Assembly: GCA_009380075.1 (NCBI GenBank)
Contig: WHSO01000015.1
Coordinates: forward strand, 1-60,208
Direction of reading: 5' to 3'
DNA from: Alphaproteobacteria bacterium
Lineage (GTDB): Bacteria > Pseudomonadota > Alphaproteobacteria > SMXQ01
Length of the DNA: 60,208 nucleotides
Shown piece after piece: positions 1 through 60,208 of this stretch; position 1 is the first letter of the stretch; each line of letters opens with the position of its first letter. A program made the position numbers and the translations under genes. The notes under the pieces were generated by a model that ran no database searches, had not been told where the DNA came from, and saw only the letters and a list, made by a program, of their open reading frames with translations.

Positions 1-1068
1 GGCGTCGCGGTGGCCGATGGCGTGGGCGGCGGCGGCAAGCGCGGAAAGCTGCTCCGGCCGGGCGAGGAGCTGGCGGAGCCTTGCGTCGAGGGCTTCCGGC
101 GTGAACTGCCGCTCGGGCATCAACTGGGCGGCACCGGCGGCCACCAGGGCTTGGGCGTTGGCGGTCTGGTGATCGTCGGTGGCCAAGGGGTAGGGCACCA
201 GGATGGCGGGGCGCCCGGCGCAGGTCAGCTCGGCGCAGGTCGAGGCGCCGGCGCGGCAGACGACCAGATGGGCGCGCCCAAGCCGTTCGGGGAGATCGGC
301 GAAGAAGCTCTCCACCTCGACCAAAAGGTCGGTGGCAGCGTAGGCCTTGCGCACGGCATCGAGGTCTTCGGGGCGGGCCTGCTGCGACACGTGCAGGCGC
401 GCGCGCAGCTCCACCGGCAGGCGCGCGAGGGTGTCGGGCACCACACGGGAGAAGACGCTCGCCCCCTGGCTGCCGCCGGTGATCAGCAGGTGAATGGGGC
501 CGTCGGCGTCCGGGGCGGCATAGGGGCGGTCGCGCAGGTTGCGGACCGCCTCGCGCACCGGGTTGCCGGTCAGCACCGCCTTGCGCGCGTCGCGGGAGCG
601 CAGGCGGGCGACCTCGGGGAAGGAGGTGGCGATGGCGGTCACGCGGCGGGCGAGCAGCCGGTTGGCACGGCCGAGCAGCGCGTTCTGCTCGTGCATCACC
701 GTGGGCACCGACAGGCTCCGGGCCGCCAGCATGGCCGGGACCGAGGTGTAGCCGCCGAACCCGACCACCACCGCCGGCCGGAGGCGGGCAAGCAGCCGGC
801 GCGCTTGCAGGCCGCCAAGGACGAGCTCCGCCACGCCCATGATCTTCAGCAGCAGGGACACGCCGGAGATGCGCCCGGCGCGAATGGCATGGGTATCGGC
901 GCCGCCGAGCGCGCCGGACCAGGTCGTGCCCCGCCGGTCGGTAACCAGCGCCAGGGCATAGCCGCGCTCGCGCAGTTCTCCGGCCAGCGCTTCGGCCGGG
1001 AAGACGTGCCCGCCGGTGCCGCCGGCGACCAGCACGATAAGGTGGCGCTGGGAGGTTTCGGGCGCCAT
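1..1068 (-). CDS. murG: MurG, lipid II-forming GlcNAc transferase (3' end outside window)
   Basis: Peripheral inner-membrane glycosyltransferase that adds GlcNAc from UDP-GlcNAc to lipid I, giving lipid II. The N-terminus reads MAPETSQRHLIVLVAGGTGG, with the glycine-rich GGTGGHVFPA loop typical of MurG. The middle carries VVGFGGYTS, HEQNALLGRANR and TGNPVR, and the later part has LLITGGSQGA and the donor-site stretch CRAGASTCAE. About 356 residues are visible and the gene runs off the left edge. The ATG lies 2 nt beyond the ftsW stop, with GGAGGT inside the end of ftsW as its ribosome site, so it is the downstream member of the dcw operon. Identity is secure; only the C-terminal end is missing. 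Confidence 0.96.
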   Translation of the reverse strand, partial: MAPETSQRHLIVLVAGGTGGHVFPAEALAGELRERGYALALVTDRRGTTWSGALGGADTHAIRAGRISGVSLLLKIMGVAELVLGGLQARRLLARLRPAVVVGFGGYTSVPAMLAARSLSVPTVMHEQNALLGRANRLLARRVTAIATSFPEVARLRSRDARKAVLTGNPVREAVRNLRDRPYAAPDADGPIHLLITGGSQGASVFSRVVPDTLARLPVELRARLHVSQQARPEDLDAVRKAYAATDLLVEVESFFADLPERLGRAHLVVCRAGASTCAELTCAGRPAILVPYPLATDDHQTANAQALVAAGAAQLMPERQFTPEALDARLRQLLARPEQLSALAAAAHAIGHRDA

Positions 1069-1070
1069 GC

Positions 1071-2192
1071 CTAGACCTCCTTCAATCCGACATGCCGGCG
1101 CGTGAGCGCGAGCACGAGTCCCATGGTCACGGCAATGCCGAGCAGCGAGGAGCCGCCGTAGGAAATGAACGGCAGCGTCATGCCCTTGGTGGGCATCAGG
1201 TTGAGGGTCGAGGCCATGTGGATCGCGGCCTGGGCGCCGAACTGGGTCAGCAGGCCGGTGACCGCGAGCAGCACGAACAGGTTGTGCGCCTCGAGCGAAC
1301 GGGCGATGCCGCGCAGCACGATGGCCGCGAACAGTGCCACGATCATCAGGCAGGCGAAGAAGCCGAGCTCCTCCCCCGCCACGGCGAAGATGAAATCGGA
1401 ATGGGCGTCGGGCAGGACCTCCTTCACCGTGCCCTCGCCGGGGCCGCGGCCGAACAGGCCGCCGTTCATGAAGGCCTCGAGCCCGGTCGCGACCTGGTAG
1501 CTGTCGCCCGACGCCGGATCGAGGAAGCGGTCGATGCGGCTGGCGAAATGGGGCAGGGAGTAATAGGCACCGATGGCGCCGCCCGCCGCGATGGCGATGC
1601 CGGCGGCGATCAGGTAGAGCGGCATGCCGCCGACAAAGAACTCGGCGAAGAAGATCGCCGTCACCAGCGCGGTCTGCCCCATGTCGGGCTGGGCCACCAG
1701 CAGCAGCACGGTGAGGCCGTACATGCCCATGGTGATGGACAGGCCGGGAAACCTCTCCGACGCCTTGGCTGTGGACATCAGCCAGGCGGCGGTGACGGCG
1801 AAGGCGGGCTTGACCAGTTCCGAGGGCTGCAGCGAGGCGCTGCCGAAGACGAGCCAGCGCCGCGCGCCCTTGATCTCGACCCCGACGAGCAGCGTCAGGG
1901 CCATCAGGACCAGCGCCGCGATGAACAGCAGGATGCCGACGCGACGCACGCCCCTGGGCTCGAGCATGGAAAGCCAGATCACCAGGACCACCGAGGGGAC
2001 GAGATAGGCGAGCTGCCGCTTGACGAAGTAATAGGAATCATACCCGATGCGGTCGGCGACCGCCGGGGAGGCGGCGAGTGTGAGCAGGATCCCGAAGCCG
2101 ATCAGCAGGCTGACGGCGGCCAGCGACCAGCGGTCCACGGTCCACCACCATCTCGCCAGATGTGACGTGTCGGTGCGGGCGAAGCCGATCAT
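1071..2192 (-). CDS. ftsW: FtsW, septal peptidoglycan polymerase (SEDS family)
   Basis: Polytopic SEDS glycosyltransferase that polymerises lipid II at the septum together with FtsI. The 373-residue protein has about ten hydrophobic segments starting near residue 24. It carries the SEDS hallmarks GARRWL, QPSELVK, QPDMGQT, HSDFIFAVAGEELGF (the Asp is the likely catalytic residue) and the C-terminal LPFISYGGSS. The ATG overlaps the murD stop by 4 nt (ATGA), indicating translational coupling. FtsW and RodA are close paralogs; the dcw position between murD and murG assigns this copy to division, and a separate rodA lies at the far end of the window. Confidence 0.96.
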   Translation of the reverse strand: MIGFARTDTSHLARWWWTVDRWSLAAVSLLIGFGILLTLAASPAVADRIGYDSYYFVKRQLAYLVPSVVLVIWLSMLEPRGVRRVGILLFIAALVLMALTLLVGVEIKGARRWLVFGSASLQPSELVKPAFAVTAAWLMSTAKASERFPGLSITMGMYGLTVLLLVAQPDMGQTALVTAIFFAEFFVGGMPLYLIAAGIAIAAGGAIGAYYSLPHFASRIDRFLDPASGDSYQVATGLEAFMNGGLFGRGPGEGTVKEVLPDAHSDFIFAVAGEELGFFACLMIVALFAAIVLRGIARSLEAHNLFVLLAVTGLLTQFGAQAAIHMASTLNLMPTKGMTLPFISYGGSSLLGIAVTMGLVLALTRRHVGLKEV

Positions 2193-3598
2193 GCTGCACC
2201 CCCCGGGACGTCGTCAGGCAGGTCCGCGACCAGCCGGCGGAAGGCGTCGCCGCGCGCCTCGAAATGGGCGAATTGGTCGAAGGAGGCGCAGGCCGGCGAC
2301 AGCAGCACCACGGCCTCGCCACCGGAAGCTTGCGCCGCCGCGTGGGCGGATCGGACCGCGGCGTCGAGGGTGCCCGACAGGGTATGCGCCACGCGGTCGC
2401 CGAGGGCGGCGGCGATTTCGGGCGCCGCCCGGCCGATCAGGTAGGCGTGGCGGATGCGGCCGAACCCGGGCGCGAGGGCGTCGAAGCCGCCGTCCTTCGC
2501 CAATCCGCCCGCGATCCAGAAGATGTTGTCGTAGCAGGAGATGGCGCGCAGCGCCGCCTCGACATTGGTCGCCTTCGAATCGTTGACATAGGCGACGGCG
2601 CCTATGTCGCGCAGATGCTCCTGGCGATGGGCGAGGCCGGGGTAGGACAGGAGCCCCCGGGCGATCGCTTCGGGGGCAAGGCCGAAGGCGAGCATGGCCG
2701 CGGTCGCCGCCGCGGCGTTCTGCCGGTTGTGGGTTCCCGGCAGGGTGCGGACGGCGAAGATGTCGGCGATGGTGCGGGGCGTTCCTTCGGTCGCGTCGAT
2801 GACGCGCCCGTTCTCGACATAGACGCCACCCGCGATCGCGCCGTCGGCGGAGATGGCGATGATCCGCACCTCCTCGCTGGTGCCGAGGCGCTCGGCGATG
2901 GCGCGGCAATTGGCGTCGTCGGCGCCGATCACGGCGATGGCGCGGGACCCGCGCAGCAGCCCGAACAGGCGCTCCTTGGCAGCGACGTAGCCGTCCATGC
3001 CGCCGTGGCGGTCGAGGTGGTCGGGGCTGATGTTGATCAGCACGGCGATGTCGAACCCGGCGGTGGCAATGCGTTCGAGCTGGTAGCTCGACAGTTCCAG
3101 GACATAGGTGCCGCCCGGGCCCTGGGGTGTGAGGCCGAGCGCCGACGGACCGAGGTTGCCGCCGACGGAGCACGGTACCCCGGCGGTCGTCAGGATGTGG
3201 CCGATCAGCGCCGTGACGGTGGACTTGCCGTTGGTGCCGGTGACGCCGATCACGCGCGCGCGCGTATCCGCGTCCATGTTCGCGCCGAGGAGGAGGTCGA
3301 TGTCGCACAGGATCGGGATGCCCGCCGCGCGCGCCCGCAGCGCCAGCGGATGGGGCGCCGGGAACGTATGGGGAATACCCGGCGACAGAAGGAGCGCGCG
3401 GGCCGTGCTGAGGTCGGCTTCACGCAGGTCGGTGAGTGTCACGCCCCGCTTCGCCGCCGCCTCGCGCCGCGCCGCGTCGTCGTCCCAGGCGAGCACGCGC
3501 GCGCCGGCGCGGGCGAGCGCCTCGGCCGTGGCGAGGCCCGAGGCGCCGAGACCCATGACGGCGTAGGTCCTTCCCGAGGTGGACGCGAGCTCGATCAT
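2189..3598 (-). CDS. murD: MurD, UDP-MurNAc-L-Ala:D-Glu ligase
   Basis: Cytoplasmic Mur ligase that adds D-glutamate to UDP-MurNAc-L-alanine using ATP. It has 469 residues, the usual length. The N-terminal nucleotide-sugar fold starts with VMGLGASGLATAEAL. The ATP loop GVTGTNGKSTV lies near residues 118-128, followed by LELSSYQLE and NISPDHLDRH of the central domain. The ligase C-terminal domain contains YVNDSKATNVEAA and the closing LLSPACASFDQF motif diagnostic of MurD. It is coupled to ftsW by a 4-nt overlap and starts 7 nt after the mraY stop. Confidence 0.97.
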   Translation of the reverse strand: MIELASTSGRTYAVMGLGASGLATAEALARAGARVLAWDDDAARREAAAKRGVTLTDLREADLSTARALLLSPGIPHTFPAPHPLALRARAAGIPILCDIDLLLGANMDADTRARVIGVTGTNGKSTVTALIGHILTTAGVPCSVGGNLGPSALGLTPQGPGGTYVLELSSYQLERIATAGFDIAVLINISPDHLDRHGGMDGYVAAKERLFGLLRGSRAIAVIGADDANCRAIAERLGTSEEVRIIAISADGAIAGGVYVENGRVIDATEGTPRTIADIFAVRTLPGTHNRQNAAAATAAMLAFGLAPEAIARGLLSYPGLAHRQEHLRDIGAVAYVNDSKATNVEAALRAISCYDNIFWIAGGLAKDGGFDALAPGFGRIRHAYLIGRAAPEIAAALGDRVAHTLSGTLDAAVRSAHAAAQASGGEAVVLLSPACASFDQFAHFEARGDAFRRLVADLPDDVPGGAA

Positions 3599-3605
3599 GC
3601 CCTCC

Positions 3606-4694
3606 TCAGCGCAGCTTCAGCGTGGACAGTCCGATCAGCGCGAGAATGAACGCGATGATCCAGAACCGGATGACGATGGTGGGCTCGGCCCAGCCCTTCT
3701 GTTCGAAGTGGTGGTGCAGCGGCGCCATGCGGAAGACGCGCCGCCCGGTCAGCTTGAACGAGATCACCTGGACGATGACCGACACCGTTTCCAGCACGAA
3801 CAGTCCGCCGATCATGATCAGCACCAGCTCGTGCTTGGTGATGACGCTGATGGCACCGAGCGCGCCGCCCACAGACAGCGATCCGGTATCGCCCATGAAC
3901 ACCATGGCGGGCGGTGCGTTGAACCACAGGAATCCGAGCGACGCGCCGACCAGCGCGCCGCAGAAGACCATCAGTTCGCCCGAGCCGGAGACGAAATGCA
4001 GCTGCAGGTAATTGGCGAAAACGGTGTTGCCGACCAGATAGCTGATCAGCGCGAAACAGCCCGCCGCGATCATCACCGGAACGATGGCGAGTCCGTCGAG
4101 GCCGTCCGTCAGGTTGACCGCGTTCGACGCGCCGACCATGACGATCACGGCGAAGGCGGGGAAGAACCAGCCGAGGTTGATCAGCACCGCTTTGAGGAAC
4201 GGCACAGCCAGCGCGTCGCTGAGCGGCGCCGGCGTGATCCTCATGACCCAGAGCGCGGCGATCAGCGCCACCGTGATTTCCAGCAACAGGCGCAGCCTGC
4301 CCGGCAGGCCCTTGTGGTTGCGCCGGGTCAGCTTGAGGTAATCGTCGGCGAAGCCGACCGCGCCGAAGCCCACGGTGACGAGCAGGACCGCCCAGACGTA
4401 CTGGTTGGTGAGATCCGCCCACAGCAGGGTCGCCACCGACAGGCCGAGCAGGATGATGAAGCCGCCCATTGTCGGCGTGCCCATTTTGGTCAGGAGGTGG
4501 GACTCCGGCCCGTCCGTCCGGATCGGCTGGCCGTGGACCTGGCGTGCCTTGAGCCAGCGGATCACCGCCGGGCCGCACAGGAAGCAGACGACGAGAGCGG
4601 TCATCACCGCGCCCCCGGTACGGAAGGTGATGTAACGGAAGAGGTTGAGGACGCTGACGTCGCTGGCCAGCGGCGACAGGAGGTTATAGAGCAT
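3606..4694 (-). CDS. mraY: MraY, phospho-MurNAc-pentapeptide transferase
   Basis: Integral-membrane enzyme that transfers phospho-MurNAc-pentapeptide from UDP to undecaprenyl phosphate, making lipid I. The 362-residue protein has about ten membrane segments. Signature motifs are all present: the cytoplasmic loop TPTMGG, the paired aspartates in [21 protein letters not shown], the MGDTGSL stretch and the HHHFE motif near the C-terminus. It lies between murF and murD in the usual dcw order, 17 nt downstream of murF. Nothing is unusual about it. Confidence 0.97.
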
Positions 4695-4711
4695 GCGCTG
4701 CGGACTCCCCC

Positions 4712-6151
4712 TCAGTGGCCGGTGACGGCGTGCTCGGCATCGGCGCCCGGCGCGGCAAGCGCGCGCACGACGATGCCCAGCTTCTGACTGTTCGATCCCT
4801 TGACCAGCACCACGTCGCCGTCGCGCAGCAGATGCGTGAGCAGCGGTATCAGGTCCTCCGCCCGCGCGGCGTGGCCGCCGCGATGGCCACGTGGCAGAGC
4901 GTCGTAGAGGTGCATCATGTTGTCGCCGGTCGTCAGAACCACGTCGACGCCGGAATCGGCGAGGTCATCGGCAAGCTCGGCATGGGCGCGCGCCGAACCG
5001 TGGCCGAGCTCCAGCATGTCACCGAGGACCGCGATGCGGCGGCCGCCGGCGCCGGGTGACGCCTGGCCCAGGACCTTGAAGGCGGCGCGCATGGAGGCGG
5101 GCGAGGCGTTGTAGGAATCGTCGATCACCAGCGCCGCGCCGCCGTCGGGCAGGGCAATGCGCAGGCGCTTGCCGCGGCCCGCGGGCGCCTCCATGGCGCC
5201 GAGCGCGACCCCTGCGGCGCCGACATCGGCGCCCAGCACCTTGACCGTAGCAAGTACCGCCATGGCGTTGACGGCGTTGTGGCGACCGGTCAGGGCGAGG
5301 GTGAAATCGAGGCGTTCGCCCATGACGTCGGCCGTCACCCGTGACGGCACACCCGCTTCGTAGGCGATCAGACGGACATCGGCATCGTCGTGGGCGCCGA
5401 AGGATACGATATGGGCGATGGAACGGCCTGCCGCTTCCGCCGCCAGAAGGTCGAAAAAGCGGCTGTCGCGATTGAGAATCGCCGTGCCGCGCCGGCGCAG
5501 CCCGTCGAAGACCTCCGCCTTGGCGCGGGCGATGTCCTCGACCGAATCGAAAAACTCGAGATGCACCGCCTCGACCGTAGTGACGATCGCGACATCGGGG
5601 CGCACCATGCGTGCCAGCGGCGTAATCTCGCCGGCATGGTTCATGCCGATCTCGTAGACGCCGAAGGCGGCATCGCGCGGCATGCGCGCGAGCGACAGCG
5701 GAACGCCCCACAGGTTGTTGAGGTTGCCGACCGTGGCCGCGACCTTGCCGGACGGCTGCAGCGCCGCGGCGAGCGCTTCCTTGGTCGATGTCTTGCCGAC
5801 GCTTCCGGTCACGGCGACGCGCTGCGCGTCCGAGCGCTGGCGTGCGGAGCGCGCGAGCTTCCGGAGCGCGGAATAGGTGTCGTCGATGATGAGCAGCGGC
5901 TTGCGGTCGGGGTGACGGCGCGGGATGCGGCTGATCAGCGCACAGGCGGCGCCGTTGGCGAAGGCCTGGTCGACGAAGTCATGGGCGTCGAAGTGCGGGC
6001 CGCGTACGGCGACGAAGAGATCGCCCTCGACTACCGTACGGCTGTCGATCGAAACGCCGGTGGCCTGCCACGGGCGGGTCGAATGGCCGCCGGTTGCGTC
6101 GTCGGCTTCAGCCTGCGTCCACAGGACGTCGCGTGCGGCGGCCGTCGTCAT
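4712..6151 (-). CDS. murF: MurF, UDP-MurNAc-tripeptide:D-Ala-D-Ala ligase
   Basis: Cytoplasmic Mur ligase that attaches D-Ala-D-Ala to UDP-MurNAc-tripeptide. About 479 residues. The N-terminal domain contains GVSIDSRTV, the ATP loop is [14 protein letters not shown], and the MurF-typical [23 protein letters not shown] and [13 protein letters not shown] follow. The C-terminus has VLGDMLELG and [11 protein letters not shown] chose the ATG that overlaps the murE stop by 4 nt over one five codons upstream, because coupling of this kind is repeated throughout the operon. Confidence 0.96.
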
Positions 6152-7653
6152 CGCCCGCCCTCGCATTCGGCGATGGCGCGACGGACGGCGTCGGCATCGA
6201 AGAACGGCAGGGTACGATCGCCGACGATCTGTCCGCGCTCGTGGCCCTTGCCGGCGACTACCAGAACGTCGCTGGCGGCGAGCGATCCGACCGCCGCGCG
6301 GATGGCGTCGCCGCGGTCGCCGATCTCGCGCGCGCGTCCGTCGGTGCCGGCCAGGACCTCGCGCCGGATGGCGGCGGCATCCTCGGTGCGCGGATTGTCG
6401 TCAGTGACGATGACGCTGTCGGCGGCGCGCGAGGCGATGCGGCCCATCTCGGGACGCTTGCCGCGGTCGCGGTCGCCGCCGCAGCCGAAGACAACGACGA
6501 GCCGTCCGCGCGCATGGGGCCGGAGGCTCGCCAGCACGTTGGCGAGCGCATCGGGCGTATGGGCATAATCGACGAAGACGGCGGCGCCGTTGGCCCGTGC
6601 GCCCACCAGCTCCATGCGGCCCGGCGCGCCCTTGAGTCCGCCGACCGCGTCAAGGGCGTCGTCCGCCGATGCGCCCGTGGCGATGGCGAGGCCCACGGCG
6701 CAGGCGACGTTGTGCAACTGGAATCCGCCCACCAGCGGCACATGCAGGTCGCGGTCGCGCCCGGCGACGGCGAAGGTGGCCATCTGGCCGAGCCCGTGGG
6801 CGCGGGCGCGCCGGATGCCGACGTCTTGGCCCGAGGCGCCGTAACCGATCACGCGCTGGCCGCGCCGCGCGGCGATGGCGGCAAGCGCGGCGTACTGCGG
6901 GATGTCGGCGTTGATTACCGCGAAGCCGTCGGCCGGCAGCAGTTCCGAAAACAGCCGCGCCTTGGCGGCGAAGTAGTTTTCTTCGGTCCCGTGGTAGTCG
7001 AGGTGATCGCGGGTCAGGTTGGTGAAGGCGGCCGCGGTCAGACGCACCCCGTCGAGGCGGAACTGCTCGATGCCGTGGGACGACGCTTCCATGCACAGGT
7101 GGGTGGCGCCCGCGCGTGCGATCCGCGCCAGCGTTGCATGCAGATGCGCCGGGTCGGGCGTGGTCAGTGCGCCCGGCTCCTCGATCCCCGGCGCACTGAC
7201 GCCGAGGGTGCCGAGCGACGCCGCCCCGCGGCCGAGATGTGTCCAGATCTGGCGGGTGAAGCTGGCGACCGAGGTCTTGCCGTTGGTGCCGGTGACGGCG
7301 GCGATGACATCGGGCTGGGCATCATAGAAGCGCGCCGCCATCAGGGCGAAGCGGCGTCGCGGTTCGGTATCCTCGATGACGGGCAGGGCGTCGAGGCCCG
7401 GAACCTCGCGCACCGGCAATTGCCCTGCGGTGCCGGCCGGGGCGAGAAGGGCCCGCGCGCCGCGCCGGACGGCATCGGCGATGAAGGCGCGGCCGTCGTG
7501 GGCATGACCCGGCAGCGCGGCAAAGAGGTATCCGGGCCGGACCTCGCGCGAATCGGACGCGAGGCCCGTGATGTCGACGTTCGTCGCTGCCTCTCCCCGT
7601 GCCAATACCGTTCCTTCGCCGCCAATCAGGTCAGTAAGACGCAACTTGTTCAC
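6148..7653 (-). CDS. murE: MurE, UDP-MurNAc-L-Ala-D-Glu:meso-DAP ligase
   Basis: Cytoplasmic ligase adding the third stem-peptide residue. The motif DDNPRTED carries the DNPR signature that selects meso-diaminopimelate, as expected in a Gram-negative. Other landmarks are GLASDSREV, the ATP loop TGTNGKTSVASF, MEASSHGIEQ, NLTRDHLDYHG and FVDYAHTPDAL. The open frame continues far upstream inside ftsI, but homology starts at a GTG giving (M)NKLRLTDLIGG, about 501 residues, overlapping the ftsI 3' end by 23 nt. That start is inferred from the family's usual N-terminus, so it is a little less certain than the gene itself. Confidence 0.94.
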   Translation of the reverse strand: MNKLRLTDLIGGEGTVLARGEAATNVDITGLASDSREVRPGYLFAALPGHAHDGRAFIADAVRRGARALLAPAGTAGQLPVREVPGLDALPVIEDTEPRRRFALMAARFYDAQPDVIAAVTGTNGKTSVASFTRQIWTHLGRGAASLGTLGVSAPGIEEPGALTTPDPAHLHATLARIARAGATHLCMEASSHGIEQFRLDGVRLTAAAFTNLTRDHLDYHGTEENYFAAKARLFSELLPADGFAVINADIPQYAALAAIAARRGQRVIGYGASGQDVGIRRARAHGLGQMATFAVAGRDRDLHVPLVGGFQLHNVACAVGLAIATGASADDALDAVGGLKGAPGRMELVGARANGAAVFVDYAHTPDALANVLASLRPHARGRLVVVFGCGGDRDRGKRPEMGRIASRAADSVIVTDDNPRTEDAAAIRREVLAGTDGRAREIGDRGDAIRAAVGSLAASDVLVVAGKGHERGQIVGDRTLPFFDADAVRRAIAECEGGR

Positions 7654-9373
7654 CCGGTCGCCGGCCCCTGGATGTCGGTTTTCTTTTGGCCGAGGGAAGG
7701 TCGAGGTGAAGCGCCCGCGTGATTTCGGGGGAGTCCTCGTCCTGGGGCGTGACGCCGAGCAGGGGCGCCGCGCGCCGGACGACATTGCTGACGACCGGTG
7801 CCGCGACCCAGCCGCCGGTGGCGTAGCCCATCGACCGCGCGTTGCCGTGCGGCTCATCGACGATGACGAGGACGATATAGCGGGGATCGTTGATCGGAAA
7901 CGCGCCGGCGAAGGACGAAACCAGCGCCTTGGCGCGGTAGCCGGCGCCACCGGTCTTTTCCGCGGTGCCGGTCTTGCCGCCGACGACGTAGCCCTTGGCC
8001 TCGGCCTTGCCGCCGGTGCCCTCGGAGACGACGAGGCGCATCAGGCGGCGCATGTCGCGCGAGGTCTGCTCCTTCAGGATACGCTTGCCCTTCGGCGGCT
8101 CGTCCTTGAGGGACGCCAGCAGCGTCGCATGCGGCAGCACGCCGCCGTTGACGACGGCGGCGGTGGCCTGAGCGACCTGCACCGGCGTCACGGCAATGCC
8201 GTGGCCGTAGGAGATGGTCATGGTGTTGATTTCGCGCCACGGCGAGGGAATGAGCGGCGCCCCCACTTCCGGCAGTTCGATGGTCGCGGGAGTCATCAGG
8301 CCGAAGCGGCGCAGGTACTCCTGCTGGCGCTGGGTGCCGAGGTCGAGCGCCATCTTCACCGCGCCGATGTTCGACGAATATATGAAGATCTCGGGCACGC
8401 TGAGCCAGCGGTTCTTGGCGTGGAAGTCGCTGATGATGAAGCGCGCGATGCGGATGGGTTTCGATGCGTCGTAGCCGCGCTTCATGCCCGTCGTGCCCGC
8501 GTCGAGCGCCATCGCCGTGGAGAAGATCTTGAAGGTCGATCCCATTTCGTAGACGCCCAGTGTGCTGCGGTTGAACGCGGCTTTCTGGGGGATCGCGCTG
8601 GGGAGGTTCGGGTCGAAGTCGGGCAGCGACACCATGGCGACGATCTCGCCGGTGTTCGCGTCCATCACCATGCCGGCCGCGCCCTCGGCGCGGAAGCGCG
8701 TCACCACGGCCTCCAGTTCCTGGTGCAGGACGTGCTGGACGCGCGAATCGAGCGACAGCCGCAGCGGCGAATTGCCCGACCGCAGGACGTCATCGAAGCT
8801 CTTTTCGATACCGGCGAGTCCGGTGCCGTCGGTGCCGGCGAAGCCGAGCACATGGGCGAGCACACGTCCCTGCGGGTAGATGCGGCGCTCCTCGCGCTGG
8901 AAGTAGAGTCCCGGAATGCCGGCGGTGTTGACCGCGTATTGCTGCTTCGGCGTGAGGTGGCGCTTGATCCAGACGAAGGAGCGGTCGGACGTGAGCTTGC
9001 CCAGGACCTCGGCGGCGGCGATGCCGGGCAGCGCGCGCGCGAGCTTCGCCGCCGCCTCGCGGGCGTCGAGCACCTGGTGCGGGTTGGCGTAGAGAGACGC
9101 GGTGTTGAGCGACGTCGCCAGCAGCACGCCGTTGCGGTCGACGATATCGGCGCGCCCGGCGGCGAAGGCCGGGGTGCGCTTGGCGGCGGCGAGCTTGGGC
9201 TCGCCCGCCGGCTTGACGATGGTGACGTCGGCCAGGCGAAGGCCGATGGCGACGAACGCGAGGGAGAACAGCGCGCCGGTGACGAGGAGCCGCGTGCGCC
9301 CCGTCTCCAGCGCCTGCTTCGCCGCGCCTTCAAGCGCGGTGCGGGGATGGTGGGGGGCAAGTCCGCCGTTCAT
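7631..9373 (-). CDS. ftsI: FtsI / PBP3, septal peptidoglycan transpeptidase
   Basis: Class B penicillin-binding protein that cross-links septal peptidoglycan as partner of FtsW. About 580 residues. A short cytoplasmic N-terminus is followed by one membrane segment near residues 28-46 (LLVTGALFSLAFVAIGLRLA). Then come the dimerisation domain, which begins with GRADIVDRNGVLLA, and the transpeptidase domain with active-site STFK, the SSN motif in YSSNIGA and KTGTAEKTGG. The ATG overlaps the ftsL stop by 4 nt. A basic, Arg-rich C-terminal tail is present. A second class B PBP (mrdA) near the other end of the window serves elongation. Confidence 0.96.
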   Translation of the reverse strand: MNGGLAPHHPRTALEGAAKQALETGRTRLLVTGALFSLAFVAIGLRLADVTIVKPAGEPKLAAAKRTPAFAAGRADIVDRNGVLLATSLNTASLYANPHQVLDAREAAAKLARALPGIAAAEVLGKLTSDRSFVWIKRHLTPKQQYAVNTAGIPGLYFQREERRIYPQGRVLAHVLGFAGTDGTGLAGIEKSFDDVLRSGNSPLRLSLDSRVQHVLHQELEAVVTRFRAEGAAGMVMDANTGEIVAMVSLPDFDPNLPSAIPQKAAFNRSTLGVYEMGSTFKIFSTAMALDAGTTGMKRGYDASKPIRIARFIISDFHAKNRWLSVPEIFIYSSNIGAVKMALDLGTQRQQEYLRRFGLMTPATIELPEVGAPLIPSPWREINTMTISYGHGIAVTPVQVAQATAAVVNGGVLPHATLLASLKDEPPKGKRILKEQTSRDMRRLMRLVVSEGTGGKAEAKGYVVGGKTGTAEKTGGAGYRAKALVSSFAGAFPINDPRYIVLVIVDEPHGNARSMGYATGGWVAAPVVSNVVRRAAPLLGVTPQDEDSPEITRALHLDLPSAKRKPTSRGRRPGEQVASY

Positions 9374-9678
9374 CGTGATTCCTCCGGGGTGTCGCGCGGG
9401 GTGTCGCGGGCCGGCAGGTCGTCGAGGATCCCGAACTGTGCCGGTGATACGGGGACGAGGCCGAGCAGCCTGCGGTTGAGGTCTTCGAGCCTCTCGGGCC
9501 GGTTGAGGTAGGCCCACTCGGCGCGCAGCACGTGGAGCTGTTCCTGTTCATGGACGATCCGGGAATTCAGCTGTGTGACTTCCTCCTCCAGCGCCTGGAC
9601 CTTGTACTTGACGTGAAACAGGCCGAATCCCACCGCCGCCACGAGGGCGATCCAGAACAGGGTGGCGCGTCCCCTCAC
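9370..9678 (-). CDS. ftsL: FtsL-like bitopic division protein
   Basis: Small division protein of 102 residues that bridges FtsQ/FtsB to FtsW/FtsI. It has one membrane segment (about residues 5-22, [17 protein letters not shown]), then a heptad-rich coiled coil ([21 protein letters not shown]) and the conserved end [17 protein letters not shown] seen in alphaproteobacterial FtsL. It starts at a GTG whose last two bases and following A form the rsmH stop (GTGA overlap), and its own stop overlaps the ftsI start. Sequence conservation in FtsL is weak, so the call rests on size, topology, tail motif and its place between rsmH and ftsI. Confidence 0.9.
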
Positions 9679-10691
9679 GCCGCCACGTCCAGCGGTGCGT
9701 CGGTGCGGACGGCGGCGCGCAGACGCGCCGACCGCGCCCTCGGGTTGGCGTCGGTCTCCGCCGCCCGCGGCTTGAGCGCGCCGCGGCGGATCAGGCGAAA
9801 GGTGGGCGCGGCCTCGCGTGCGGTCCCCCGGGAGGAAAGGGACGGCTGGTGACGCGAAGGCCGCGCCCGGGAACCGCAGCGGACAGACAGGAACGACTTG
9901 ACGCTGCGGTCCTCAAGGGAATGGAAAGCGACGACGACGAGACGCCCGCCGGGACGGAGGATGCGTTCCGCCGCGGCGAGCCCGCGGGCGATCTCGCCCA
10001 GCTCGTCATTGACGTGAATGCGAAGCGCCTGGAAGGTGCGCGTCGCGGGATCGATCCTGTCGCGCTTGCCCGTGGACGGGCCGGCACGCCGGCGCACGGC
10101 GCGGCGCACGATGTCGGCCAGCGCCGCCGTGGTCCGGATCGGTGCCTCGGTGCGCGCCGCCACGATGGCGCGGGCGATGCTGCGGGCGAAGCGTTCCTCG
10201 CCGTACTCGAAGATGATGTCGGCGAGCGCCTCTTCCGGCAGCTCGTTGACGATGTCGGCGGCACTGGTGCCATCCTTCCCCATACGCATGTCGAGCGGCC
10301 CGTCGGCCTGGAATGAAAAGCCGCGCGCCGGGTCGTCGATCTGCAGGGACGAAACGCCGAGATCGAGCACGACGCCGTCGACCTGCTCGATTCCGTGGGC
10401 GGCGAGCAGCCTGTCCATGTCGCCGAAGCGTCCGGCCAGCACCGTGAGGCGGCCGGGATAGTCGGCGGCGATCCGGCGTCCGCGGGCGACCGCGTCCGCG
10501 TCGCGGTCGATGGCCCAGACGGCGCAGTCGGCGGCGTCGAGGATGGCACGGCTGTAGCCGCCGCCGCCGAAGGTGCCGTCGACGAACACCTCGCCGTCGC
10601 CGGGGGCGAGAGTCGCGAGCACCTCGGCCAGCATGACCGGGACATGGTCCCGCGCGGCAGTGGAGCGATGATCGGGTCGGTGCGCGGCCAT
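9675..10691 (-). CDS. rsmH: RsmH (MraW), 16S rRNA m4C1402 methyltransferase
   Basis: SAM-dependent N4-methyltransferase acting on C1402 in the decoding centre of 16S rRNA. About 338 residues from the ATG of MAAHRPDH. Family landmarks are [10 protein letters not shown], the SAM-binding loop [54 protein letters not shown] and [14 protein letters not shown]. The frame is open upstream into mraZ, but that extension has no homology-like content and the ATG sits 7 nt after the mraZ stop. It is the second gene of the dcw cluster. Confidence 0.96.
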
Positions 10692-10698
10692 GACGTCC

Positions 10699-11163
10699 TC
10701 ACGCGCCCTTCGGACGGGGCAGGAGCCGCACGGTGGCGCCGTGCTCGGCGACGCGCTTGCGCGCGGCGTCCTGGTGACGGGCGAAGGTCTCGGGGGCCCA
10801 GATCTGGAACGTCGAGCCGCGCCCGACGAAGGCGGCGGAGTCGGTGATGCTGGCATGTTCTGCCAGAACCGGCGGCAGGATGATGCGGCCGTCGCCATCG
10901 AACGGAAGCTGGTGCGCGTCGGCGAAGATGGTGGAGGCAAGCGCATCCTGCTCCGCCGAGAACTGGTCGAGCGCGTCGAGGCTTTGCGAGAGTTCCTTCA
11001 TGCGGTCGATGGCGCACGCTTCGATCGTGGCTTCCCGATAGGAGCGGAAGGCGACGACACCATTGAAGGTCTGGCCCCGGAGCGCGGTGCGGAAGCTCGC
11101 CGGGACCGAAACGCGGCCCTTGCGATCCACCTTGTTCACGAACGTGGAGATGAACAAAGCCAT
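10699..11163 (-). CDS. mraZ: MraZ, transcriptional regulator of the dcw cluster
   Basis: AbrB-fold DNA-binding protein that forms rings and represses its own operon in E. coli. 154 residues with two SpoVT-AbrB half domains: the first around [18 protein letters not shown] and the second around [16 protein letters not shown] took the ATG of MALFISTF, preceded by AAGGGG at about 8 nt spacing, rather than the longer frame that opens 13 codons upstream. It is the first gene of the division and cell-wall cluster, which continues without internal gaps larger than about 20 nt to the window edge. Confidence 0.95.
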
Positions 11164-11273
11164 CACCGACCCCTTGGGGAACTCTCCCCTCTCGCGCGTC
11201 AATCGGGCGCGCCGACACCCCGGTTACCTGACGTTCCAAACCTGGCCGAAACCCCCGACAGACGGAAATTAAC

Positions 11274-11302
11274 GGGTTATCATGGGATTTCATGGGCGTC
11301 AA
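11274..11302 (-). promoter_or_regulatory. mraZ promoter overlapping triple GGG repeats (candidate MraZ operator)
   Basis: Read toward mraZ there is a TTGACG -35 element at 11297-11302 and a weak -10 (TAACCC or GATAAC) about 16-17 nt on. On the + strand three (T/C)GGG cores lie at 11274-11276, 11284-11286 and 11294-11296, exactly 10 bp apart. E. coli MraZ binds TGGGN repeats separated by 5 nt, so spacing and core match. The repeats fall inside the promoter spacer, where a bound repressor would block polymerase. Strand orientation relative to the known sites was not checked. Confidence 0.6.
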
Positions 11303-11780
11303 CGGTGATTCATAGTAATTCATTGGTAAACAAGCGATTAATCGGGGGCCGATTCACGTAAGAACTGGTCCTCTTTCCGGTTTGATTTTGCCGCCGCCGC
11401 GACAGCATGGGTGTCCCCGGCGGCACAAGTTTGTTCTTTTTATGTTCTTTTCTGGCGGATTTCTTGGCGCCAGTGGGGCACGGGGCGGCCGGTCCCCGGG
11501 ACGGGGCAGCAAAGTAATGATGGCGCGATTACTCCGCCGCCCGCTCGCAATTACGGGATTACACGTGCCCTGTGACCGGTTGGGCCACCGGCAACCGCGT
11601 TATCGGGATTCGCCGGCATTTTTCTCGAAATTGGACAGATTTTTCGTCAAAAATCATCCATTTGACGTTCTTTTCCGGTTATTCCCGGGAAATAAGGGTT
11701 TATCTGGCCATTCAGGGCGCGTTACGCGAGCAATAGCGCCTCAATTGACGCCCTTACGGCCGAAAATCCATCGCAAAAGT
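11303..11780. other. Non-coding stretch between mraZ promoter and rnpB
   Basis: About 480 bases without a convincing gene. It is richer in A and T than its surroundings. It holds a GTTC-N7-GTTC element (listed separately), a degenerate copy GTTC-N7-GTTA at 11667-11681 and, next to rnpB, a short T run beyond the RNase P RNA 3' end. A frame with an ATG at 11518 stays open on the + strand but runs straight through rnpB and has no recognisable protein content. Confidence 0.6.
11433..11447 (+). promoter_or_regulatory. Candidate LexA (SOS) box, GTTC-N7-GTTC
   Basis: The two GTTC half-sites are separated by exactly seven A/T bases, the published alphaproteobacterial LexA consensus. It lies about 130 bp upstream of the mraZ promoter and about 330 bp beyond the rnpB 3' end. 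No obvious SOS gene follows on either strand, so it could act on dcw transcription, serve an unannotated short transcript, or be a chance match in T-rich DNA. Confidence 0.4.
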
Positions 11781-12152
<372 letters not shown>

Positions 12153-12160
12153 ACCGGGCT

Positions 12161-12189
12161 AATGTGGGCGCGGGCCCAGGACGGGTCAA
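12161..12189 (-). promoter_or_regulatory. Sigma-70-type promoter for rnpB
   Basis: On the minus strand TTGACC (12184-12189) and CACATT (12161-12166) are separated by 17 nt. Transcription would start about 8 nt further on, at the first bases of helix P1 of RNase P RNA. The agreement between predicted start and RNA end supports the call. Confidence 0.6.
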
Positions 12190-12206
12190 GCGCCGGGGCG
12201 GTTGGT

Positions 12207-12917
12207 TCAGACCGCGGCGGGTAGATGGGAGAGCAGCCAGTCGAGCCGCGCCGCATCGCCGATGCCGAGCGCGTTGCCCATGGCATGGGCGTGGAAATGG
12301 CGGCGGAAGGCCTCGATCGCGGCGGTGCCGGCGGCGGCATCGGTACCGATGCCGTAGCCGAAGCGCGCCAGTTTGGCGAGAAAACGCGCCCGGTCGGGGC
12401 TTTCCGAGGGCTTGGGCAGGCCTTCGGGCGGATAGAGGCCGATGCCGGCGCGGGCCAGTCTCTGCCAGTCGAACCGTTCGCCGGGATCCGCCTTGCGGGT
12501 CGGCGCCACGTCGGAATGGCCGAGCGCACGGAAGGCCGGAATGCGGTGGCGGGCGAGGATGCCGCGGGCGAGCTCCTCGAGCGCCGCCATCTGCGCTTCG
12601 GGAAAATCGTGGTAGCTGAGATCGTGGCCCCTGTTGGCGAGCTCGATACCGACCGCGCGGGAATTGACGTCGGACTCCCCGGCCCAGTACGAGACGCCGG
12701 CGTGCCAGGCGCGCATGCCCTCGTCCACCAGGGCGTAGACCTGGCCCGCCTCGTCGACGAGGTAATGGGCGCTGACCTTGGCCTCGGGGTCGCACAGGCG
12801 GGCGAGCGCGTCCTCCGCCGTCCACATGCCGGTGTAGTGGAGGACCAGCATGTCGACGGCCGCCCCGCGGCGCGGGCTGAAATTGGGGGACGGATGTGGG
12901 ATCGGAACCAGGGCCAT
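12207..12917 (-). CDS. N-acetylmuramoyl-L-alanine amidase, AmpD/Amidase_2 family
   Basis: Zinc amidase that cleaves the bond between MurNAc (or anhydro-MurNAc) and L-Ala in wall turnover products. 236 residues from the ATG of MALVPIPHPS. Zinc-ligand motifs are LVLHYTG (His), GHSDVAP (His) and RKADPG (Asp), with AWHAGVSYW and NSRAVGIELAN between them. About 55 residues after the amidase domain resemble a small peptidoglycan-binding helical domain (FRRHFHAHAMG). There is no signal peptide, so a cytosolic recycling role like AmpD fits better than a secreted AmiD. The open frame extends upstream, but the extra part is not protein-like. Confidence 0.88.
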   Translation of the reverse strand: MALVPIPHPSPNFSPRRGAAVDMLVLHYTGMWTAEDALARLCDPEAKVSAHYLVDEAGQVYALVDEGMRAWHAGVSYWAGESDVNSRAVGIELANRGHDLSYHDFPEAQMAALEELARGILARHRIPAFRALGHSDVAPTRKADPGERFDWQRLARAGIGLYPPEGLPKPSESPDRARFLAKLARFGYGIGTDAAAGTAAIEAFRRHFHAHAMGNALGIGDAARLDWLLSHLPAAV

Positions 12918-13089
12918 GGCAGGCTGTTTTAGCCCAAGCCGGCCGGCGCGAACAGGTGGGACCGCGCGCGGGCCGCACGGGATGTGCTGTCGCCGCTGAT
13001 GACAGCGCCTTCGCGTTCCGGCAGGATCATATCGGGCCGGGCGCGTCGCCATACGGCCAAAAGAGCCTATAAGCCGACAGGGGGAATTC

Positions 13090-14127
13090 ATGCCGCAGGT
13101 CACCCGCTTTCATCGCCCCGCCATCGCCGCTATTGCCGGTCTCGCCGCCGCCGCCGGCCTCATCGCACTGCCGGCGCACGCCGCCGACTTCTACGCCGGC
13201 AAGCAGGTCAAGATCGTCGTCAGCTCCGATTCCGGCGGCGGCTACGACACCTATTCGCGCGTGCTCGGCCGTCACATGGGCAAGCACATTCCCGGCATGC
13301 CGGCGATCATCATCCAGAACATGCCCGGAGGCGGCGGGTTGCGCGCAGCGCAGTTCACCTACAAGGCGGCGCCGAAGGACGGGACGGTGATCGGCAACAT
13401 CCGCGCCAGCAACATGCTGGATTCGATCCTCGGCATCCGCGGCACCGACATCGACCCGACGAAATACGAATGGCTCGGGTCCATGGCGGCGGACACCGAC
13501 CTGTGCAGCTTCTGGCATACGTCGGGGGTCAAGTCCTTCGACGACCTCCTGAAGAAGGAGGTTCTGGTCGGTGCTTCGGGCAAGGGGGCGCAGGCCTATT
13601 CGTTCCCCAACGCGATCAACCGCGTGCTCGGCACCAAGTTCAAGATCATCCTCGGCTACAAGGGTGCGGCCGACCGCATTCTCGCGCTCGAACGCGGGGA
13701 GCTGCAGGGCAATTGCGGCATCAACGGATCGACTACTGTTTCCAACTACGGCCAGCTCCTGAAGCAGGGCAAGCTGATCCCGGTGATCCAGTCGGGGGTC
13801 GCGCCCTATCCGGCGCTCAAGGACGTGCCGCTGACCCAGAGCTTCGCCAGGACCGAGGAACAGCGCGACATCCTCGAGGCCATCTTCAGCCAGATGGCGA
13901 TCGCGCGCACCTACGCCTTCCCGCCGGGCACGCCCAGGGACCGCGTCGCCGTGGTCGCCAAGGCGTTCGACCTGTCGATGAAGGACGAGGGCCTGCTGGC
14001 CGAAGCGAAGAAGGTCAAGATCGACATCTCGCCCTTCGGCAGCGCCGACACGGCGAAGCTGATGGCGAAGCTCGCGGCCATGAAGCCCGAGGTCAAGGCC
14101 AAGGCGAAAGCCGCGATCGGCCAGTGA
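13090..14127 (+). CDS. Tripartite tricarboxylate transporter substrate-binding protein (TctC/Bug family)
   Basis: Periplasmic binding protein of 345 residues that would capture a carboxylate-type ligand. A Sec signal peptide is clear (hydrophobic core about residues 10-28, cleavage after LPAHA). The mature part starts DFYAGKQVKIVV and has the Bug-family stretches GGGYDTYSRVLG, NMPGGGGLRAA and IIQNMPG, with a late PPGTPRDRV motif. No TctA or TctB membrane gene lies nearby, so it is an orphan binding protein. Bug families are often expanded, with partners elsewhere. An upstream GGGGGAATTC gives a ribosome site. It is divergent from the AmpD-like gene and convergent with the amidohydrolase. Confidence 0.88.
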   Translation: MPQVTRFHRPAIAAIAGLAAAAGLIALPAHAADFYAGKQVKIVVSSDSGGGYDTYSRVLGRHMGKHIPGMPAIIIQNMPGGGGLRAAQFTYKAAPKDGTVIGNIRASNMLDSILGIRGTDIDPTKYEWLGSMAADTDLCSFWHTSGVKSFDDLLKKEVLVGASGKGAQAYSFPNAINRVLGTKFKIILGYKGAADRILALERGELQGNCGINGSTTVSNYGQLLKQGKLIPVIQSGVAPYPALKDVPLTQSFARTEEQRDILEAIFSQMAIARTYAFPPGTPRDRVAVVAKAFDLSMKDEGLLAEAKKVKIDISPFGSADTAKLMAKLAAMKPEVKAKAKAAIGQ

Positions 14128-14171
14128 TCAACAAGTGATCGGCACAGCGGTACCGTTCCGCGGCCAAAGAA

Positions 14172-14199
14172 AAAGGGCCGGGCGAAAGCCCGGCCCTTT
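14172..14199. terminator. Bidirectional intrinsic terminator
   Basis: A perfect 12-bp stem (14172-14183 with 14188-14199) closes a GAAA tetraloop. The arms begin with AAA and end with TTT, so it can work on both strands. It sits between the convergent TctC-like and amidohydrolase genes. Confidence 0.85.
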
Positions 14200-14217
14200 C
14201 CCGTTTCCCAGACAGCC

Positions 14218-15291
14218 TCAGGAAAGCTTCAGGCCGTAAAGGTCGATGACGTTCTGGCTCAGGACGCGCTTCTGCTTCGCCGGATCCAGGTCGCCGATCT
14301 GGCGTGCGATGAAGGCACGCGAATTCGGCCAGGTCATGTTCGGATGCGGATAGTCGCTCGACCACATGCAGCGGTCGGAACCCCAGACATCGAGCATGTG
14401 CCCGCCGGCCTGGTCGTCCATGAAGGTGAGCCAGACGTGCTCGTTGAAAATCTCGCTCGGCAGCCGCTTGATCTTGAATTCCGTGTTCGGATGGCCGGGC
14501 TTGGTGTTGCGGCGATAGTAGTAGTCCCACTGCTGGATGATGAACGGCGCCCAGCCGATCTCACCCTCGACGATCACCGCCCTGAGCTTGGGGTGACGCT
14601 CGAACACGCCCGACCAAACCATGTCAAAGGCGGTGGTGACGATTTCGGACGTCTTGATGTTGACCGAACCGCGCACCTTTTCCATGCCCTCGCGCTTGAA
14701 GCGGAAGTAGTTGAAGCCGGTGAGGATGTGGAAGTGGATCGGCTGGCCCAGTTCGGCGCAGGCGGCCCACAGCTTTTCATAGTGATCCGACGTCAGCGGC
14801 AGGTCGGGATGCGGCACCTGCCAGATCATGCCGCCGAGAAGCCCCATGTCGGCGCAGCGGTGCATTTCCTTGATCGCGTTGTCGATGTTGTAGGCAGCGA
14901 GACAGGGAACCGCGAACAGCTTGCCGGGGGCGTGTTTGCAGAAATCGGCGATCCAGTCGTTGTAGACGCGGAAGGCGGCTTCCTGTTCGGTCTGTTCCTG
15001 GGCGAACAGGCCGAGGGTGAAGGTCGGGTAGAGCACCTCGGCGACAAGACCGTCGAGCTGCATGTCGGTGACCCGCACCGACGGGTCGACACCGCCCCTG
15101 GGGCGGGTCTCCAGCATGATCTTCGGGCGCTTGATCTTGTCGCGGATTTCCTTGGGCAGACTGTCGAAGATATCGGGCGGCTCGTCCACGTGGCCGTCGG
15201 AGGAAACAATGAACTTGGGAACCTTCTCCCCGGCCTTTTTCATTTCCGCCGTCGCGTATCGCGCCGACATGTCCTCCATGGTCATGGTCAT
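14218..15291 (-). CDS. Amidohydrolase family 2 protein (ACMSD-like TIM barrel)
   Basis: Metal-dependent hydrolase or decarboxylase of 357 residues; the substrate is unknown. The N-terminal metal motif is SSDGHVDEPPD (family pattern DxHxxEP). Later metal and active-site positions are HFHILTG, FERHPKLRAVIVEGEIGW and the C-terminal SSDYPHPNMTWP. The family includes aminocarboxymuconate semialdehyde decarboxylase and many uncharacterised catabolic enzymes. The chosen ATG follows GGGAG at 8-nt spacing; an in-frame upstream start would add 22 residues. It ends at the bidirectional terminator shared with the TctC-like gene. Confidence 0.85.
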   Translation of the reverse strand: MTMTMEDMSARYATAEMKKAGEKVPKFIVSSDGHVDEPPDIFDSLPKEIRDKIKRPKIMLETRPRGGVDPSVRVTDMQLDGLVAEVLYPTFTLGLFAQEQTEQEAAFRVYNDWIADFCKHAPGKLFAVPCLAAYNIDNAIKEMHRCADMGLLGGMIWQVPHPDLPLTSDHYEKLWAACAELGQPIHFHILTGFNYFRFKREGMEKVRGSVNIKTSEIVTTAFDMVWSGVFERHPKLRAVIVEGEIGWAPFIIQQWDYYYRRNTKPGHPNTEFKIKRLPSEIFNEHVWLTFMDDQAGGHMLDVWGSDRCMWSSDYPHPNMTWPNSRAFIARQIGDLDPAKQKRVLSQNVIDLYGLKLS

Positions 15292-15654
15292 GGCATCTAC
15301 TCCCAAAACATTGTGAAACCCTGGGCATCCTTGGGCCCCGGCGGGGGCGGCACCCAACTGGGTTGCAGTATAGGCACTTTTTTTATAAGGCGATAGCCCC
15401 GGCGATCACGAAATTCGCCGGTTCGCGCCGGATTTCCCTACCACGCGCGAACGGCCCGCGGGGTTGGGATTCTTCGGCCGGCCGTGCTAGGTTTCCCGAA
15501 CAAGCACACTGGAGAAATTTTCGAACCGCCCCGGGCCCCGCGCGTCGGCGTGCCGGTTCGCGGAATTGCGTGCGGCACACCCGGAAGGAGGCGGGATCGC
15601 CGCGCAGACACGCCACCAAGAAAAACCCAATAACCGAAGCGGGAGAGAGATTCC
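15292..15654. other. Divergent intergenic region
   Basis: Roughly 360 bases between the amidohydrolase (minus) and methyltransferase (plus) genes. It contains a T7 run followed by ATAAGG near 15378-15389 and an A-rich segment with a GGGAGAGAG ribosome site just before the methyltransferase ATG. Promoters for both genes are expected here, but I could not define a convincing pair of boxes. No small gene was seen. Confidence 0.5.
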
Positions 15655-16524
15655 ATGCCGGAGGACATCACCTTCGAGACCATCAACGAAGCCAAGGCCA
15701 ACCTGGACCATATCTACGACCAGCCCGATCCTAGGGCCTATTTTCGCGAGCTCGGGAAACTGGGCTACGTCATTCCCGGTGTCGCCAAGCCGATCTTTCA
15801 GAAGTTGATTTCCCACTTACGGCGCTTGCGAAGCGATCCGGTGAACGTGCTCGATCTCGGATGTTCGTACGGCATCAACGCGGCACTGCTGAAATACGAC
15901 CTGTCGATGTCGGAACTCTATGAACACTGGTGCGACAAGGTCTCGGTGGCCGCACCTTCCGAGGACATCGTGAGATACGATCAGCGCTTCTTCGACGGCC
16001 TCGATCCGCAGGACGACATCTCGGTCGTCGGCTTCGACCTGGCGGAATCCGCCGTTGCCTTCGCCGAGAAGACGGGCCTTCTGGATACCGGGCACGCGAT
16101 CAATCTCGAAACCGAACCATTGCCGGAAACCGCGACGGACGAACTGGCGTCAGTCGACCTGATGATCTCGACCGGCTGTATCGGCTATGTGACGGAAAAG
16201 AGTTTCGAACGGCTGCTGCCGGCGGTAACCCAGGGGCAGTCGCCGTGGATCGGCAATTTCGTGCTGCGGATGTTCCCGTTCGATGCTATCGAAGAAACCC
16301 TGAAAGGCTGGGGCTATGTGACCGAGAAGCTCGAAGGCCGGACCTTTCTGCAGCGCAGGTTCGCGTCGGACGAGGAACGGGAACTGATGCTCAAGCAACT
16401 GCACCTGTGTGGCGTCGATCCCACGGGGAAAGAGGAAGAAGGCCGGCTTCTGGCCGAATTCTACCTGTCGCGTCCGGCAGAGGAGGCGGAAGAAATCCCT
16501 ATCGAACGACTGTTGGCGGCCTGA
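15655..16524 (+). CDS. Class I SAM-dependent methyltransferase-like protein
   Basis: 289 residues with a Rossmann motif I, VLDLGCSYGINAALL (about residues 64-78), and an acidic motif II region ISVVGFDLAESAVAFAEKTG. A motif IV-like VDLMISTGCIGYVTEK follows. The substrate cannot be told from sequence. The C-terminal third (LQRRFASDEERELMLKQL) matches no domain I recognise. The ATG is preceded by GGGAGAGAGATTCC. It is first of three + strand genes: 30 nt separate it from the MFS transporter, which overlaps the oxoprolinase, so the three are probably co-transcribed. A small-molecule target is a reasonable guess only. Confidence 0.75.
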   Translation: MPEDITFETINEAKANLDHIYDQPDPRAYFRELGKLGYVIPGVAKPIFQKLISHLRRLRSDPVNVLDLGCSYGINAALLKYDLSMSELYEHWCDKVSVAAPSEDIVRYDQRFFDGLDPQDDISVVGFDLAESAVAFAEKTGLLDTGHAINLETEPLPETATDELASVDLMISTGCIGYVTEKSFERLLPAVTQGQSPWIGNFVLRMFPFDAIEETLKGWGYVTEKLEGRTFLQRRFASDEERELMLKQLHLCGVDPTGKEEEGRLLAEFYLSRPAEEAEEIPIERLLAA

Positions 16525-16554
16525 CCTAATACGTATCCCCATGTCGATTTACGG

Positions 16555-17757
16555 GTGCTCATGCACGCAATCCTGTTTTCGCTCGTCGCGCTTTTTTGCG
16601 GAATCGGCATCCTTCTGGTCGGCAACGGGCTGCTCGGCACGTTATTGGGGGTGCGTTCGGTAAGCCTCGGGTTTTCGCTCGAGGTCACCGGGATGGTGAT
16701 GGCGGCGTATTTCGCCGGCTTCATCGCCGGCTCCCTCCGCTGCGTCGACCTGATCGAGCGCACAGGCCACATCCGCACCTTTGCGGCCCTGGCCGCCGTC
16801 GCCTCCGCGGCGGCGTTGGCCCATGTCCTGCTGGAATCTCCTTTTGCTTGGGCCATCCTGCGCTTCATCATGGGGTTCTGCTTCGCCGGCCTGTACATGG
16901 TCATGGAAAGCTGGCTCAACGGCATGTCGGACAACACCAGCCGGGGGCGGATTCTCTCGATCTACATGATGGTCAACCTGGGATCCCTAGCGGCCGGCCA
17001 GTTCTTCCTGTTTCTGCCGGACCCGGGTGGTTTCGCGCTGTTCTGCATCGCGTCGATGCTCATGTCCCTCGCCCTCGTCCCTATCACGCTGTCGTCTCTG
17101 TTCCGCACCTCGCCCCTCGGCCTGGCGGGAAGCTTCGCCAGCGGCCTCGGCCTCGGCCCGTTCTGGAGCATGGCACCGGTGTTCTGCAGTACGCTCGGCC
17201 TGTCCGAAACGCTCACCGCGATCTTCATGTCGTCGACGATCATCGGCGGCGTTCTTCTGCTGTGGCCCATCGGGCGGATGTCCGACACGCTGGACCGGCG
17301 CCGCGTGATCACCATCCTCTGTGCCGCCAGCGCCCTCTCGAGCCTCCTGATCATCCTGGTTGCCGGGACATCTCCGCTCGCGTTGTTCGGCCTCGCCATG
17401 GTATGGGGAGGTTTCAGTTTTCCGATCTATTCGATATCCGTGGCCCATACCAACGACTTTCTGAAATCGGATGACCTCCTTTCAGCCAGCAGCGGCCTGC
17501 TGCTGGTTTACGGCGCCGGGGCCATACTGGGCCCCCTGTTGTCCGGTCTGGCCATGGGTTACCTGGGGGCATCGGGGCTCTACGTCTGGGTGGCGGGGGT
17601 GATGGGAACCATGGTCGCGTTCTCGATCTATCGAACCAGTGTCCGCGACGCGCCGCCGGCCGAAGAGCGGGCAGCGATCGTGTTCGTGCCGCGGACGACC
17701 CATGTCGCCTACGAACTCGATCCCCGCGTCAGCGTCCCCGAAAACGAACCGACATGA
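16555..17757 (+). CDS. MFS transporter, YcaD-like
   Basis: Inner-membrane transporter of about 400 residues with twelve predicted hydrophobic segments. It resembles the YcaD group of the major facilitator superfamily: [20 protein letters not shown] in segment 4 and [18 protein letters not shown] as the loop after segment 8 are typical. Start is a GTG two codons before an ATG; either could be used. Its stop overlaps the ATG of the following 5-oxoprolinase-like gene (ATGA), so the two are translationally coupled, and the transporter may import that enzyme's substrate. The specificity of YcaD relatives is not established. Confidence 0.85.
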
Positions 17758-20700
17758 TCATGCAGGACCAGTGGCAGTTCTGGATCGACCGGGGCGGCAC
17801 GTTCACCGACGTGATCGGGCGCGATCCTTCCGGCGGCCTGGTGACCCACAAGCTGCTGTCCGACAACCCCGGCCACTACGAGGATGCGGCGGTGGAGGGC
17901 ATCCGCCGCGCGCTCGGCCTCAGACCGGCCGAGCCGATCCCGCCGGCGCGGATCGGTTCGGTCCGGATGGGCACTACCGTCGCGACCAATGCGCTGCTCG
18001 AGCGGCGCGGCGCGCGCACCGTGCTGGTGACGACCGCGGGCTTCGGCGACTGCCTGCGTATCGGCACCCAGGCGCGGCCGGACCTGTTCGCCCTCGACAT
18101 CCGGCTACCGGAAATGTTGTACGAACGGGTGATCGAGGTGCCGGGCCGCATCCGGGCCGACGGGACCGAGATCGTGGCGCTCGACGAAGCCGCCGCGCGT
18201 GCCGGCCTCGAGGCGGCCTACGCCGACGGCATCCGGGCCTGCGCCGTGGTCTTCATGCACGCCTGGCGCTTTCCCGATCACGAACGCCGCATCGCCGGGA
18301 TCGCCCGCACCATCGGCTTCACCCAGATCTCCCTGTCTCATGAAGCGAGCCCGTTGATGCGCTTGGTGCCGCGGGGCGATACCACCGTGGCCGACGCCTA
18401 TCTGTCGCCCGGGCTCCGCGCCTATGTCGACCGCCTCGCCGGCGCGCTGGGCGGCGCGCGGCTGATGTTCATGCGGTCCTCGGGCGGGCTGACCGAGGCG
18501 GCCCGATTCCATGGCCGCGACGCGATCCTGTCGGGCCCCGCCGGGGGTATCGTCGGCGCGGTGGCGACGGCGCTCGGCGCCGGCCTGGGGCGGATCATCA
18601 CCTTCGATATGGGCGGCACGTCCACCGATGTCGCCCATTACGATTCGCGCCAACTCGACGGCGCCTATGAACGGGCGTTCGAGACCGAAGTCGGCGGCGT
18701 GCGTCTGCGTGCCCCGATGATGAAGATTCATACCGTCGCCGCCGGCGGCGGCTCGATCCTGCGGTTCGAGGCCGGACGCTTCCAGGTCGGGCCGGCCTCG
18801 GCCGGGGCCGATCCGGGCCCCGCCTGCTACCGCAAGGGCGGGCCGGCGACGGTGACGGACGCCAACGTCGTGCTCGGGCGCATCCTGCCCGCGTATTTTC
18901 CGGCCCAGTTCGGTCCCCGCGCCGACCAGCCCCTCGACGTCGCGGCGTCGCGGCGGGTGCTCGGCGAGATCGCCACCCAGGTTGCCGCGGAGACCGGCCG
19001 CGCCATGACGGTGGAGGAAGCGGCCGAGGGCTTCCTCGGCATCGCCGTCGACAACATGGCGGCGGCCATCAAGAAGATTTCCATTGCCCGCGGTCACGAC
19101 GTGACCGGCTACGCCCTGGTGTCGTTCGGCGGCGCCGGCGGTCAGCACGCCTGCCGGGTGGCCGACGTGCTGGGCATGTCCCGCGTGTTCATCCATCCGC
19201 TGGCCGGCATGCTGTCGGCGCTCGGCATGGGGCTGGCCGACCTGATCGAGCTGCGTGAAGCGGCGGTGGAAAAGGAACTCACGCTTGACCTCGTCCCCGA
19301 ACTGGAGGATCGCCTGGCCGCGCTCGAGAAGGAGGCGACGGCGGTGCTGGTGTCCCAGGGCATCGGTGCGGACGATATCACCGTGGCCCATCGCGTCGCC
19401 GTGCGCTACCGCGGCACCGATACGCCGCTTCTCGTGGGCATGGGGCCCTTCGATGCGGTCACGGATGCGTTTGCCCAGGCCCATGACGACCGTTTCGGAT
19501 TCGTGATGGAGGACACCCCGCTCATCGTCGAGGCGATTGCCGTCGAGGCGATCGGCCGGGCGGCCGACGACGACCCGTCGCACGCGCCTGCGGGCGCCTC
19601 CGCAGCCCTAGTCGGGTCGGCGACGATGACCGTCGCGGGAAAGCCCGTGACCGTTCCAGTGCACGACCGCGCCCGGCTCGCCGCCGGGCGGCCGATCGAC
19701 GGGCCGGCCATCATTGTCGAGGACGGCGCCACCACTGTGGTGGAGCCGGGCTGGCGAGCGAAAGCCTCGGCGCGGGGGCATCTGATGCTCACCCGCGGCG
19801 CCCGCGCCCGCGCCGCGCCGGCGGTTGGGACCAGGACCGATCCGGTCATGCTGGAAGTGTTTTCCAACCTGTTCATGTCCATTGCCGAGGAAATGGGGGT
19901 TTCCCTCGCCAACACCGCCCAGTCGGTGAACATCAAGGAGAGGCTCGATTTTTCCTGCGCCCTTTTCGACGGCGAGGGCGGTCTGGTCGCGAACGCCCCG
20001 CATGTGCCGGTCCACCTGGGCTCCATGGGTGACGCGGTCCGTTCCATCATCCGTTGCCGATCGAATGCCGACACCAGTCCCGAAAATGCCGCGATTGGAC
20101 CCCCGGGCGGCGAGGGCGGCACCCTGAGGGCGGTTCGACACGGCCTGTTCCCTGATCTGTCCGCGTCCGGCGGCGGCGGCCTCGCGCCGGGCCAGGTCTA
20201 TGTCCACAACGCACCCTATGACGGCGGCACCCATCTTCCCGATATCACGGTGATTCGCCCCATCTTCGCCTCGGAACTGGGGTCCACGGACCGTTCCGCA
20301 GGGGACGGGGGCAAGCCGCTCTTCTTTCTTGCCGCGCGCGGCCACCACGCCGATGTCGGCGGCACCCACCCGGGCTCGATGCCGCCCAAATCCACCTCGA
20401 TCGAGGAGGAAGGGGTGGTGTTCTCCGGCGAGCTTCTCGTCGCCGGCGGCCGGTTCCGCGAGGGAGTGCTCCGCGGCCATCTTGAGTCCGGGCGTTGGCC
20501 GGCGCGCAATCCCGACCAGAACGTCGCGGACCTTCGCGCCCAGATCGCCGCCTGCGCGCGGGGGGCTGAAGAGCTCTCCCGCATGGTCCACACCTTTGGC
20601 CTCGACGTGGTGCGGGCCTACATGAACCACGTCCGCGACAACGCCGAGGAGGCGGTGCGCCGGGTCATCGCGCGCCTGGACGACGGCGCCTTCACGGTCG

Positions 20701-21506
20701 AATCCGACGCCGGCGACCGCATCGCCGTCGCGCTCCGCGTCGATCGCGCCGCTCGCGCGGTGACCGTCGACTTCACCGGGACGTCCGGTCCCTCCGGGAC
20801 CAATTTCAACGCCCCCGGCGCAGTGGTCCGCGCCGCCGTGCTGTACGCCTTCCGCGCGCTGGTGACCGAACCGATACCCATGAACGAGGGCTGCATGCGG
20901 CCGATCACCATCATCGTGCCGCCCGGGTCCCTGCTCGACCCGCGCCCGCCCGCGGCGGTTGTCGCCGGAAATGTCGAAACCTCGCAACTGATCGTTGATG
21001 CCATCCTTGCCGCTGCCGGACGGCTCGCCGCCAGCCAGGGCACGATGAACAACGTCACCTTCGGTGACGACACGGCGCAGTATTACGAAACGCTGTGCGG
21101 CGGGACCGGCGCCGGGCCCGGCTTCGCCGGCCAGAGCGCGGTTCACAGCCACATGACCAATTCGCGCCTGACCGATCCGGAGGTGCTGGAATGGCGCTAC
21201 CCGGTGCTGGTCGAATCCTTCGCCATTCGCCGGGGCTCGGGCGGGGCGGGGCGTTGGCCGGGCGGCGACGGAGTCGCGCGCCGCATCCGTTTCCTGAAGC
21301 CGATGTCGGCAGCGGTGCTGTCGGGACGCCGGCGCACGCGCCCCTTCGGTCTCAATGGTGGTGGCGACGGCGCGGCGGGGGCCAATCGGGTGGAGCAGCC
21401 GGGCGGCTATACCATCGACCTCGGTCCCACGGCCGAGGTGGCCATGGCCGCCGGTGAGGTGCTGGTGATCGAGACGCCGGGCGGCGGGGGTTACGGCGCG
21501 CCCTGA
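17754..21506 (+). CDS. Hydantoinase/5-oxoprolinase, fused A and B subunits
   Basis: ATP-dependent cyclic amide hydrolase of 1,250 residues. The N-terminal half is HyuA-like, with [40 protein letters not shown] (ATP-binding actin-like fold) and the closing [10 protein letters not shown]. The C-terminal half is HyuB-like: [46 protein letters not shown] and the Gly-rich end [11 protein letters not shown]. The single-chain arrangement and length match 5-oxoprolinase (pyroglutamate to glutamate), but hydantoinases and related carboxylases share the fold, so the substrate is open. A less conserved stretch at about residues 775-825 ([28 protein letters not shown]) looks like an insertion. Confidence 0.9.
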
Positions 21507-21644
21507 GCCCGACCGCGCGGGGACGTCGGCCGGGCCGGCATCACCGGCCGTACGGAAAAATCGGTTGAAATGTCGTCATGGGGCCGCACGTCGACCGGCG
21601 CGTGCCTGCAAAGGTGCGGCTACCGCACCGTGTGGCGTCGCCGC

Positions 21645-21872
21645 CTAACGGGCCTTTGGCGGGGCCGGCGTTTCCGGGTGGGTGTCTTCCCCCTCCCGTT
21701 GTTCCAGCTTCTTGCCGTCGAGCGCGCGTTCCGCCTGGTCGTCGGCGTGCCGATCGGTGGCCTTGTCCGCGCCCGTGCGCCCGAAGCGGGCACGGTTATC
21801 GCGCGCGGTACGCCGTTCCGTCGCCCGTTGGCGTTCCTTGCGAAACTTGTTCAGGTTGATGATGTCGCCCAT
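21645..21872 (-). CDS. DUF4169 family protein
   Basis: 75-residue, highly charged protein starting MGDIINLNKFRKERQRATER, with NRARFGRTGADKATDR and a LDGKKLE motif. This is the DUF4169 pattern: an N-terminal MG(D/E)xxNLxxxRK followed by an Arg/Lys-rich helix. Function is unknown. In alphaproteobacteria such genes commonly sit beside a ribbon-helix-helix protein, class I fumarase and sspB. Here that group continues on the same strand from 25.5 kb, but a large + strand AsmA-like gene intervenes. The tail (EDTHPETPAPP) is probably disordered. Confidence 0.85.
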   Translation of the reverse strand: MGDIINLNKFRKERQRATERRTARDNRARFGRTGADKATDRHADDQAERALDGKKLEQREGEDTHPETPAPPKAR

Positions 21873-22129
21873 GCCACGGTTTCCTGGTACGTCCTACTGA
21901 TACGTTTACGACTGTGGCTTGTACGATCCGTTGCCTCTCAGTCCGTCGGACGGTGAACCGGTACTACCATCATGCCGCCACATTTCGTAGTCTAGATTAA
22001 GGCAAATATTTCTACCCGCCGCAAGCCCCCGCAGGCCGCCATCGGGTGTCGCGGTGTGTGCCGTGGCACAAAAATGACAACAACCGGGCGAAACGACTCT
22101 CGGGCCATGCAACAGACGGGACCGTGTCC

Positions 22130-25100
22130 GTGAAAAAGATTCTGATCGGCGTCTTCGCCATCACCGTCATTGCCGTGGCCGGGGCCCTCGTTGCGCCCAG
22201 CTTCATCGACTGGAACGCCTATCGCAGCGAGATTGCGACCGAGGTCCGCAAGGCGACGGGACGCAAGCTCACCATCGACGGCGCCATCGATGTCGCCTTG
22301 CTGCCGGTGCCGAGGCTTTCCGTCGCCAAGGTCAGGCTCGCCAATCTCGACGGTGCGCATGCGCCCGACATGGCGCGGTTCGACGCGCTCGACGTACGCA
22401 TCGCCCTGTGGCCGCTGCTGTCGGGCAAGGTGGAGGTCAGTTCCGTCGAACTGCGCGGCGCCGATATCGAGCTCGAGGCGCTGACCGACGGCCGGGTCAA
22501 CTGGGATTTCAGAACCGCACGCAAGGGGGAATCCGGAACGCCCTCGTCCGGCGGTGGAGAGGGTGTCGCCAATGCGGTGCGCCTAGACCAGGTGGTGATC
22601 TCGCGCGGGCGGTTGAGCTACCGCGATTCGCGCAAGAACACGATCGAGCGGATCGAGGCGATCGATGCCCGTCTCGCGGCCGATACCCTGGCGGGGCCGT
22701 TTGTGTTGCGCGGCCGCGCCAACCTGCGCGGCGTTCCGATGGCGGTGGAGGCACGCCTCGGCCGGCTGAGCGACGGGCACCCGACCCCCCTTACGGCAAC
22801 GCTGGAACTGACGGGGGCGCGAACGAAAGCCGATATCACCGGCCGGATCACGACCGGCGCCGAGCCGCGCGCCGACCTCACGATCCAGGCGGCAGGCGAC
22901 GATCTTGCCGCGACCATCGGCGCGCTCACGGGCGGGGGCGCGGGGCCCCGCCTGCTCGCGCGCAAGTTCAGTCTCGAAGCCTCGGTCGCCGGCGATTCGC
23001 GGGCGGTCGCAGTCAACAACCTGGCGCTCGTCATCAACGACACCCGGGTTACAGGCGCGGTCAACGCGCGGCTGGGCACCGTGCCGCAGGTGGACGCGAC
23101 CTTCGCCGTCAACACGATGAACCTCGACAACTGGCTCACCGCTGCGGCCGCGTCCGGTACGTCCGCTCGAACGCCCGCGGACGGCGGCACCGGGCAGGGT
23201 GCGCCGGGGCCCGCGACCGGCGCCGGTCCGGGCGGTTTCGTGCTGCCGGACGATGTGCGCGTCGCGTTCAATGGGCGCATCGGCGGCGTCACCTACCGCA
23301 AGGGCGTCGTTCGCGACGTCGTGGTGCAGGGCGGGATGGAGCGCGGCGTGGTGAACGTCAGCCGTTTTGCCGCCGTGCTGCCGGGCGGGACGGACGTGAC
23401 GGGATCGGGCCGTTTCTCGACACCGAAGGGCGTCCCGCGATTCGACGGGCGGATCGACGCCAGCACCGCCGATCTGCGCGTACTGCTCGACTGGGCCGGT
23501 ATCGATCACCGCGCCATCGCCGCGGACCGGCTGCACAAGGCGTCGTTACGCGCTGGTCTCGGCTATGGCCCCGAGCGCCTGGATCTTCGCGACATCGACC
23601 TGCGCTTCGATTCGACGCGCATCGGCGGCGGCGTGGTCATCGCGCTGCGCGAGCGCATCGGGTTGGGTGCCACGATCGTCGTCGATAGCCTGAACCTCGA
23701 CGCCTACACGGCGGCGCCGGTCAAGGGGGCACCCGTGGCCAAGCCTCCCAAATCGGGCAAGGGCCAATCCGCTGGCACGGGCGACGGCGGGCTTTCCGCC
23801 TTCGACGCCAATGTCCGCCTCCGCGTCGGGCAGCTCACGGCGCAGGGCATGGCGCTCAAGGGCCTGACGCTCGACGGCTCGCTGATCCGGGGCAATCTTA
23901 CCGTCACGTCGCTCAAGGTCGCCGATTTGGCCGGCGGTAAGCTCGAGGTCTCGGGGAAGATTACCGGACTTGACCGGGCGCCGATCCCGGACCTCCGCTT
24001 TTCGCTCTCGACCGGCGCGCCCGACAAGCTGCTGGCGCTCGCCGGACTGTCCACCTCCGTCCCCGCGGCCAAGCTCCGGCCCTTCGCGCTGGACGGCGCC
24101 TTCAAGTCCGAGGCCCGCACGACCCGGCTCGACGCGAAGATGTCGGCGGGCGCGCTGCGCGTCGGGCTCAAGGGCACCGTTGCCGACCTCGCCACCGCGC
24201 CGCGCGTCGGCCTCGCTCTCGATGCGTCGCATCCTAACTACGTCGAGTTCGTCCGCCTGTTCCTGCCCGATTTCACCCCGCGCGTCGACGGCAAGGGGCC
24301 GTTCTCGTTGGCGGCCAGGGCCGAGGGGGCGGGCCTCGATGTCCGGCTCACCAGTGTCGCCGCCCGTTTCGGCACGGCGCAGGTGACCGGCGATGCGACG
24401 CTGGCCCTGGCGGCGGTGCGGCCCAAGCTCACTGCGAACTTTAAGGCGGGCGCCATCATCGCCGAACATTTCATCCCCGATTCCGTCGATGTTGCGCCCG
24501 AACGCGCCGGCGCACCCGGCAAGCCCGTCGCCGCGCCGTCGGGTTCGCCATGGTCGGACGTGCCGCTCGACCTCGATGCGCTGCGCGGATTCGATGCCGA
24601 TGTAAAGATCGAGGGCAAGACGCTCGATTGGCGGGCCTGGCGGGTGAACGAGCCGCGCATCGAACTCAACCTGGCCGACGGGCGTTTCGACCTGCGCCGG
24701 GTCTCGGGCAAGACCGTGGGCGGCACCTTCCTTGCCAAGGGCGGCCTCGCGGCACCGGTGAAGAAGGGCGGCGCGGCGGAGCTCAAGGCCGACATCGACA
24801 TCTCCCGCGCCGATCTCGCCAAGGCGATGTTCAACGCAACCGACCTCGACCTCGCCAAGGGAACGGTGACGTTCAGGATGAACCTCGCGGGCAAGGGCGT
24901 GTCGAGCCGGGCGCTGGTGTCGTCGCTGGCGGGTGCCGGCAACCTGGAAGCGGTGAACGGCGCGATCTCCGGCTTTGATCTCGGCCGCGTCAACGAACGG
25001 CTCAAGAACCTCAATCAGCCGACCGCCTTCCTCGGGCTGCTGCAGGCGGCGATGTCGGGGGGAACGACGACGTTCTCGAAATTCGGCGGCACCTTCCGCA

Positions 25101-25477
25101 TCGAAAAGGGCGTGCTTCGCTCCGACGACATCGTGCTCGTCGCCGATGGCGGCAGCGGCCAGGGAACGCTCGTCGCCGACCTGCCGAAATGGCAGATCAA
25201 TGCCGATAGCATGTTCCGCCTGTCAGGCCACAAGGACGCGCCGCCGTTCCGCATGGCGCTCAAGGGGCCGCTCGACCAGCCGCGGCGTGTCTTCAACGTG
25301 AACGAGTTGCAGGCGTGGATGGTGAGCAAGGGCGCCGGCGCGCTGATCGAGCAGCTCACAAAGAAGAAAAAGCCGCAGGACCAGGGCGGTACGGCGCCGT
25401 CGACCCAGTCGCAACCGGCCCAGCCCAAGCCCGAAGAATTCATCCGCGACATCTTCGAACTGTTAAAGAAGAAATAG
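22130..25477 (+). CDS. AsmA family envelope protein
   Basis: About 1,115 residues, anchored by one N-terminal membrane segment (KKILIGVFAITVIAVAGALV), then APSFIDWNAYRSEIATEVRKATGRKLTIDG, the classic AsmA start. The bulk is repeated beta-rich segments of the AsmA/TamB/VPS13-like bridge type, and the C-terminal AsmA_2 region has MNLAGKGVSSRALVSSLAGAGN and GRVNERLKNLN. AsmA-like proteins are implicated in phospholipid movement between membranes. The longer frame starts 84 nt earlier, but the family N-terminus favours GTG at 22130 (or the GTG two codons before). Low-complexity linkers occur near residues 350-375 (TSARTPADGGTGQGAPGP) and at the C-terminus. Confidence 0.88.
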   Translation: MKKILIGVFAITVIAVAGALVAPSFIDWNAYRSEIATEVRKATGRKLTIDGAIDVALLPVPRLSVAKVRLANLDGAHAPDMARFDALDVRIALWPLLSGKVEVSSVELRGADIELEALTDGRVNWDFRTARKGESGTPSSGGGEGVANAVRLDQVVISRGRLSYRDSRKNTIERIEAIDARLAADTLAGPFVLRGRANLRGVPMAVEARLGRLSDGHPTPLTATLELTGARTKADITGRITTGAEPRADLTIQAAGDDLAATIGALTGGGAGPRLLARKFSLEASVAGDSRAVAVNNLALVINDTRVTGAVNARLGTVPQVDATFAVNTMNLDNWLTAAAASGTSARTPADGGTGQGAPGPATGAGPGGFVLPDDVRVAFNGRIGGVTYRKGVVRDVVVQGGMERGVVNVSRFAAVLPGGTDVTGSGRFSTPKGVPRFDGRIDASTADLRVLLDWAGIDHRAIAADRLHKASLRAGLGYGPERLDLRDIDLRFDSTRIGGGVVIALRERIGLGATIVVDSLNLDAYTAAPVKGAPVAKPPKSGKGQSAGTGDGGLSAFDANVRLRVGQLTAQGMALKGLTLDGSLIRGNLTVTSLKVADLAGGKLEVSGKITGLDRAPIPDLRFSLSTGAPDKLLALAGLSTSVPAAKLRPFALDGAFKSEARTTRLDAKMSAGALRVGLKGTVADLATAPRVGLALDASHPNYVEFVRLFLPDFTPRVDGKGPFSLAARAEGAGLDVRLTSVAARFGTAQVTGDATLALAAVRPKLTANFKAGAIIAEHFIPDSVDVAPERAGAPGKPVAAPSGSPWSDVPLDLDALRGFDADVKIEGKTLDWRAWRVNEPRIELNLADGRFDLRRVSGKTVGGTFLAKGGLAAPVKKGGAAELKADIDISRADLAKAMFNATDLDLAKGTVTFRMNLAGKGVSSRALVSSLAGAGNLEAVNGAISGFDLGRVNERLKNLNQPTAFLGLLQAAMSGGTTTFSKFGGTFRIEKGVLRSDDIVLVADGGSGQGTLVADLPKWQINADSMFRLSGHKDAPPFRMALKGPLDQPRRVFNVNELQAWMVSKGAGALIEQLTKKKKPQDQGGTAPSTQSQPAQPKPEEFIRDIFELLKKK

Positions 25478-25486
25478 CCGGTCCGT

Positions 25487-25717
25487 TCAGCGCGCGGCGC
25501 AGGCCTTGATCTCGGCCAGCACGAACAGGCGCAGGGCGCTCGAAAGACTGGGCGGCGGGTCGTCGCGGGTGCGCGCTTCGTCCACTTGGGCGACGAGCCG
25601 CGCCACGCTGCAGCCACGCTCGCGCGCGATGCGGCGGATCTCCTCCCAGAATTCGTCCTCGATGGCGACCGAGGTGCGGTGGCCGTCCAGCGTCAGGGAG
25701 TGGCGGCGCAGCGTCAT
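25487..25717 (-). CDS. Ribbon-helix-helix domain protein
   Basis: 76-residue protein starting MTLRRHSLTLDGHRTSVAIE. The pattern beta strand (HRTSVAIEDEFWEEI), helix, turn, helix (SVARLVAQVDEAR, SSALRLFVLAEI) is that of the RHH_4 family, small dimeric proteins presumed to bind DNA. Its ATG overlaps the stop of the TfoX-like gene by 4 nt, so it is translated from the same message. It ends tail-to-tail with the AsmA-like gene, 9 nt away. Targets are unknown. Confidence 0.85.
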   Translation of the reverse strand: MTLRRHSLTLDGHRTSVAIEDEFWEEIRRIARERGCSVARLVAQVDEARTRDDPPPSLSSALRLFVLAEIKACAAR

Positions 25718-26109
25718 CGCCCGTACCTCCCGCCTGCCGGCTCCGGTTTCGAACGGCGCCTGGCGCGGCCGGCAACGGATCTTTTCGCCTTCCGCGCCGC
25801 GGCGACGGCGAGCTCGGCCCAAGGCAGGAAGGCATCACCATCGTCCAGTCCGCCCGGGGGCAGGGTCCAGAACGACAGGCGCACGCGGCGGCCCCCGCGC
25901 ATATAGGTGAAGGGGGCGGCGCCGGCGGCCTCGAAGCGCGGCCGTGTCGTCGCATCGGTCTTGAGGTAGAGCGTTCCGCCGCTGACGATGGCGAACATGG
26001 CGCCGTCGAGGTAAAGCCCGTGGCCGCCGAACATGCGCCGCGCCATAACGTCGCCGAGCGGCAGCGCCAGCGCGGTCGCGCGCGCGACGATCCCGGCGTC
26101 CACCGTCAT
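25714..26109 (-). CDS. TfoX N-terminal domain protein
   Basis: 131 residues. The core MARRMFGGHGLYLDGAMFAI followed by LYLKTD and FTYMRGGRRVRLSFWTLP is the TfoX_N pattern (family PF04993), named after the competence regulator TfoX/Sxy, although most stand-alone members have no proven role. The C-terminal 25 residues are basic (ARKAKRSVAGRARRRSK) and may be disordered. Both ends are coupled by 4-nt ATGA overlaps: upstream with a short frame that may be a hydrolase remnant, downstream with the ribbon-helix-helix gene. Confidence 0.85.
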   Translation of the reverse strand: MTVDAGIVARATALALPLGDVMARRMFGGHGLYLDGAMFAIVSGGTLYLKTDATTRPRFEAAGAAPFTYMRGGRRVRLSFWTLPPGGLDDGDAFLPWAELAVAAARKAKRSVAGRARRRSKPEPAGGRYGR

Positions 26110-26280
26110 GGCGCGAGCTCGTTCATGAAGGCGACCGCCACGGCAACCGCTTTCGGGAGGTTCTCCCCTGCGGTGCGGCACGACGCCTTGCATGGCCTGA
26201 ATAAATGATCACTGTCGGGGAGGTAATGAACCCGCAAGGCCACCGTCAGCGGCGAGCGCGCCGATCCGTCGAAGATCAAC

Positions 26281-26306
<26 letters not shown>
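26106..26306 (-). pseudogene. Short ORF, possible C-terminal remnant of an alpha/beta hydrolase
   Basis: A 66-residue frame whose first codons overlap the fumarase 3' end and whose stop overlaps the TfoX-like ATG by 4 nt, as a genuine operon member would. The part HYLPDSDHLFRP resembles the strand-loop around the catalytic His of alpha/beta hydrolases (pattern LPxSxHxF), and the helix GENLPKAVAVAVAFMNELAP resembles the final helix of that fold. If so, the catalytic Ser and Asp parts are gone. It could instead be a small intact gene of unknown function or a chance frame. I did not recognise a full-length relative. Confidence 0.35.
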
Positions 26307-27933
<1,627 letters not shown>

Positions 27934-27975
27934 GATCTCCGTTTCCGTGGTCGGCCATAGGCCAGCGAAGGCGGC

Positions 27976-28479
27976 TTACTTCTTGCTGCGGAACTGGTCC
28001 AGCGACACGATCTTCCTGCCGGCAGCGCCAGCGGGGGAACGGAGCCGGGCGCCGCGCGTGGGGGAGTCCGGTATCTTGCCCGTGGCGGCAGAGGCGGTCT
28101 TCCGCGTATCGCCTGCGGTCCCGAAGGTGAGGCCGAACTTGGCCTCGGGATCGGCGAAGGCGGTCAGCGCGGCGAGCGGCACATAGAGCCGCTCGCGCTT
28201 GCCGGAGAAGGACAGTTCGATGGCGAAGGCGTCCTCGTAAGCGACCAGGTTCCAGAACTGGTGCTGGACCACGATGGTCATTTCTCGCGGATACAGCGCC
28301 CTGAGGCGCGCTGCCATTTCGACGCCGGGGGCGTCGGTGCGGAAGGTGACGTAGAAATGATGCTTGCCGGGAAGGCCCTGGGTCGCCACCGCCCGCAGCG
28401 CGTCGCGCGCGACGCCGCGCATGGCGTCTTCCACCATCCTGTCGTAGTCGAAGCCGGTGTTATTCGATTTGCCGCTCAC
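27976..28479 (-). CDS. sspB: SspB-family ClpXP adaptor
   Basis: Adaptor that recognises the ssrA tag and delivers stalled-ribosome products to ClpXP. About 167 residues. The substrate-binding domain includes KHHFYVTFRTDAPGV, YPREMTIVVQHQFWNLVAYEDAFAIELSFSG and the YVPLAALTAFADPEAKFGL tail of the fold. A Pro/Ser/Gly-rich linker then leads to the short C-terminal end KIVSLDQFRSKK, the expected ClpX-docking peptide. I chose the GTG giving (M)SGKSNNTGFDYDRM; an ATG 14 codons later is possible. It lies directly downstream of the tmRNA gene on the same strand, so tag source and tag adaptor are neighbours. Confidence 0.88.
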   Translation of the reverse strand: MSGKSNNTGFDYDRMVEDAMRGVARDALRAVATQGLPGKHHFYVTFRTDAPGVEMAARLRALYPREMTIVVQHQFWNLVAYEDAFAIELSFSGKRERLYVPLAALTAFADPEAKFGLTFGTAGDTRKTASAATGKIPDSPTRGARLRSPAGAAGRKIVSLDQFRSKK

Positions 28480-28574
28480 GTCCCTGCACCTTGCCCTGTT
28501 GGTTCGCGCCAATATACATCCCTGCCCGCTGCCCGTCATCAGCGCGGGATGGTAAACGACACGGGAGCCACGGG

Positions 28575-28610
28575 AAAACGGTGGGGGGCTTCTGTTGCCC
28601 GGCGCCCCCC
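28575..28610 (-). terminator. Probable terminator of the tmRNA gene
   Basis: A 7-bp G/C stem (28583-28589 with 28604-28610) with a 14-nt loop is followed on the minus strand by ACCG and four T residues. It lies about 20 nt beyond the tag stop codon helix, where the permuted tmRNA transcript would be expected to end. The T run is short, so it is only moderately convincing. Confidence 0.5.
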
Positions 28611-28854
28611 GGGCCGCGCTTGCTTAGTTAAGCAGCGAGTGCGTACTCGTTGTCGTTCGCACTTAGAGTTTGACCCGATAACGGCGGTATCATGCCGGGC
28701 AAAAATCCTACCTTTACCACGCGCGTCGATCCTGGTTCGCCCCCAAGGCAGGCCCTCATGGGCCGGATGGGAAGTGGTGGAGGCGCCGGGTACTGCCCCC
28801 GGGTCCGCAACGCTTATTCCATAGGACGTTTATCGCCATAGCCGCCGAGGCGGC
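28611..28854 (-). ncRNA. ssrA: tmRNA, circularly permuted two-piece form
   Basis: Rescues stalled ribosomes as tRNA-Ala mimic and short mRNA. Order on the minus strand is permuted. First comes the acceptor piece, with a T arm (stems CCGGG/CCCGG around a 7-nt loop) and CGCCTCCACCA ending at 28775. A segment of about 30 nt, removed during maturation, follows. Then the coding piece starts with GGGGGCG at 28744. The two acceptor strands form seven pairs including a third-position G-U, the AlaRS identity element. AACCAGGATCGACG follows as the D-arm analogue. The tag reads ANDNEYALAA (28660 to stop TAA at 28628), then a small GCTTA/TAAGC hairpin. Exact 5' and 3' ends of the precursor are estimates. 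Confidence 0.93.
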
Positions 28855-28860
28855 AGTGGA

Positions 28861-28889
28861 AATATAAGGACTGGGGCGCCCGATGGGAA
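28861..28889 (-). promoter_or_regulatory. Probable promoter of ssrA
   Basis: On the minus strand TATATT (28861-28866) is a good -10 box and TTCCCA (28884-28889), 17 nt upstream, a partial -35. Start would be near 28854. The site lies in the gap between ssrA and the divergent thyX. Confidence 0.5.
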
Positions 28890-28980
28890 GGGGCGATGGG
28901 CACGCTTCCCCTTGGTCCCGTAAAGCCTTAGAGTGCGGAAAGATCGAGAAAAAACCCCGGAAACCGCCGTTTTCCCACCG

Positions 28981-29919
28981 ATGCCCCTGTCCCCCGACCA
29001 GAAAGCCGAGATCGCCGCCGCCCGCGAGCAGTCGACCCCGACCCGTCGCCCCACCGTCGCCGCGCTCGAGGACATCCTGTACGAGGCCCTGCCGGTCCTC
29101 GACCACGGTTTCGTCCGGGTGGTGGACTACATGGGCGACGACGCCGCCGTCGTCCAGGCGGCGCGGGTGTCCTACGGCAAGGGCACGCGGCGCATTTCCG
29201 AGGATGCGGGCCTGATCAACTACCTCATGCGCCACCGGCATACCACGCCCTTCGAAATGTGCGAGATCAAGTACCACGTCAAGCTGCCGATCTTCGTCGC
29301 GCGCCAGTGGATCCGCCATCGCACCGCCAACGTCAACGAATACTCGGCGCGCTATTCGATCCTCGACAACGAATTCTACCTGCCGGCGCCGGAGCATCTC
29401 GGCGTGCAGTCGACCGCCAACCGCCAGGGCCGGGGGGAGGCGCTCACCGGCGCCGAGGCCAGGCGCGTAATGGAGCTTCTGAAGGAAGACGCCGAGCGCA
29501 CCTACGCCCATTACGAGGACATGCTGAACGAGGGCGAGGACGGCAAGCCGCGCGATCCCGGACGCCAGGGCCTTGCACGCGAGCTCGCGCGCATGAACCT
29601 GACGCTCAACTTCTATACCCAATGGTACTGGAAGACGGACCTGCACAACCTGCTGCACTTCCTGTCGCTCCGGGCCGATCCCCACGCGCAATATGAAATC
29701 CGCGTCTATGCCGAGGCGATGCTCGATACCCTCCGGCGCTGGGTGCCGATCACCTATGACGCCTTTTGCCAGTACCGCATGGGCGGCCTTCATCTGTCGG
29801 CCAAGGGGCTCGACGTGGTCAAGCGCCTTCTGGCGGGCGAACACGTGGAGCAGAAGGCCTCCGGCCTGTCGCCGCGCGAATGGCGCGAGATGATGGCAGC
29901 GCTCGGCCGCACGTCCTAG
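28981..29919 (+). CDS. thyX: ThyX, flavin-dependent thymidylate synthase
   Basis: Makes dTMP from dUMP using FAD, NADPH and methylene-tetrahydrofolate, replacing ThyA. 313 residues from the [13 protein letters not shown]. The diagnostic RHR-X7-S motif is present as [11 protein letters not shown] (R112 to S122), with [15 protein letters not shown] before it and [18 protein letters not shown] after. The C-terminus has a longer tail than minimal ThyX. A GTG 16 codons upstream keeps the frame open, but the ATG is the more natural start. It is divergent from ssrA and followed by a hairpin. Confidence 0.96.
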
Positions 29920-30004
29920 ACTCGCCGTGACATCTCGGGCAGGGCCACGCGCAACACACCGAGGCATCGGCGTTTTGCGGCCGCGGCTTTACCGCCGTCC
30001 GATC

Positions 30005-30026
30005 ATGCCTTGCTTCGGCAAGGCAT
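30005..30026. terminator. Strong hairpin with TTCG loop downstream of thyX
   Basis: Perfect 9-bp stem (30005-30013 with 30018-30026) closing a TTCG tetraloop, about 85 nt after the thyX stop. There is no following T tract, so it may be an RNA-stabilising 3' structure, not a true intrinsic terminator. Confidence 0.45.
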
Positions 30027-30048
30027 CGCGCGTTACTCTCGACAATCG

Positions 30049-30058
30049 TTGTATACAA
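30049..30058. promoter_or_regulatory. TTGTATACAA palindrome, candidate GntR-type operator for TRAP genes
   Basis: A perfect 10-bp palindrome about 127 nt upstream of the TRAP binding-protein ATG. It fits the TNGT-Nx-ACNA half-site pattern of FCD-subclass GntR regulators, which often control TRAP transporters. No GntR gene is present in this window, so any regulator would be encoded elsewhere. Confidence 0.4.
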
Positions 30059-30184
30059 TTTCGGAGCCCATTCATTTGGTTATTTGATTCAGTGCGTACA
30101 CATTGATCTCCGTACCGCGTCGCCGGGTCTTAGTCGACCGGACAGGCATTCATCACAAGATGCTTTTTCGACAGGGAGATTCAA

Positions 30185-31321
30185 ATGACCAAACCCCAGC
30201 TCAAGACAGAATCCGTACGCCATCCAAGCCGCCGCCGGGTCATCAAAGGTGCCGCCGGCATGGGCGCGGCCGTTGCCGCCGGCGCGGCCCTTGGTTTTCC
30301 GCACGTGCGCAAGGCCGGTGCGGCGACCACGACGACGTGGCGCATCCAGACATCCTGGCCGGGCGGTGTCGGCCTCGACATCTTCAAGAAGTGGTGCGCC
30401 GGCATCAAGGAGAAGACGAGCGGCGAGCTCGAGTTCAAGGCCTTCGGTGCCAACGACGTCGTCGGCGAATTCCAGTTGTTCGATGCGGTGCGCCGCGGCG
30501 CGCTGGAGGCGATGAATCCCTTCACTCTTTACTGGGCGGGACGCATGCCGGCCTCTGTGTTCCTGAGCTCCTATCCGCTCGGGCCGCGCAACCCGCACGA
30601 ATGGGACGTGTTCTACTACGGCCTCGGCGGCCTCGAGATCACGCGCGAAATCTTCGCCAAGCACGGACTCTATTACGTCGGGCCCATCCACCACGGCCCC
30701 AATATCATCCACTCCAAGGTACCGATCCGGTCCATCGACGATTTCCGCGGGCGCAAGATGCGCCTTCCGGGCGGCATAGTCGCTGAGGTCTTCCAGGCCG
30801 CCGGTGCCAAGACGACGCTACTGCCGGGCAGCGCCATCTTCCCGGCGCTGGAAAAGGGGACCATCGACGTCGCCGACTACGTCGGGCCCGCGATCAATTA
30901 CGCCCTCGGCTTCCACCAGGTGACCAAGTACATCTCCATGGGGCCACCGGGTTTCATGTCGATCTACCAGCCGGTGGACCTGATGGATCTGACGGTCAGT
31001 CAAACCGCCTGGAACAAATTGTCCAAGGCGATGAAGCAGTTCGTCGAAATGGAAGTCCACGTCTATTCCGACCTGCATCACGCCGCGATACAGAAGGCCG
31101 ACCATGATTCGTGGAAGAAGTTCGAGGAGGCGGGGACCATCATCACGCGCCTGTCCGAATCCGACGTCGAGAAATTTACCCAGCTCTCGGTTCCGCTGTG
31201 GTTCAAATGGGCGAAGAAGGATGGCGATGCCGCCCGGGTGTTCAAGATCCAGCTCGACTACATGATGTCGGGCAGCCTCGGTTACGTCACGCCGGGCATG
31301 ATCAAGGGTCAGAGCCTGTGA
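30185..31321 (+). CDS. TRAP transporter substrate-binding protein, DctP family, Tat signal
   Basis: Periplasmic binding protein of 378 residues that hands an organic-acid-type substrate to the DctQM permease. The N-terminus has a twin-arginine motif (SRRRVIK, residues 15-21) before a hydrophobic stretch and a cleavage region near residue 46, so it should be exported folded through Tat. The mature part shows WRIQTSWPGGVGLDIFKKW, AVRRGALEAMNPF, FRGRKMRLPGGIVAEVFQAAGA and EKGTIDVADYVGP, typical of the TakP-like branch that binds 2-oxo acids. Ligand identity is a guess. A ribosome site (CAGGGAGATTCAA) precedes the ATG. Confidence 0.92.
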   Translation: MTKPQLKTESVRHPSRRRVIKGAAGMGAAVAAGAALGFPHVRKAGAATTTTWRIQTSWPGGVGLDIFKKWCAGIKEKTSGELEFKAFGANDVVGEFQLFDAVRRGALEAMNPFTLYWAGRMPASVFLSSYPLGPRNPHEWDVFYYGLGGLEITREIFAKHGLYYVGPIHHGPNIIHSKVPIRSIDDFRGRKMRLPGGIVAEVFQAAGAKTTLLPGSAIFPALEKGTIDVADYVGPAINYALGFHQVTKYISMGPPGFMSIYQPVDLMDLTVSQTAWNKLSKAMKQFVEMEVHVYSDLHHAAIQKADHDSWKKFEEAGTIITRLSESDVEKFTQLSVPLWFKWAKKDGDAARVFKIQLDYMMSGSLGYVTPGMIKGQSL

Positions 31322-31431
31322 CGATCGTGCCGCGAATTCGCGTGTAACCATCCGTCAGAACCGGTGCGGCCGGGGGCGCAAGGCGCGCATCCCGGCCGAC
31401 GCCGGCAGAGCGCTCCCGGGGCCGTCCGCGC

Positions 31432-32529
31432 ATGCCCAATCTTACTTTCGTCCTTCCCCATTGGTTTTACTGGTCCGGCCTCGTGTTTCTTCCGCTGGGC
31501 GCAATGTGGCTTGCGCGCAGGAGTGAGACGCGCCTCGGGCCGCGCGGCCTGTCGCGCGGCATCGCCTACCTGTTTCTGGTGACTACGGGGTTCATCGGCA
31601 TCCATCGGTTCTATTGCCGCAATTGGCTGGGAGTGCTCTACCTGCCGGTGTTTGGCGTCATGCTGTATTGCAACGCCCGGGTCCGCGGATTGCGCAACGC
31701 GGTCTCCCAGGCGCGCCATGACCTCGCCGGCGCGGACTTCGCCGTGGAACGACTGCAGAAGGCCATTGCCGTCGGCCAGTCGGACGCCGCCGACAAGCTC
31801 GCCCAGGCCCAGGCCCAGCTCGCCGCCGCCCGCGATGCACTCGCTGTCCGCTTGTCCCAGTTTGATGCCTGGGACACCGCAGCGATGGCGCTTCTGATCG
31901 TCATTCTTGCCGGGCTTGCGTTCGATGCCTGGCGCCTTCCGAAACTGCTGCGTACCGCCGCCGCCCGGGAGGGAGCGGAGCCGTCTTCGCCGATAAGTAT
32001 CCTGCCGCCGGCCGAGACGGGCCACGCCCGAGGCGGACGGCTTGCGCGCACGATTGACGGGCTCAGCCGTTGGTCCGGCCATTTCGTCGCCTATTGGTCT
32101 GTGATCGCGGTCTTCGTCTATTACTACGAGGTCATCGCCCGCTACGTCTTCAATTCGCCGACTAACTGGGCGCATGAAAGTATGTTTCTGATGTTCGGCA
32201 TGCAGTACCTGCTGGCGGGAGCTTTCGCGCTGCGCGAGGACGCCCACGTTCGCGTGGATGTCCTCTACGGCATGCTTGGACGCCGGGCGCAGGCCGCGGT
32301 GGATATTGCGACGTCGGTCTTTTTCTTCATCTTCTGCAGCGCATTGCTGTGGACGGGCTGGACCTTCTTCCTCGATTCCTATTCGGTCAGGGAAGTATCG
32401 TTCACCGAATGGGCGATCCAGTATTGGCCGGTCAAGTTCAGCATGGTGCTTGGTGCGGCGCTCATCCTGCTGCAGGGCGGAGTGAAATTAACCCGCGACA
32501 TCGCCGTCCTTCGTGGCACGGGGCAGTGA
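31432..32529 (+). CDS. TRAP small permease (DctQ) with N-terminal TM2-like extension
   Basis: DctQ proteins usually have about 160-220 residues and four membrane helices; this one has 365. Residues about 205-360 are the DctQ domain (WSVIAVFVYYYEVIARYVFNSPTNWAHE, LREDAHVRVDVLYGML). Ahead of it are about 200 extra residues. Two or three hydrophobic segments carry GFIGIHRFYCRNWLGVLYL, the glycine/aromatic pattern of TM2 domains. A coiled-coil-like stretch rich in Ala and Gln follows (DKLAQAQAQLAAARDALAVRL), then one more membrane segment. The stop is 1 nt before the dctM ATG. The fused part may tether or regulate the permease. Confidence 0.85.
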   Translation: MPNLTFVLPHWFYWSGLVFLPLGAMWLARRSETRLGPRGLSRGIAYLFLVTTGFIGIHRFYCRNWLGVLYLPVFGVMLYCNARVRGLRNAVSQARHDLAGADFAVERLQKAIAVGQSDAADKLAQAQAQLAAARDALAVRLSQFDAWDTAAMALLIVILAGLAFDAWRLPKLLRTAAAREGAEPSSPISILPPAETGHARGGRLARTIDGLSRWSGHFVAYWSVIAVFVYYYEVIARYVFNSPTNWAHESMFLMFGMQYLLAGAFALREDAHVRVDVLYGMLGRRAQAAVDIATSVFFFIFCSALLWTGWTFFLDSYSVREVSFTEWAIQYWPVKFSMVLGAALILLQGGVKLTRDIAVLRGTGQ

Positions 32530-32530
32530 T

Positions 32531-33895
32531 ATGGGGCTGTCCATCGGTATCGAATGGCTGACCCTGCTGATGTTCGGTTCACTGTTCGTGTTGCTGATGG
32601 CGGGCTTGCCACTCGCGTTCGTCACCGGCGGGCTCGCCTGCGTGTTCCTGTTCCTGTTCGGCGATGCGCAGATGCTCAACCTTCTGCCGTCGCGCATTTT
32701 CCCTTACATGACCGATTATCAGCTTTCGGCGATCCCGCTCTTCATCTTCATGGCGGCCATGCTGGAGCGGGCGGGACTGATCGAGGAGCTGTTCGACGTC
32801 GTCTACAAGATCTTGGGGGGGCTGCGGGGCGGGCTGGCCACGGCGACCATCGTCGCCTCGACCATCCTCGCGGCCATGGTCGGCGTCATCGGGGCGACGG
32901 AAGTGACCATGGGCATCATCGCGCTGCCTGCGATGCTGAAGCGTGCCTACAATCCGGAACTTGCCTGTGGTTCGATCCTCGCGGGCGGCACCCTTGGCAT
33001 CCTCATTCCGCCGTCCATCCTCGCCATCATCTTTGCCGTCGTCGCCCAGCAGTCGGTCGGCGAGCTCTTCGTGGGTGCGGTGATCCCAGGGCTGCTGCTG
33101 TCGGGCCTCTACATCATCTACGTTACCGCGCGCTCCTACGTCGATCCCAAAGCCGGCCCCGCCCTGCCCCTGGAGGAACGCGTTGATTTTCGCGAAAAGG
33201 TCCGATTGCTGCGCGGCATCATCGCTCCGCTGATTCTGGTCGTGCTGGTGCTGGGAGTGATCTTCACCGGGATATCGACTCCGGTCGAGGCCGCCGGCAT
33301 CGGCACATTCGGCGCGCTGGTCGTCGCAGCGCTCCACCGGCGACTTAATATCATTGCGGTCCGTGAGGCGGCGATCACCACCCTCAAGGCTGCGACGATG
33401 GTGCTGTGGATTGTGTTTGGCGCCTCGATCTTCGTCGGCTTCTACATTGTCAACGGTGGCCAGGCGTTCGTCACCGAGGCGCTGCTGGCCACCAACCTGG
33501 GCCCTTACGGTATCCTGGTGGTCATGATGGCCATCCTCGTGGTGCTGGGTATGTTCCTCGACTGGGTCGGTATACTGTTGCTGGCCGTGCCCATTTTCGT
33601 TCCGCTGATGAAAACGTTGCCTTTTGATGGCGTATTCGGCCTTCCCGGCGTCGCGCCGGCCGACGTACCACTATGGTTTGGTGTCGTCTACATGGTCAAC
33701 ATGCAGATGTCTTTCCTCAGCCCGCCGTTCGGCTACGCGCTGTTCTACCTCAAGAGCGTGGCTCCGCCCGAAGTCACCATGGGTATGATCTACCGTTCCG
33801 CGATACCTTTCCTCGTGATTCAGGCGATCGGGCTGACGCTCTGCATCCTGTTTCCGCAATTCGTCCTGTGGCTGCCGAAGGCGGTTTACGGTTGA
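32531..33895 (+). CDS. TRAP large permease, DctM family
   Basis: Inner-membrane permease of 454 residues with about twelve hydrophobic segments, using a sodium or proton gradient to move substrate delivered by the DctP-like protein. Family motifs are PLFIFMAAMLERAGLIEELFDVVYKILGG, GGTLGILIPPSILAIIFAV and MQMSFLSPPFGYALFYLKSVAPPEV. I start at the ATG directly after the DctQ stop; a start six codons earlier would overlap that gene. The three TRAP genes form an operon with spacings of 110 and 1 nt. Confidence 0.93.
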   Translation: MGLSIGIEWLTLLMFGSLFVLLMAGLPLAFVTGGLACVFLFLFGDAQMLNLLPSRIFPYMTDYQLSAIPLFIFMAAMLERAGLIEELFDVVYKILGGLRGGLATATIVASTILAAMVGVIGATEVTMGIIALPAMLKRAYNPELACGSILAGGTLGILIPPSILAIIFAVVAQQSVGELFVGAVIPGLLLSGLYIIYVTARSYVDPKAGPALPLEERVDFREKVRLLRGIIAPLILVVLVLGVIFTGISTPVEAAGIGTFGALVVAALHRRLNIIAVREAAITTLKAATMVLWIVFGASIFVGFYIVNGGQAFVTEALLATNLGPYGILVVMMAILVVLGMFLDWVGILLLAVPIFVPLMKTLPFDGVFGLPGVAPADVPLWFGVVYMVNMQMSFLSPPFGYALFYLKSVAPPEVTMGMIYRSAIPFLVIQAIGLTLCILFPQFVLWLPKAVYG

Positions 33896-33946
33896 GGCGT
33901 GGTGGCGCGATAATAGTTCTGCTTTGAGACGGGACGGAGGTCCTCC

Positions 33947-34285
33947 ATGGCTCGCACGATCGAAAACTACAAAGATTTCTGGCCATTCTATCTCGCCGCC
34001 CATTCAAAAGCGGCCACGCGTGGTTTTCACTACGTCGGTACGGCAAGTTTGGTCACTGTCGTTGGATTCGCTGTCTGGTTCGGTGAGTGGTGGCTGCTGC
34101 TCCTTGCCCTGCCGGCGCTGTATTCTTTTGCCTGGTTCTCCCATTTCATGATCGAAGGCAACAAGCCGGCGACCTTTACCTATCCGCTATGGTCATTGGT
34201 GTCGGATTTCCGCATGGTCGGACTTGCCCTTGCCGGACGTATGCCGCGCGAGCTCCGGAAGTATCAGATCCGCTCGCATCCCTGA
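33947..34285 (+). CDS. DUF962 / Mpo1-like membrane protein
   Basis: 112 residues with two central membrane segments (TASLVTVVGFAVWF and WWLLLLALPALYSFAWF). Conserved parts are DFWPFYLAAHSKAATRGFHYVGT and WFSHFMIEGNKPATFTYPLWSLVSDFRM, the DUF962 signature with repeated histidines. Yeast Mpo1, in the same family, is an iron-dependent dioxygenase that shortens 2-hydroxy fatty acids, so this may act on a membrane lipid, but bacterial members are little studied. It lies between the TRAP permease and the enolase-superfamily gene on the same strand, with gaps of 51 and 33 nt. Confidence 0.85.
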   Translation: MARTIENYKDFWPFYLAAHSKAATRGFHYVGTASLVTVVGFAVWFGEWWLLLLALPALYSFAWFSHFMIEGNKPATFTYPLWSLVSDFRMVGLALAGRMPRELRKYQIRSHP

Positions 34286-34318
34286 AAGCGGTGCCGCGCA
34301 AAGGACGAGGAAGAACCG

Positions 34319-35455
34319 ATGACCCATGACATCACCCGCGTCGAGGCCTTCGCCCTCAGCGTCCCCGTCGGCTTCGAATGGGCCGGGTCGAAGCACGTGC
34401 GCCGCAACGCGATGACCTATGTCGAGATCGAGACCGCGTCGGGGCTGGTCGGCCACGGCCTGACGGCGCTGTCGCCCGCCCCGGTGGTGGCGACGGCGAT
34501 CAATCGCGTCGCCCGCAACGCGCTCCTCGGCCTCGACGCGACGGGGCACGAGCATGTCTGGAACGTGGCGCTGTGGGCGCTCACCGCGCCGGGCCAGACG
34601 GGAATCGGGTGCAACGCGCTGTCGGCGATCGACATCGCGCTGTGGGACATCAAGGGCAAGATCGCGGAAAAGCCCATATGGGCGTTGCTGGGCGGCGCGC
34701 GCCGGCGGCTGCCGGCCTACGCGACCTGCGGCTTTTCGTTCTTCGACCGCGACCAGCTGGCGGAGGCCGGGCAACGGATGTGCGCGCAGGGCTACGACGC
34801 GCTCAAGATGCAGGTCGGGCGTCCCGGCCTCGACGCGCGCGAGGACGCCGTCGACGTCCATGCCGTGATCGACGAGGACGTGCGGCGCATCCGCTGCCTG
34901 CGCGATGCGGTCGGCGACGGAGTGGAGATCGCCATGGACGCGGGCGCGCGCCTCGACGGCGATCATGCCGCCGATCTCGCCGCCCGCGCCGCCGATCTCG
35001 GCGTCACCTTCTTCGAGGAGCCCGTCGTCGCCAACGACGTGCCTGCGATGGCGGCCCTGCGCCGGCGCGTGCCGGCGATGAAGGTCGCCTGCGGCCAGAG
35101 CGAGGGCCAGGTCTGGCGCTTTCGCGACATGATCGCGGCCAATGCCATCGACATCGTCCAGCCCAACGTGATCGTCGCCGGCGGGTTCACCGGCGCCGCG
35201 CGTGCGGCGGCGCTGGCCGTGGACGCGAATCTTCCGGTGTTCCATGGCGGCGGCGCGAGCTACCACAATGCCCATCTGCAGGCCGGGCTGGCGGCGGGTA
35301 CCGGGCTCGAGCACCAGATGAGTTCGTCGCCCGCGGCGGAAAAGGTTTTCGACGGCCTGCCGGTGTTCGCCGACGGGCACCTCGAAATGACGGACGCGCC
35401 CGGCCTCGGGTTCACCCTCAGGGACGGCGTGCTGCGGGAATTTGCCGTCGATTAA
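34319..35455 (+). CDS. Enolase-superfamily enzyme, mandelate racemase/muconate lactonizing group
   Basis: Metal-dependent enzyme of 378 residues that would abstract a proton alpha to a carboxylate. The capping domain starts MTHDITRVEAF; the barrel domain has metal-ligand candidates D207 (AMDAGARL) and E233/E234 (FFEEP), and a D278 (DIVQPN) with H309 (FHGG) pair like the mandelate racemase dyad. Two positions differ from the textbook pattern: the KxK lysine pair reads K163-M-Q165, and the third metal-ligand motif reads CGQSEG, with Gln in the usual Glu position. The upstream TRAP transporter suggests a sugar-acid or hydroxy-acid substrate. Its stop overlaps that of the convergent response regulator. 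Confidence 0.86.
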   Translation: MTHDITRVEAFALSVPVGFEWAGSKHVRRNAMTYVEIETASGLVGHGLTALSPAPVVATAINRVARNALLGLDATGHEHVWNVALWALTAPGQTGIGCNALSAIDIALWDIKGKIAEKPIWALLGGARRRLPAYATCGFSFFDRDQLAEAGQRMCAQGYDALKMQVGRPGLDAREDAVDVHAVIDEDVRRIRCLRDAVGDGVEIAMDAGARLDGDHAADLAARAADLGVTFFEEPVVANDVPAMAALRRRVPAMKVACGQSEGQVWRFRDMIAANAIDIVQPNVIVAGGFTGAARAAALAVDANLPVFHGGGASYHNAHLQAGLAAGTGLEHQMSSSPAAEKVFDGLPVFADGHLEMTDAPGLGFTLRDGVLREFAVD

Positions 35456-35922
35456 ACGGTGCCGGCGGGCGGCGGCGCGTCGCGGTCGAGATAGTGGGCG
35501 AGCCGCGATGTCGCCTTGCGGCCCGGGCTATGGCTTGCCAGCACGTGGCGGATCGTGTTGACGAACGTGGCCACCGACACCGGCTTCGCGACATAGGCGT
35601 CGCACCCGGCCGCCATCGCGGCCCGCTTGTGGAAGCGCGTCGGAAGCCCGCTGACCACGACGACCGGAATCCCTCGCTCCGGACCGTTCTTCAGCCGCCG
35701 CACCGCATCCAGGCCCGATGGGCCAGGGTCGACCACGTCGATGACGATGAGGTCGGGCCGGACGATCTTCAGGGTTTCCAGTGCCTGGTCGCCGTCGGCG
35801 GCCGTGTAGACGTCGTCGGCGGCGCAGGCGAGGAGGTCCCTGAACAGGACCCGGTTCATGACATCGCCCTCGACGAGGAGGATCCCCGTCTTGCGCCCGG
35901 TCCGTGCTTCAGCCTTTGCCAT
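35452..35922 (-). CDS. Single-domain response regulator
   Basis: 156 residues holding only a receiver domain, so output must come through protein contacts. The phospho-acceptor is D62 (LIVIDVVDPG), with S91 and K113 (AKP) as the conserved switch residues. The acidic pocket reads V-E-G-D, residues 17-20, where most receivers have two adjacent acids (E-D-D or E-D-N), so metal binding may be altered. The D+3 position, usually Met, is Asp. A basic, Pro-rich tail follows. It is last in a four-gene minus-strand run behind the barrel protein (20 nt gap), with no kinase nearby; a DivK-like link to polarity or division is possible but unproven. Confidence 0.86.
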   Translation of the reverse strand: MAKAEARTGRKTGILLVEGDVMNRVLFRDLLACAADDVYTAADGDQALETLKIVRPDLIVIDVVDPGPSGLDAVRRLKNGPERGIPVVVVSGLPTRFHKRAAMAAGCDAYVAKPVSVATFVNTIRHVLASHSPGRKATSRLAHYLDRDAPPPAGTV

Positions 35923-35942
35923 CGTCGATCACCGGTGGGGGT

Positions 35943-37619
35943 TCAGAATCCATAGCGCAGGCCGACGCCGACGTTGTGGGACGTGATCTTGCCCTGGACC
36001 GTGTCGCCGGTCACGTACTGCATGTCGTAGTCGTCGGTGGCGAAGTAGCGGTATTCGAAAAACAGGTCGAGCCGGTCGTCCAGCGCGAAGTTGACGCCGC
36101 CGCCGATCTGATAGGCGAAGACGTCGTCGTCCCCGTCCACAAGCGCCGCGCTCGGCAGTCCCCCGTCGCTCACGTTCACCCGGGCAACGCCGATGCCGCC
36201 GCCGATGAACGGCGTGACCGACTCCATAAGGCGGAAGTCCTGGAACACGTTGGCCATCATGCCGGTCATGGACAGGTGGCCCTGGCCGTCGCCCGACGTC
36301 CCGTCGAGATCGCCCATCCCGAGGAAGGTGCCGGCACCGCCGTCGCTGTTCACCGTGACGTCGCTGAAACTGTGCCGGCGGTAGAACAGCTCCGCCTCGA
36401 AGCGCGTGCCCAGATTCGACTTGTAGCCGGCGAAGAGGTTCGTCCCGCCGAGCTTTTCCAGCTCCCCCTTCACGTCGACACCCGGCGCGGTGAAGGTGCC
36501 GACGGCGTTGGCGGCGACCGACATCTGCGCGCCGACGTACCAGTTGTGCGTGCGCGAACAATCGGTGCCGGTGCCGTCCGGACAGGGGCGCCGGGCGGCC
36601 GCGACGGAGGGGGCTGCGGTTCCGGGGGAGGGGGCGGCGCCGGGTTCGTGGCTGACGAGCTCGCCGCCGACCGGCGCCGTGTCGCCCGCACCTATCGCCG
36701 GGGACGGCGCCGGCGGCAGCGCGTCGCGCGGTCCCGTTGCTGCTCCGGCGTGAGTCGCGGCCGGTGCCGGAGCCGCCGTGAGGACGGGCCGGCGTAGCGG
36801 CAGCGGAAACGACGGTGGTAGCGCGGCACGTGGCGTGGGCTTTTTCTGCACGGCGGCGGTGTCGCGTGCCGCGGGGACGGAATGGGCGGCCACCGGGTCG
36901 GGGACCGGGGTCACGTCGGATGCGGTGCCGGCGACAGACGGTACCGATGCATGCGTCTCCGGCGGCGATGGTGCGCGTACGCCGGGCGGCGGTACCGCGG
37001 TCGCCACCTCTGGAGGGCGTGGCGCAGGTTCCACGGGGACGGCCGCGGAATCAGGCTCGCGCGGGGTTGCTTCCGTCGGGGCCGGCACAGCTTCAGGGGG
37101 CGCGTTCTGGCTTAGGTTCCGGGCGTGATCCGTCGGCACTGCGGCGACGTCCGGCGGGGCGGGGACGGACTCCGACGGGGCCGGCGCCGTTTCGGCAGCC
37201 GCGGGCGCGGAATCCCGCGGGGGCAGGGCGGGTTCGGTCAGGACCGGAGCTTCGATCGATGGTGCCGGAGGCGGCTCGGTCGCTCCCGTGGCATCCTCGG
37301 GTGCGGGCGCGACGGCGACTTGCGGAATCGTATCGGCCACCAGCGCCGATGCGATCTTCCGATCGAACGTTGTCAGGGACCGCAGCGCCGATTGCAGCAC
37401 GGGAAGGCCGAGCCAGCCTGCGCTCGCCGCGTAGACCGCAAGACCGGCGAACAGAACCGCAGCGGCGGAGGACAGGATAAGGATAAACCGCCGCCGGCGA
37501 CGCCGTCTGCGCCGCGAGGGCTTGAGGTCGGGCCACGGAGGCCACCGCAGATGCCGCGCGCGTTGAACCGCGGCCTCGTAGATGGCATCGACGTCGTGTC
37601 GCCTGAGTTCTCCGGTCAT
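35943..37619 (-). CDS. Inner-membrane-anchored, Pro-rich protein with outer-membrane-like beta-barrel
   Basis: Unusual 558-residue protein. Residues 1-35 are a cytoplasmic-type head, 36-44 a run of nine arginines, and about 45-68 one hydrophobic segment (FILILSSAAAVLFAGLAVYA). About 69-357 form a Pro/Ala/Glu-rich linker, and 358-558 look like an OmpA-type eight-stranded barrel: HNWYVGAQMSV, NLFAGYKSN, RFEAELFYRRHSF, TPFIGGGIGVARV, DLFFEYRYFA and a final HNVGVGLRYGF ending in Phe. If the N-terminal segment is uncleaved, the chain would link inner and outer membranes; if cleaved, it would be an atypically long signal. Two Cys precede the barrel. It follows mipZ by 37 nt. I know no close named family for the whole. 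Confidence 0.78.
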   Translation of the reverse strand: MTGELRRHDVDAIYEAAVQRARHLRWPPWPDLKPSRRRRRRRRRFILILSSAAAVLFAGLAVYAASAGWLGLPVLQSALRSLTTFDRKIASALVADTIPQVAVAPAPEDATGATEPPPAPSIEAPVLTEPALPPRDSAPAAAETAPAPSESVPAPPDVAAVPTDHARNLSQNAPPEAVPAPTEATPREPDSAAVPVEPAPRPPEVATAVPPPGVRAPSPPETHASVPSVAGTASDVTPVPDPVAAHSVPAARDTAAVQKKPTPRAALPPSFPLPLRRPVLTAAPAPAATHAGAATGPRDALPPAPSPAIGAGDTAPVGGELVSHEPGAAPSPGTAAPSVAAARRPCPDGTGTDCSRTHNWYVGAQMSVAANAVGTFTAPGVDVKGELEKLGGTNLFAGYKSNLGTRFEAELFYRRHSFSDVTVNSDGGAGTFLGMGDLDGTSGDGQGHLSMTGMMANVFQDFRLMESVTPFIGGGIGVARVNVSDGGLPSAALVDGDDDVFAYQIGGGVNFALDDRLDLFFEYRYFATDDYDMQYVTGDTVQGKITSHNVGVGLRYGF

Positions 37620-37656
37620 CGGCCGGTCCGATCAAACCACGGCCCCCCCGCCATGA

Positions 37657-38589
37657 TCAGGGGTTCACCGCCGGAGGCCGCCCCCAGCTTTCGCCGGTCG
37701 TCTCGGACCTGGGTTCTGTCCTGCCGTAATTGCCGATTGGGGTTGTTGCCCGGGAAGGGCGGTCGTCGCCCTGCAACGTGGCCAGAAGGTCACGCATCTC
37801 CTTCAGTCCGTGCCGGAGGCCGCGGTTGGCCAGCCTGAGGACGCCACGGTCGACTCCGTCGAAGACGGTGAGACCCTGCAGGAACAGCTCGCGAAAGACG
37901 ACGCGGTCGTGAATGCCCTCGGCGAGACGGAAACCCAGACGCGGAACCAATTCTTCGAGAACCTGGGTGACCGATCGCGTGACCTTGGTGTTCACGTTCG
38001 GCAGGCGATTGAGCACCACGACCCAGCGCAGGTCGCCGATGCGCATTTCGCGCCGCTTCTCCATCATATAGAGGACGAGCTCGCTGTAGGCGCTGGGCCC
38101 GACGATCCGTTCGGCGCTTTCGTCGACCTCCACCATGGCATCGAGGTCGAGATAGCTGGGGTTGAGTGGCGTCACCAGAATGTCCGCGAAGACGTGGGCT
38201 GCGCGGCACAGGACGCTGTCGCTGCCCGGCGTGTCGACGACAATGAAGTCGGTGTCGGAAAGGCCTTCGAGCGCCGTTACCACCTGGTCGAGCTTCTCGT
38301 CTCCGCTCCTGTCTTCGGTGGCGCTGCGGGACAGCGAAACCTGCCGGTGTTGGGGCAACAGAATTTCGGGACGTTCCGCCTTGGCCCGGCGGCGGTTTTC
38401 CAGAAATCGGGACAGCGTACCCTGGCGCCCGTCGAGATCGATGCTGCCGACCCGAAATCCGGCGGCGAGGAGCCCGGCGACGATGTGGATCGCAAGCGTG
38501 GACTTGCCGGAACCGCCCTTTTCGTTGCCGAGGATGACGACCCGTGGACGCTGTCCGTTCGTGAGCCATGATTTGAGAAAGCTGTTCAT
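37657..38589 (-). CDS. mipZ: MipZ, division-plane positioning ATPase
   Basis: ParA/MinD-superfamily ATPase that in Caulobacter forms polar gradients with ParB and keeps FtsZ off the poles. 310 residues. The deviant Walker A GNEKGGSGKST (K24 and K29) is followed by MipZ-specific IDLDGRQGTLSRFLENRR. The switch region is VVDTPGSDSVLCRAAH. LNPSYLDLDAMVEVD, WVVVLNRL and the C-terminal VVFRELFLQGLTVFD block also match MipZ. A 30-40-residue tail (TTPIGNYGRTEPRSETTG) extends past the fold and may be disordered. It sits between an unrecognised protein and the envelope-spanning barrel gene, all on the minus strand. Confidence 0.9.
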   Translation of the reverse strand: MNSFLKSWLTNGQRPRVVILGNEKGGSGKSTLAIHIVAGLLAAGFRVGSIDLDGRQGTLSRFLENRRRAKAERPEILLPQHRQVSLSRSATEDRSGDEKLDQVVTALEGLSDTDFIVVDTPGSDSVLCRAAHVFADILVTPLNPSYLDLDAMVEVDESAERIVGPSAYSELVLYMMEKRREMRIGDLRWVVVLNRLPNVNTKVTRSVTQVLEELVPRLGFRLAEGIHDRVVFRELFLQGLTVFDGVDRGVLRLANRGLRHGLKEMRDLLATLQGDDRPSRATTPIGNYGRTEPRSETTGESWGRPPAVNP

Positions 38590-38699
38590 GATACGGGGAC
38601 TCCCAAAGCCCCACCGGGTGCAACGCCTGCCGGTCTCGTTTCCCTGTTCAACACCATTGACGCCTTCCCATTCTCGGCGGGCGCCGTTGCCTGCGGTCC

Positions 38700-39662
38700 C
38701 TAGTCGGCCGGCCCCATGGGCACCGACCCCGGCTCGCCGGGAATCGGCGGTGCCTTGGCGATTTCATTGAGCCGATGGCGCAACGTCTGCAGCAGTTCCT
38801 TGTCCTCGCCCGCCGCCTTGGCCTTGGCGTACCGGCCGGCCCAGTCGACCCGCTCCCCGGGGCTTGCCGCCATCCACAGTTCCCAGGAATCGAGTTCGTC
38901 GGGGGTGAGCACGAACCGGAGCCACACCGAGAACCGGACGGATGCCGGCTGCCCCGCCTCGCCGTCGACCGGATTCCAGTCGCTCAGCCCGCGCAGGATC
39001 CGGTTACCCGGAACGTGGTTGCCCGTCTCGGGCGGGGCGGGGGCAGCGCGCGCCACGGAGCCTCCGATCGGCCTGAATCCGGCGAACCCGCCCGACGCCG
39101 GAACCGGCGCTTCCCGGGGTGCGGACGTCTCGCGGGGCGTCGGTGGGGCGTCGCGGCTCGAGACGTCGCTGACGGGTCTGAATTCGGCGAGCCCGCCCGA
39201 CATGGCGGGGCGGGCGTCACGCAGCGCTGCCGCATCGCGGGCGGCTGCATCGCCGATACGCTTGAGGCGCGCGAGATCGACCTTGTCTTCCATAAGGCTG
39301 GGATCGAGCCCGCGGGTTCGTGCCGGCCTGCGTTGCGGGCCGGGCATGTCCGCGGGAGGTGACGGCGGGGCGGGCGTGATGGTTTCCGCGTCGCCGGTCG
39401 CGGCCGGCTTGCTGGTGGTGAATGAGATATACCCGAACGATGCGAGGGCGAGGATGCAGCCGCGGACGATGCCGGGCGTGAGCGCGGTGGCCTTGGCGAG
39501 TTCGGCGATCAAGGCATCGTCAAGGCCGCCGTCAAGATCGAGCACGGAAAACGCGAGAAAGATGCGGAGATCGTTCGCCGAAAGCCGTTCGTCCCGCGCC
39601 ATCTCGAGCGCTGAAGACCTGTCAATGACGTGTCTTATGTACAAGGATTCCATATCATACAT
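38700..39662 (-). CDS. Unrecognised protein with winged-helix-like N-terminus, divergent from parA
   Basis: About 320 residues, no family recognised. The first about 85 residues look helical with a helix-turn-helix-like part (LSANDLRIFLAFSVLDLDGG, ALIAELAKATALTPGIVRGC, LASFGYISF), like winged-helix replication or partition factors. A long Pro/Arg/Ala-rich middle, likely disordered, holds two similar short motifs, GGLAEFRPV and GGFAGFRPI. The C-terminal about 90 residues (RFSVWLRFVLTPDELDSWELWMAASPGERVDWAGRYAKAKAAG) are folded and helical. The frame opens at a TTG 54 nt upstream, but that stretch looks like promoter and leader; ATG at 39662 or 39653 is preferred. Head of the mipZ run; may be a ParA partner or regulator. 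Confidence 0.7.
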   Translation of the reverse strand: MYDMESLYIRHVIDRSSALEMARDERLSANDLRIFLAFSVLDLDGGLDDALIAELAKATALTPGIVRGCILALASFGYISFTTSKPAATGDAETITPAPPSPPADMPGPQRRPARTRGLDPSLMEDKVDLARLKRIGDAAARDAAALRDARPAMSGGLAEFRPVSDVSSRDAPPTPRETSAPREAPVPASGGFAGFRPIGGSVARAAPAPPETGNHVPGNRILRGLSDWNPVDGEAGQPASVRFSVWLRFVLTPDELDSWELWMAASPGERVDWAGRYAKAKAAGEDKELLQTLRHRLNEIAKAPPIPGEPGSVPMGPAD

Positions 39663-39780
39663 CTTGCATGAATGTGATGCAGCTTGTACAATATCTTGAG
39701 GAATTATGATTAACAACCCCTCAAAATATCAAGGGCTTCAATTGCTCCCACCGCGGTGGGCCGGACCTGCAAATTGAAGC
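39637..39780. promoter_or_regulatory. Palindrome-rich divergent region between parA and the unrecognised gene
   Basis: Inverted repeats: TTGTACAA at 39684-39691 with a partial copy ATGTACAA at 39637-39644; TGCAT-N7-ATGCA at 39665-39681; the perfect 14-bp palindrome CCCACCGCGGTGGG at 39747-39760, itself enclosed by 9-base arms GCTTCAATT (39735-39743) and AATTGAAGC (39772-39780). Toward the minus strand a TTGATA / CATAAT pair spaced 18 nt could be a promoter. Such density fits an operator or a partition-like binding site for one of the flanking gene products. Confidence 0.5.
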
Positions 39781-39847
39781 GGCGCGTTCGCTGGCAGCAC
39801 TCGCGCGTTACGGTTAAGATAACATTATTCGAGGGAGGGCCGAGAGC

Positions 39848-40519
39848 ATGAAATTCATCGTCGTCGCATCGCAGAAGGGTGGATGCGGAAAGACCACCCT
39901 CGCCGCCCATCTTGCCGTCGCCGCTGAGCTCGCGGGCAGCGGGCCGGTGATGCTGATCGACACCGATCCCCAGGGCACGCTGACCTATTGGTGGAAGGAA
40001 CGTTCCAGCAAGGTTCCCGGACTGATTCAACGCAACGATCTGCGCCAGTACGCCGGGGCGCCCAATCTTCTTTCGGATATCGAAAGCCTCCGCCAGTTCG
40101 GTGCCCAGTTCGTGATCATCGATACGCCTCCCGGCTTCACCAGCGAAATCGAGCAGGCGATCCAGTTCGCCGATCTCGTCGTCGTTCCGGTGCGGCCGAG
40201 CCCCCATGACCTCCGGGCCAGCGCGGCGACGGTGCAGCTTGCCAAGGAGCTCGACAAGGACACGATGTTCGTCCTCAACTCGGCCATCGTGCGCTCGCGC
40301 ATCTCGTCGGACGCGATCGTGGCGCTGTCGCAATTCGGGCCGTTGGCGCCCGTGGTCCTGCACCAGCGGCTCGACTACGCTTCGGGGATGATCGATGGTG
40401 GCACGGCCTTGGAAAACAAGCCGAATTCACTGGCTGCCGCGGAAATGAAAGCGCTTTGGAGCTTCATCGCCGATCGTCTCGAAGGGCGCATCGACATCGC
40501 CTTGCGTCAGGTCGGCTAG
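39848..40519 (+). CDS. ParA-family ATPase (short, orphan type)
   Basis: 223-residue ATPase without the N-terminal helix-turn-helix of plasmid type Ia ParA. Deviant Walker A VASQKGGCGKTT (K10 and K15), then LIDTDPQGTLTYWWKE and Walker B VIIDTPPGF. Short ParAs of this kind move cargo such as plasmids, chemoreceptor clusters or carboxysomes along the nucleoid, each with a dedicated partner. No parB gene is adjacent; the divergent unrecognised gene across a palindrome-rich gap is the natural partner candidate. A GGGAGG ribosome site precedes the ATG. It ends 6 nt from the convergent mrp stop. Confidence 0.88.
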   Translation: MKFIVVASQKGGCGKTTLAAHLAVAAELAGSGPVMLIDTDPQGTLTYWWKERSSKVPGLIQRNDLRQYAGAPNLLSDIESLRQFGAQFVIIDTPPGFTSEIEQAIQFADLVVVPVRPSPHDLRASAATVQLAKELDKDTMFVLNSAIVRSRISSDAIVALSQFGPLAPVVLHQRLDYASGMIDGGTALENKPNSLAAAEMKALWSFIADRLEGRIDIALRQVG

Positions 40520-40525
40520 ACGCCT

Positions 40526-41701
40526 CTATTCAACGACGATTCTCGGCCCGCCGCGTCCCTGGCGGGTTACCTCCACCGCGTCCCAGACCTTTCGCGCGAT
40601 AGCGCGGAACCGCGCAGCGTTCTCGGACTCCGGCCGCGACGCGGTGATCGGCGCGCCGCCGTCGGAGGTTTCGCGGATTTCCATGTCGAGCGGAATCTCG
40701 CCGAGGAAAGGCACGTTCAGTTCCTCGGCGCAGGCCCTGGCGCCCCCGTGGCTGAAGATGTGGCTTTCATGGCCGCAGTTCGGGCAGATGAAGGTGGACA
40801 TGTTTTCCACAATGCCGAGCACAGGCACGTTCACCTTCCGGAACATGGCGAGACCCTTGCGCGCGTCGATGAGCGCGATGTCTTGGGGCGTCGAAACGAT
40901 CACCGCGCCAGCGAGCGGCACCCGTTGCGCCAGCGTCAACTGCGCGTCACCCGTGCCTGGCGGCATGTCCACCACCATCACGTCGAGCGTGCCCCAGTTG
41001 ACGTCGCGCATCATCTGCTCCAGCGCGCCGATCACCATCGGTCCGCGCCAGATCATGGGCGTGTCCTCCTTGATGAGGAAGCCGATCGACATGGCCTTGA
41101 TGCCGTAGTTTTCCATCGGCTCGAGTATCTTCCCATCCTTCGATTGCGGCCGCCCGGTGATGCCGAGCATGCGCGGAACCGAAGGCCCATAGATGTCCGC
41201 ATCGAGTATGCCGACCTCGTGGCCCTCGGCGCGAAGCGCCAGCGCGAGATTTGCCGCGACCGTGGACTTACCGACGCCGCCCTTGCCCGAGGCGACGGCG
41301 ACGATATGGCGCACGCCGGGAACGAGCGGTTTTGGTGCGTCGGCGGCGACCCGGCCGTGCGGTGCCTGCGCGGCGCGGCGGGCAGCCTGGATATCAGAAC
41401 CCGACGCGGCCGCGGGGGCGGACAGGGGCGGGGTGGGGGGGCGTTCGGCGGTCAGCACCGCCGTTACCGAGACCACGCCGGGCACCTGCATCACGGAATC
41501 CTCCGCGGCCTTGCGCATCGGTTCGAGCGCGGCGCCGCGTTCGGGCTCGACCTCGATGGCGAAACCGACATTGCCGTCGCGCACGACGACGCCGGAAACC
41601 CGGCCGAGAGTGACGATATCCTTGCCGTGTCCCGGATCGATGACGGCTCCGAGTGCCTTGCGGACGTCTGCCTCGGTCACCGCCGTGTGCCTTGCAACCA
41701 T
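40526..41701 (-). CDS. mrp: Mrp/ApbC/NBP35-family iron-sulfur cluster carrier
   Basis: P-loop ATPase scaffold that delivers Fe-S clusters to apo-enzymes. 391 residues from the ATG MVARHTAVTEADV. An N-terminal MIP18/DUF59 domain (VRKALGAVIDPGHGKDIVTLG) is joined by a Pro/Ala linker to the ATPase domain with VASGKGGVGKSTVAANLA, DADIYGPSVPRMLG and VVDMPPGTGDAQLT. The cluster-binding pair is in FICPNCGHES (CxxC). An upstream in-frame start is open but unlikely. It is a third deviant-Walker ATPase close to MipZ and ParA, but the family is housekeeping and its position is probably incidental. Confidence 0.94.
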   Translation of the reverse strand: MVARHTAVTEADVRKALGAVIDPGHGKDIVTLGRVSGVVVRDGNVGFAIEVEPERGAALEPMRKAAEDSVMQVPGVVSVTAVLTAERPPTPPLSAPAAASGSDIQAARRAAQAPHGRVAADAPKPLVPGVRHIVAVASGKGGVGKSTVAANLALALRAEGHEVGILDADIYGPSVPRMLGITGRPQSKDGKILEPMENYGIKAMSIGFLIKEDTPMIWRGPMVIGALEQMMRDVNWGTLDVMVVDMPPGTGDAQLTLAQRVPLAGAVIVSTPQDIALIDARKGLAMFRKVNVPVLGIVENMSTFICPNCGHESHIFSHGGARACAEELNVPFLGEIPLDMEIRETSDGGAPITASRPESENAARFRAIARKVWDAVEVTRQGRGGPRIVVE

Positions 41702-41886
41702 GGGATTCCATGCCTTTCGCGGCGTTCTTGGGTATTTTCGCCGGGGCCACGACATTGCGCCCCGGGGCAAGCTGCCTTATAACGCTCGATATAGACATCG
41801 CGGGCGAGAATTCAAAGCAACAGACTTATTCGCTCCGGTCTGTCATTTCCATAACGCGCGGCAGTTTCCGATGAAAGGACATATCA

Positions 41887-43092
41887 ATGCCCTGGAATAA
41901 CCAAGGTGGTGGCGGCAGTCCCTGGGGATCAGGGGGTGGCAGCGGCGGTGGCGGGCGCGGTCAGGGCCCGTGGGGCGGTGGCGGCGGTCCGCGGCCGCCC
42001 GATTTCGAGGACCTGCTGCGCCGCGGCCAGGACAAGCTGCGCGGGATCATCCCCGGCGGGGTTGGGTCCTCCCGAGGGATCATTCTGGTGCTGCTGATTG
42101 CCGTCGCCATCTGGCTGGCGTCGGGGTTCTATCGCGTGCAGCCGGACGAACAGGGCGTGGTGCTGCGCTTCGGCGCCTTACATAGCACCACCCCGCCCGG
42201 TCTCAACTACCATCTGCCGGTGCCGTTCGAATCGGCGCTGACGCCCTCGGTCACCCGTGTCAACCGTGTCGACGTGGGCTTCCGGTCAAGTGCGGCGACC
42301 TCGACCGGCGCCGGATCCCGCGACGTGCCCGAAGAGGGGCTGATGCTGACCGGCGACGAGAACATCATCGATGTGAAGTACACGGTGTTCTGGGTCATCA
42401 ACGACGCCGGCAAGTTCCTGTTCAATATCCGCAACCCCGAACAGACGGTGAGGGCCGCCGCCGAAAGCGCGATGCGCGAGATCGTCGGCCGCTCCGCCAT
42501 CCAGCGCGAGGAGGAACGGATCCTCAGCGGCGATCCGGCGCCGAAGGCGGCAGTTGCCGGCATCATGATCCGCGACATCCTCGAACGCGGTCGCCGCGAG
42601 GTAGAGCAGGAGACTGAGAAGCTGCTGCAGCGTACCCTCGACACTTACGGTGCCGGCATCAAGATCACCCAGGTTCAGATGCAGAACGTGGAGCCGCCCG
42701 CGCAGGTGATCGACGCCTTCCGCGACGTCCAGCGCGCCGAAGCGGACAAGGAACGCCTGCGTAACGAGGCCCAGGGCTACAGCAACGACATCATTCCCCG
42801 GGCCCGTGGCGAGGCGGCAAGAATCATACAGGAGGCGGAAGGCTACAAGCGCCAGACCGTCGCGAAGGCCCAAGGTGATTCAAGCCGTTTCAAGGCCCTC
42901 TATGAGCAGTACCGCAACGCGCCCCGGGTCACCCGCCAGCGCCTGTACCTGGAAACCATGGAAGAGGTGCTGGCGAAGAATTCGAAGATCGTGATCGACC
43001 GCAGCCAGGGGGGACCGGGCGTGGTGCCCTATCTGCCGCTGCCCGAATTGCAGAAACGACAGGCCGCCCCGGCCCAGGGAGGCGCGAAATGA
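41887..43092 (+). CDS. hflK: HflK, membrane protease regulator subunit
   Basis: SPFH/band-7 protein that with HflC forms the periplasm-facing cage around FtsH and modulates turnover of membrane proteins. 401 residues. The N-terminus is extremely Gly-rich (about residues 5-38), as usual for HflK. One membrane segment follows at about 62-80 (GIILVLLIAVAIWLASGF). The band-7 domain starts YRVQPDEQGVVLRFG, and a long helix has RAEADKERLRNEAQGY and EAARIIQEAEGYKRQT. The end PYLPLPELQKR is typical. Its stop overlaps the hflC ATG by 4 nt. AAAGGA precedes the ATG. Confidence 0.96.
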   Translation: MPWNNQGGGGSPWGSGGGSGGGGRGQGPWGGGGGPRPPDFEDLLRRGQDKLRGIIPGGVGSSRGIILVLLIAVAIWLASGFYRVQPDEQGVVLRFGALHSTTPPGLNYHLPVPFESALTPSVTRVNRVDVGFRSSAATSTGAGSRDVPEEGLMLTGDENIIDVKYTVFWVINDAGKFLFNIRNPEQTVRAAAESAMREIVGRSAIQREEERILSGDPAPKAAVAGIMIRDILERGRREVEQETEKLLQRTLDTYGAGIKITQVQMQNVEPPAQVIDAFRDVQRAEADKERLRNEAQGYSNDIIPRARGEAARIIQEAEGYKRQTVAKAQGDSSRFKALYEQYRNAPRVTRQRLYLETMEEVLAKNSKIVIDRSQGGPGVVPYLPLPELQKRQAAPAQGGAK

Positions 43093-43973
43093 ATCGGCTC
43101 GCATCCATTCTCGGCGTCATCATGCTGGCGCTGGCCATCACCGGATTCTCTTCGGTGTTCATGGTGCATCAGACCGAACAGGCGCTCGTCCTGCAATTCG
43201 GCGATCCCAAGCGCGTGATCACGGAGCCCGGCCTCAAGTTCAAGATCCCGTTCGTGCAGAACGTGGTGACCTACGACCGCCGGGTTCTCGATCTCGACCC
43301 GGCGGCGGAGGAGATGATCGCCGCCGACAAGAAGCGCATCGTCGCCGATTCCTATGCACGCTACAAGATCACCGACCCGCTGAAGTTCTACCAGGCTGTC
43401 GGCACGGAAGCGGTACTCCGCCAGCGCCTCGGGCGCATCATCAACGCCTCGATGCGTTCGGTCATCGGCAGTTATTCCCTGGCCGCGCTGCTGACCGAAC
43501 AGCGCGTCAGGATCATGGCCGAGATCCAGACGCGCGTGAACAGCGAGGCTCTGCAGTTCGGCGTCAACGTCATCGACGTGCGCATCCGCCGCGCCGACCT
43601 GCCCCAGGCCAACTCGGAAGCCATCTTCAACCGCATGAAGGCGGAACGCGAACGCGACGCGAAGGAGGTGCGGGCCGAGGGCGCCGAAATCGGCCAGCGG
43701 ATCCGTGCGGATGCCGACCGCGACCGCACCATATTGCTGGCCGAAGCACAGAAGCGCGCCCAGGAACTGCGCGGCGAAGGCGACGGCGAGGCCCAAGCCA
43801 TCTACAACACGGCCTACGGCGGGGATGCGACCGAGTTCTATGAGTTCTATCGTCGCATGCAGGCGTTCCGGGAGACCTTCTCGTCCGGCGACGCCAGCTT
43901 CGTGCTGTCGCCGGACAGCGAGTTTTTCCGTTATTTCAACGATTTTCCGGCTCCGGGAATGGGGAAGCGCTAG
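43089..43973 (+). CDS. hflC: HflC, membrane protease regulator subunit
   Basis: Partner of HflK in the FtsH-regulating complex. 294 residues with an N-terminal membrane segment (ILGVIMLALAITGFSSVFMV), then HQTEQALVLQFGDPKRVITEPGLKFKIPF, the HflC band-7 start. Later LDLDPAAEEMIAADKKRIVADSYARYKI, QFGVNVIDVRIRRADLP and the C-terminal AFRETFSSGDASFVLSPDSEFFRYF are diagnostic. It is coupled to hflK by overlap and followed 36 nt later by a DUF2065 gene and then a Deg protease, the common alphaproteobacterial order. Confidence 0.96.
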   Translation: MNRLASILGVIMLALAITGFSSVFMVHQTEQALVLQFGDPKRVITEPGLKFKIPFVQNVVTYDRRVLDLDPAAEEMIAADKKRIVADSYARYKITDPLKFYQAVGTEAVLRQRLGRIINASMRSVIGSYSLAALLTEQRVRIMAEIQTRVNSEALQFGVNVIDVRIRRADLPQANSEAIFNRMKAERERDAKEVRAEGAEIGQRIRADADRDRTILLAEAQKRAQELRGEGDGEAQAIYNTAYGGDATEFYEFYRRMQAFRETFSSGDASFVLSPDSEFFRYFNDFPAPGMGKR

Positions 43974-44009
43974 CCGCCCCCCGGGGCGTCGTCGCGGCGC
44001 GAGCGGATC

Positions 44010-44273
44010 GTGGCGGTCGAACTGCTGACGTTCTTGGGTCTTGCCATCGTTGCCGAGGGCATCTTGCTGGCGCTTTTTCCGGCGGCCCTTGCCCGCATGA
44101 TGCGCGACATGTCGGCGATCGCGCCCGAGCGCCTGCGCTGGCTCGGCCTGTTCGCCGCCGTGGCTGGGGCGGCGTTGCTGCTGGCCTTGGCCAGTACCGG
44201 CGGCGGAGCGGGCGACGCGTTTGGCGACCTCGGCTTTCCACGGCTGCGTGCGCTCCTTGCGCTGGCGGCCTGA
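44010..44273 (+). CDS. DUF2065 family small membrane protein (YjeT-like)
   Basis: 87 residues with two membrane segments: LLTFLGLAIVAEGILLALFP and LRWLGLFAAVAGAALLLALA. The pattern EGxxxALFPxxxxRMM with a helical hairpin is that of DUF2065, proteins of unknown role commonly found beside hflKC. GTG start. Its position between hflC and the Deg protease suggests membrane protein quality control, by association only. Confidence 0.82.
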   Translation: MAVELLTFLGLAIVAEGILLALFPAALARMMRDMSAIAPERLRWLGLFAAVAGAALLLALASTGGGAGDAFGDLGFPRLRALLALAA

Positions 44274-44549
44274 ACCGTCCCGCTCCCGTTTCTCCCGGCG
44301 ATGAATTCCATTGGAAAACCCGGGCCGGTGCACCGTCTTGACGGTGGATCAGGGGCCGGACAAGTGCCATATTTGAACCATATTCGTATCCTATCCCTCT
44401 GGCCCTGCACCGGGTCCCCGGTGTCGGGCAACGCTCCGTGTGAGCGGCCGGTACCGTCGCGGACCGAATCATTGGATGGGGAGGGGAACATCCAGGCGCC
44501 GACCCATTTGGCTGTCGGCGCCGTTGCATACGGAACGGAGACCACGACA

Positions 44550-46058
44550 GTGACTCAGGCGATCATCCCCGGCCGGACCGTCCATCTTCCGGCTCTGCCC
44601 GCGGCGAGGCAGACATTCATGAAGTCGATTGCGAGCGCGGCTCTCGCCGGCGTTCTTGCGATCTCGATGATTGCCGTGACGCCAGGGCCGCCGTCCGCCT
44701 TCGCGCGCCCTGCACCGGAAAGCTTCGCCGACCTCGCCGAGGGTCTCCTGCCGGCGGTTGTCAATATCTCGACCACCCAGGTCAGCAAGAAGCGCGAACG
44801 TGGTCCCGAAATTCCGCAGTTCCCGCCCGGTTCGCCGTTCGAGGAATTCTTCAAGGACTTTTTCGACCGTAACCGGCCCGGCAACGGGCCACGCAAGGCG
44901 ACATCACTCGGTTCGGGCTTCATCATCGACCCGACGGGCTACATCGTCACCAACCATCACGTCATCGAAGACGCGGAAGAAGTAACCGTCATCCTGCACG
45001 ACGATACCAACCTCAAGGCCAAGATCATCGGCCGCGACACCAAGACCGACCTGGCGCTGCTCAAGGTCGAGCCGAGGAAACCGCTGGTGGCGGTGAAGTG
45101 GGGCGATTCCGAAGCCGCCCGCGTCGGTGACTGGGTGCTGGCTATCGGCAACCCGTTCGGCCTCGGTGGCACGGTGACGGCGGGGATCATCTCGGCGCGC
45201 AAGCGCGACATCAATTCCGGCCCTTACGACAGCTACCTGCAGACCGACGCCTCGATCAACCGCGGCAACTCGGGCGGGCCGATGTTCAACCTCAAGGGCG
45301 AGGTCATCGGCGTCAATACCGCGATCTATTCGCCCTCCGGCGGGTCCATCGGCATCGGCTTCGCCATTCCCGCGTCCCAGGCCAAGGTGCTGATCGACCA
45401 GTTGCAGAAGTATGGGCGCACGCGCCGCGGCTGGCTCGGCGTAAGGATTCAGACGGTGACGGACCAGATCGCCGAAAGCCTGGACATGGGCAAGGCGCGC
45501 GGCGCCCTGGTGGCCGGTGTGACCGAGGGCGGCCCGGCCGAGGGGGCCGGCATCAAGTCCGGCGACGTGATCGTGACCTTCGACGGCAAGCCGATCGACG
45601 AAATGCGCGATCTGCCCCGTCTCGTCGCGGAAACGCCGATCGACCAGTCGGCCATGGTCAAGCTCCTGCGTAACGGCAAGCCGGTCGAGCTCAAGGTCAA
45701 GATCGGCGAATTGCCCGACGACGTGCAGGAACGCAAGGCGTCCGGCGTCGAAGACAAATCCTCCTTGCAGATGTTAGGCCTGACGCTGACGCCGCTGACC
45801 GACGCGCTGCGCGAGACCTACAAGCTCGATAGTCGGTCCAAGGGCGTGCTGGTGACGGACGTCAAGGAAGGCAGCGCCGGCAAGAAAGCGGGGCTGCAGC
45901 CGGGCGACCTGATCGTCGAGGTGGCGCCGGATACCGTCGCCGCGCCCGAGGAGTTCCAGGAAAAAGTCGAAAAGGCGCGCGAGGCCAAGCGCAAGACCGT
46001 GCTGCTTCTGACCGAACGCAAGAAGATCCGCCAGTTCATCGTGCTGCCGGTGTCCTGA
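44550..46058 (+). CDS. Deg/HtrA family periplasmic serine protease (DegP/DegQ type)
   Basis: Trypsin-fold protease-chaperone with two PDZ domains. From the GTG at 44550 (GGAG ribosome site 9 nt upstream) it has 502 residues. The signal sequence or anchor is at about 25-52 (hydrophobic, ending PSAFA). The catalytic triad is H137 (TNHHV), D167 (KTDLALLKV) and S241 (GNSGGP). PDZ1 starts near RGWLGVRIQTVTDQIA and PDZ2 near LQMLGLTLTPLTDALRE. The frame is open 83 codons upstream, but that part lacks family similarity; an ATG at 44619 is the shorter alternative. It follows hflK-hflC-DUF2065. Confidence 0.93.
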   Translation: MTQAIIPGRTVHLPALPAARQTFMKSIASAALAGVLAISMIAVTPGPPSAFARPAPESFADLAEGLLPAVVNISTTQVSKKRERGPEIPQFPPGSPFEEFFKDFFDRNRPGNGPRKATSLGSGFIIDPTGYIVTNHHVIEDAEEVTVILHDDTNLKAKIIGRDTKTDLALLKVEPRKPLVAVKWGDSEAARVGDWVLAIGNPFGLGGTVTAGIISARKRDINSGPYDSYLQTDASINRGNSGGPMFNLKGEVIGVNTAIYSPSGGSIGIGFAIPASQAKVLIDQLQKYGRTRRGWLGVRIQTVTDQIAESLDMGKARGALVAGVTEGGPAEGAGIKSGDVIVTFDGKPIDEMRDLPRLVAETPIDQSAMVKLLRNGKPVELKVKIGELPDDVQERKASGVEDKSSLQMLGLTLTPLTDALRETYKLDSRSKGVLVTDVKEGSAGKKAGLQPGDLIVEVAPDTVAAPEEFQEKVEKAREAKRKTVLLLTERKKIRQFIVLPVS

Positions 46059-46296
46059 CGCCGGGGCGGCGGACCATTTGATCGCAGGCGGGGCCGTCAC
46101 GGGCCCGTTTCGGGGGTGGACGCAGGGATGCGCCGCCCCCGATGCTTTTGCGCGGCGCCGTCCTCCGCGCGGATCGCCACGCCGCTCGGCAAACGGAGCC
46201 GGTTCAATTCCAGGGAAATATGCTCTAGTAATGGCGCGCCCGACCGTAGCAGCCACCGTCGCCGCCGACCCGACACACGCCGAGAGGATCCCGGCC

Positions 46297-47541
46297 TTGA
46301 CCGCCAAGCCCCTTCTTCGCCCGTTCGCCGCCTTGCGCCCCGCGCCGGGTTTCGCCGCCGAGGTCGCGGCGCCGCCCTATGACGTCGTCTCGACGGAGGA
46401 AGCGCGTGACTTGGCGAGCGGCCGGCCGCTGTCCTTCCTGCACATCTCGAAGGCCGAGATCGATCTGGCGCCCGGCACGGACCCCTATTCCCCCGCGGTT
46501 TACGCCAAGGCGGCGGAGAATCTCGCGTGCCTGATCCGGGACGGAGTCCTGCGGCGCGACGCCAAGCCGTGCTACTACGCCTACCGCATCAGGATGGGCG
46601 CCCATGTCCAGACCGGCATCGTCGGCGGCGGTGCCGTCGCCGCCTACAACGCCAACCGCATCCGCCGCCACGAATTCACCCGCCCCGACAAGGAAGACGA
46701 CCGGGTCCGACAGATCGAAGCGACCGGCGCCCAGACCGGCCCGGTGTTCACCGTGCATCGACCGCATCCAGCGCTGGGCCGGATCGTCGAACGCGTGACG
46801 GCGGGAGCGCCCGCCTATGCGGTGGAGCTCGGCGGCGTCGCCCATACGCTCTGGGTGATCGATGCCGACGCCGATATCGCGGCCGTGTCCGGCACCTTCG
46901 ATTCCATGGACGTGATCTACATCGCCGACGGCCATCATCGCTCCGCCGCCGCATCGCGCGTCGCCGCGGCGCGCGCGGCGAAGGATCCAGGGGCCGACGG
47001 CAACCGGCCGTACGATTACTTCCTGCTGGTCAGCTTCCCCGCCGATGAAGTGGCGATCTTCGACTACAACCGGGTGGTCCGGGATCTCAACGGCCTGACG
47101 GCGGAGGCCTTTCTCGCCCGCGTCGGCGAGGCGTTCACCGTCGCCGCCGAAACCGGTCCGGCCAAGCCCGCAAGCGCCGGGGAATTCGGCATGTACCTGG
47201 ACGGCGGCTGGTACCGGATCGCGCCGAAGGCTCCGCCGGGCGCAGCGGCCTCGCCGGTGGGCCGCCTCGACGTCAGCGTGCTACAGGACCGCCTGCTGGC
47301 GCCGGTGCTCGGCATCGGCGATCCGCGCACCGACAAGCGCATCGATTTCGTTGGTGGCATCCGCGGCCTCGCCGGGCTGGAAAAGCGGGTCGCGGGCGGT
47401 TGGGCGGTGGCCTTCGCTCTCTACCCCACGTCCATCGCCGACCTGATGGCGGTCGCCGACGACAATCAGGTGATGCCGCCGAAATCGACCTGGTTCGAGC
47501 CCAAGCTCGCCGACGGGCTGGTCTCGCTGATGCTCGACTGA
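46297..47541 (+). CDS. DUF1015 family protein
   Basis: About 414 residues. The start of the fold, LLRPFAALRPAPGFAAEVAAPPYDVVS, and the later NANRIRRHEFTRPDKEDDR, YIADGHHRSAAA and QVMPPKSTWFEPKLADGLVSLML are the DUF1015 hallmarks. The DGHHR part has been likened to nucleotide or metal sites, but no activity is established. I prefer the TTG at 46297: AGAGGA lies 8 nt upstream and the family begins just here. An ATG at 46231 would add 22 residues without obvious similarity. It is followed after 11 nt by miaA. Confidence 0.86.
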   Translation: MTAKPLLRPFAALRPAPGFAAEVAAPPYDVVSTEEARDLASGRPLSFLHISKAEIDLAPGTDPYSPAVYAKAAENLACLIRDGVLRRDAKPCYYAYRIRMGAHVQTGIVGGGAVAAYNANRIRRHEFTRPDKEDDRVRQIEATGAQTGPVFTVHRPHPALGRIVERVTAGAPAYAVELGGVAHTLWVIDADADIAAVSGTFDSMDVIYIADGHHRSAAASRVAAARAAKDPGADGNRPYDYFLLVSFPADEVAIFDYNRVVRDLNGLTAEAFLARVGEAFTVAAETGPAKPASAGEFGMYLDGGWYRIAPKAPPGAAASPVGRLDVSVLQDRLLAPVLGIGDPRTDKRIDFVGGIRGLAGLEKRVAGGWAVAFALYPTSIADLMAVADDNQVMPPKSTWFEPKLADGLVSLMLD

Positions 47542-47552
47542 GGCGCGGCGCG

Positions 47553-48500
47553 GTGGTCCGCGGCGCGCGCCGCACCGTCTTCATCATCTGCGGCCCGACC
47601 GCGAGCGGAAAGTCCCGCCTGGCGCTCGGCCTGGCGCGCCGGCTCGCCGAGACGGGTGGCGGAGCAACCATCATCAACGCCGATTCGATGCAGGTTTATC
47701 GCGGTCTCGAAGTCCTCACGGCGCAGCCCGATGCCGCGGCGCGGGCCGAGGCGCCGCACGACTTGTACGGAATGTTCGAGCCCAACGATCCCTGTTCCGC
47801 CGGGCGCTGGCGCGGCCTCGCCCTCGTGGCGATCAAACACGCCCAGGAGGAAGGCCGGGCCGCCGTGGTCTGCGGCGGCAGCGGGCTCTACCTGCGGGCG
47901 CTTACCGGCGGGATCGCTCCGGTTCCGGACATCCCTGCCGACGTCCGCGCCAGCATACGGGCGCGCCACGCCGCGCTCGGCAGTACGGCGTTCCATGCCG
48001 AGCTCGCCGCGCGCGATCCGGAAGGTGCTATGGCGATCCGCCCGTCCGATTCCCTGCGCATGATGCGGGCGATGGAGGTGGTCGAGGCGACGGGCCTGCC
48101 CTTGTCCCGCTGGCAGGAGGTGCCAGCGGAGGGGCCGCCGGCCGGTCTCGCGTTTCGGATCATTCGCCTGTCGCCCCCGCGCGCCGCTCTCTATGCCGCT
48201 ATCGATGCGCGCTTCGACGCCATGCTGCGCGCCGGCGCGTTGGCCGAGGCGGCGGCTCTGGCGGCGCGCAGGCTGGATCCCGACCTGCCCGCGATGAAGG
48301 CCCTGGGGGTGGTGGAATTGGCTCGGGCGGCGGGCGGCGCGATGCCGCTCGAGGACGCGGTGACGCGGGTCAAGACCGCCAGCCGCAATTATGCCAAGCG
48401 CCAGGAAACGTGGTTCAACAGGCAGATAATTGCCGATTTTACGTATAGAGAGATACTTTCGGAAAGTTTTCTGCAAAAAATCTTGCCGGAAATTCTATAA
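47553..48500 (+). CDS. miaA: MiaA, tRNA dimethylallyltransferase
   Basis: Transfers a dimethylallyl group to A37 of tRNAs reading UNN codons, the first step to ms2i6A. About 315 residues. P-loop IICGPTASGKSRLALGLA, then INADSMQVYRGLEVLTAQP, CGGSGLYLRALTGG, RDPEGAMAIRPSDSLRMMRAMEV and the tRNA-binding RNYAKRQETWFNRQ. I chose the GTG just after the DUF1015 stop; the longer open frame lies inside that gene. The last 20 or so codons are AT-rich compared with the rest, merging into the ilvB promoter region. Confidence 0.93.
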   Translation: MVRGARRTVFIICGPTASGKSRLALGLARRLAETGGGATIINADSMQVYRGLEVLTAQPDAAARAEAPHDLYGMFEPNDPCSAGRWRGLALVAIKHAQEEGRAAVVCGGSGLYLRALTGGIAPVPDIPADVRASIRARHAALGSTAFHAELAARDPEGAMAIRPSDSLRMMRAMEVVEATGLPLSRWQEVPAEGPPAGLAFRIIRLSPPRAALYAAIDARFDAMLRAGALAEAAALAARRLDPDLPAMKALGVVELARAAGGAMPLEDAVTRVKTASRNYAKRQETWFNRQIIADFTYREILSESFLQKILPEIL

Positions 48501-48506
48501 TTTTTC

Positions 48507-48535
48507 TTGACCCGGCGGACATGGGCCCCTAGTTT
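48507..48535 (+). promoter_or_regulatory. Sigma-70 promoter of the ilv operon
   Basis: TTGACC (48507-48512) and TAGTTT (48530-48535) are spaced exactly 17 nt, directly after the miaA stop. The leader from about 48542 to the ilvB ATG is about 160 nt. It contains small perfect hairpins: CCGCCC-GT-GGGCGG, and six-pair arms GGAGGA/TCCTCC around TTTG. I saw no branched-chain-codon-rich leader peptide in it. Confidence 0.65.
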
Positions 48536-48702
48536 GCGCCTCCCGGGCTGCGGTCCCCCCGGGGTTTCCTTCGATTCGGAAGGATAGGTTGCCGCCCGTG
48601 GGCGGCGGGGAGGATTTGTCCTCCATTGCAAGGAACGGGTCCCGGGGACAGGGCCGCGCAAGACCGGCCTGGCACGGGCCGGAGTGAGTGAGGAAGGGAG
48701 TC

Positions 48703-50466
48703 ATGGCCAAGGACAAGCTGACCGGTTCGGAGATCGTGCTCAAGGTGCTCGCCGAGGAAGGGACCGAAGTGGTCTTCGGTTATCCCGGCGGGGCGGTGCT
48801 GCCGATCTACGACGCCCTGTTCAAGCAGAAGACGATCCGCCACATCCTCGTGCGCCAGGAAGGCGGCGCGGTTCACGCTGCCGAAGGTTTTGCGCGCTCG
48901 ACCGGGAAGGTCGGTGTCGTCCTCGTCACGTCGGGGCCGGGCGCCACCAACTCGGTCACCGGGCTTACCGATGCGCTGATGGACAGCATTCCGCTGGTCT
49001 GCCTGACCGGCCAGGTGCCGACCCACCTGATCGGCAACGATGCCTTCCAGGAGGCCGACACCACCGGGATCACGCGGCCCTGCACCAAGCACAACTACCT
49101 CGTGAAGTCGGTCGACGATCTGGCGCGCCAGGTGCACGAGGCAATCTATGTGGCGACCCACGGCCGTCCCGGCCCGGTGGTGGTGGACCTGCCCAAGGAC
49201 GTGCTGCAGGCGCTGGCCGACCACGGGCCTGCGCCCCGGCGCGAGGCGCACAAGAGCTATCGCCCCCAGACCCGCGGCAAACAGGACGCGATCGACCGCG
49301 CCATGGACCTCATCGCCGCGGCCAAGCGGCCGATCTTCTACACCGGCGGCGGCGTCATCAACTCCGGGCCGCGCGCGTCCCGGCTGCTGGGCGAGCTGGT
49401 GCGCAAGACCGGCTACCCGATCACCAACACGCTAATGGGGCTCGGCGCCTATCCGGCGACCGACAGGCAGTTCCTCGGCATGCTCGGCATGCACGGGACC
49501 TACGAGGCCAACCTCGCTATGTATCATTGCGACGTGATGGTGTGTATCGGCGCCCGCTTCGACGACCGGGTGACCGGCAAGATTTCGGAATTCTCGCCCC
49601 ATTCGAAGAAGATCCATGTCGACATCGATCCCAGTTCGATCAACAAGAACGTGCTGGTCGACCTGCCCATCGTCGGCGATTGCGCCACCGTGCTGGCGCA
49701 GATGCTGAAGCGCTGGGACGAAAAGAAATACCGGCCCGATACAAAGGCGCTGGCCAAGTGGTGGCAGAGCATCGACGGCTGGCGCAAGCGCAATTGCCTA
49801 GCCTACGAACATTCCGGCACGGTCATCAAGCCGCAGTACGCGCTGGAGCGGCTCCAGGCCCTGACCGCGGGCAAGGACGTCTATTTCACCACCGAGGTGG
49901 GCCAGCACCAGATGTGGGCGGCGCAGTTCCTCAAGTTCGACCGGCCCAACCGCTGGATGACCTCGGGCGGCCTCGGCACCATGGGCTACGGCCTGCCGGC
50001 CGCCATCGGCGTGCAGGTGGCGCATCCCAAGGCGCTGGTGATCGACGTCGCGGGGGAGGCGTCGATCCTGATGAACATCCAGGAGCTTTCGACCGCCGCC
50101 CAGTACCGCATGCCGGTGAAGGTCTTCATCCTCAACAACCAGTACATGGGGATGGTGCGCCAGTGGCAGGAACTGTTGCATGGCGGACGCTACTCCGAAA
50201 GCTACATGGCGAGCCTGCCCGATTTCGTCAAACTGGCCGAGTCGTTCCACGGTGTCGGCCTGATCGCCGAAAAGCCGTCGGACGTCGACGGCGTCATCGC
50301 CGAGATGTTGAAGGTCGACCGGTTCGTCATCGCCGACATCCGCGTCGATCAGACGGAGAACTGCTTCCCGATGATTCCGTCGGGCGCCGCCCATAACCAG
50401 ATGCTGCTCGGCCCCGCCGACAAGGCCGCCAGGCCGATCTCCGAGGAGGGCATGGTGCTGGTCTAG
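48703..50466 (+). CDS. ilvB: Acetolactate synthase, large catalytic subunit
   Basis: ThDP-, Mg- and FAD-dependent enzyme that condenses pyruvate to acetolactate (Val, Leu) or with 2-oxobutyrate (Ile). 587 residues from the ATG MAKDKLTG, preceded by AGGAAGGGAG. The N-terminal ThDP-pyrimidine domain has GYPGGAVLPIYDAL and the catalytic Glu in VRQEGGAVHAAEGFAR; TSGPGATN follows. The C-terminal ThDP-pyrophosphate domain has TTEVGQHQMWAAQF and the VIDVAGEASILMN motif, close to the usual GD-G metal motif but reading AGEAS at the GDGS position. That small change is worth noting; otherwise it is canonical. Confidence 0.96.
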   Translation: MAKDKLTGSEIVLKVLAEEGTEVVFGYPGGAVLPIYDALFKQKTIRHILVRQEGGAVHAAEGFARSTGKVGVVLVTSGPGATNSVTGLTDALMDSIPLVCLTGQVPTHLIGNDAFQEADTTGITRPCTKHNYLVKSVDDLARQVHEAIYVATHGRPGPVVVDLPKDVLQALADHGPAPRREAHKSYRPQTRGKQDAIDRAMDLIAAAKRPIFYTGGGVINSGPRASRLLGELVRKTGYPITNTLMGLGAYPATDRQFLGMLGMHGTYEANLAMYHCDVMVCIGARFDDRVTGKISEFSPHSKKIHVDIDPSSINKNVLVDLPIVGDCATVLAQMLKRWDEKKYRPDTKALAKWWQSIDGWRKRNCLAYEHSGTVIKPQYALERLQALTAGKDVYFTTEVGQHQMWAAQFLKFDRPNRWMTSGGLGTMGYGLPAAIGVQVAHPKALVIDVAGEASILMNIQELSTAAQYRMPVKVFILNNQYMGMVRQWQELLHGGRYSESYMASLPDFVKLAESFHGVGLIAEKPSDVDGVIAEMLKVDRFVIADIRVDQTENCFPMIPSGAAHNQMLLGPADKAARPISEEGMVLV

Positions 50467-50491
50467 GCCGGCGTTGACCGAGGGAATACAC

Positions 50492-51001
50492 GTGGACGAC
50501 AAGACCATTGAACGGCACATCATTGCCGTGCTCGTGGACAACGAGGCCGGCGTGCTCGCGCGCGTGATCGGCCTGTTCTCCGGGCGCGGCTACAACATCG
50601 AAAGCCTGACCGTGGCGGAGGTGGATCCGCGGAACGCGCGCTCGCGCATCACCGTCGTCACCTCGGGCACGCCGCAGATCGTCGAGCAGATCAAGGCGCA
50701 GCTGGACCGGCTGGTGCCTGTGCACAAGGTGTCGGACCTGACCGAGGAGGGCGAGCACGTCGCCCGCGAGCTGGCGCTGGTCAAGGTCCGCGGCAGCGGC
50801 GACAGGCGGGTGGAGAGCTTGCGCATCGCCGATATCTTCCGGGCCGGCGTGGTCGATTCGACGGCGCGCTCCTTCGTATTCGAGATCACGGGCTCGACCG
50901 ACAAGATCGACGCCTTCGTACGGCTGATGGAACCCCTTGGGCTGGTTGACATTTCCCGTACCGGCATCGTGGCTATTGCCCGCGGGGAAAAGCCTATCTA
51001 A
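50492..51001 (+). CDS. ilvN: Acetolactate synthase, small regulatory subunit
   Basis: Regulatory subunit that confers valine feedback inhibition and raises catalytic activity of IlvB. 169 residues. The N-terminal ACT domain begins HIIAVLVDNEAGVLARVIGLFSGRGYNIESLTV, followed by SRITVVTSG and the second half with ELALVKVRG and FEITGSTDKIDAFVRLMEPLGL, ending SRTGIVAIARG. Called ilvH in some genomes. I prefer the GTG six codons into the frame, with GAGGGA 6 nt upstream, over the initial TTG. 25 nt after ilvB. Confidence 0.95.
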   Translation: MDDKTIERHIIAVLVDNEAGVLARVIGLFSGRGYNIESLTVAEVDPRNARSRITVVTSGTPQIVEQIKAQLDRLVPVHKVSDLTEEGEHVARELALVKVRGSGDRRVESLRIADIFRAGVVDSTARSFVFEITGSTDKIDAFVRLMEPLGLVDISRTGIVAIARGEKPI

Positions 51002-52102
<1,101 letters not shown>

Positions 52103-52754
52103 GGCGGGCCCCTTCGGCAGAGCTTCCAAGGCGGACGGGTGGGATTAACCCGCCGCCGGCAGTGCCGATACCCGACGGGGAGGCACCGGCCGCCGGCCGG
52201 CCCCCGCCGCTGCGCCCCCTTGGCATCCGGCCTTGTCCGACCCACATCTCCGGGGCGAGTAAGGCTGGAAGAGTTGAGGCGTGCCGGTTCTCGATGCCGA
52301 GCGGGCCAAAAAAATCGGTCGAAAATACGTCTTCGGTCCATTCGTATATTGCGGACGCGCGTGAAAAGAGCTTAAAACGAAGGCGTTAACCAGGTTTCTT
52401 AAGGCTTTTATGGATTGTTAACGCAACCGGCGTTAGCGTAGATAAGTCATTTGGTTGTATGCGTTAATTCGAATTGGGGCATTCCGGTGGGCGAATCGCC
52501 TGCGACCGGGTGAGACGAACATGAACCAAGGCAACGGCAGGAATATGCAGGCCGGCGGCGGTACGACGCCGCGTCATGCGTGCGCCCGCGCCGCGGTGAC
52601 ACTCATTGCCCTTGGGGTGGGGCTGCGACTTAGGCGCGCCTGAGCCGCGCTCGCGCGCCCGTTCAGGACATATCTGACGCCGATGCCTGTCGTCCTGTAG
52701 GGGCGGCAACGCAAGGTTCAAGGTCGCAAGGCCCCATGTCTTAAGGAAAGACCC
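52103..52754 (+). other. Long leader/intergenic region upstream of leuA
   Basis: About 650 bases. The first 200 are GC-rich with no gene. An AT-rich part at 52370-52475 holds four copies of GCGTTA(A/G)(C/T), at 52383-52390, 52417-52424 (inverted), 52430-52437 and 52461-52468, and is the likely promoter and regulator site. After it comes a short ORF with a Leu-containing end (separate entry) and arms CAGGAC/GTCCTG (52664-52669, 52692-52697). I could not find a clear U-tailed terminator. Confidence 0.5.
52521..52643 (+). CDS. Possible leu leader peptide
   Basis: A 40-residue frame starting ATG with GTGAG upstream, ending in TLIALGVGLRLRRA. Four leucines (codons CTC, CTT, CTG, CTT) lie in the last 13 residues, and a GTG at 52596 would give a 15-residue version with the same end. 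It lies 111 nt before leuA. Leucine codons clustered near the stop, followed by paired RNA arms, recall ribosome-mediated attenuation. The count is modest and no terminator is plain, so it may be chance. Confidence 0.35.
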   Translation: MNQGNGRNMQAGGGTTPRHACARAAVTLIALGVGLRLRRA

Positions 52755-54305
52755 ATGAGCAAGAGTCCCAATTCCAGCTACGTAAAAATCTTCGATACCA
52801 CATTGCGCGACGGCGAACAGTCGCCCGGCGCGTCCATGACCCTCAGCGAAAAGCTGCGCATCGCCGAAGTGCTCGAGGAAATGGGCGTCGACGTAATCGA
52901 GGCCGGTTTCCCGATCGCCTCCAACGGCGACTTCGAATCGGTCGCCGGAATCGCACACACGGTCAAGAAGGCCGTTGTCTGCGGGCTGGCACGTGCGCAT
53001 AAGGGCGATATCGACCGCGCCGCCGAGGCGCTCCAGTCCGCCGCCCGCAAGCGCATCCACACCTTCATCTCCACCTCGCCGCTGCATATGAAGTACAAGC
53101 TGCAGATGTCGCAGGACGACGTGCATGCCGCGGTGATCTCCTCGGTCACCCATGCGCGCGGCTACACCGACGACGTGGAATGGAGCCCCGAGGACGGCTC
53201 GCGCTCGGAGCACGATTTCCTCTGCCGCTGCGTCGAATCGGCCATCAAGGCCGGCGCCACCACGATCAACATTCCGGATACTGTGGGTTACGCCATCCCC
53301 GAGGAATTCGGCGCCCTCATCGCCATGCTGATGAATCGCGTGCCGAACATCGACAGGGCGGTGATCTCGGTCCATTGCCACAACGACCTGGGCCTCGCCG
53401 TCGCCAATTCGCTGGCTGCGGTCAAGGCCGGCGCGCGGCAGGTGGAATGCACCATCAACGGCCTCGGCGAACGGGCCGGCAACGCCGCCCTGGAAGAGAT
53501 CGTCATGGCCATGCGCACGCGCAAGGACCTGCTGCCGTTCGAGACCGGGGTCGATACCACCCATATCATCCGCGCCTCGCGCCTGGTTTCGGCGGTGACG
53601 GGATTCGTCGTCCAGCCCAACAAGGCGATCGTCGGCGCCAACGCCTTCGCCCACGAATCGGGAATCCACCAGCACGGCATGCTGAAGCATGCCCAGACGT
53701 ACGAGATCATGCGTCCCGAGGACGTCGGCCTGACCAAGTCCACCCTGGTCATGGGCAAGCATTCCGGGCGTCACGCCTTCCGCGAGAAGCTGAAGGAGAT
53801 GGGCTTCGACCTCGGGGAAAACGCCCTCGAGGACGCGTTCCGGCGGTTCAAGGATCTCGCCGACAAGAAGAAGGAAGTCTTCGACGAGGACATCCTGGCG
53901 CTGGTGGACGACGAGGTGGTGCGGGCCAACGACCGCATCCGCGTCGAACGCCTGAGGATCGCCTGCGGCACCGAAGGCCCGCAGACGGCGGAGTTGACGC
54001 TCTCAGTCGACGGTGACAGCCGGTCCACGACCGCGACCGGCGACGGCCCGGTCGACGCCACCTTCCGCGCCATCCGCGACCTGTTTCCGCACGAGGCCAA
54101 GCTGCTCCTCTACCAGGTGCATGCCGTGACCGGCGGCACCGACGCCCAGGCGGAGGTTACCGTCCGGCTCGAGGAGCAGGGGCGGACGGTCCAGGGCCAG
54201 GGCGCCGATACGGACACGCTGGTGGCTTCGGCGCGGGCCTATGTCAACGCGCTCAACAAGCTGTTGGTCAAACGGGAGAAATCAGTTTCGGCCATGTCTG
54301 CCTGA
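52755..54305 (+). CDS. leuA: 2-isopropylmalate synthase
   Basis: First committed enzyme of leucine synthesis, condensing 2-oxoisovalerate (from the Ilv pathway) with acetyl-CoA. 516 residues. The catalytic TIM barrel begins VKIFDTTLRDGEQSPGASM (metal Asp in LRDGEQ). It contains SVHCHNDLGLAVANSLAAV (metal His pair) and ECTINGLGERAGN. The C-terminal regulatory LeuA dimer domain, where leucine binds, includes TAELTLSVDGDSRS and VDATFRAI. The ribosome site is AAGGAAAG. It follows ilvBNC on the same strand after a long leader and probably has its own promoter. Confidence 0.96.
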   Translation: MSKSPNSSYVKIFDTTLRDGEQSPGASMTLSEKLRIAEVLEEMGVDVIEAGFPIASNGDFESVAGIAHTVKKAVVCGLARAHKGDIDRAAEALQSAARKRIHTFISTSPLHMKYKLQMSQDDVHAAVISSVTHARGYTDDVEWSPEDGSRSEHDFLCRCVESAIKAGATTINIPDTVGYAIPEEFGALIAMLMNRVPNIDRAVISVHCHNDLGLAVANSLAAVKAGARQVECTINGLGERAGNAALEEIVMAMRTRKDLLPFETGVDTTHIIRASRLVSAVTGFVVQPNKAIVGANAFAHESGIHQHGMLKHAQTYEIMRPEDVGLTKSTLVMGKHSGRHAFREKLKEMGFDLGENALEDAFRRFKDLADKKKEVFDEDILALVDDEVVRANDRIRVERLRIACGTEGPQTAELTLSVDGDSRSTTATGDGPVDATFRAIRDLFPHEAKLLLYQVHAVTGGTDAQAEVTVRLEEQGRTVQGQGADTDTLVASARAYVNALNKLLVKREKSVSAMSA

Positions 54306-54330
54306 AGCGCGGCCGGGGGAAAGTGGTGAT

Positions 54331-54357
54331 GCGGGGCCGGCGATCCGCCGGTCCCGC
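54331..54357. terminator. Strong GC hairpin between leuA and mreB
   Basis: Twelve-base arms (54331-54342 with 54346-54357) pair fully with one G-U and a 3-nt loop. No T tract follows on the + strand. It may still end leuA transcripts with help from Rho, or protect the 3' end. Confidence 0.45.
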
Positions 54358-54375
54358 AAACAAGGGGATAAGTGA

Positions 54376-55425
<1,050 letters not shown>

Positions 55426-55461
55426 AATCGGGCGGGAAAGAACTAAACCGGGGTCGTCATT

Positions 55462-56373
55462 TTGGAGTTCAGGCGTCCGAGCTTGATGGTGCGGATCGCG
55501 GTTCCCCTCCGGGGCGCCGCCCACCGTTTCGCGCTCGGTTTCCTGATCGTCACCGCCTTCGGCCTGATGTTCCTGGGCAAGGCCGACAACCAGTTCGTCG
55601 AGCGCCTGCGCACCGCGGTCACCGACGTGGCGACGCCCATCCTCGAAGTCGCCGCGGAGCCAATCTCCGCCGTCAACCGCGCGATCGACCATGTCCGCGC
55701 GCTTGCCGCGCTGCACCAGGAAAACGCCCGCCTGCGCGAGGAGGTCGAGCGCCTGCGCGGTTGGCACGCGGCGGCGCTCCGCCTCGAGACCGAGAATCGG
55801 TCGTTCCGCGACATGCTCAATTACCGTGGTCCCGAACGCAACGCCTTCGTCTCCGCCCGGGTCGTCGCCGACGGTCGCGGCCCCTTCGTCAAGAGCCTCC
55901 TGGTCAACATCGGCACCCGTGACGGAATCGAAAAGGGCCATGCGGCGGTGACCCAGCTCGGCCTCGTCGGACGCGTGACCGAGGTCGGCGAGCGTTCGGC
56001 CCGCATCCTGATGATGACGGACCTCAACTCCCGCATTCCCGTGCTGATCGAGGAGACCCGCGCCCGCGCCATTCTCGCCGGTGACAACACGGAACGCCCG
56101 CAGCTCGTGTTCCTGCCCGATGCCACCCGCCTCAAGCCCGGCCAGCGCGTCGTCACCTCGGGCCACGGCGGCGGGCTGCCCCACGGTCTCCCGGTGGGCG
56201 TGGTGAGCGGGGTCGAGAAGGGGATTCCGCGCGTCCGGCCGTTCGTCGACTGGGGACGCCTCGAATACGTCGAGATCATCGATTACGACGTCGACAACGT
56301 GCCCCCCAACCTGTCGACGGGTCGCTCGGGCAAATCCGGCGCGCCGCCACCCGGTGCAGGATCGGCGCCGTGA
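55462..56373 (+). CDS. mreC: MreC, rod-shape-determining scaffold
   Basis: Bitopic periplasmic scaffold that activates PBP2-RodA. 303 residues: one membrane segment near residues 25-42 (LGFLIVTAFGLMFLGKA), a coiled coil (ALAALHQENARLREEVERLRGW), then the beta-barrel core with FVKSLLVNIGTRDGIEKGHAAVT, GLVGRVTEVGERSARIL and VVTSGHGGGLPHGLPVGVV. A short Gly/Pro-rich tail follows. Its stop overlaps the mreD GTG by 4 nt. A ribosome site is not obvious directly upstream, and the start (TTG) is the first in frame after mreB. Confidence 0.95.
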   Translation: MEFRRPSLMVRIAVPLRGAAHRFALGFLIVTAFGLMFLGKADNQFVERLRTAVTDVATPILEVAAEPISAVNRAIDHVRALAALHQENARLREEVERLRGWHAAALRLETENRSFRDMLNYRGPERNAFVSARVVADGRGPFVKSLLVNIGTRDGIEKGHAAVTQLGLVGRVTEVGERSARILMMTDLNSRIPVLIEETRARAILAGDNTERPQLVFLPDATRLKPGQRVVTSGHGGGLPHGLPVGVVSGVEKGIPRVRPFVDWGRLEYVEIIDYDVDNVPPNLSTGRSGKSGAPPPGAGSAP

Positions 56374-56885
56374 AGAGCGGGTTCTGGCAGCGGCTCGATA
56401 CCTGGGCGCGTCGCTTCCTTCCGGCGGGCCTCTGCCTTCTGTTCGTCCTCGTCACGGTCCTGCCGGTCCCGGTGCCGGGCTATGCGTCCCTCGTCCCGAT
56501 GCTGGCGTTGGCGGCAGTTTTCTTCTGGGCGGTGCATGACCCGCGCCTGTTGCCGCCGGTCGTCGTCTTCCTCATCGGCCTGATCCAGGATTCGCTCTCC
56601 GGCGCCCCCATGGGTACGGGGACGGTGGTGCTGCTGGCCGTCTACGGCGTCACGGTGTCCCAGCGCCGCTACTTCCACAACCGCTCGTTTATCCAGGTAT
56701 GGGTCGGGTTCATGGTGATGGCCTCGGCGGCGGCGGCCCTGGGATGGCTGCTCACGGTCGCCGTCGATGGCGCCTTCGCCCCGCCCCGGGCGCTCCTTTT
56801 CCAGAGCCTCCTGACCGTCGGCGCCTATCCGCTCGTCACCTGGGTGCTGCACCGGGCCCAGCGGCTCCTGCCCGCGGAGGCATGA
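56370..56885 (+). CDS. mreD: MreD, rod-shape-determining membrane protein
   Basis: Integral membrane protein of 171 residues with five or six hydrophobic segments (LCLLFVLVTVLPVPVPG, LVPMLALAAVFFWAV, PVVVFLIGLIQDSLSGAPMG and others). The motif GLIQDSLSGAPMGTG is the MreD core. It starts at GTG coupled to mreC, and its stop lies 1 nt before mrdA. It belongs to the elongasome scaffold with MreC. Confidence 0.93.
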   Translation: MKSGFWQRLDTWARRFLPAGLCLLFVLVTVLPVPVPGYASLVPMLALAAVFFWAVHDPRLLPPVVVFLIGLIQDSLSGAPMGTGTVVLLAVYGVTVSQRRYFHNRSFIQVWVGFMVMASAAAALGWLLTVAVDGAFAPPRALLFQSLLTVGAYPLVTWVLHRAQRLLPAEA

Positions 56886-56886
56886 G

Positions 56887-58833
56887 ATGATCCGCGACCA
56901 GGACCGCTACAAGCAGTTCACCCGCCGTGCCGCCTTGCTGGCGGGCGGGAAGCTCGTGCTGTTCTCGACGCTGGCGGCGCGCATGTACTACCTGCAGGTC
57001 GTCGAGTCCGAACGGTACCAGACGCTGGCCGAGGACAACCGCATCAACCTTCGTCTTCTGGCGCCGCTGCGCGGCCGCATCCTCGACCGCAACGGCATCG
57101 AGGTCGCCGCCAACCAGCAGAACTACCGGCTCATCATCGTCACCGAGCGTAGCCCCGACGTGGCGGCGACCCTCGACCGCCTGGCGCGGCTCATCGAGCT
57201 TCCCGACGGTGACCGCCGCCGCGTCCTGCGCGAGGTGCGCCGCCAGCGCGGATTCGTGCCGGTCACCGTGCGCGAGAACCTGGCATGGGAAGAGGTCGCG
57301 CGGGTCGAGTTCAACGCACCGGACCTTCCCGGGGTCCATATCGAGGTGGGACAGACCCGTTTTTATCCCTACGACGCGATGACGGCGCACCTGATCGGCT
57401 ACGTCGGCGCGGTCAACGCCCGTGAGCAGACCGGAGACCCCCTGCTGGACATGCCGTCCTTCCGTATCGGCAAGAACGGGGTCGAAAAGATTTACGACCT
57501 GCGCCTGCGCGGCCGCGCCGGCCGATCCGAGGTCGAGGTCAACGCCATCGGCCGCGTCATCCGCGAACTCTCACGCCGCGAGGGCCAGCCCGGCGACGAA
57601 CTGAGGCTCTCGATCGACATGGGCATACAGTCGGCCGCCCATAAGGCGCTCGGCGACCAGTCCGGCGCGATCGTCGTGCTCGACGTGCATTCGGGGGAGG
57701 TGCTGGCGCTGGCGTCCTCGCCCGCGTTCGATCCCAATGCCTTCAACAGGGGCATCAGCCACGACTACTGGCAGGAGCTGATTGAGAACGAGCGCGCGCC
57801 GCTCGCCAACAAAGCCATCGCTGGTCAATACGCCCCGGGCTCGACATTCAAGCTGGTGGTGGCGCTTGCGGCGCTCGAATCGGGCCTGGTCACCCCCGAC
57901 CACGAGACCTACTGCATCGGCCATGTGCGGCTCGGCAACGTGCGTTTCCATTGCTGGAAGAAGGGCGGCCACGGACGGCTCGCCATGGAAGGGGCGATCC
58001 AGCATTCCTGCGACGTCTACTTCTACGACATCGCCAGGAAAGTCGGCGTCGACCGCATCGCGGCGATGGCCCGCAAGCTCGGTTTCGGTCATGTGTCGGG
58101 GCTCGACCTGCCGGGCGAGAAGCCGGGCGTCACGCCGACGCGCGACTGGAAGCTCGCGATCCTGGGCACGCCGTGGCAGCTCGGCGAAACGCTGATCACC
58201 GGCATCGGACAGGGATTCGTGCTCGCAACGCCGTTGCAGCTCGCGGTGATGACGGCGCGCATCGCCAATGGCGCGCGCGTGGTGATTCCGCGGCTGACCC
58301 ACGGCGAACCGGCCCCCCGTCAGCTTGCCGCCGCCGGAGACGTCGCGGCTATCGACCTCGCCCCCGGACCCGAATCGTTCAAGCCGCTCGGCGTCGCGCC
58401 GGCGCACCTCGACGTCGTGCGCCGGGGGATGTACGCGGTCTCCAACCACCCGCGCGGCACCGCCTATCGCGCCCGCGTCACGGAGAAGGGCTGGGAGGTC
58501 GCCGGCAAGACCGGCACGGCGCAGGTCCGGCGCATCACCCTCGCCGAACGCGGTACCGGCGTGATCAAGAACGAGGACCTGCCCTGGCGCGAACGCGACC
58601 ACGCGCTGTTTGTCGCCTATGCCCCCGCCGACGCGCCGAAATACGCCATTTCGGTCGTGATCGAGCACGGCGGCGGCGGTTCCGCCGTGGCGGCGCCGAT
58701 CGCGCGCGACGTCATGCGCGAAACGCTCCGGCTCGACCCCGCCGGCCGCCGCGCCCAACCGCTGCGCGAGGCGCGGGCGGAGGGCGCCGCGTCGCCCGCG
58801 AACACGCCGCCGGATTCAGGGACGCCGAACTGA
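56887..58833 (+). CDS. mrdA: PBP2, elongation-specific transpeptidase
   Basis: Class B penicillin-binding protein that cross-links lateral wall peptidoglycan with RodA. 648 residues. N-terminal membrane segment at about 14-32, dimerisation domain starting LRGRILDRNGIEVAANQQNYRL and GYVGAVNAREQTGDP, and transpeptidase domain with STFKLVVALAALE (SxxK), QHSCDVYFYD (SxD/N position) and GKTGTAQVRR. A Pro/Ala-rich tail of about 30 residues ends the protein. Tightly packed between mreD and rodA with 1-nt gaps on each side, so it is clearly part of the elongasome operon and not a second ftsI. Confidence 0.96.
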   Translation: MIRDQDRYKQFTRRAALLAGGKLVLFSTLAARMYYLQVVESERYQTLAEDNRINLRLLAPLRGRILDRNGIEVAANQQNYRLIIVTERSPDVAATLDRLARLIELPDGDRRRVLREVRRQRGFVPVTVRENLAWEEVARVEFNAPDLPGVHIEVGQTRFYPYDAMTAHLIGYVGAVNAREQTGDPLLDMPSFRIGKNGVEKIYDLRLRGRAGRSEVEVNAIGRVIRELSRREGQPGDELRLSIDMGIQSAAHKALGDQSGAIVVLDVHSGEVLALASSPAFDPNAFNRGISHDYWQELIENERAPLANKAIAGQYAPGSTFKLVVALAALESGLVTPDHETYCIGHVRLGNVRFHCWKKGGHGRLAMEGAIQHSCDVYFYDIARKVGVDRIAAMARKLGFGHVSGLDLPGEKPGVTPTRDWKLAILGTPWQLGETLITGIGQGFVLATPLQLAVMTARIANGARVVIPRLTHGEPAPRQLAAAGDVAAIDLAPGPESFKPLGVAPAHLDVVRRGMYAVSNHPRGTAYRARVTEKGWEVAGKTGTAQVRRITLAERGTGVIKNEDLPWRERDHALFVAYAPADAPKYAISVVIEHGGGGSAVAAPIARDVMRETLRLDPAGRRAQPLREARAEGAASPANTPPDSGTPN

Positions 58834-58834
58834 C

Positions 58835-59983
58835 ATGCTGTCGGGATTCTACAAGACGCCGGAGATGACGGTGGGCGAAAAGCTCGCCGAGGTGAACTGG
58901 GGCCTGATCGCGCTGCTGGCCGCCATCGCCTGCGTCGGCTTCGTCATGCTGTATTCTGCCGCCAACGGCGCGCTCCAGCCCTGGGCGCTGCGCCAGATGG
59001 TCCGCTTCGCCGCCGGCGTCGTCCTGCTGGTGGGCCTTGCCCTCGTCGACCTGCGTTTCTGGCTGCGTTACGCCTATGCCATCTACGGCGGCGCGCTGGC
59101 GCTTCTGGTCGCAGTGGAGATCGCCGGCGACATCGGCATGGGCGCGCAGCGCTGGATCAGCCTCGGCGTTCTCAACCTGCAGCCGTCCGAGGTGATGAAG
59201 ATCGCGCTCATCATCGTGCTCGCGCGCTACTTCCATTCACTGCCGGAATCGGCGGAAGGCAAGCTCCGCCATCTCGTCTCGCCGGCGCTGCTCGCGCTGG
59301 TGCCGGCGGCGCTGGTGCTGCGCCAGCCGGACCTCGGCACGGCGCTGATGCTGCTGATGATCACGGCGACGATGTTCTTCCTCGCCGGCGTGCGGCTGTG
59401 GAAGTTCGGCGTGGCGCTGGGCGCGGTGGTCGCCGTGGTGCCCGTCGCCTGGCACTTCCTCAAGGACTACCAGAAGAATCGCATCCTCACCTTCCTCGAT
59501 CCCGAAACCGATCCGCTGGGTGCCGGGTATCACATACTGCAGTCGAAGATCGCGCTCGGTTCCGGCGGCATGTTCGGCAAGGGCTTTATGCAGGGCAGCC
59601 AGTCGCACCTCAACTTCCTGCCGGAGAAGCAGACCGACTTCATCTTCACCATGCTGGCGGAGGAGCTCGGCCTCGTCGGCGGGCTCACGCTCCTGGTCCT
59701 CTACGCGCTGGTGCTGGTCTACGGCTTTTCCATCGCCATCCGCGCCCAGAGCCATTTCGGCCGCCTGCTCGCCCTGGGGGTGACGGTGACCTTTTTCCTC
59801 TACGTCTTCATCAACATCGCCATGGTGATGGGACTGGTGCCGGTGGTCGGCGTGCCCCTGCCGCTGATCTCCTACGGCGGCACCTCGATGCTGACGCTGC
59901 TGATTGGCTTCGGCATCCTGATCGGGGTCAACGTGCACCGCGACATGGTGATCGGACGCTCGGCCCGCATGGATGGGCCCTGA
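58835..59983 (+). CDS. rodA: RodA, elongation-specific peptidoglycan polymerase (SEDS)
   Basis: SEDS glycosyltransferase partner of PBP2. 382 residues, about ten membrane segments. Family motifs: AQRWISLGVLNLQPSEVMKIA, RQPDLGTALML, GFMQGSQSHLNFLPEKQTDFIFTMLAEELG (catalytic Asp in QTDFIF) and VPLPLISYGGTSML. It differs from FtsW at the dcw end by its operon context and by the EKQTDFIF form of the active site. Last protein gene of the operon; a tRNA-Lys follows about 150 nt later. Confidence 0.96.
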   Translation: MLSGFYKTPEMTVGEKLAEVNWGLIALLAAIACVGFVMLYSAANGALQPWALRQMVRFAAGVVLLVGLALVDLRFWLRYAYAIYGGALALLVAVEIAGDIGMGAQRWISLGVLNLQPSEVMKIALIIVLARYFHSLPESAEGKLRHLVSPALLALVPAALVLRQPDLGTALMLLMITATMFFLAGVRLWKFGVALGAVVAVVPVAWHFLKDYQKNRILTFLDPETDPLGAGYHILQSKIALGSGGMFGKGFMQGSQSHLNFLPEKQTDFIFTMLAEELGLVGGLTLLVLYALVLVYGFSIAIRAQSHFGRLLALGVTVTFFLYVFINIAMVMGLVPVVGVPLPLISYGGTSMLTLLIGFGILIGVNVHRDMVIGRSARMDGP

Positions 59984-60132
59984 GCCCGGTGCGGGGCTGG
60001 AATGCTGCGCAAATCCGCCGCGTTTCACGATGCCCCGGGCGGTGCGAAAAGGCGGTCCCCAGCCTCGACAAAGCCCCCCTTGCTTGGTATATCCATGCCT
60101 CCTCGAAGCCGCCCCCCGGGCGCACGGTTGCG

Positions 60133-60208
<76 letters not shown>

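Follow-up and report, generated by a model that had tools for sequence, protein, structure and literature searches.

Four genes in the 60,208-nt stretch of alphaproteobacterial DNA analysed here (the window), which encode a small ParA, a two-domain adaptor, a MipZ-type ATPase, and a single-domain receiver, constitute a real, selectively kept module that is inherited as a unit next to mrp and hflKC. Because the module has MipZ- and DivK-type parts, we infer, tentatively, that it could be a lineage-specific ParA/MipZ system acting on division-site placement or cell-cycle signalling, a function that seems to us quite possible. An earlier note on this DNA had suggested a system that positions the division site or a polar structure relative to the envelope. 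The positioning idea is carried forward by the conserved module and its MipZ- and DivK-type parts, which point to division or the cell cycle, whereas the envelope link falls away. New beyond that note are the status of the module MipZ as the only MipZ of the genomes tested, the apparent DivK paralogy of the receiver, and a short basic motif beside ParA relatives elsewhere.

A module inherited as a unit beside mrp-hflKC

Open reading frame calls recovered all five genes of the locus at the positions and on the strands where the earlier note had put them, with coding-like codon-position G+C in 5/5, and the arrangement it described, four minus-strand genes separated by gaps of 20, 37, and 110 nt and facing a divergent ParA gene, was confirmed. 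The families it had named also hold in Pfam: the receiver (35452..35922, minus strand) matches Response_reg (6.8e-16), the barrel protein (35943..37619, minus strand) OMP_b-brl (7.7e-10), the 310-aa ATPase (37657..38589, minus strand) MipZ (6.5e-73), and the 223-aa ParA (39848..40519, plus strand) AAA_31/CbiA. No Pfam family, ribbon-helix-helix (RHH) included, matches the remaining 317-aa protein (38700..39653, minus strand), which the note had left unrecognised and which we call the adaptor, and Pfam finds no ParB domain in any module protein. Elsewhere in the window, ARAGORN predicts a tmRNA gene at 28537-28869 (minus strand; starred, tag ANDNEYALAA).

A search with the window ParA returned orthologs in four genomes of a second genus (g4) of the family, with MipZ nearby on the opposite strand. 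Gene order in the second genus is thyX, receiver (minus), MipZ (minus), adaptor (minus), ParA (plus), mrp (minus), hflK (plus), and hflC (plus), with each of four contigs (L009, L010, L011, and L012) covering the whole or part of it and L011 stopping within MipZ. Of the 11 family genomes, 5 have window-type ParA, adaptor, and MipZ together and the other 6 have none of the three, in a sample of mostly fragmented, MAG-like assemblies where the distribution rests on few genomes. In four module-less genomes (G002, G005, G006, and G007) mrp lies directly beside thyX with nothing in between, and in module-less G001, which belongs to the genus of the window, just one 161-aa ORF separates mrp from the MLE gene. 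These empty sites, together with the second-genus order, place the module site beside mrp in two genera. The 161-aa ORF of G001 (L210:6502-6987) occupies the exact module site of the window.

A third lineage carries a related arrangement in a setting unrelated to that of the window. On contig JAUVWK010000092 ('Alphaproteobacteria bacterium isolate CSMAG_1188', hereafter L076), ParA is divergent from a 131-aa adaptor relative that is followed by MipZ; there is no receiver next to this MipZ and no barrel in the module. Simple Nei-Gojobori counts indicate purifying selection, with dN/dS <0.55 in all four module genes and 0.08-0.19 for ParA between relatives. That the grouping is more than coincidence, as the earlier note had proposed, is borne out for ParA, adaptor, MipZ, and receiver, whose neighbourhood and order are conserved in relatives; the barrel, its fifth member, is missing there. 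Mere neighbours with unrelated jobs would be the hardest explanation to credit. It could appeal to a sample of only 11 family genomes, mostly MAG-like assemblies, but would have to accommodate an order kept across two genera, at adaptor identities down to ~30%, and a third lineage that keeps ParA, adaptor, and MipZ in a different genomic setting.

In the barrel protein, a basic N-terminus and a single hydrophobic segment (residues 45-66) precede a linker of ~280 residues with 23% Ala and 22% Pro and a C-terminal OMP barrel (residues 358-558). As a trans-envelope part of the module, which is how the earlier note had read it, the protein does not survive comparison: no barrel lies between MipZ and the receiver gene in L009, L010, or L012, where the gap is <100 nt, or in L076, and the window's barrel is most like the OmpA-type barrels of the family. 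Those relatives have a C-terminal OmpA-like domain and are encoded elsewhere, one of them in the window's own genome (C102). Co-occurrence with MipZ, expected of both the barrel and the adaptor, is seen for the adaptor, whose profile matches the identical 5/11 family genomes as the MipZ profile, and fails for the barrel, which is absent from the readable relative modules. The fuller idea, that the barrel is a working part tying the positioning ATPases to the outer membrane, could draw on its place in the same operon-like run (20- and 37-nt gaps) and on its combination of basic/hydrophobic N-terminal segment, long Ala/Pro linker, and OMP_b-brl domain. However, neither L076 nor any readable family copy has it, its closest family relatives are ordinary OmpA-type proteins, and its N-terminal segment could be a long signal peptide, which leaves this idea very improbable. 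Judged by these sequence relationships, the barrel is an OmpA-type local passenger inserted only in the window's version of the module, with no conserved role.

The adaptor and the family of its ParA

An AlphaFold2 model of the adaptor, computed with six sequences, predicts a winged-helix-like domain at the N-terminus (residues 13-79; 39417..39617, minus strand; pLDDT ~80-89) and, beyond a disordered middle, a helical C-terminal domain modelled with confidence (residues 228-300; 38754..38972, minus strand; pLDDT ~90) and containing an invariant WLRFVL core. Adaptor orthologs share 29-34% identity. A Foldseek search of the PDB found weak likeness to Lrp/AsnC/MarR winged helices (E ~0.8) and no match with E <0.7. 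The L076 homolog, which was located via the MipZ search, clearly shares only the WLRFVL domain with the adaptor, and the winged-helix domain is absent from it. Across 385 class genomes, an adaptor profile built without this homolog matched the window and gave two marginal matches only.

The adaptor most likely starts at ATG 39653, not at TTG 39716 of a longer ORF, because the latter is upstream of a conserved promoter-like pair assigned to the minus-strand operon (39688..39716, minus strand). In the window this pair would comprise a -35 TTGTTA (39711-39716), a 17-nt spacer, and a -10 TATTGT (39688-39693). A -35-like hexamer (TTGTTA or TTGCAG) followed after 17 nt by TATTGT also occurs in 4/4 second-genus copies, and in all five loci the pair stands 41-43 nt before the adaptor ATG. 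The divergent intergenic region as a whole (39654..39847) holds two modest inverted repeats, 39691-39701/39719-39729 and 39735-39743/39772-39780. Its earlier description as palindrome-rich is accurate in that one exact 9-nt pair (equal to two 8-mers) is present against 0.17 expected, but overstated in that the excess over shuffles is only modest (P ~0.04). The 8-mer ATATTGTA also occurs in L076, where it lies 137 nt upstream; it is AT-rich and was not relied on.

The window ParA has intact motifs (deviant Walker A KGGCGKT, DTDPQ, and IDTPPG) and no N-terminal HTH. Its second-genus orthologs are 60-65% identical and form a clade with it at 100/100 support; the ParA tree leaves the placement of the L076 ParA unresolved. 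By sequence, this protein belongs to a class-wide family of small ParAs whose neighbours carry a short basic motif, LLARKGxA. In the form [LIMVF][LFVIM][AVS]RKGxA, the motif is found on a nearby ORF in 20/30 loci with ParA relatives, which partly overlap the loci on which it was defined, and never occurs in the 231,109 residues of other ORFs that served as background. Loci of this family are L013, L015, L016, L018, L019, L021-L023, L107, L113, and L181-L207. One of them lies in the window's own genome (G000:C26, L013:10605-11111), and the motif is absent at the window ParA locus itself (L208). The adaptor N-terminus (LIARDG/LLARDS) bears some likeness to LLARKG, but over too short a stretch for kinship to be claimed.

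Partners that bear the motif are either RHH-like, on weak Pfam matches and in some cases by eye only, or SPOR proteins (40-55 bits), and the SPOR-type ParAs cluster in part in the ParA tree (83/93). In genus g2 of the family, the genes after a ParA relative encode first a LARKG-TM-SPOR protein and then a DivK-like receiver, also with LARKG. This g2 operon (L016:9274-11438; L176:1-985; L014) carries one motif on septal-type and signalling receiver proteins and links ParA, DivK, and septum independently of the module. Basic N-terminal peptides that activate ParA-type ATPases occur grafted on different interaction domains (PMC7993993), and by analogy LLARKG may be such a ParA-activating peptide. 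At L107:2990-5944 and in L113, both from uncultured Kiloniellales, a MipZ gene lies ~1.4 kb from a LARKG-type ParA locus, in convergent orientation, so that MipZ adjoins this ParA family in a further group as well.

A small ParA without an N-terminal HTH, a divergent winged-helix-like gene, an AT-rich gap with inverted repeats, and the RHH-like partners of many ParA relatives would all suit a chromosomal type Ib-like partition locus, in which ParA and adaptor act on the intergenic repeats while MipZ and receiver are riders. Such a locus is nonetheless improbable here: the genome has a normal chromosomal parA-parB on contig C119 (L025), recognised by sequence, the gap contains no iterated centromere-like sites, the L076 adaptor has no winged helix, and MipZ co-inherits as tightly as ParA.

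MipZ and the DivK-type receiver

The window MipZ matches PF09140 at 245 bits against a cut-off of 20.7 (domain positions 1-258/262) and the Caulobacter MipZ structure 2xj4 at 2e-47 (phmmer). Residues K13, G14, K18, and D42, which are required for dimerisation and hydrolysis (PMC3355305), are identical in all module MipZ copies compared, and R221, a conserved surface position of canonical MipZ, is kept. R185 is replaced in the window and second-genus MipZs and is Arg in 86/87 of the other MipZs compared; the basic residue at 196 is replaced in the same proteins and is basic in 82/87 others. With R196A, Caulobacter MipZ is impaired in binding to DNA and its ParB-associated foci are weak (PMC7229837). 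Contacts with FtsZ, ParB, or DNA may therefore differ in the window and second genus, while the L076 MipZ retains R185 and K/R196. The L076 protein falls together with the module MipZs in the tree (92/85), where those of the window and second genus sit on a long branch. A candidate binding peptide, AISFEN[W/F]xP, is conserved after the MipZ domain in L009, L010, and L012 and is weakly echoed in the window MipZ as GESWGRPP.

Each module genome tested (those of the window and L076, and G008) has the module MipZ as its sole MipZ, with no other above 50 bits, which favours a retained division role. No MinC turned up in the family, and 8/8 genomes tested have FtsZ. Six family members (G001-G003 and G005-G007) have neither a detectable MipZ nor MinC; G001, G002, and G005, the ones tested for it, do have FtsZ. 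As all six also lack the module, it cannot be a division regulator that the family as a whole requires. Outside the module, L178:7637-9994 (G017:C308) encodes a protein of 785 aa whose N-terminal domain is MipZ-like but very divergent; MinC and two canonical MipZs are found in the same genome.

The same observations bear on a different reading, in which the cargo that the module places is unrelated to division (a pole, chemotaxis, or other protein cluster, or the receiver itself) and MipZ was drawn away from FtsZ to serve as a second switch on the nucleoid. Loss of the conserved surface positions R185 and K/R196 and the long branch in the window and g4, the varied neighbours of the ParA family elsewhere (SPOR and DivK-like proteins included), and behaviour as an accessory trait missing from 6/11 family genomes are all in keeping with it. 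Yet no recognisable flagellar, chemotaxis, or carboxysome gene adjoins any copy, and the module MipZ is the sole MipZ of these genomes. We regard a non-division cargo as unlikely, if still a serious contender.

The receiver is, to judge from its nearest relatives and a comparison of residues rather than a tree, a DivK paralog. Its nearest non-module relatives are canonical DivK (then PleD) and the g2 DivK-like receiver, and it shares ~37-47% identity with DivK, the AGCDAYVAKPxSV region being common to both. The canonical divK-pleD of the window's genome lies elsewhere (G000:C14, L175), and the module receiver is not beside pleD. The window receiver keeps the phosphorylatable Asp and the conserved Lys, and its Mg site reads VEGD, with Gly for the second acidic residue, compared with VEDD/VEDN; the second-genus receivers have VIEDD, with the acidic pair intact. 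Given the Gly at the Mg site, the window branch of the receiver may be losing phosphorylation control.

Proposed role and relation to known systems

MipZ localisation is known mainly through ParB in Caulobacter. For a role in division or the cell cycle, we envisage that ParA and MipZ would both cycle on the nucleoid, with the adaptor taking the place that ParB holds in Caulobacter. The adaptor would bind DNA through its winged-helix domain, possibly at its own promoter region, and touch ParA and/or MipZ via its conserved C-terminal domain and basic N-terminus, a contact that could localise or stimulate one or both ATPases. Through the DivK-like receiver, the system's state would be coupled to the cell cycle, and the resulting gradient would limit FtsZ or place pole- or septum-linked cargo. 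In its most specific form the hypothesis is a self-contained, two-ATPase division-site system, in which a MipZ uncoupled from ParB was captured by a dedicated ParA, a new adaptor with winged-helix and helical domains, and a DivK-type receiver, and which represents one branch of an apparently undescribed, class-wide ParA family with LLARKGxA as an activating peptide grafted onto DNA-binding, septal peptidoglycan-binding (SPOR), and receiver domains. We consider this version rather doubtful and offer it as speculation. A lineage whose sole MipZ shares its locus with another ParA, an adaptor, and a DivK-type receiver would reveal how division-site regulation is rewired, and lends itself to direct genetic testing. 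One motif on DNA-binding-like, septal, and signalling domains, beside members of one ParA family, provides a model for the evolution of ParA cargo specificity that can be tested.

The earlier note knew of no described system with this set of genes, and searches of the open-access literature turned up no account of a ParA next to MipZ and a DivK-like receiver. Dedicated ParA proteins with an adjacent adaptor gene are a feature that the module shares with McdAB, PpfA-TlpT, and ParC (PMC10241942); unlike these, it has no adjoining cargo operon and carries MipZ and a DivK-like receiver instead. It resembles type Ib partition systems (ParF-ParG, delta-omega) in its small ParA and in the RHH-like partners of class relatives, but its own partner is winged-helix-like and without the LARKG motif, and there are no iterons. 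ParABS differs in that no parB stands next to the module ParA, and DivK in that the alpha4 segment (FAMKGDEE) is replaced in the module receiver, the window copy also being without the second acidic residue. PomXYZ of Myxococcus (PMC7993993), which places the division site, similarly combines a ParA/MinD ATPase with non-ParB partners, whereas the module has two different ATPases, one of them MipZ-type, plus a receiver (PomX and PomY were compared by Pfam only). Finally, the MipZ-ParB-FtsZ gradient of Caulobacter has in common with the module a MipZ-family ATPase with its switch residues kept, in a genome with FtsZ and chromosomal ParAB. Unlike in Caulobacter, mipZ here is fixed beside a second ParA, an adaptor, and a DivK-like receiver, and in the window and g4 its product is changed at R185 and K/R196.
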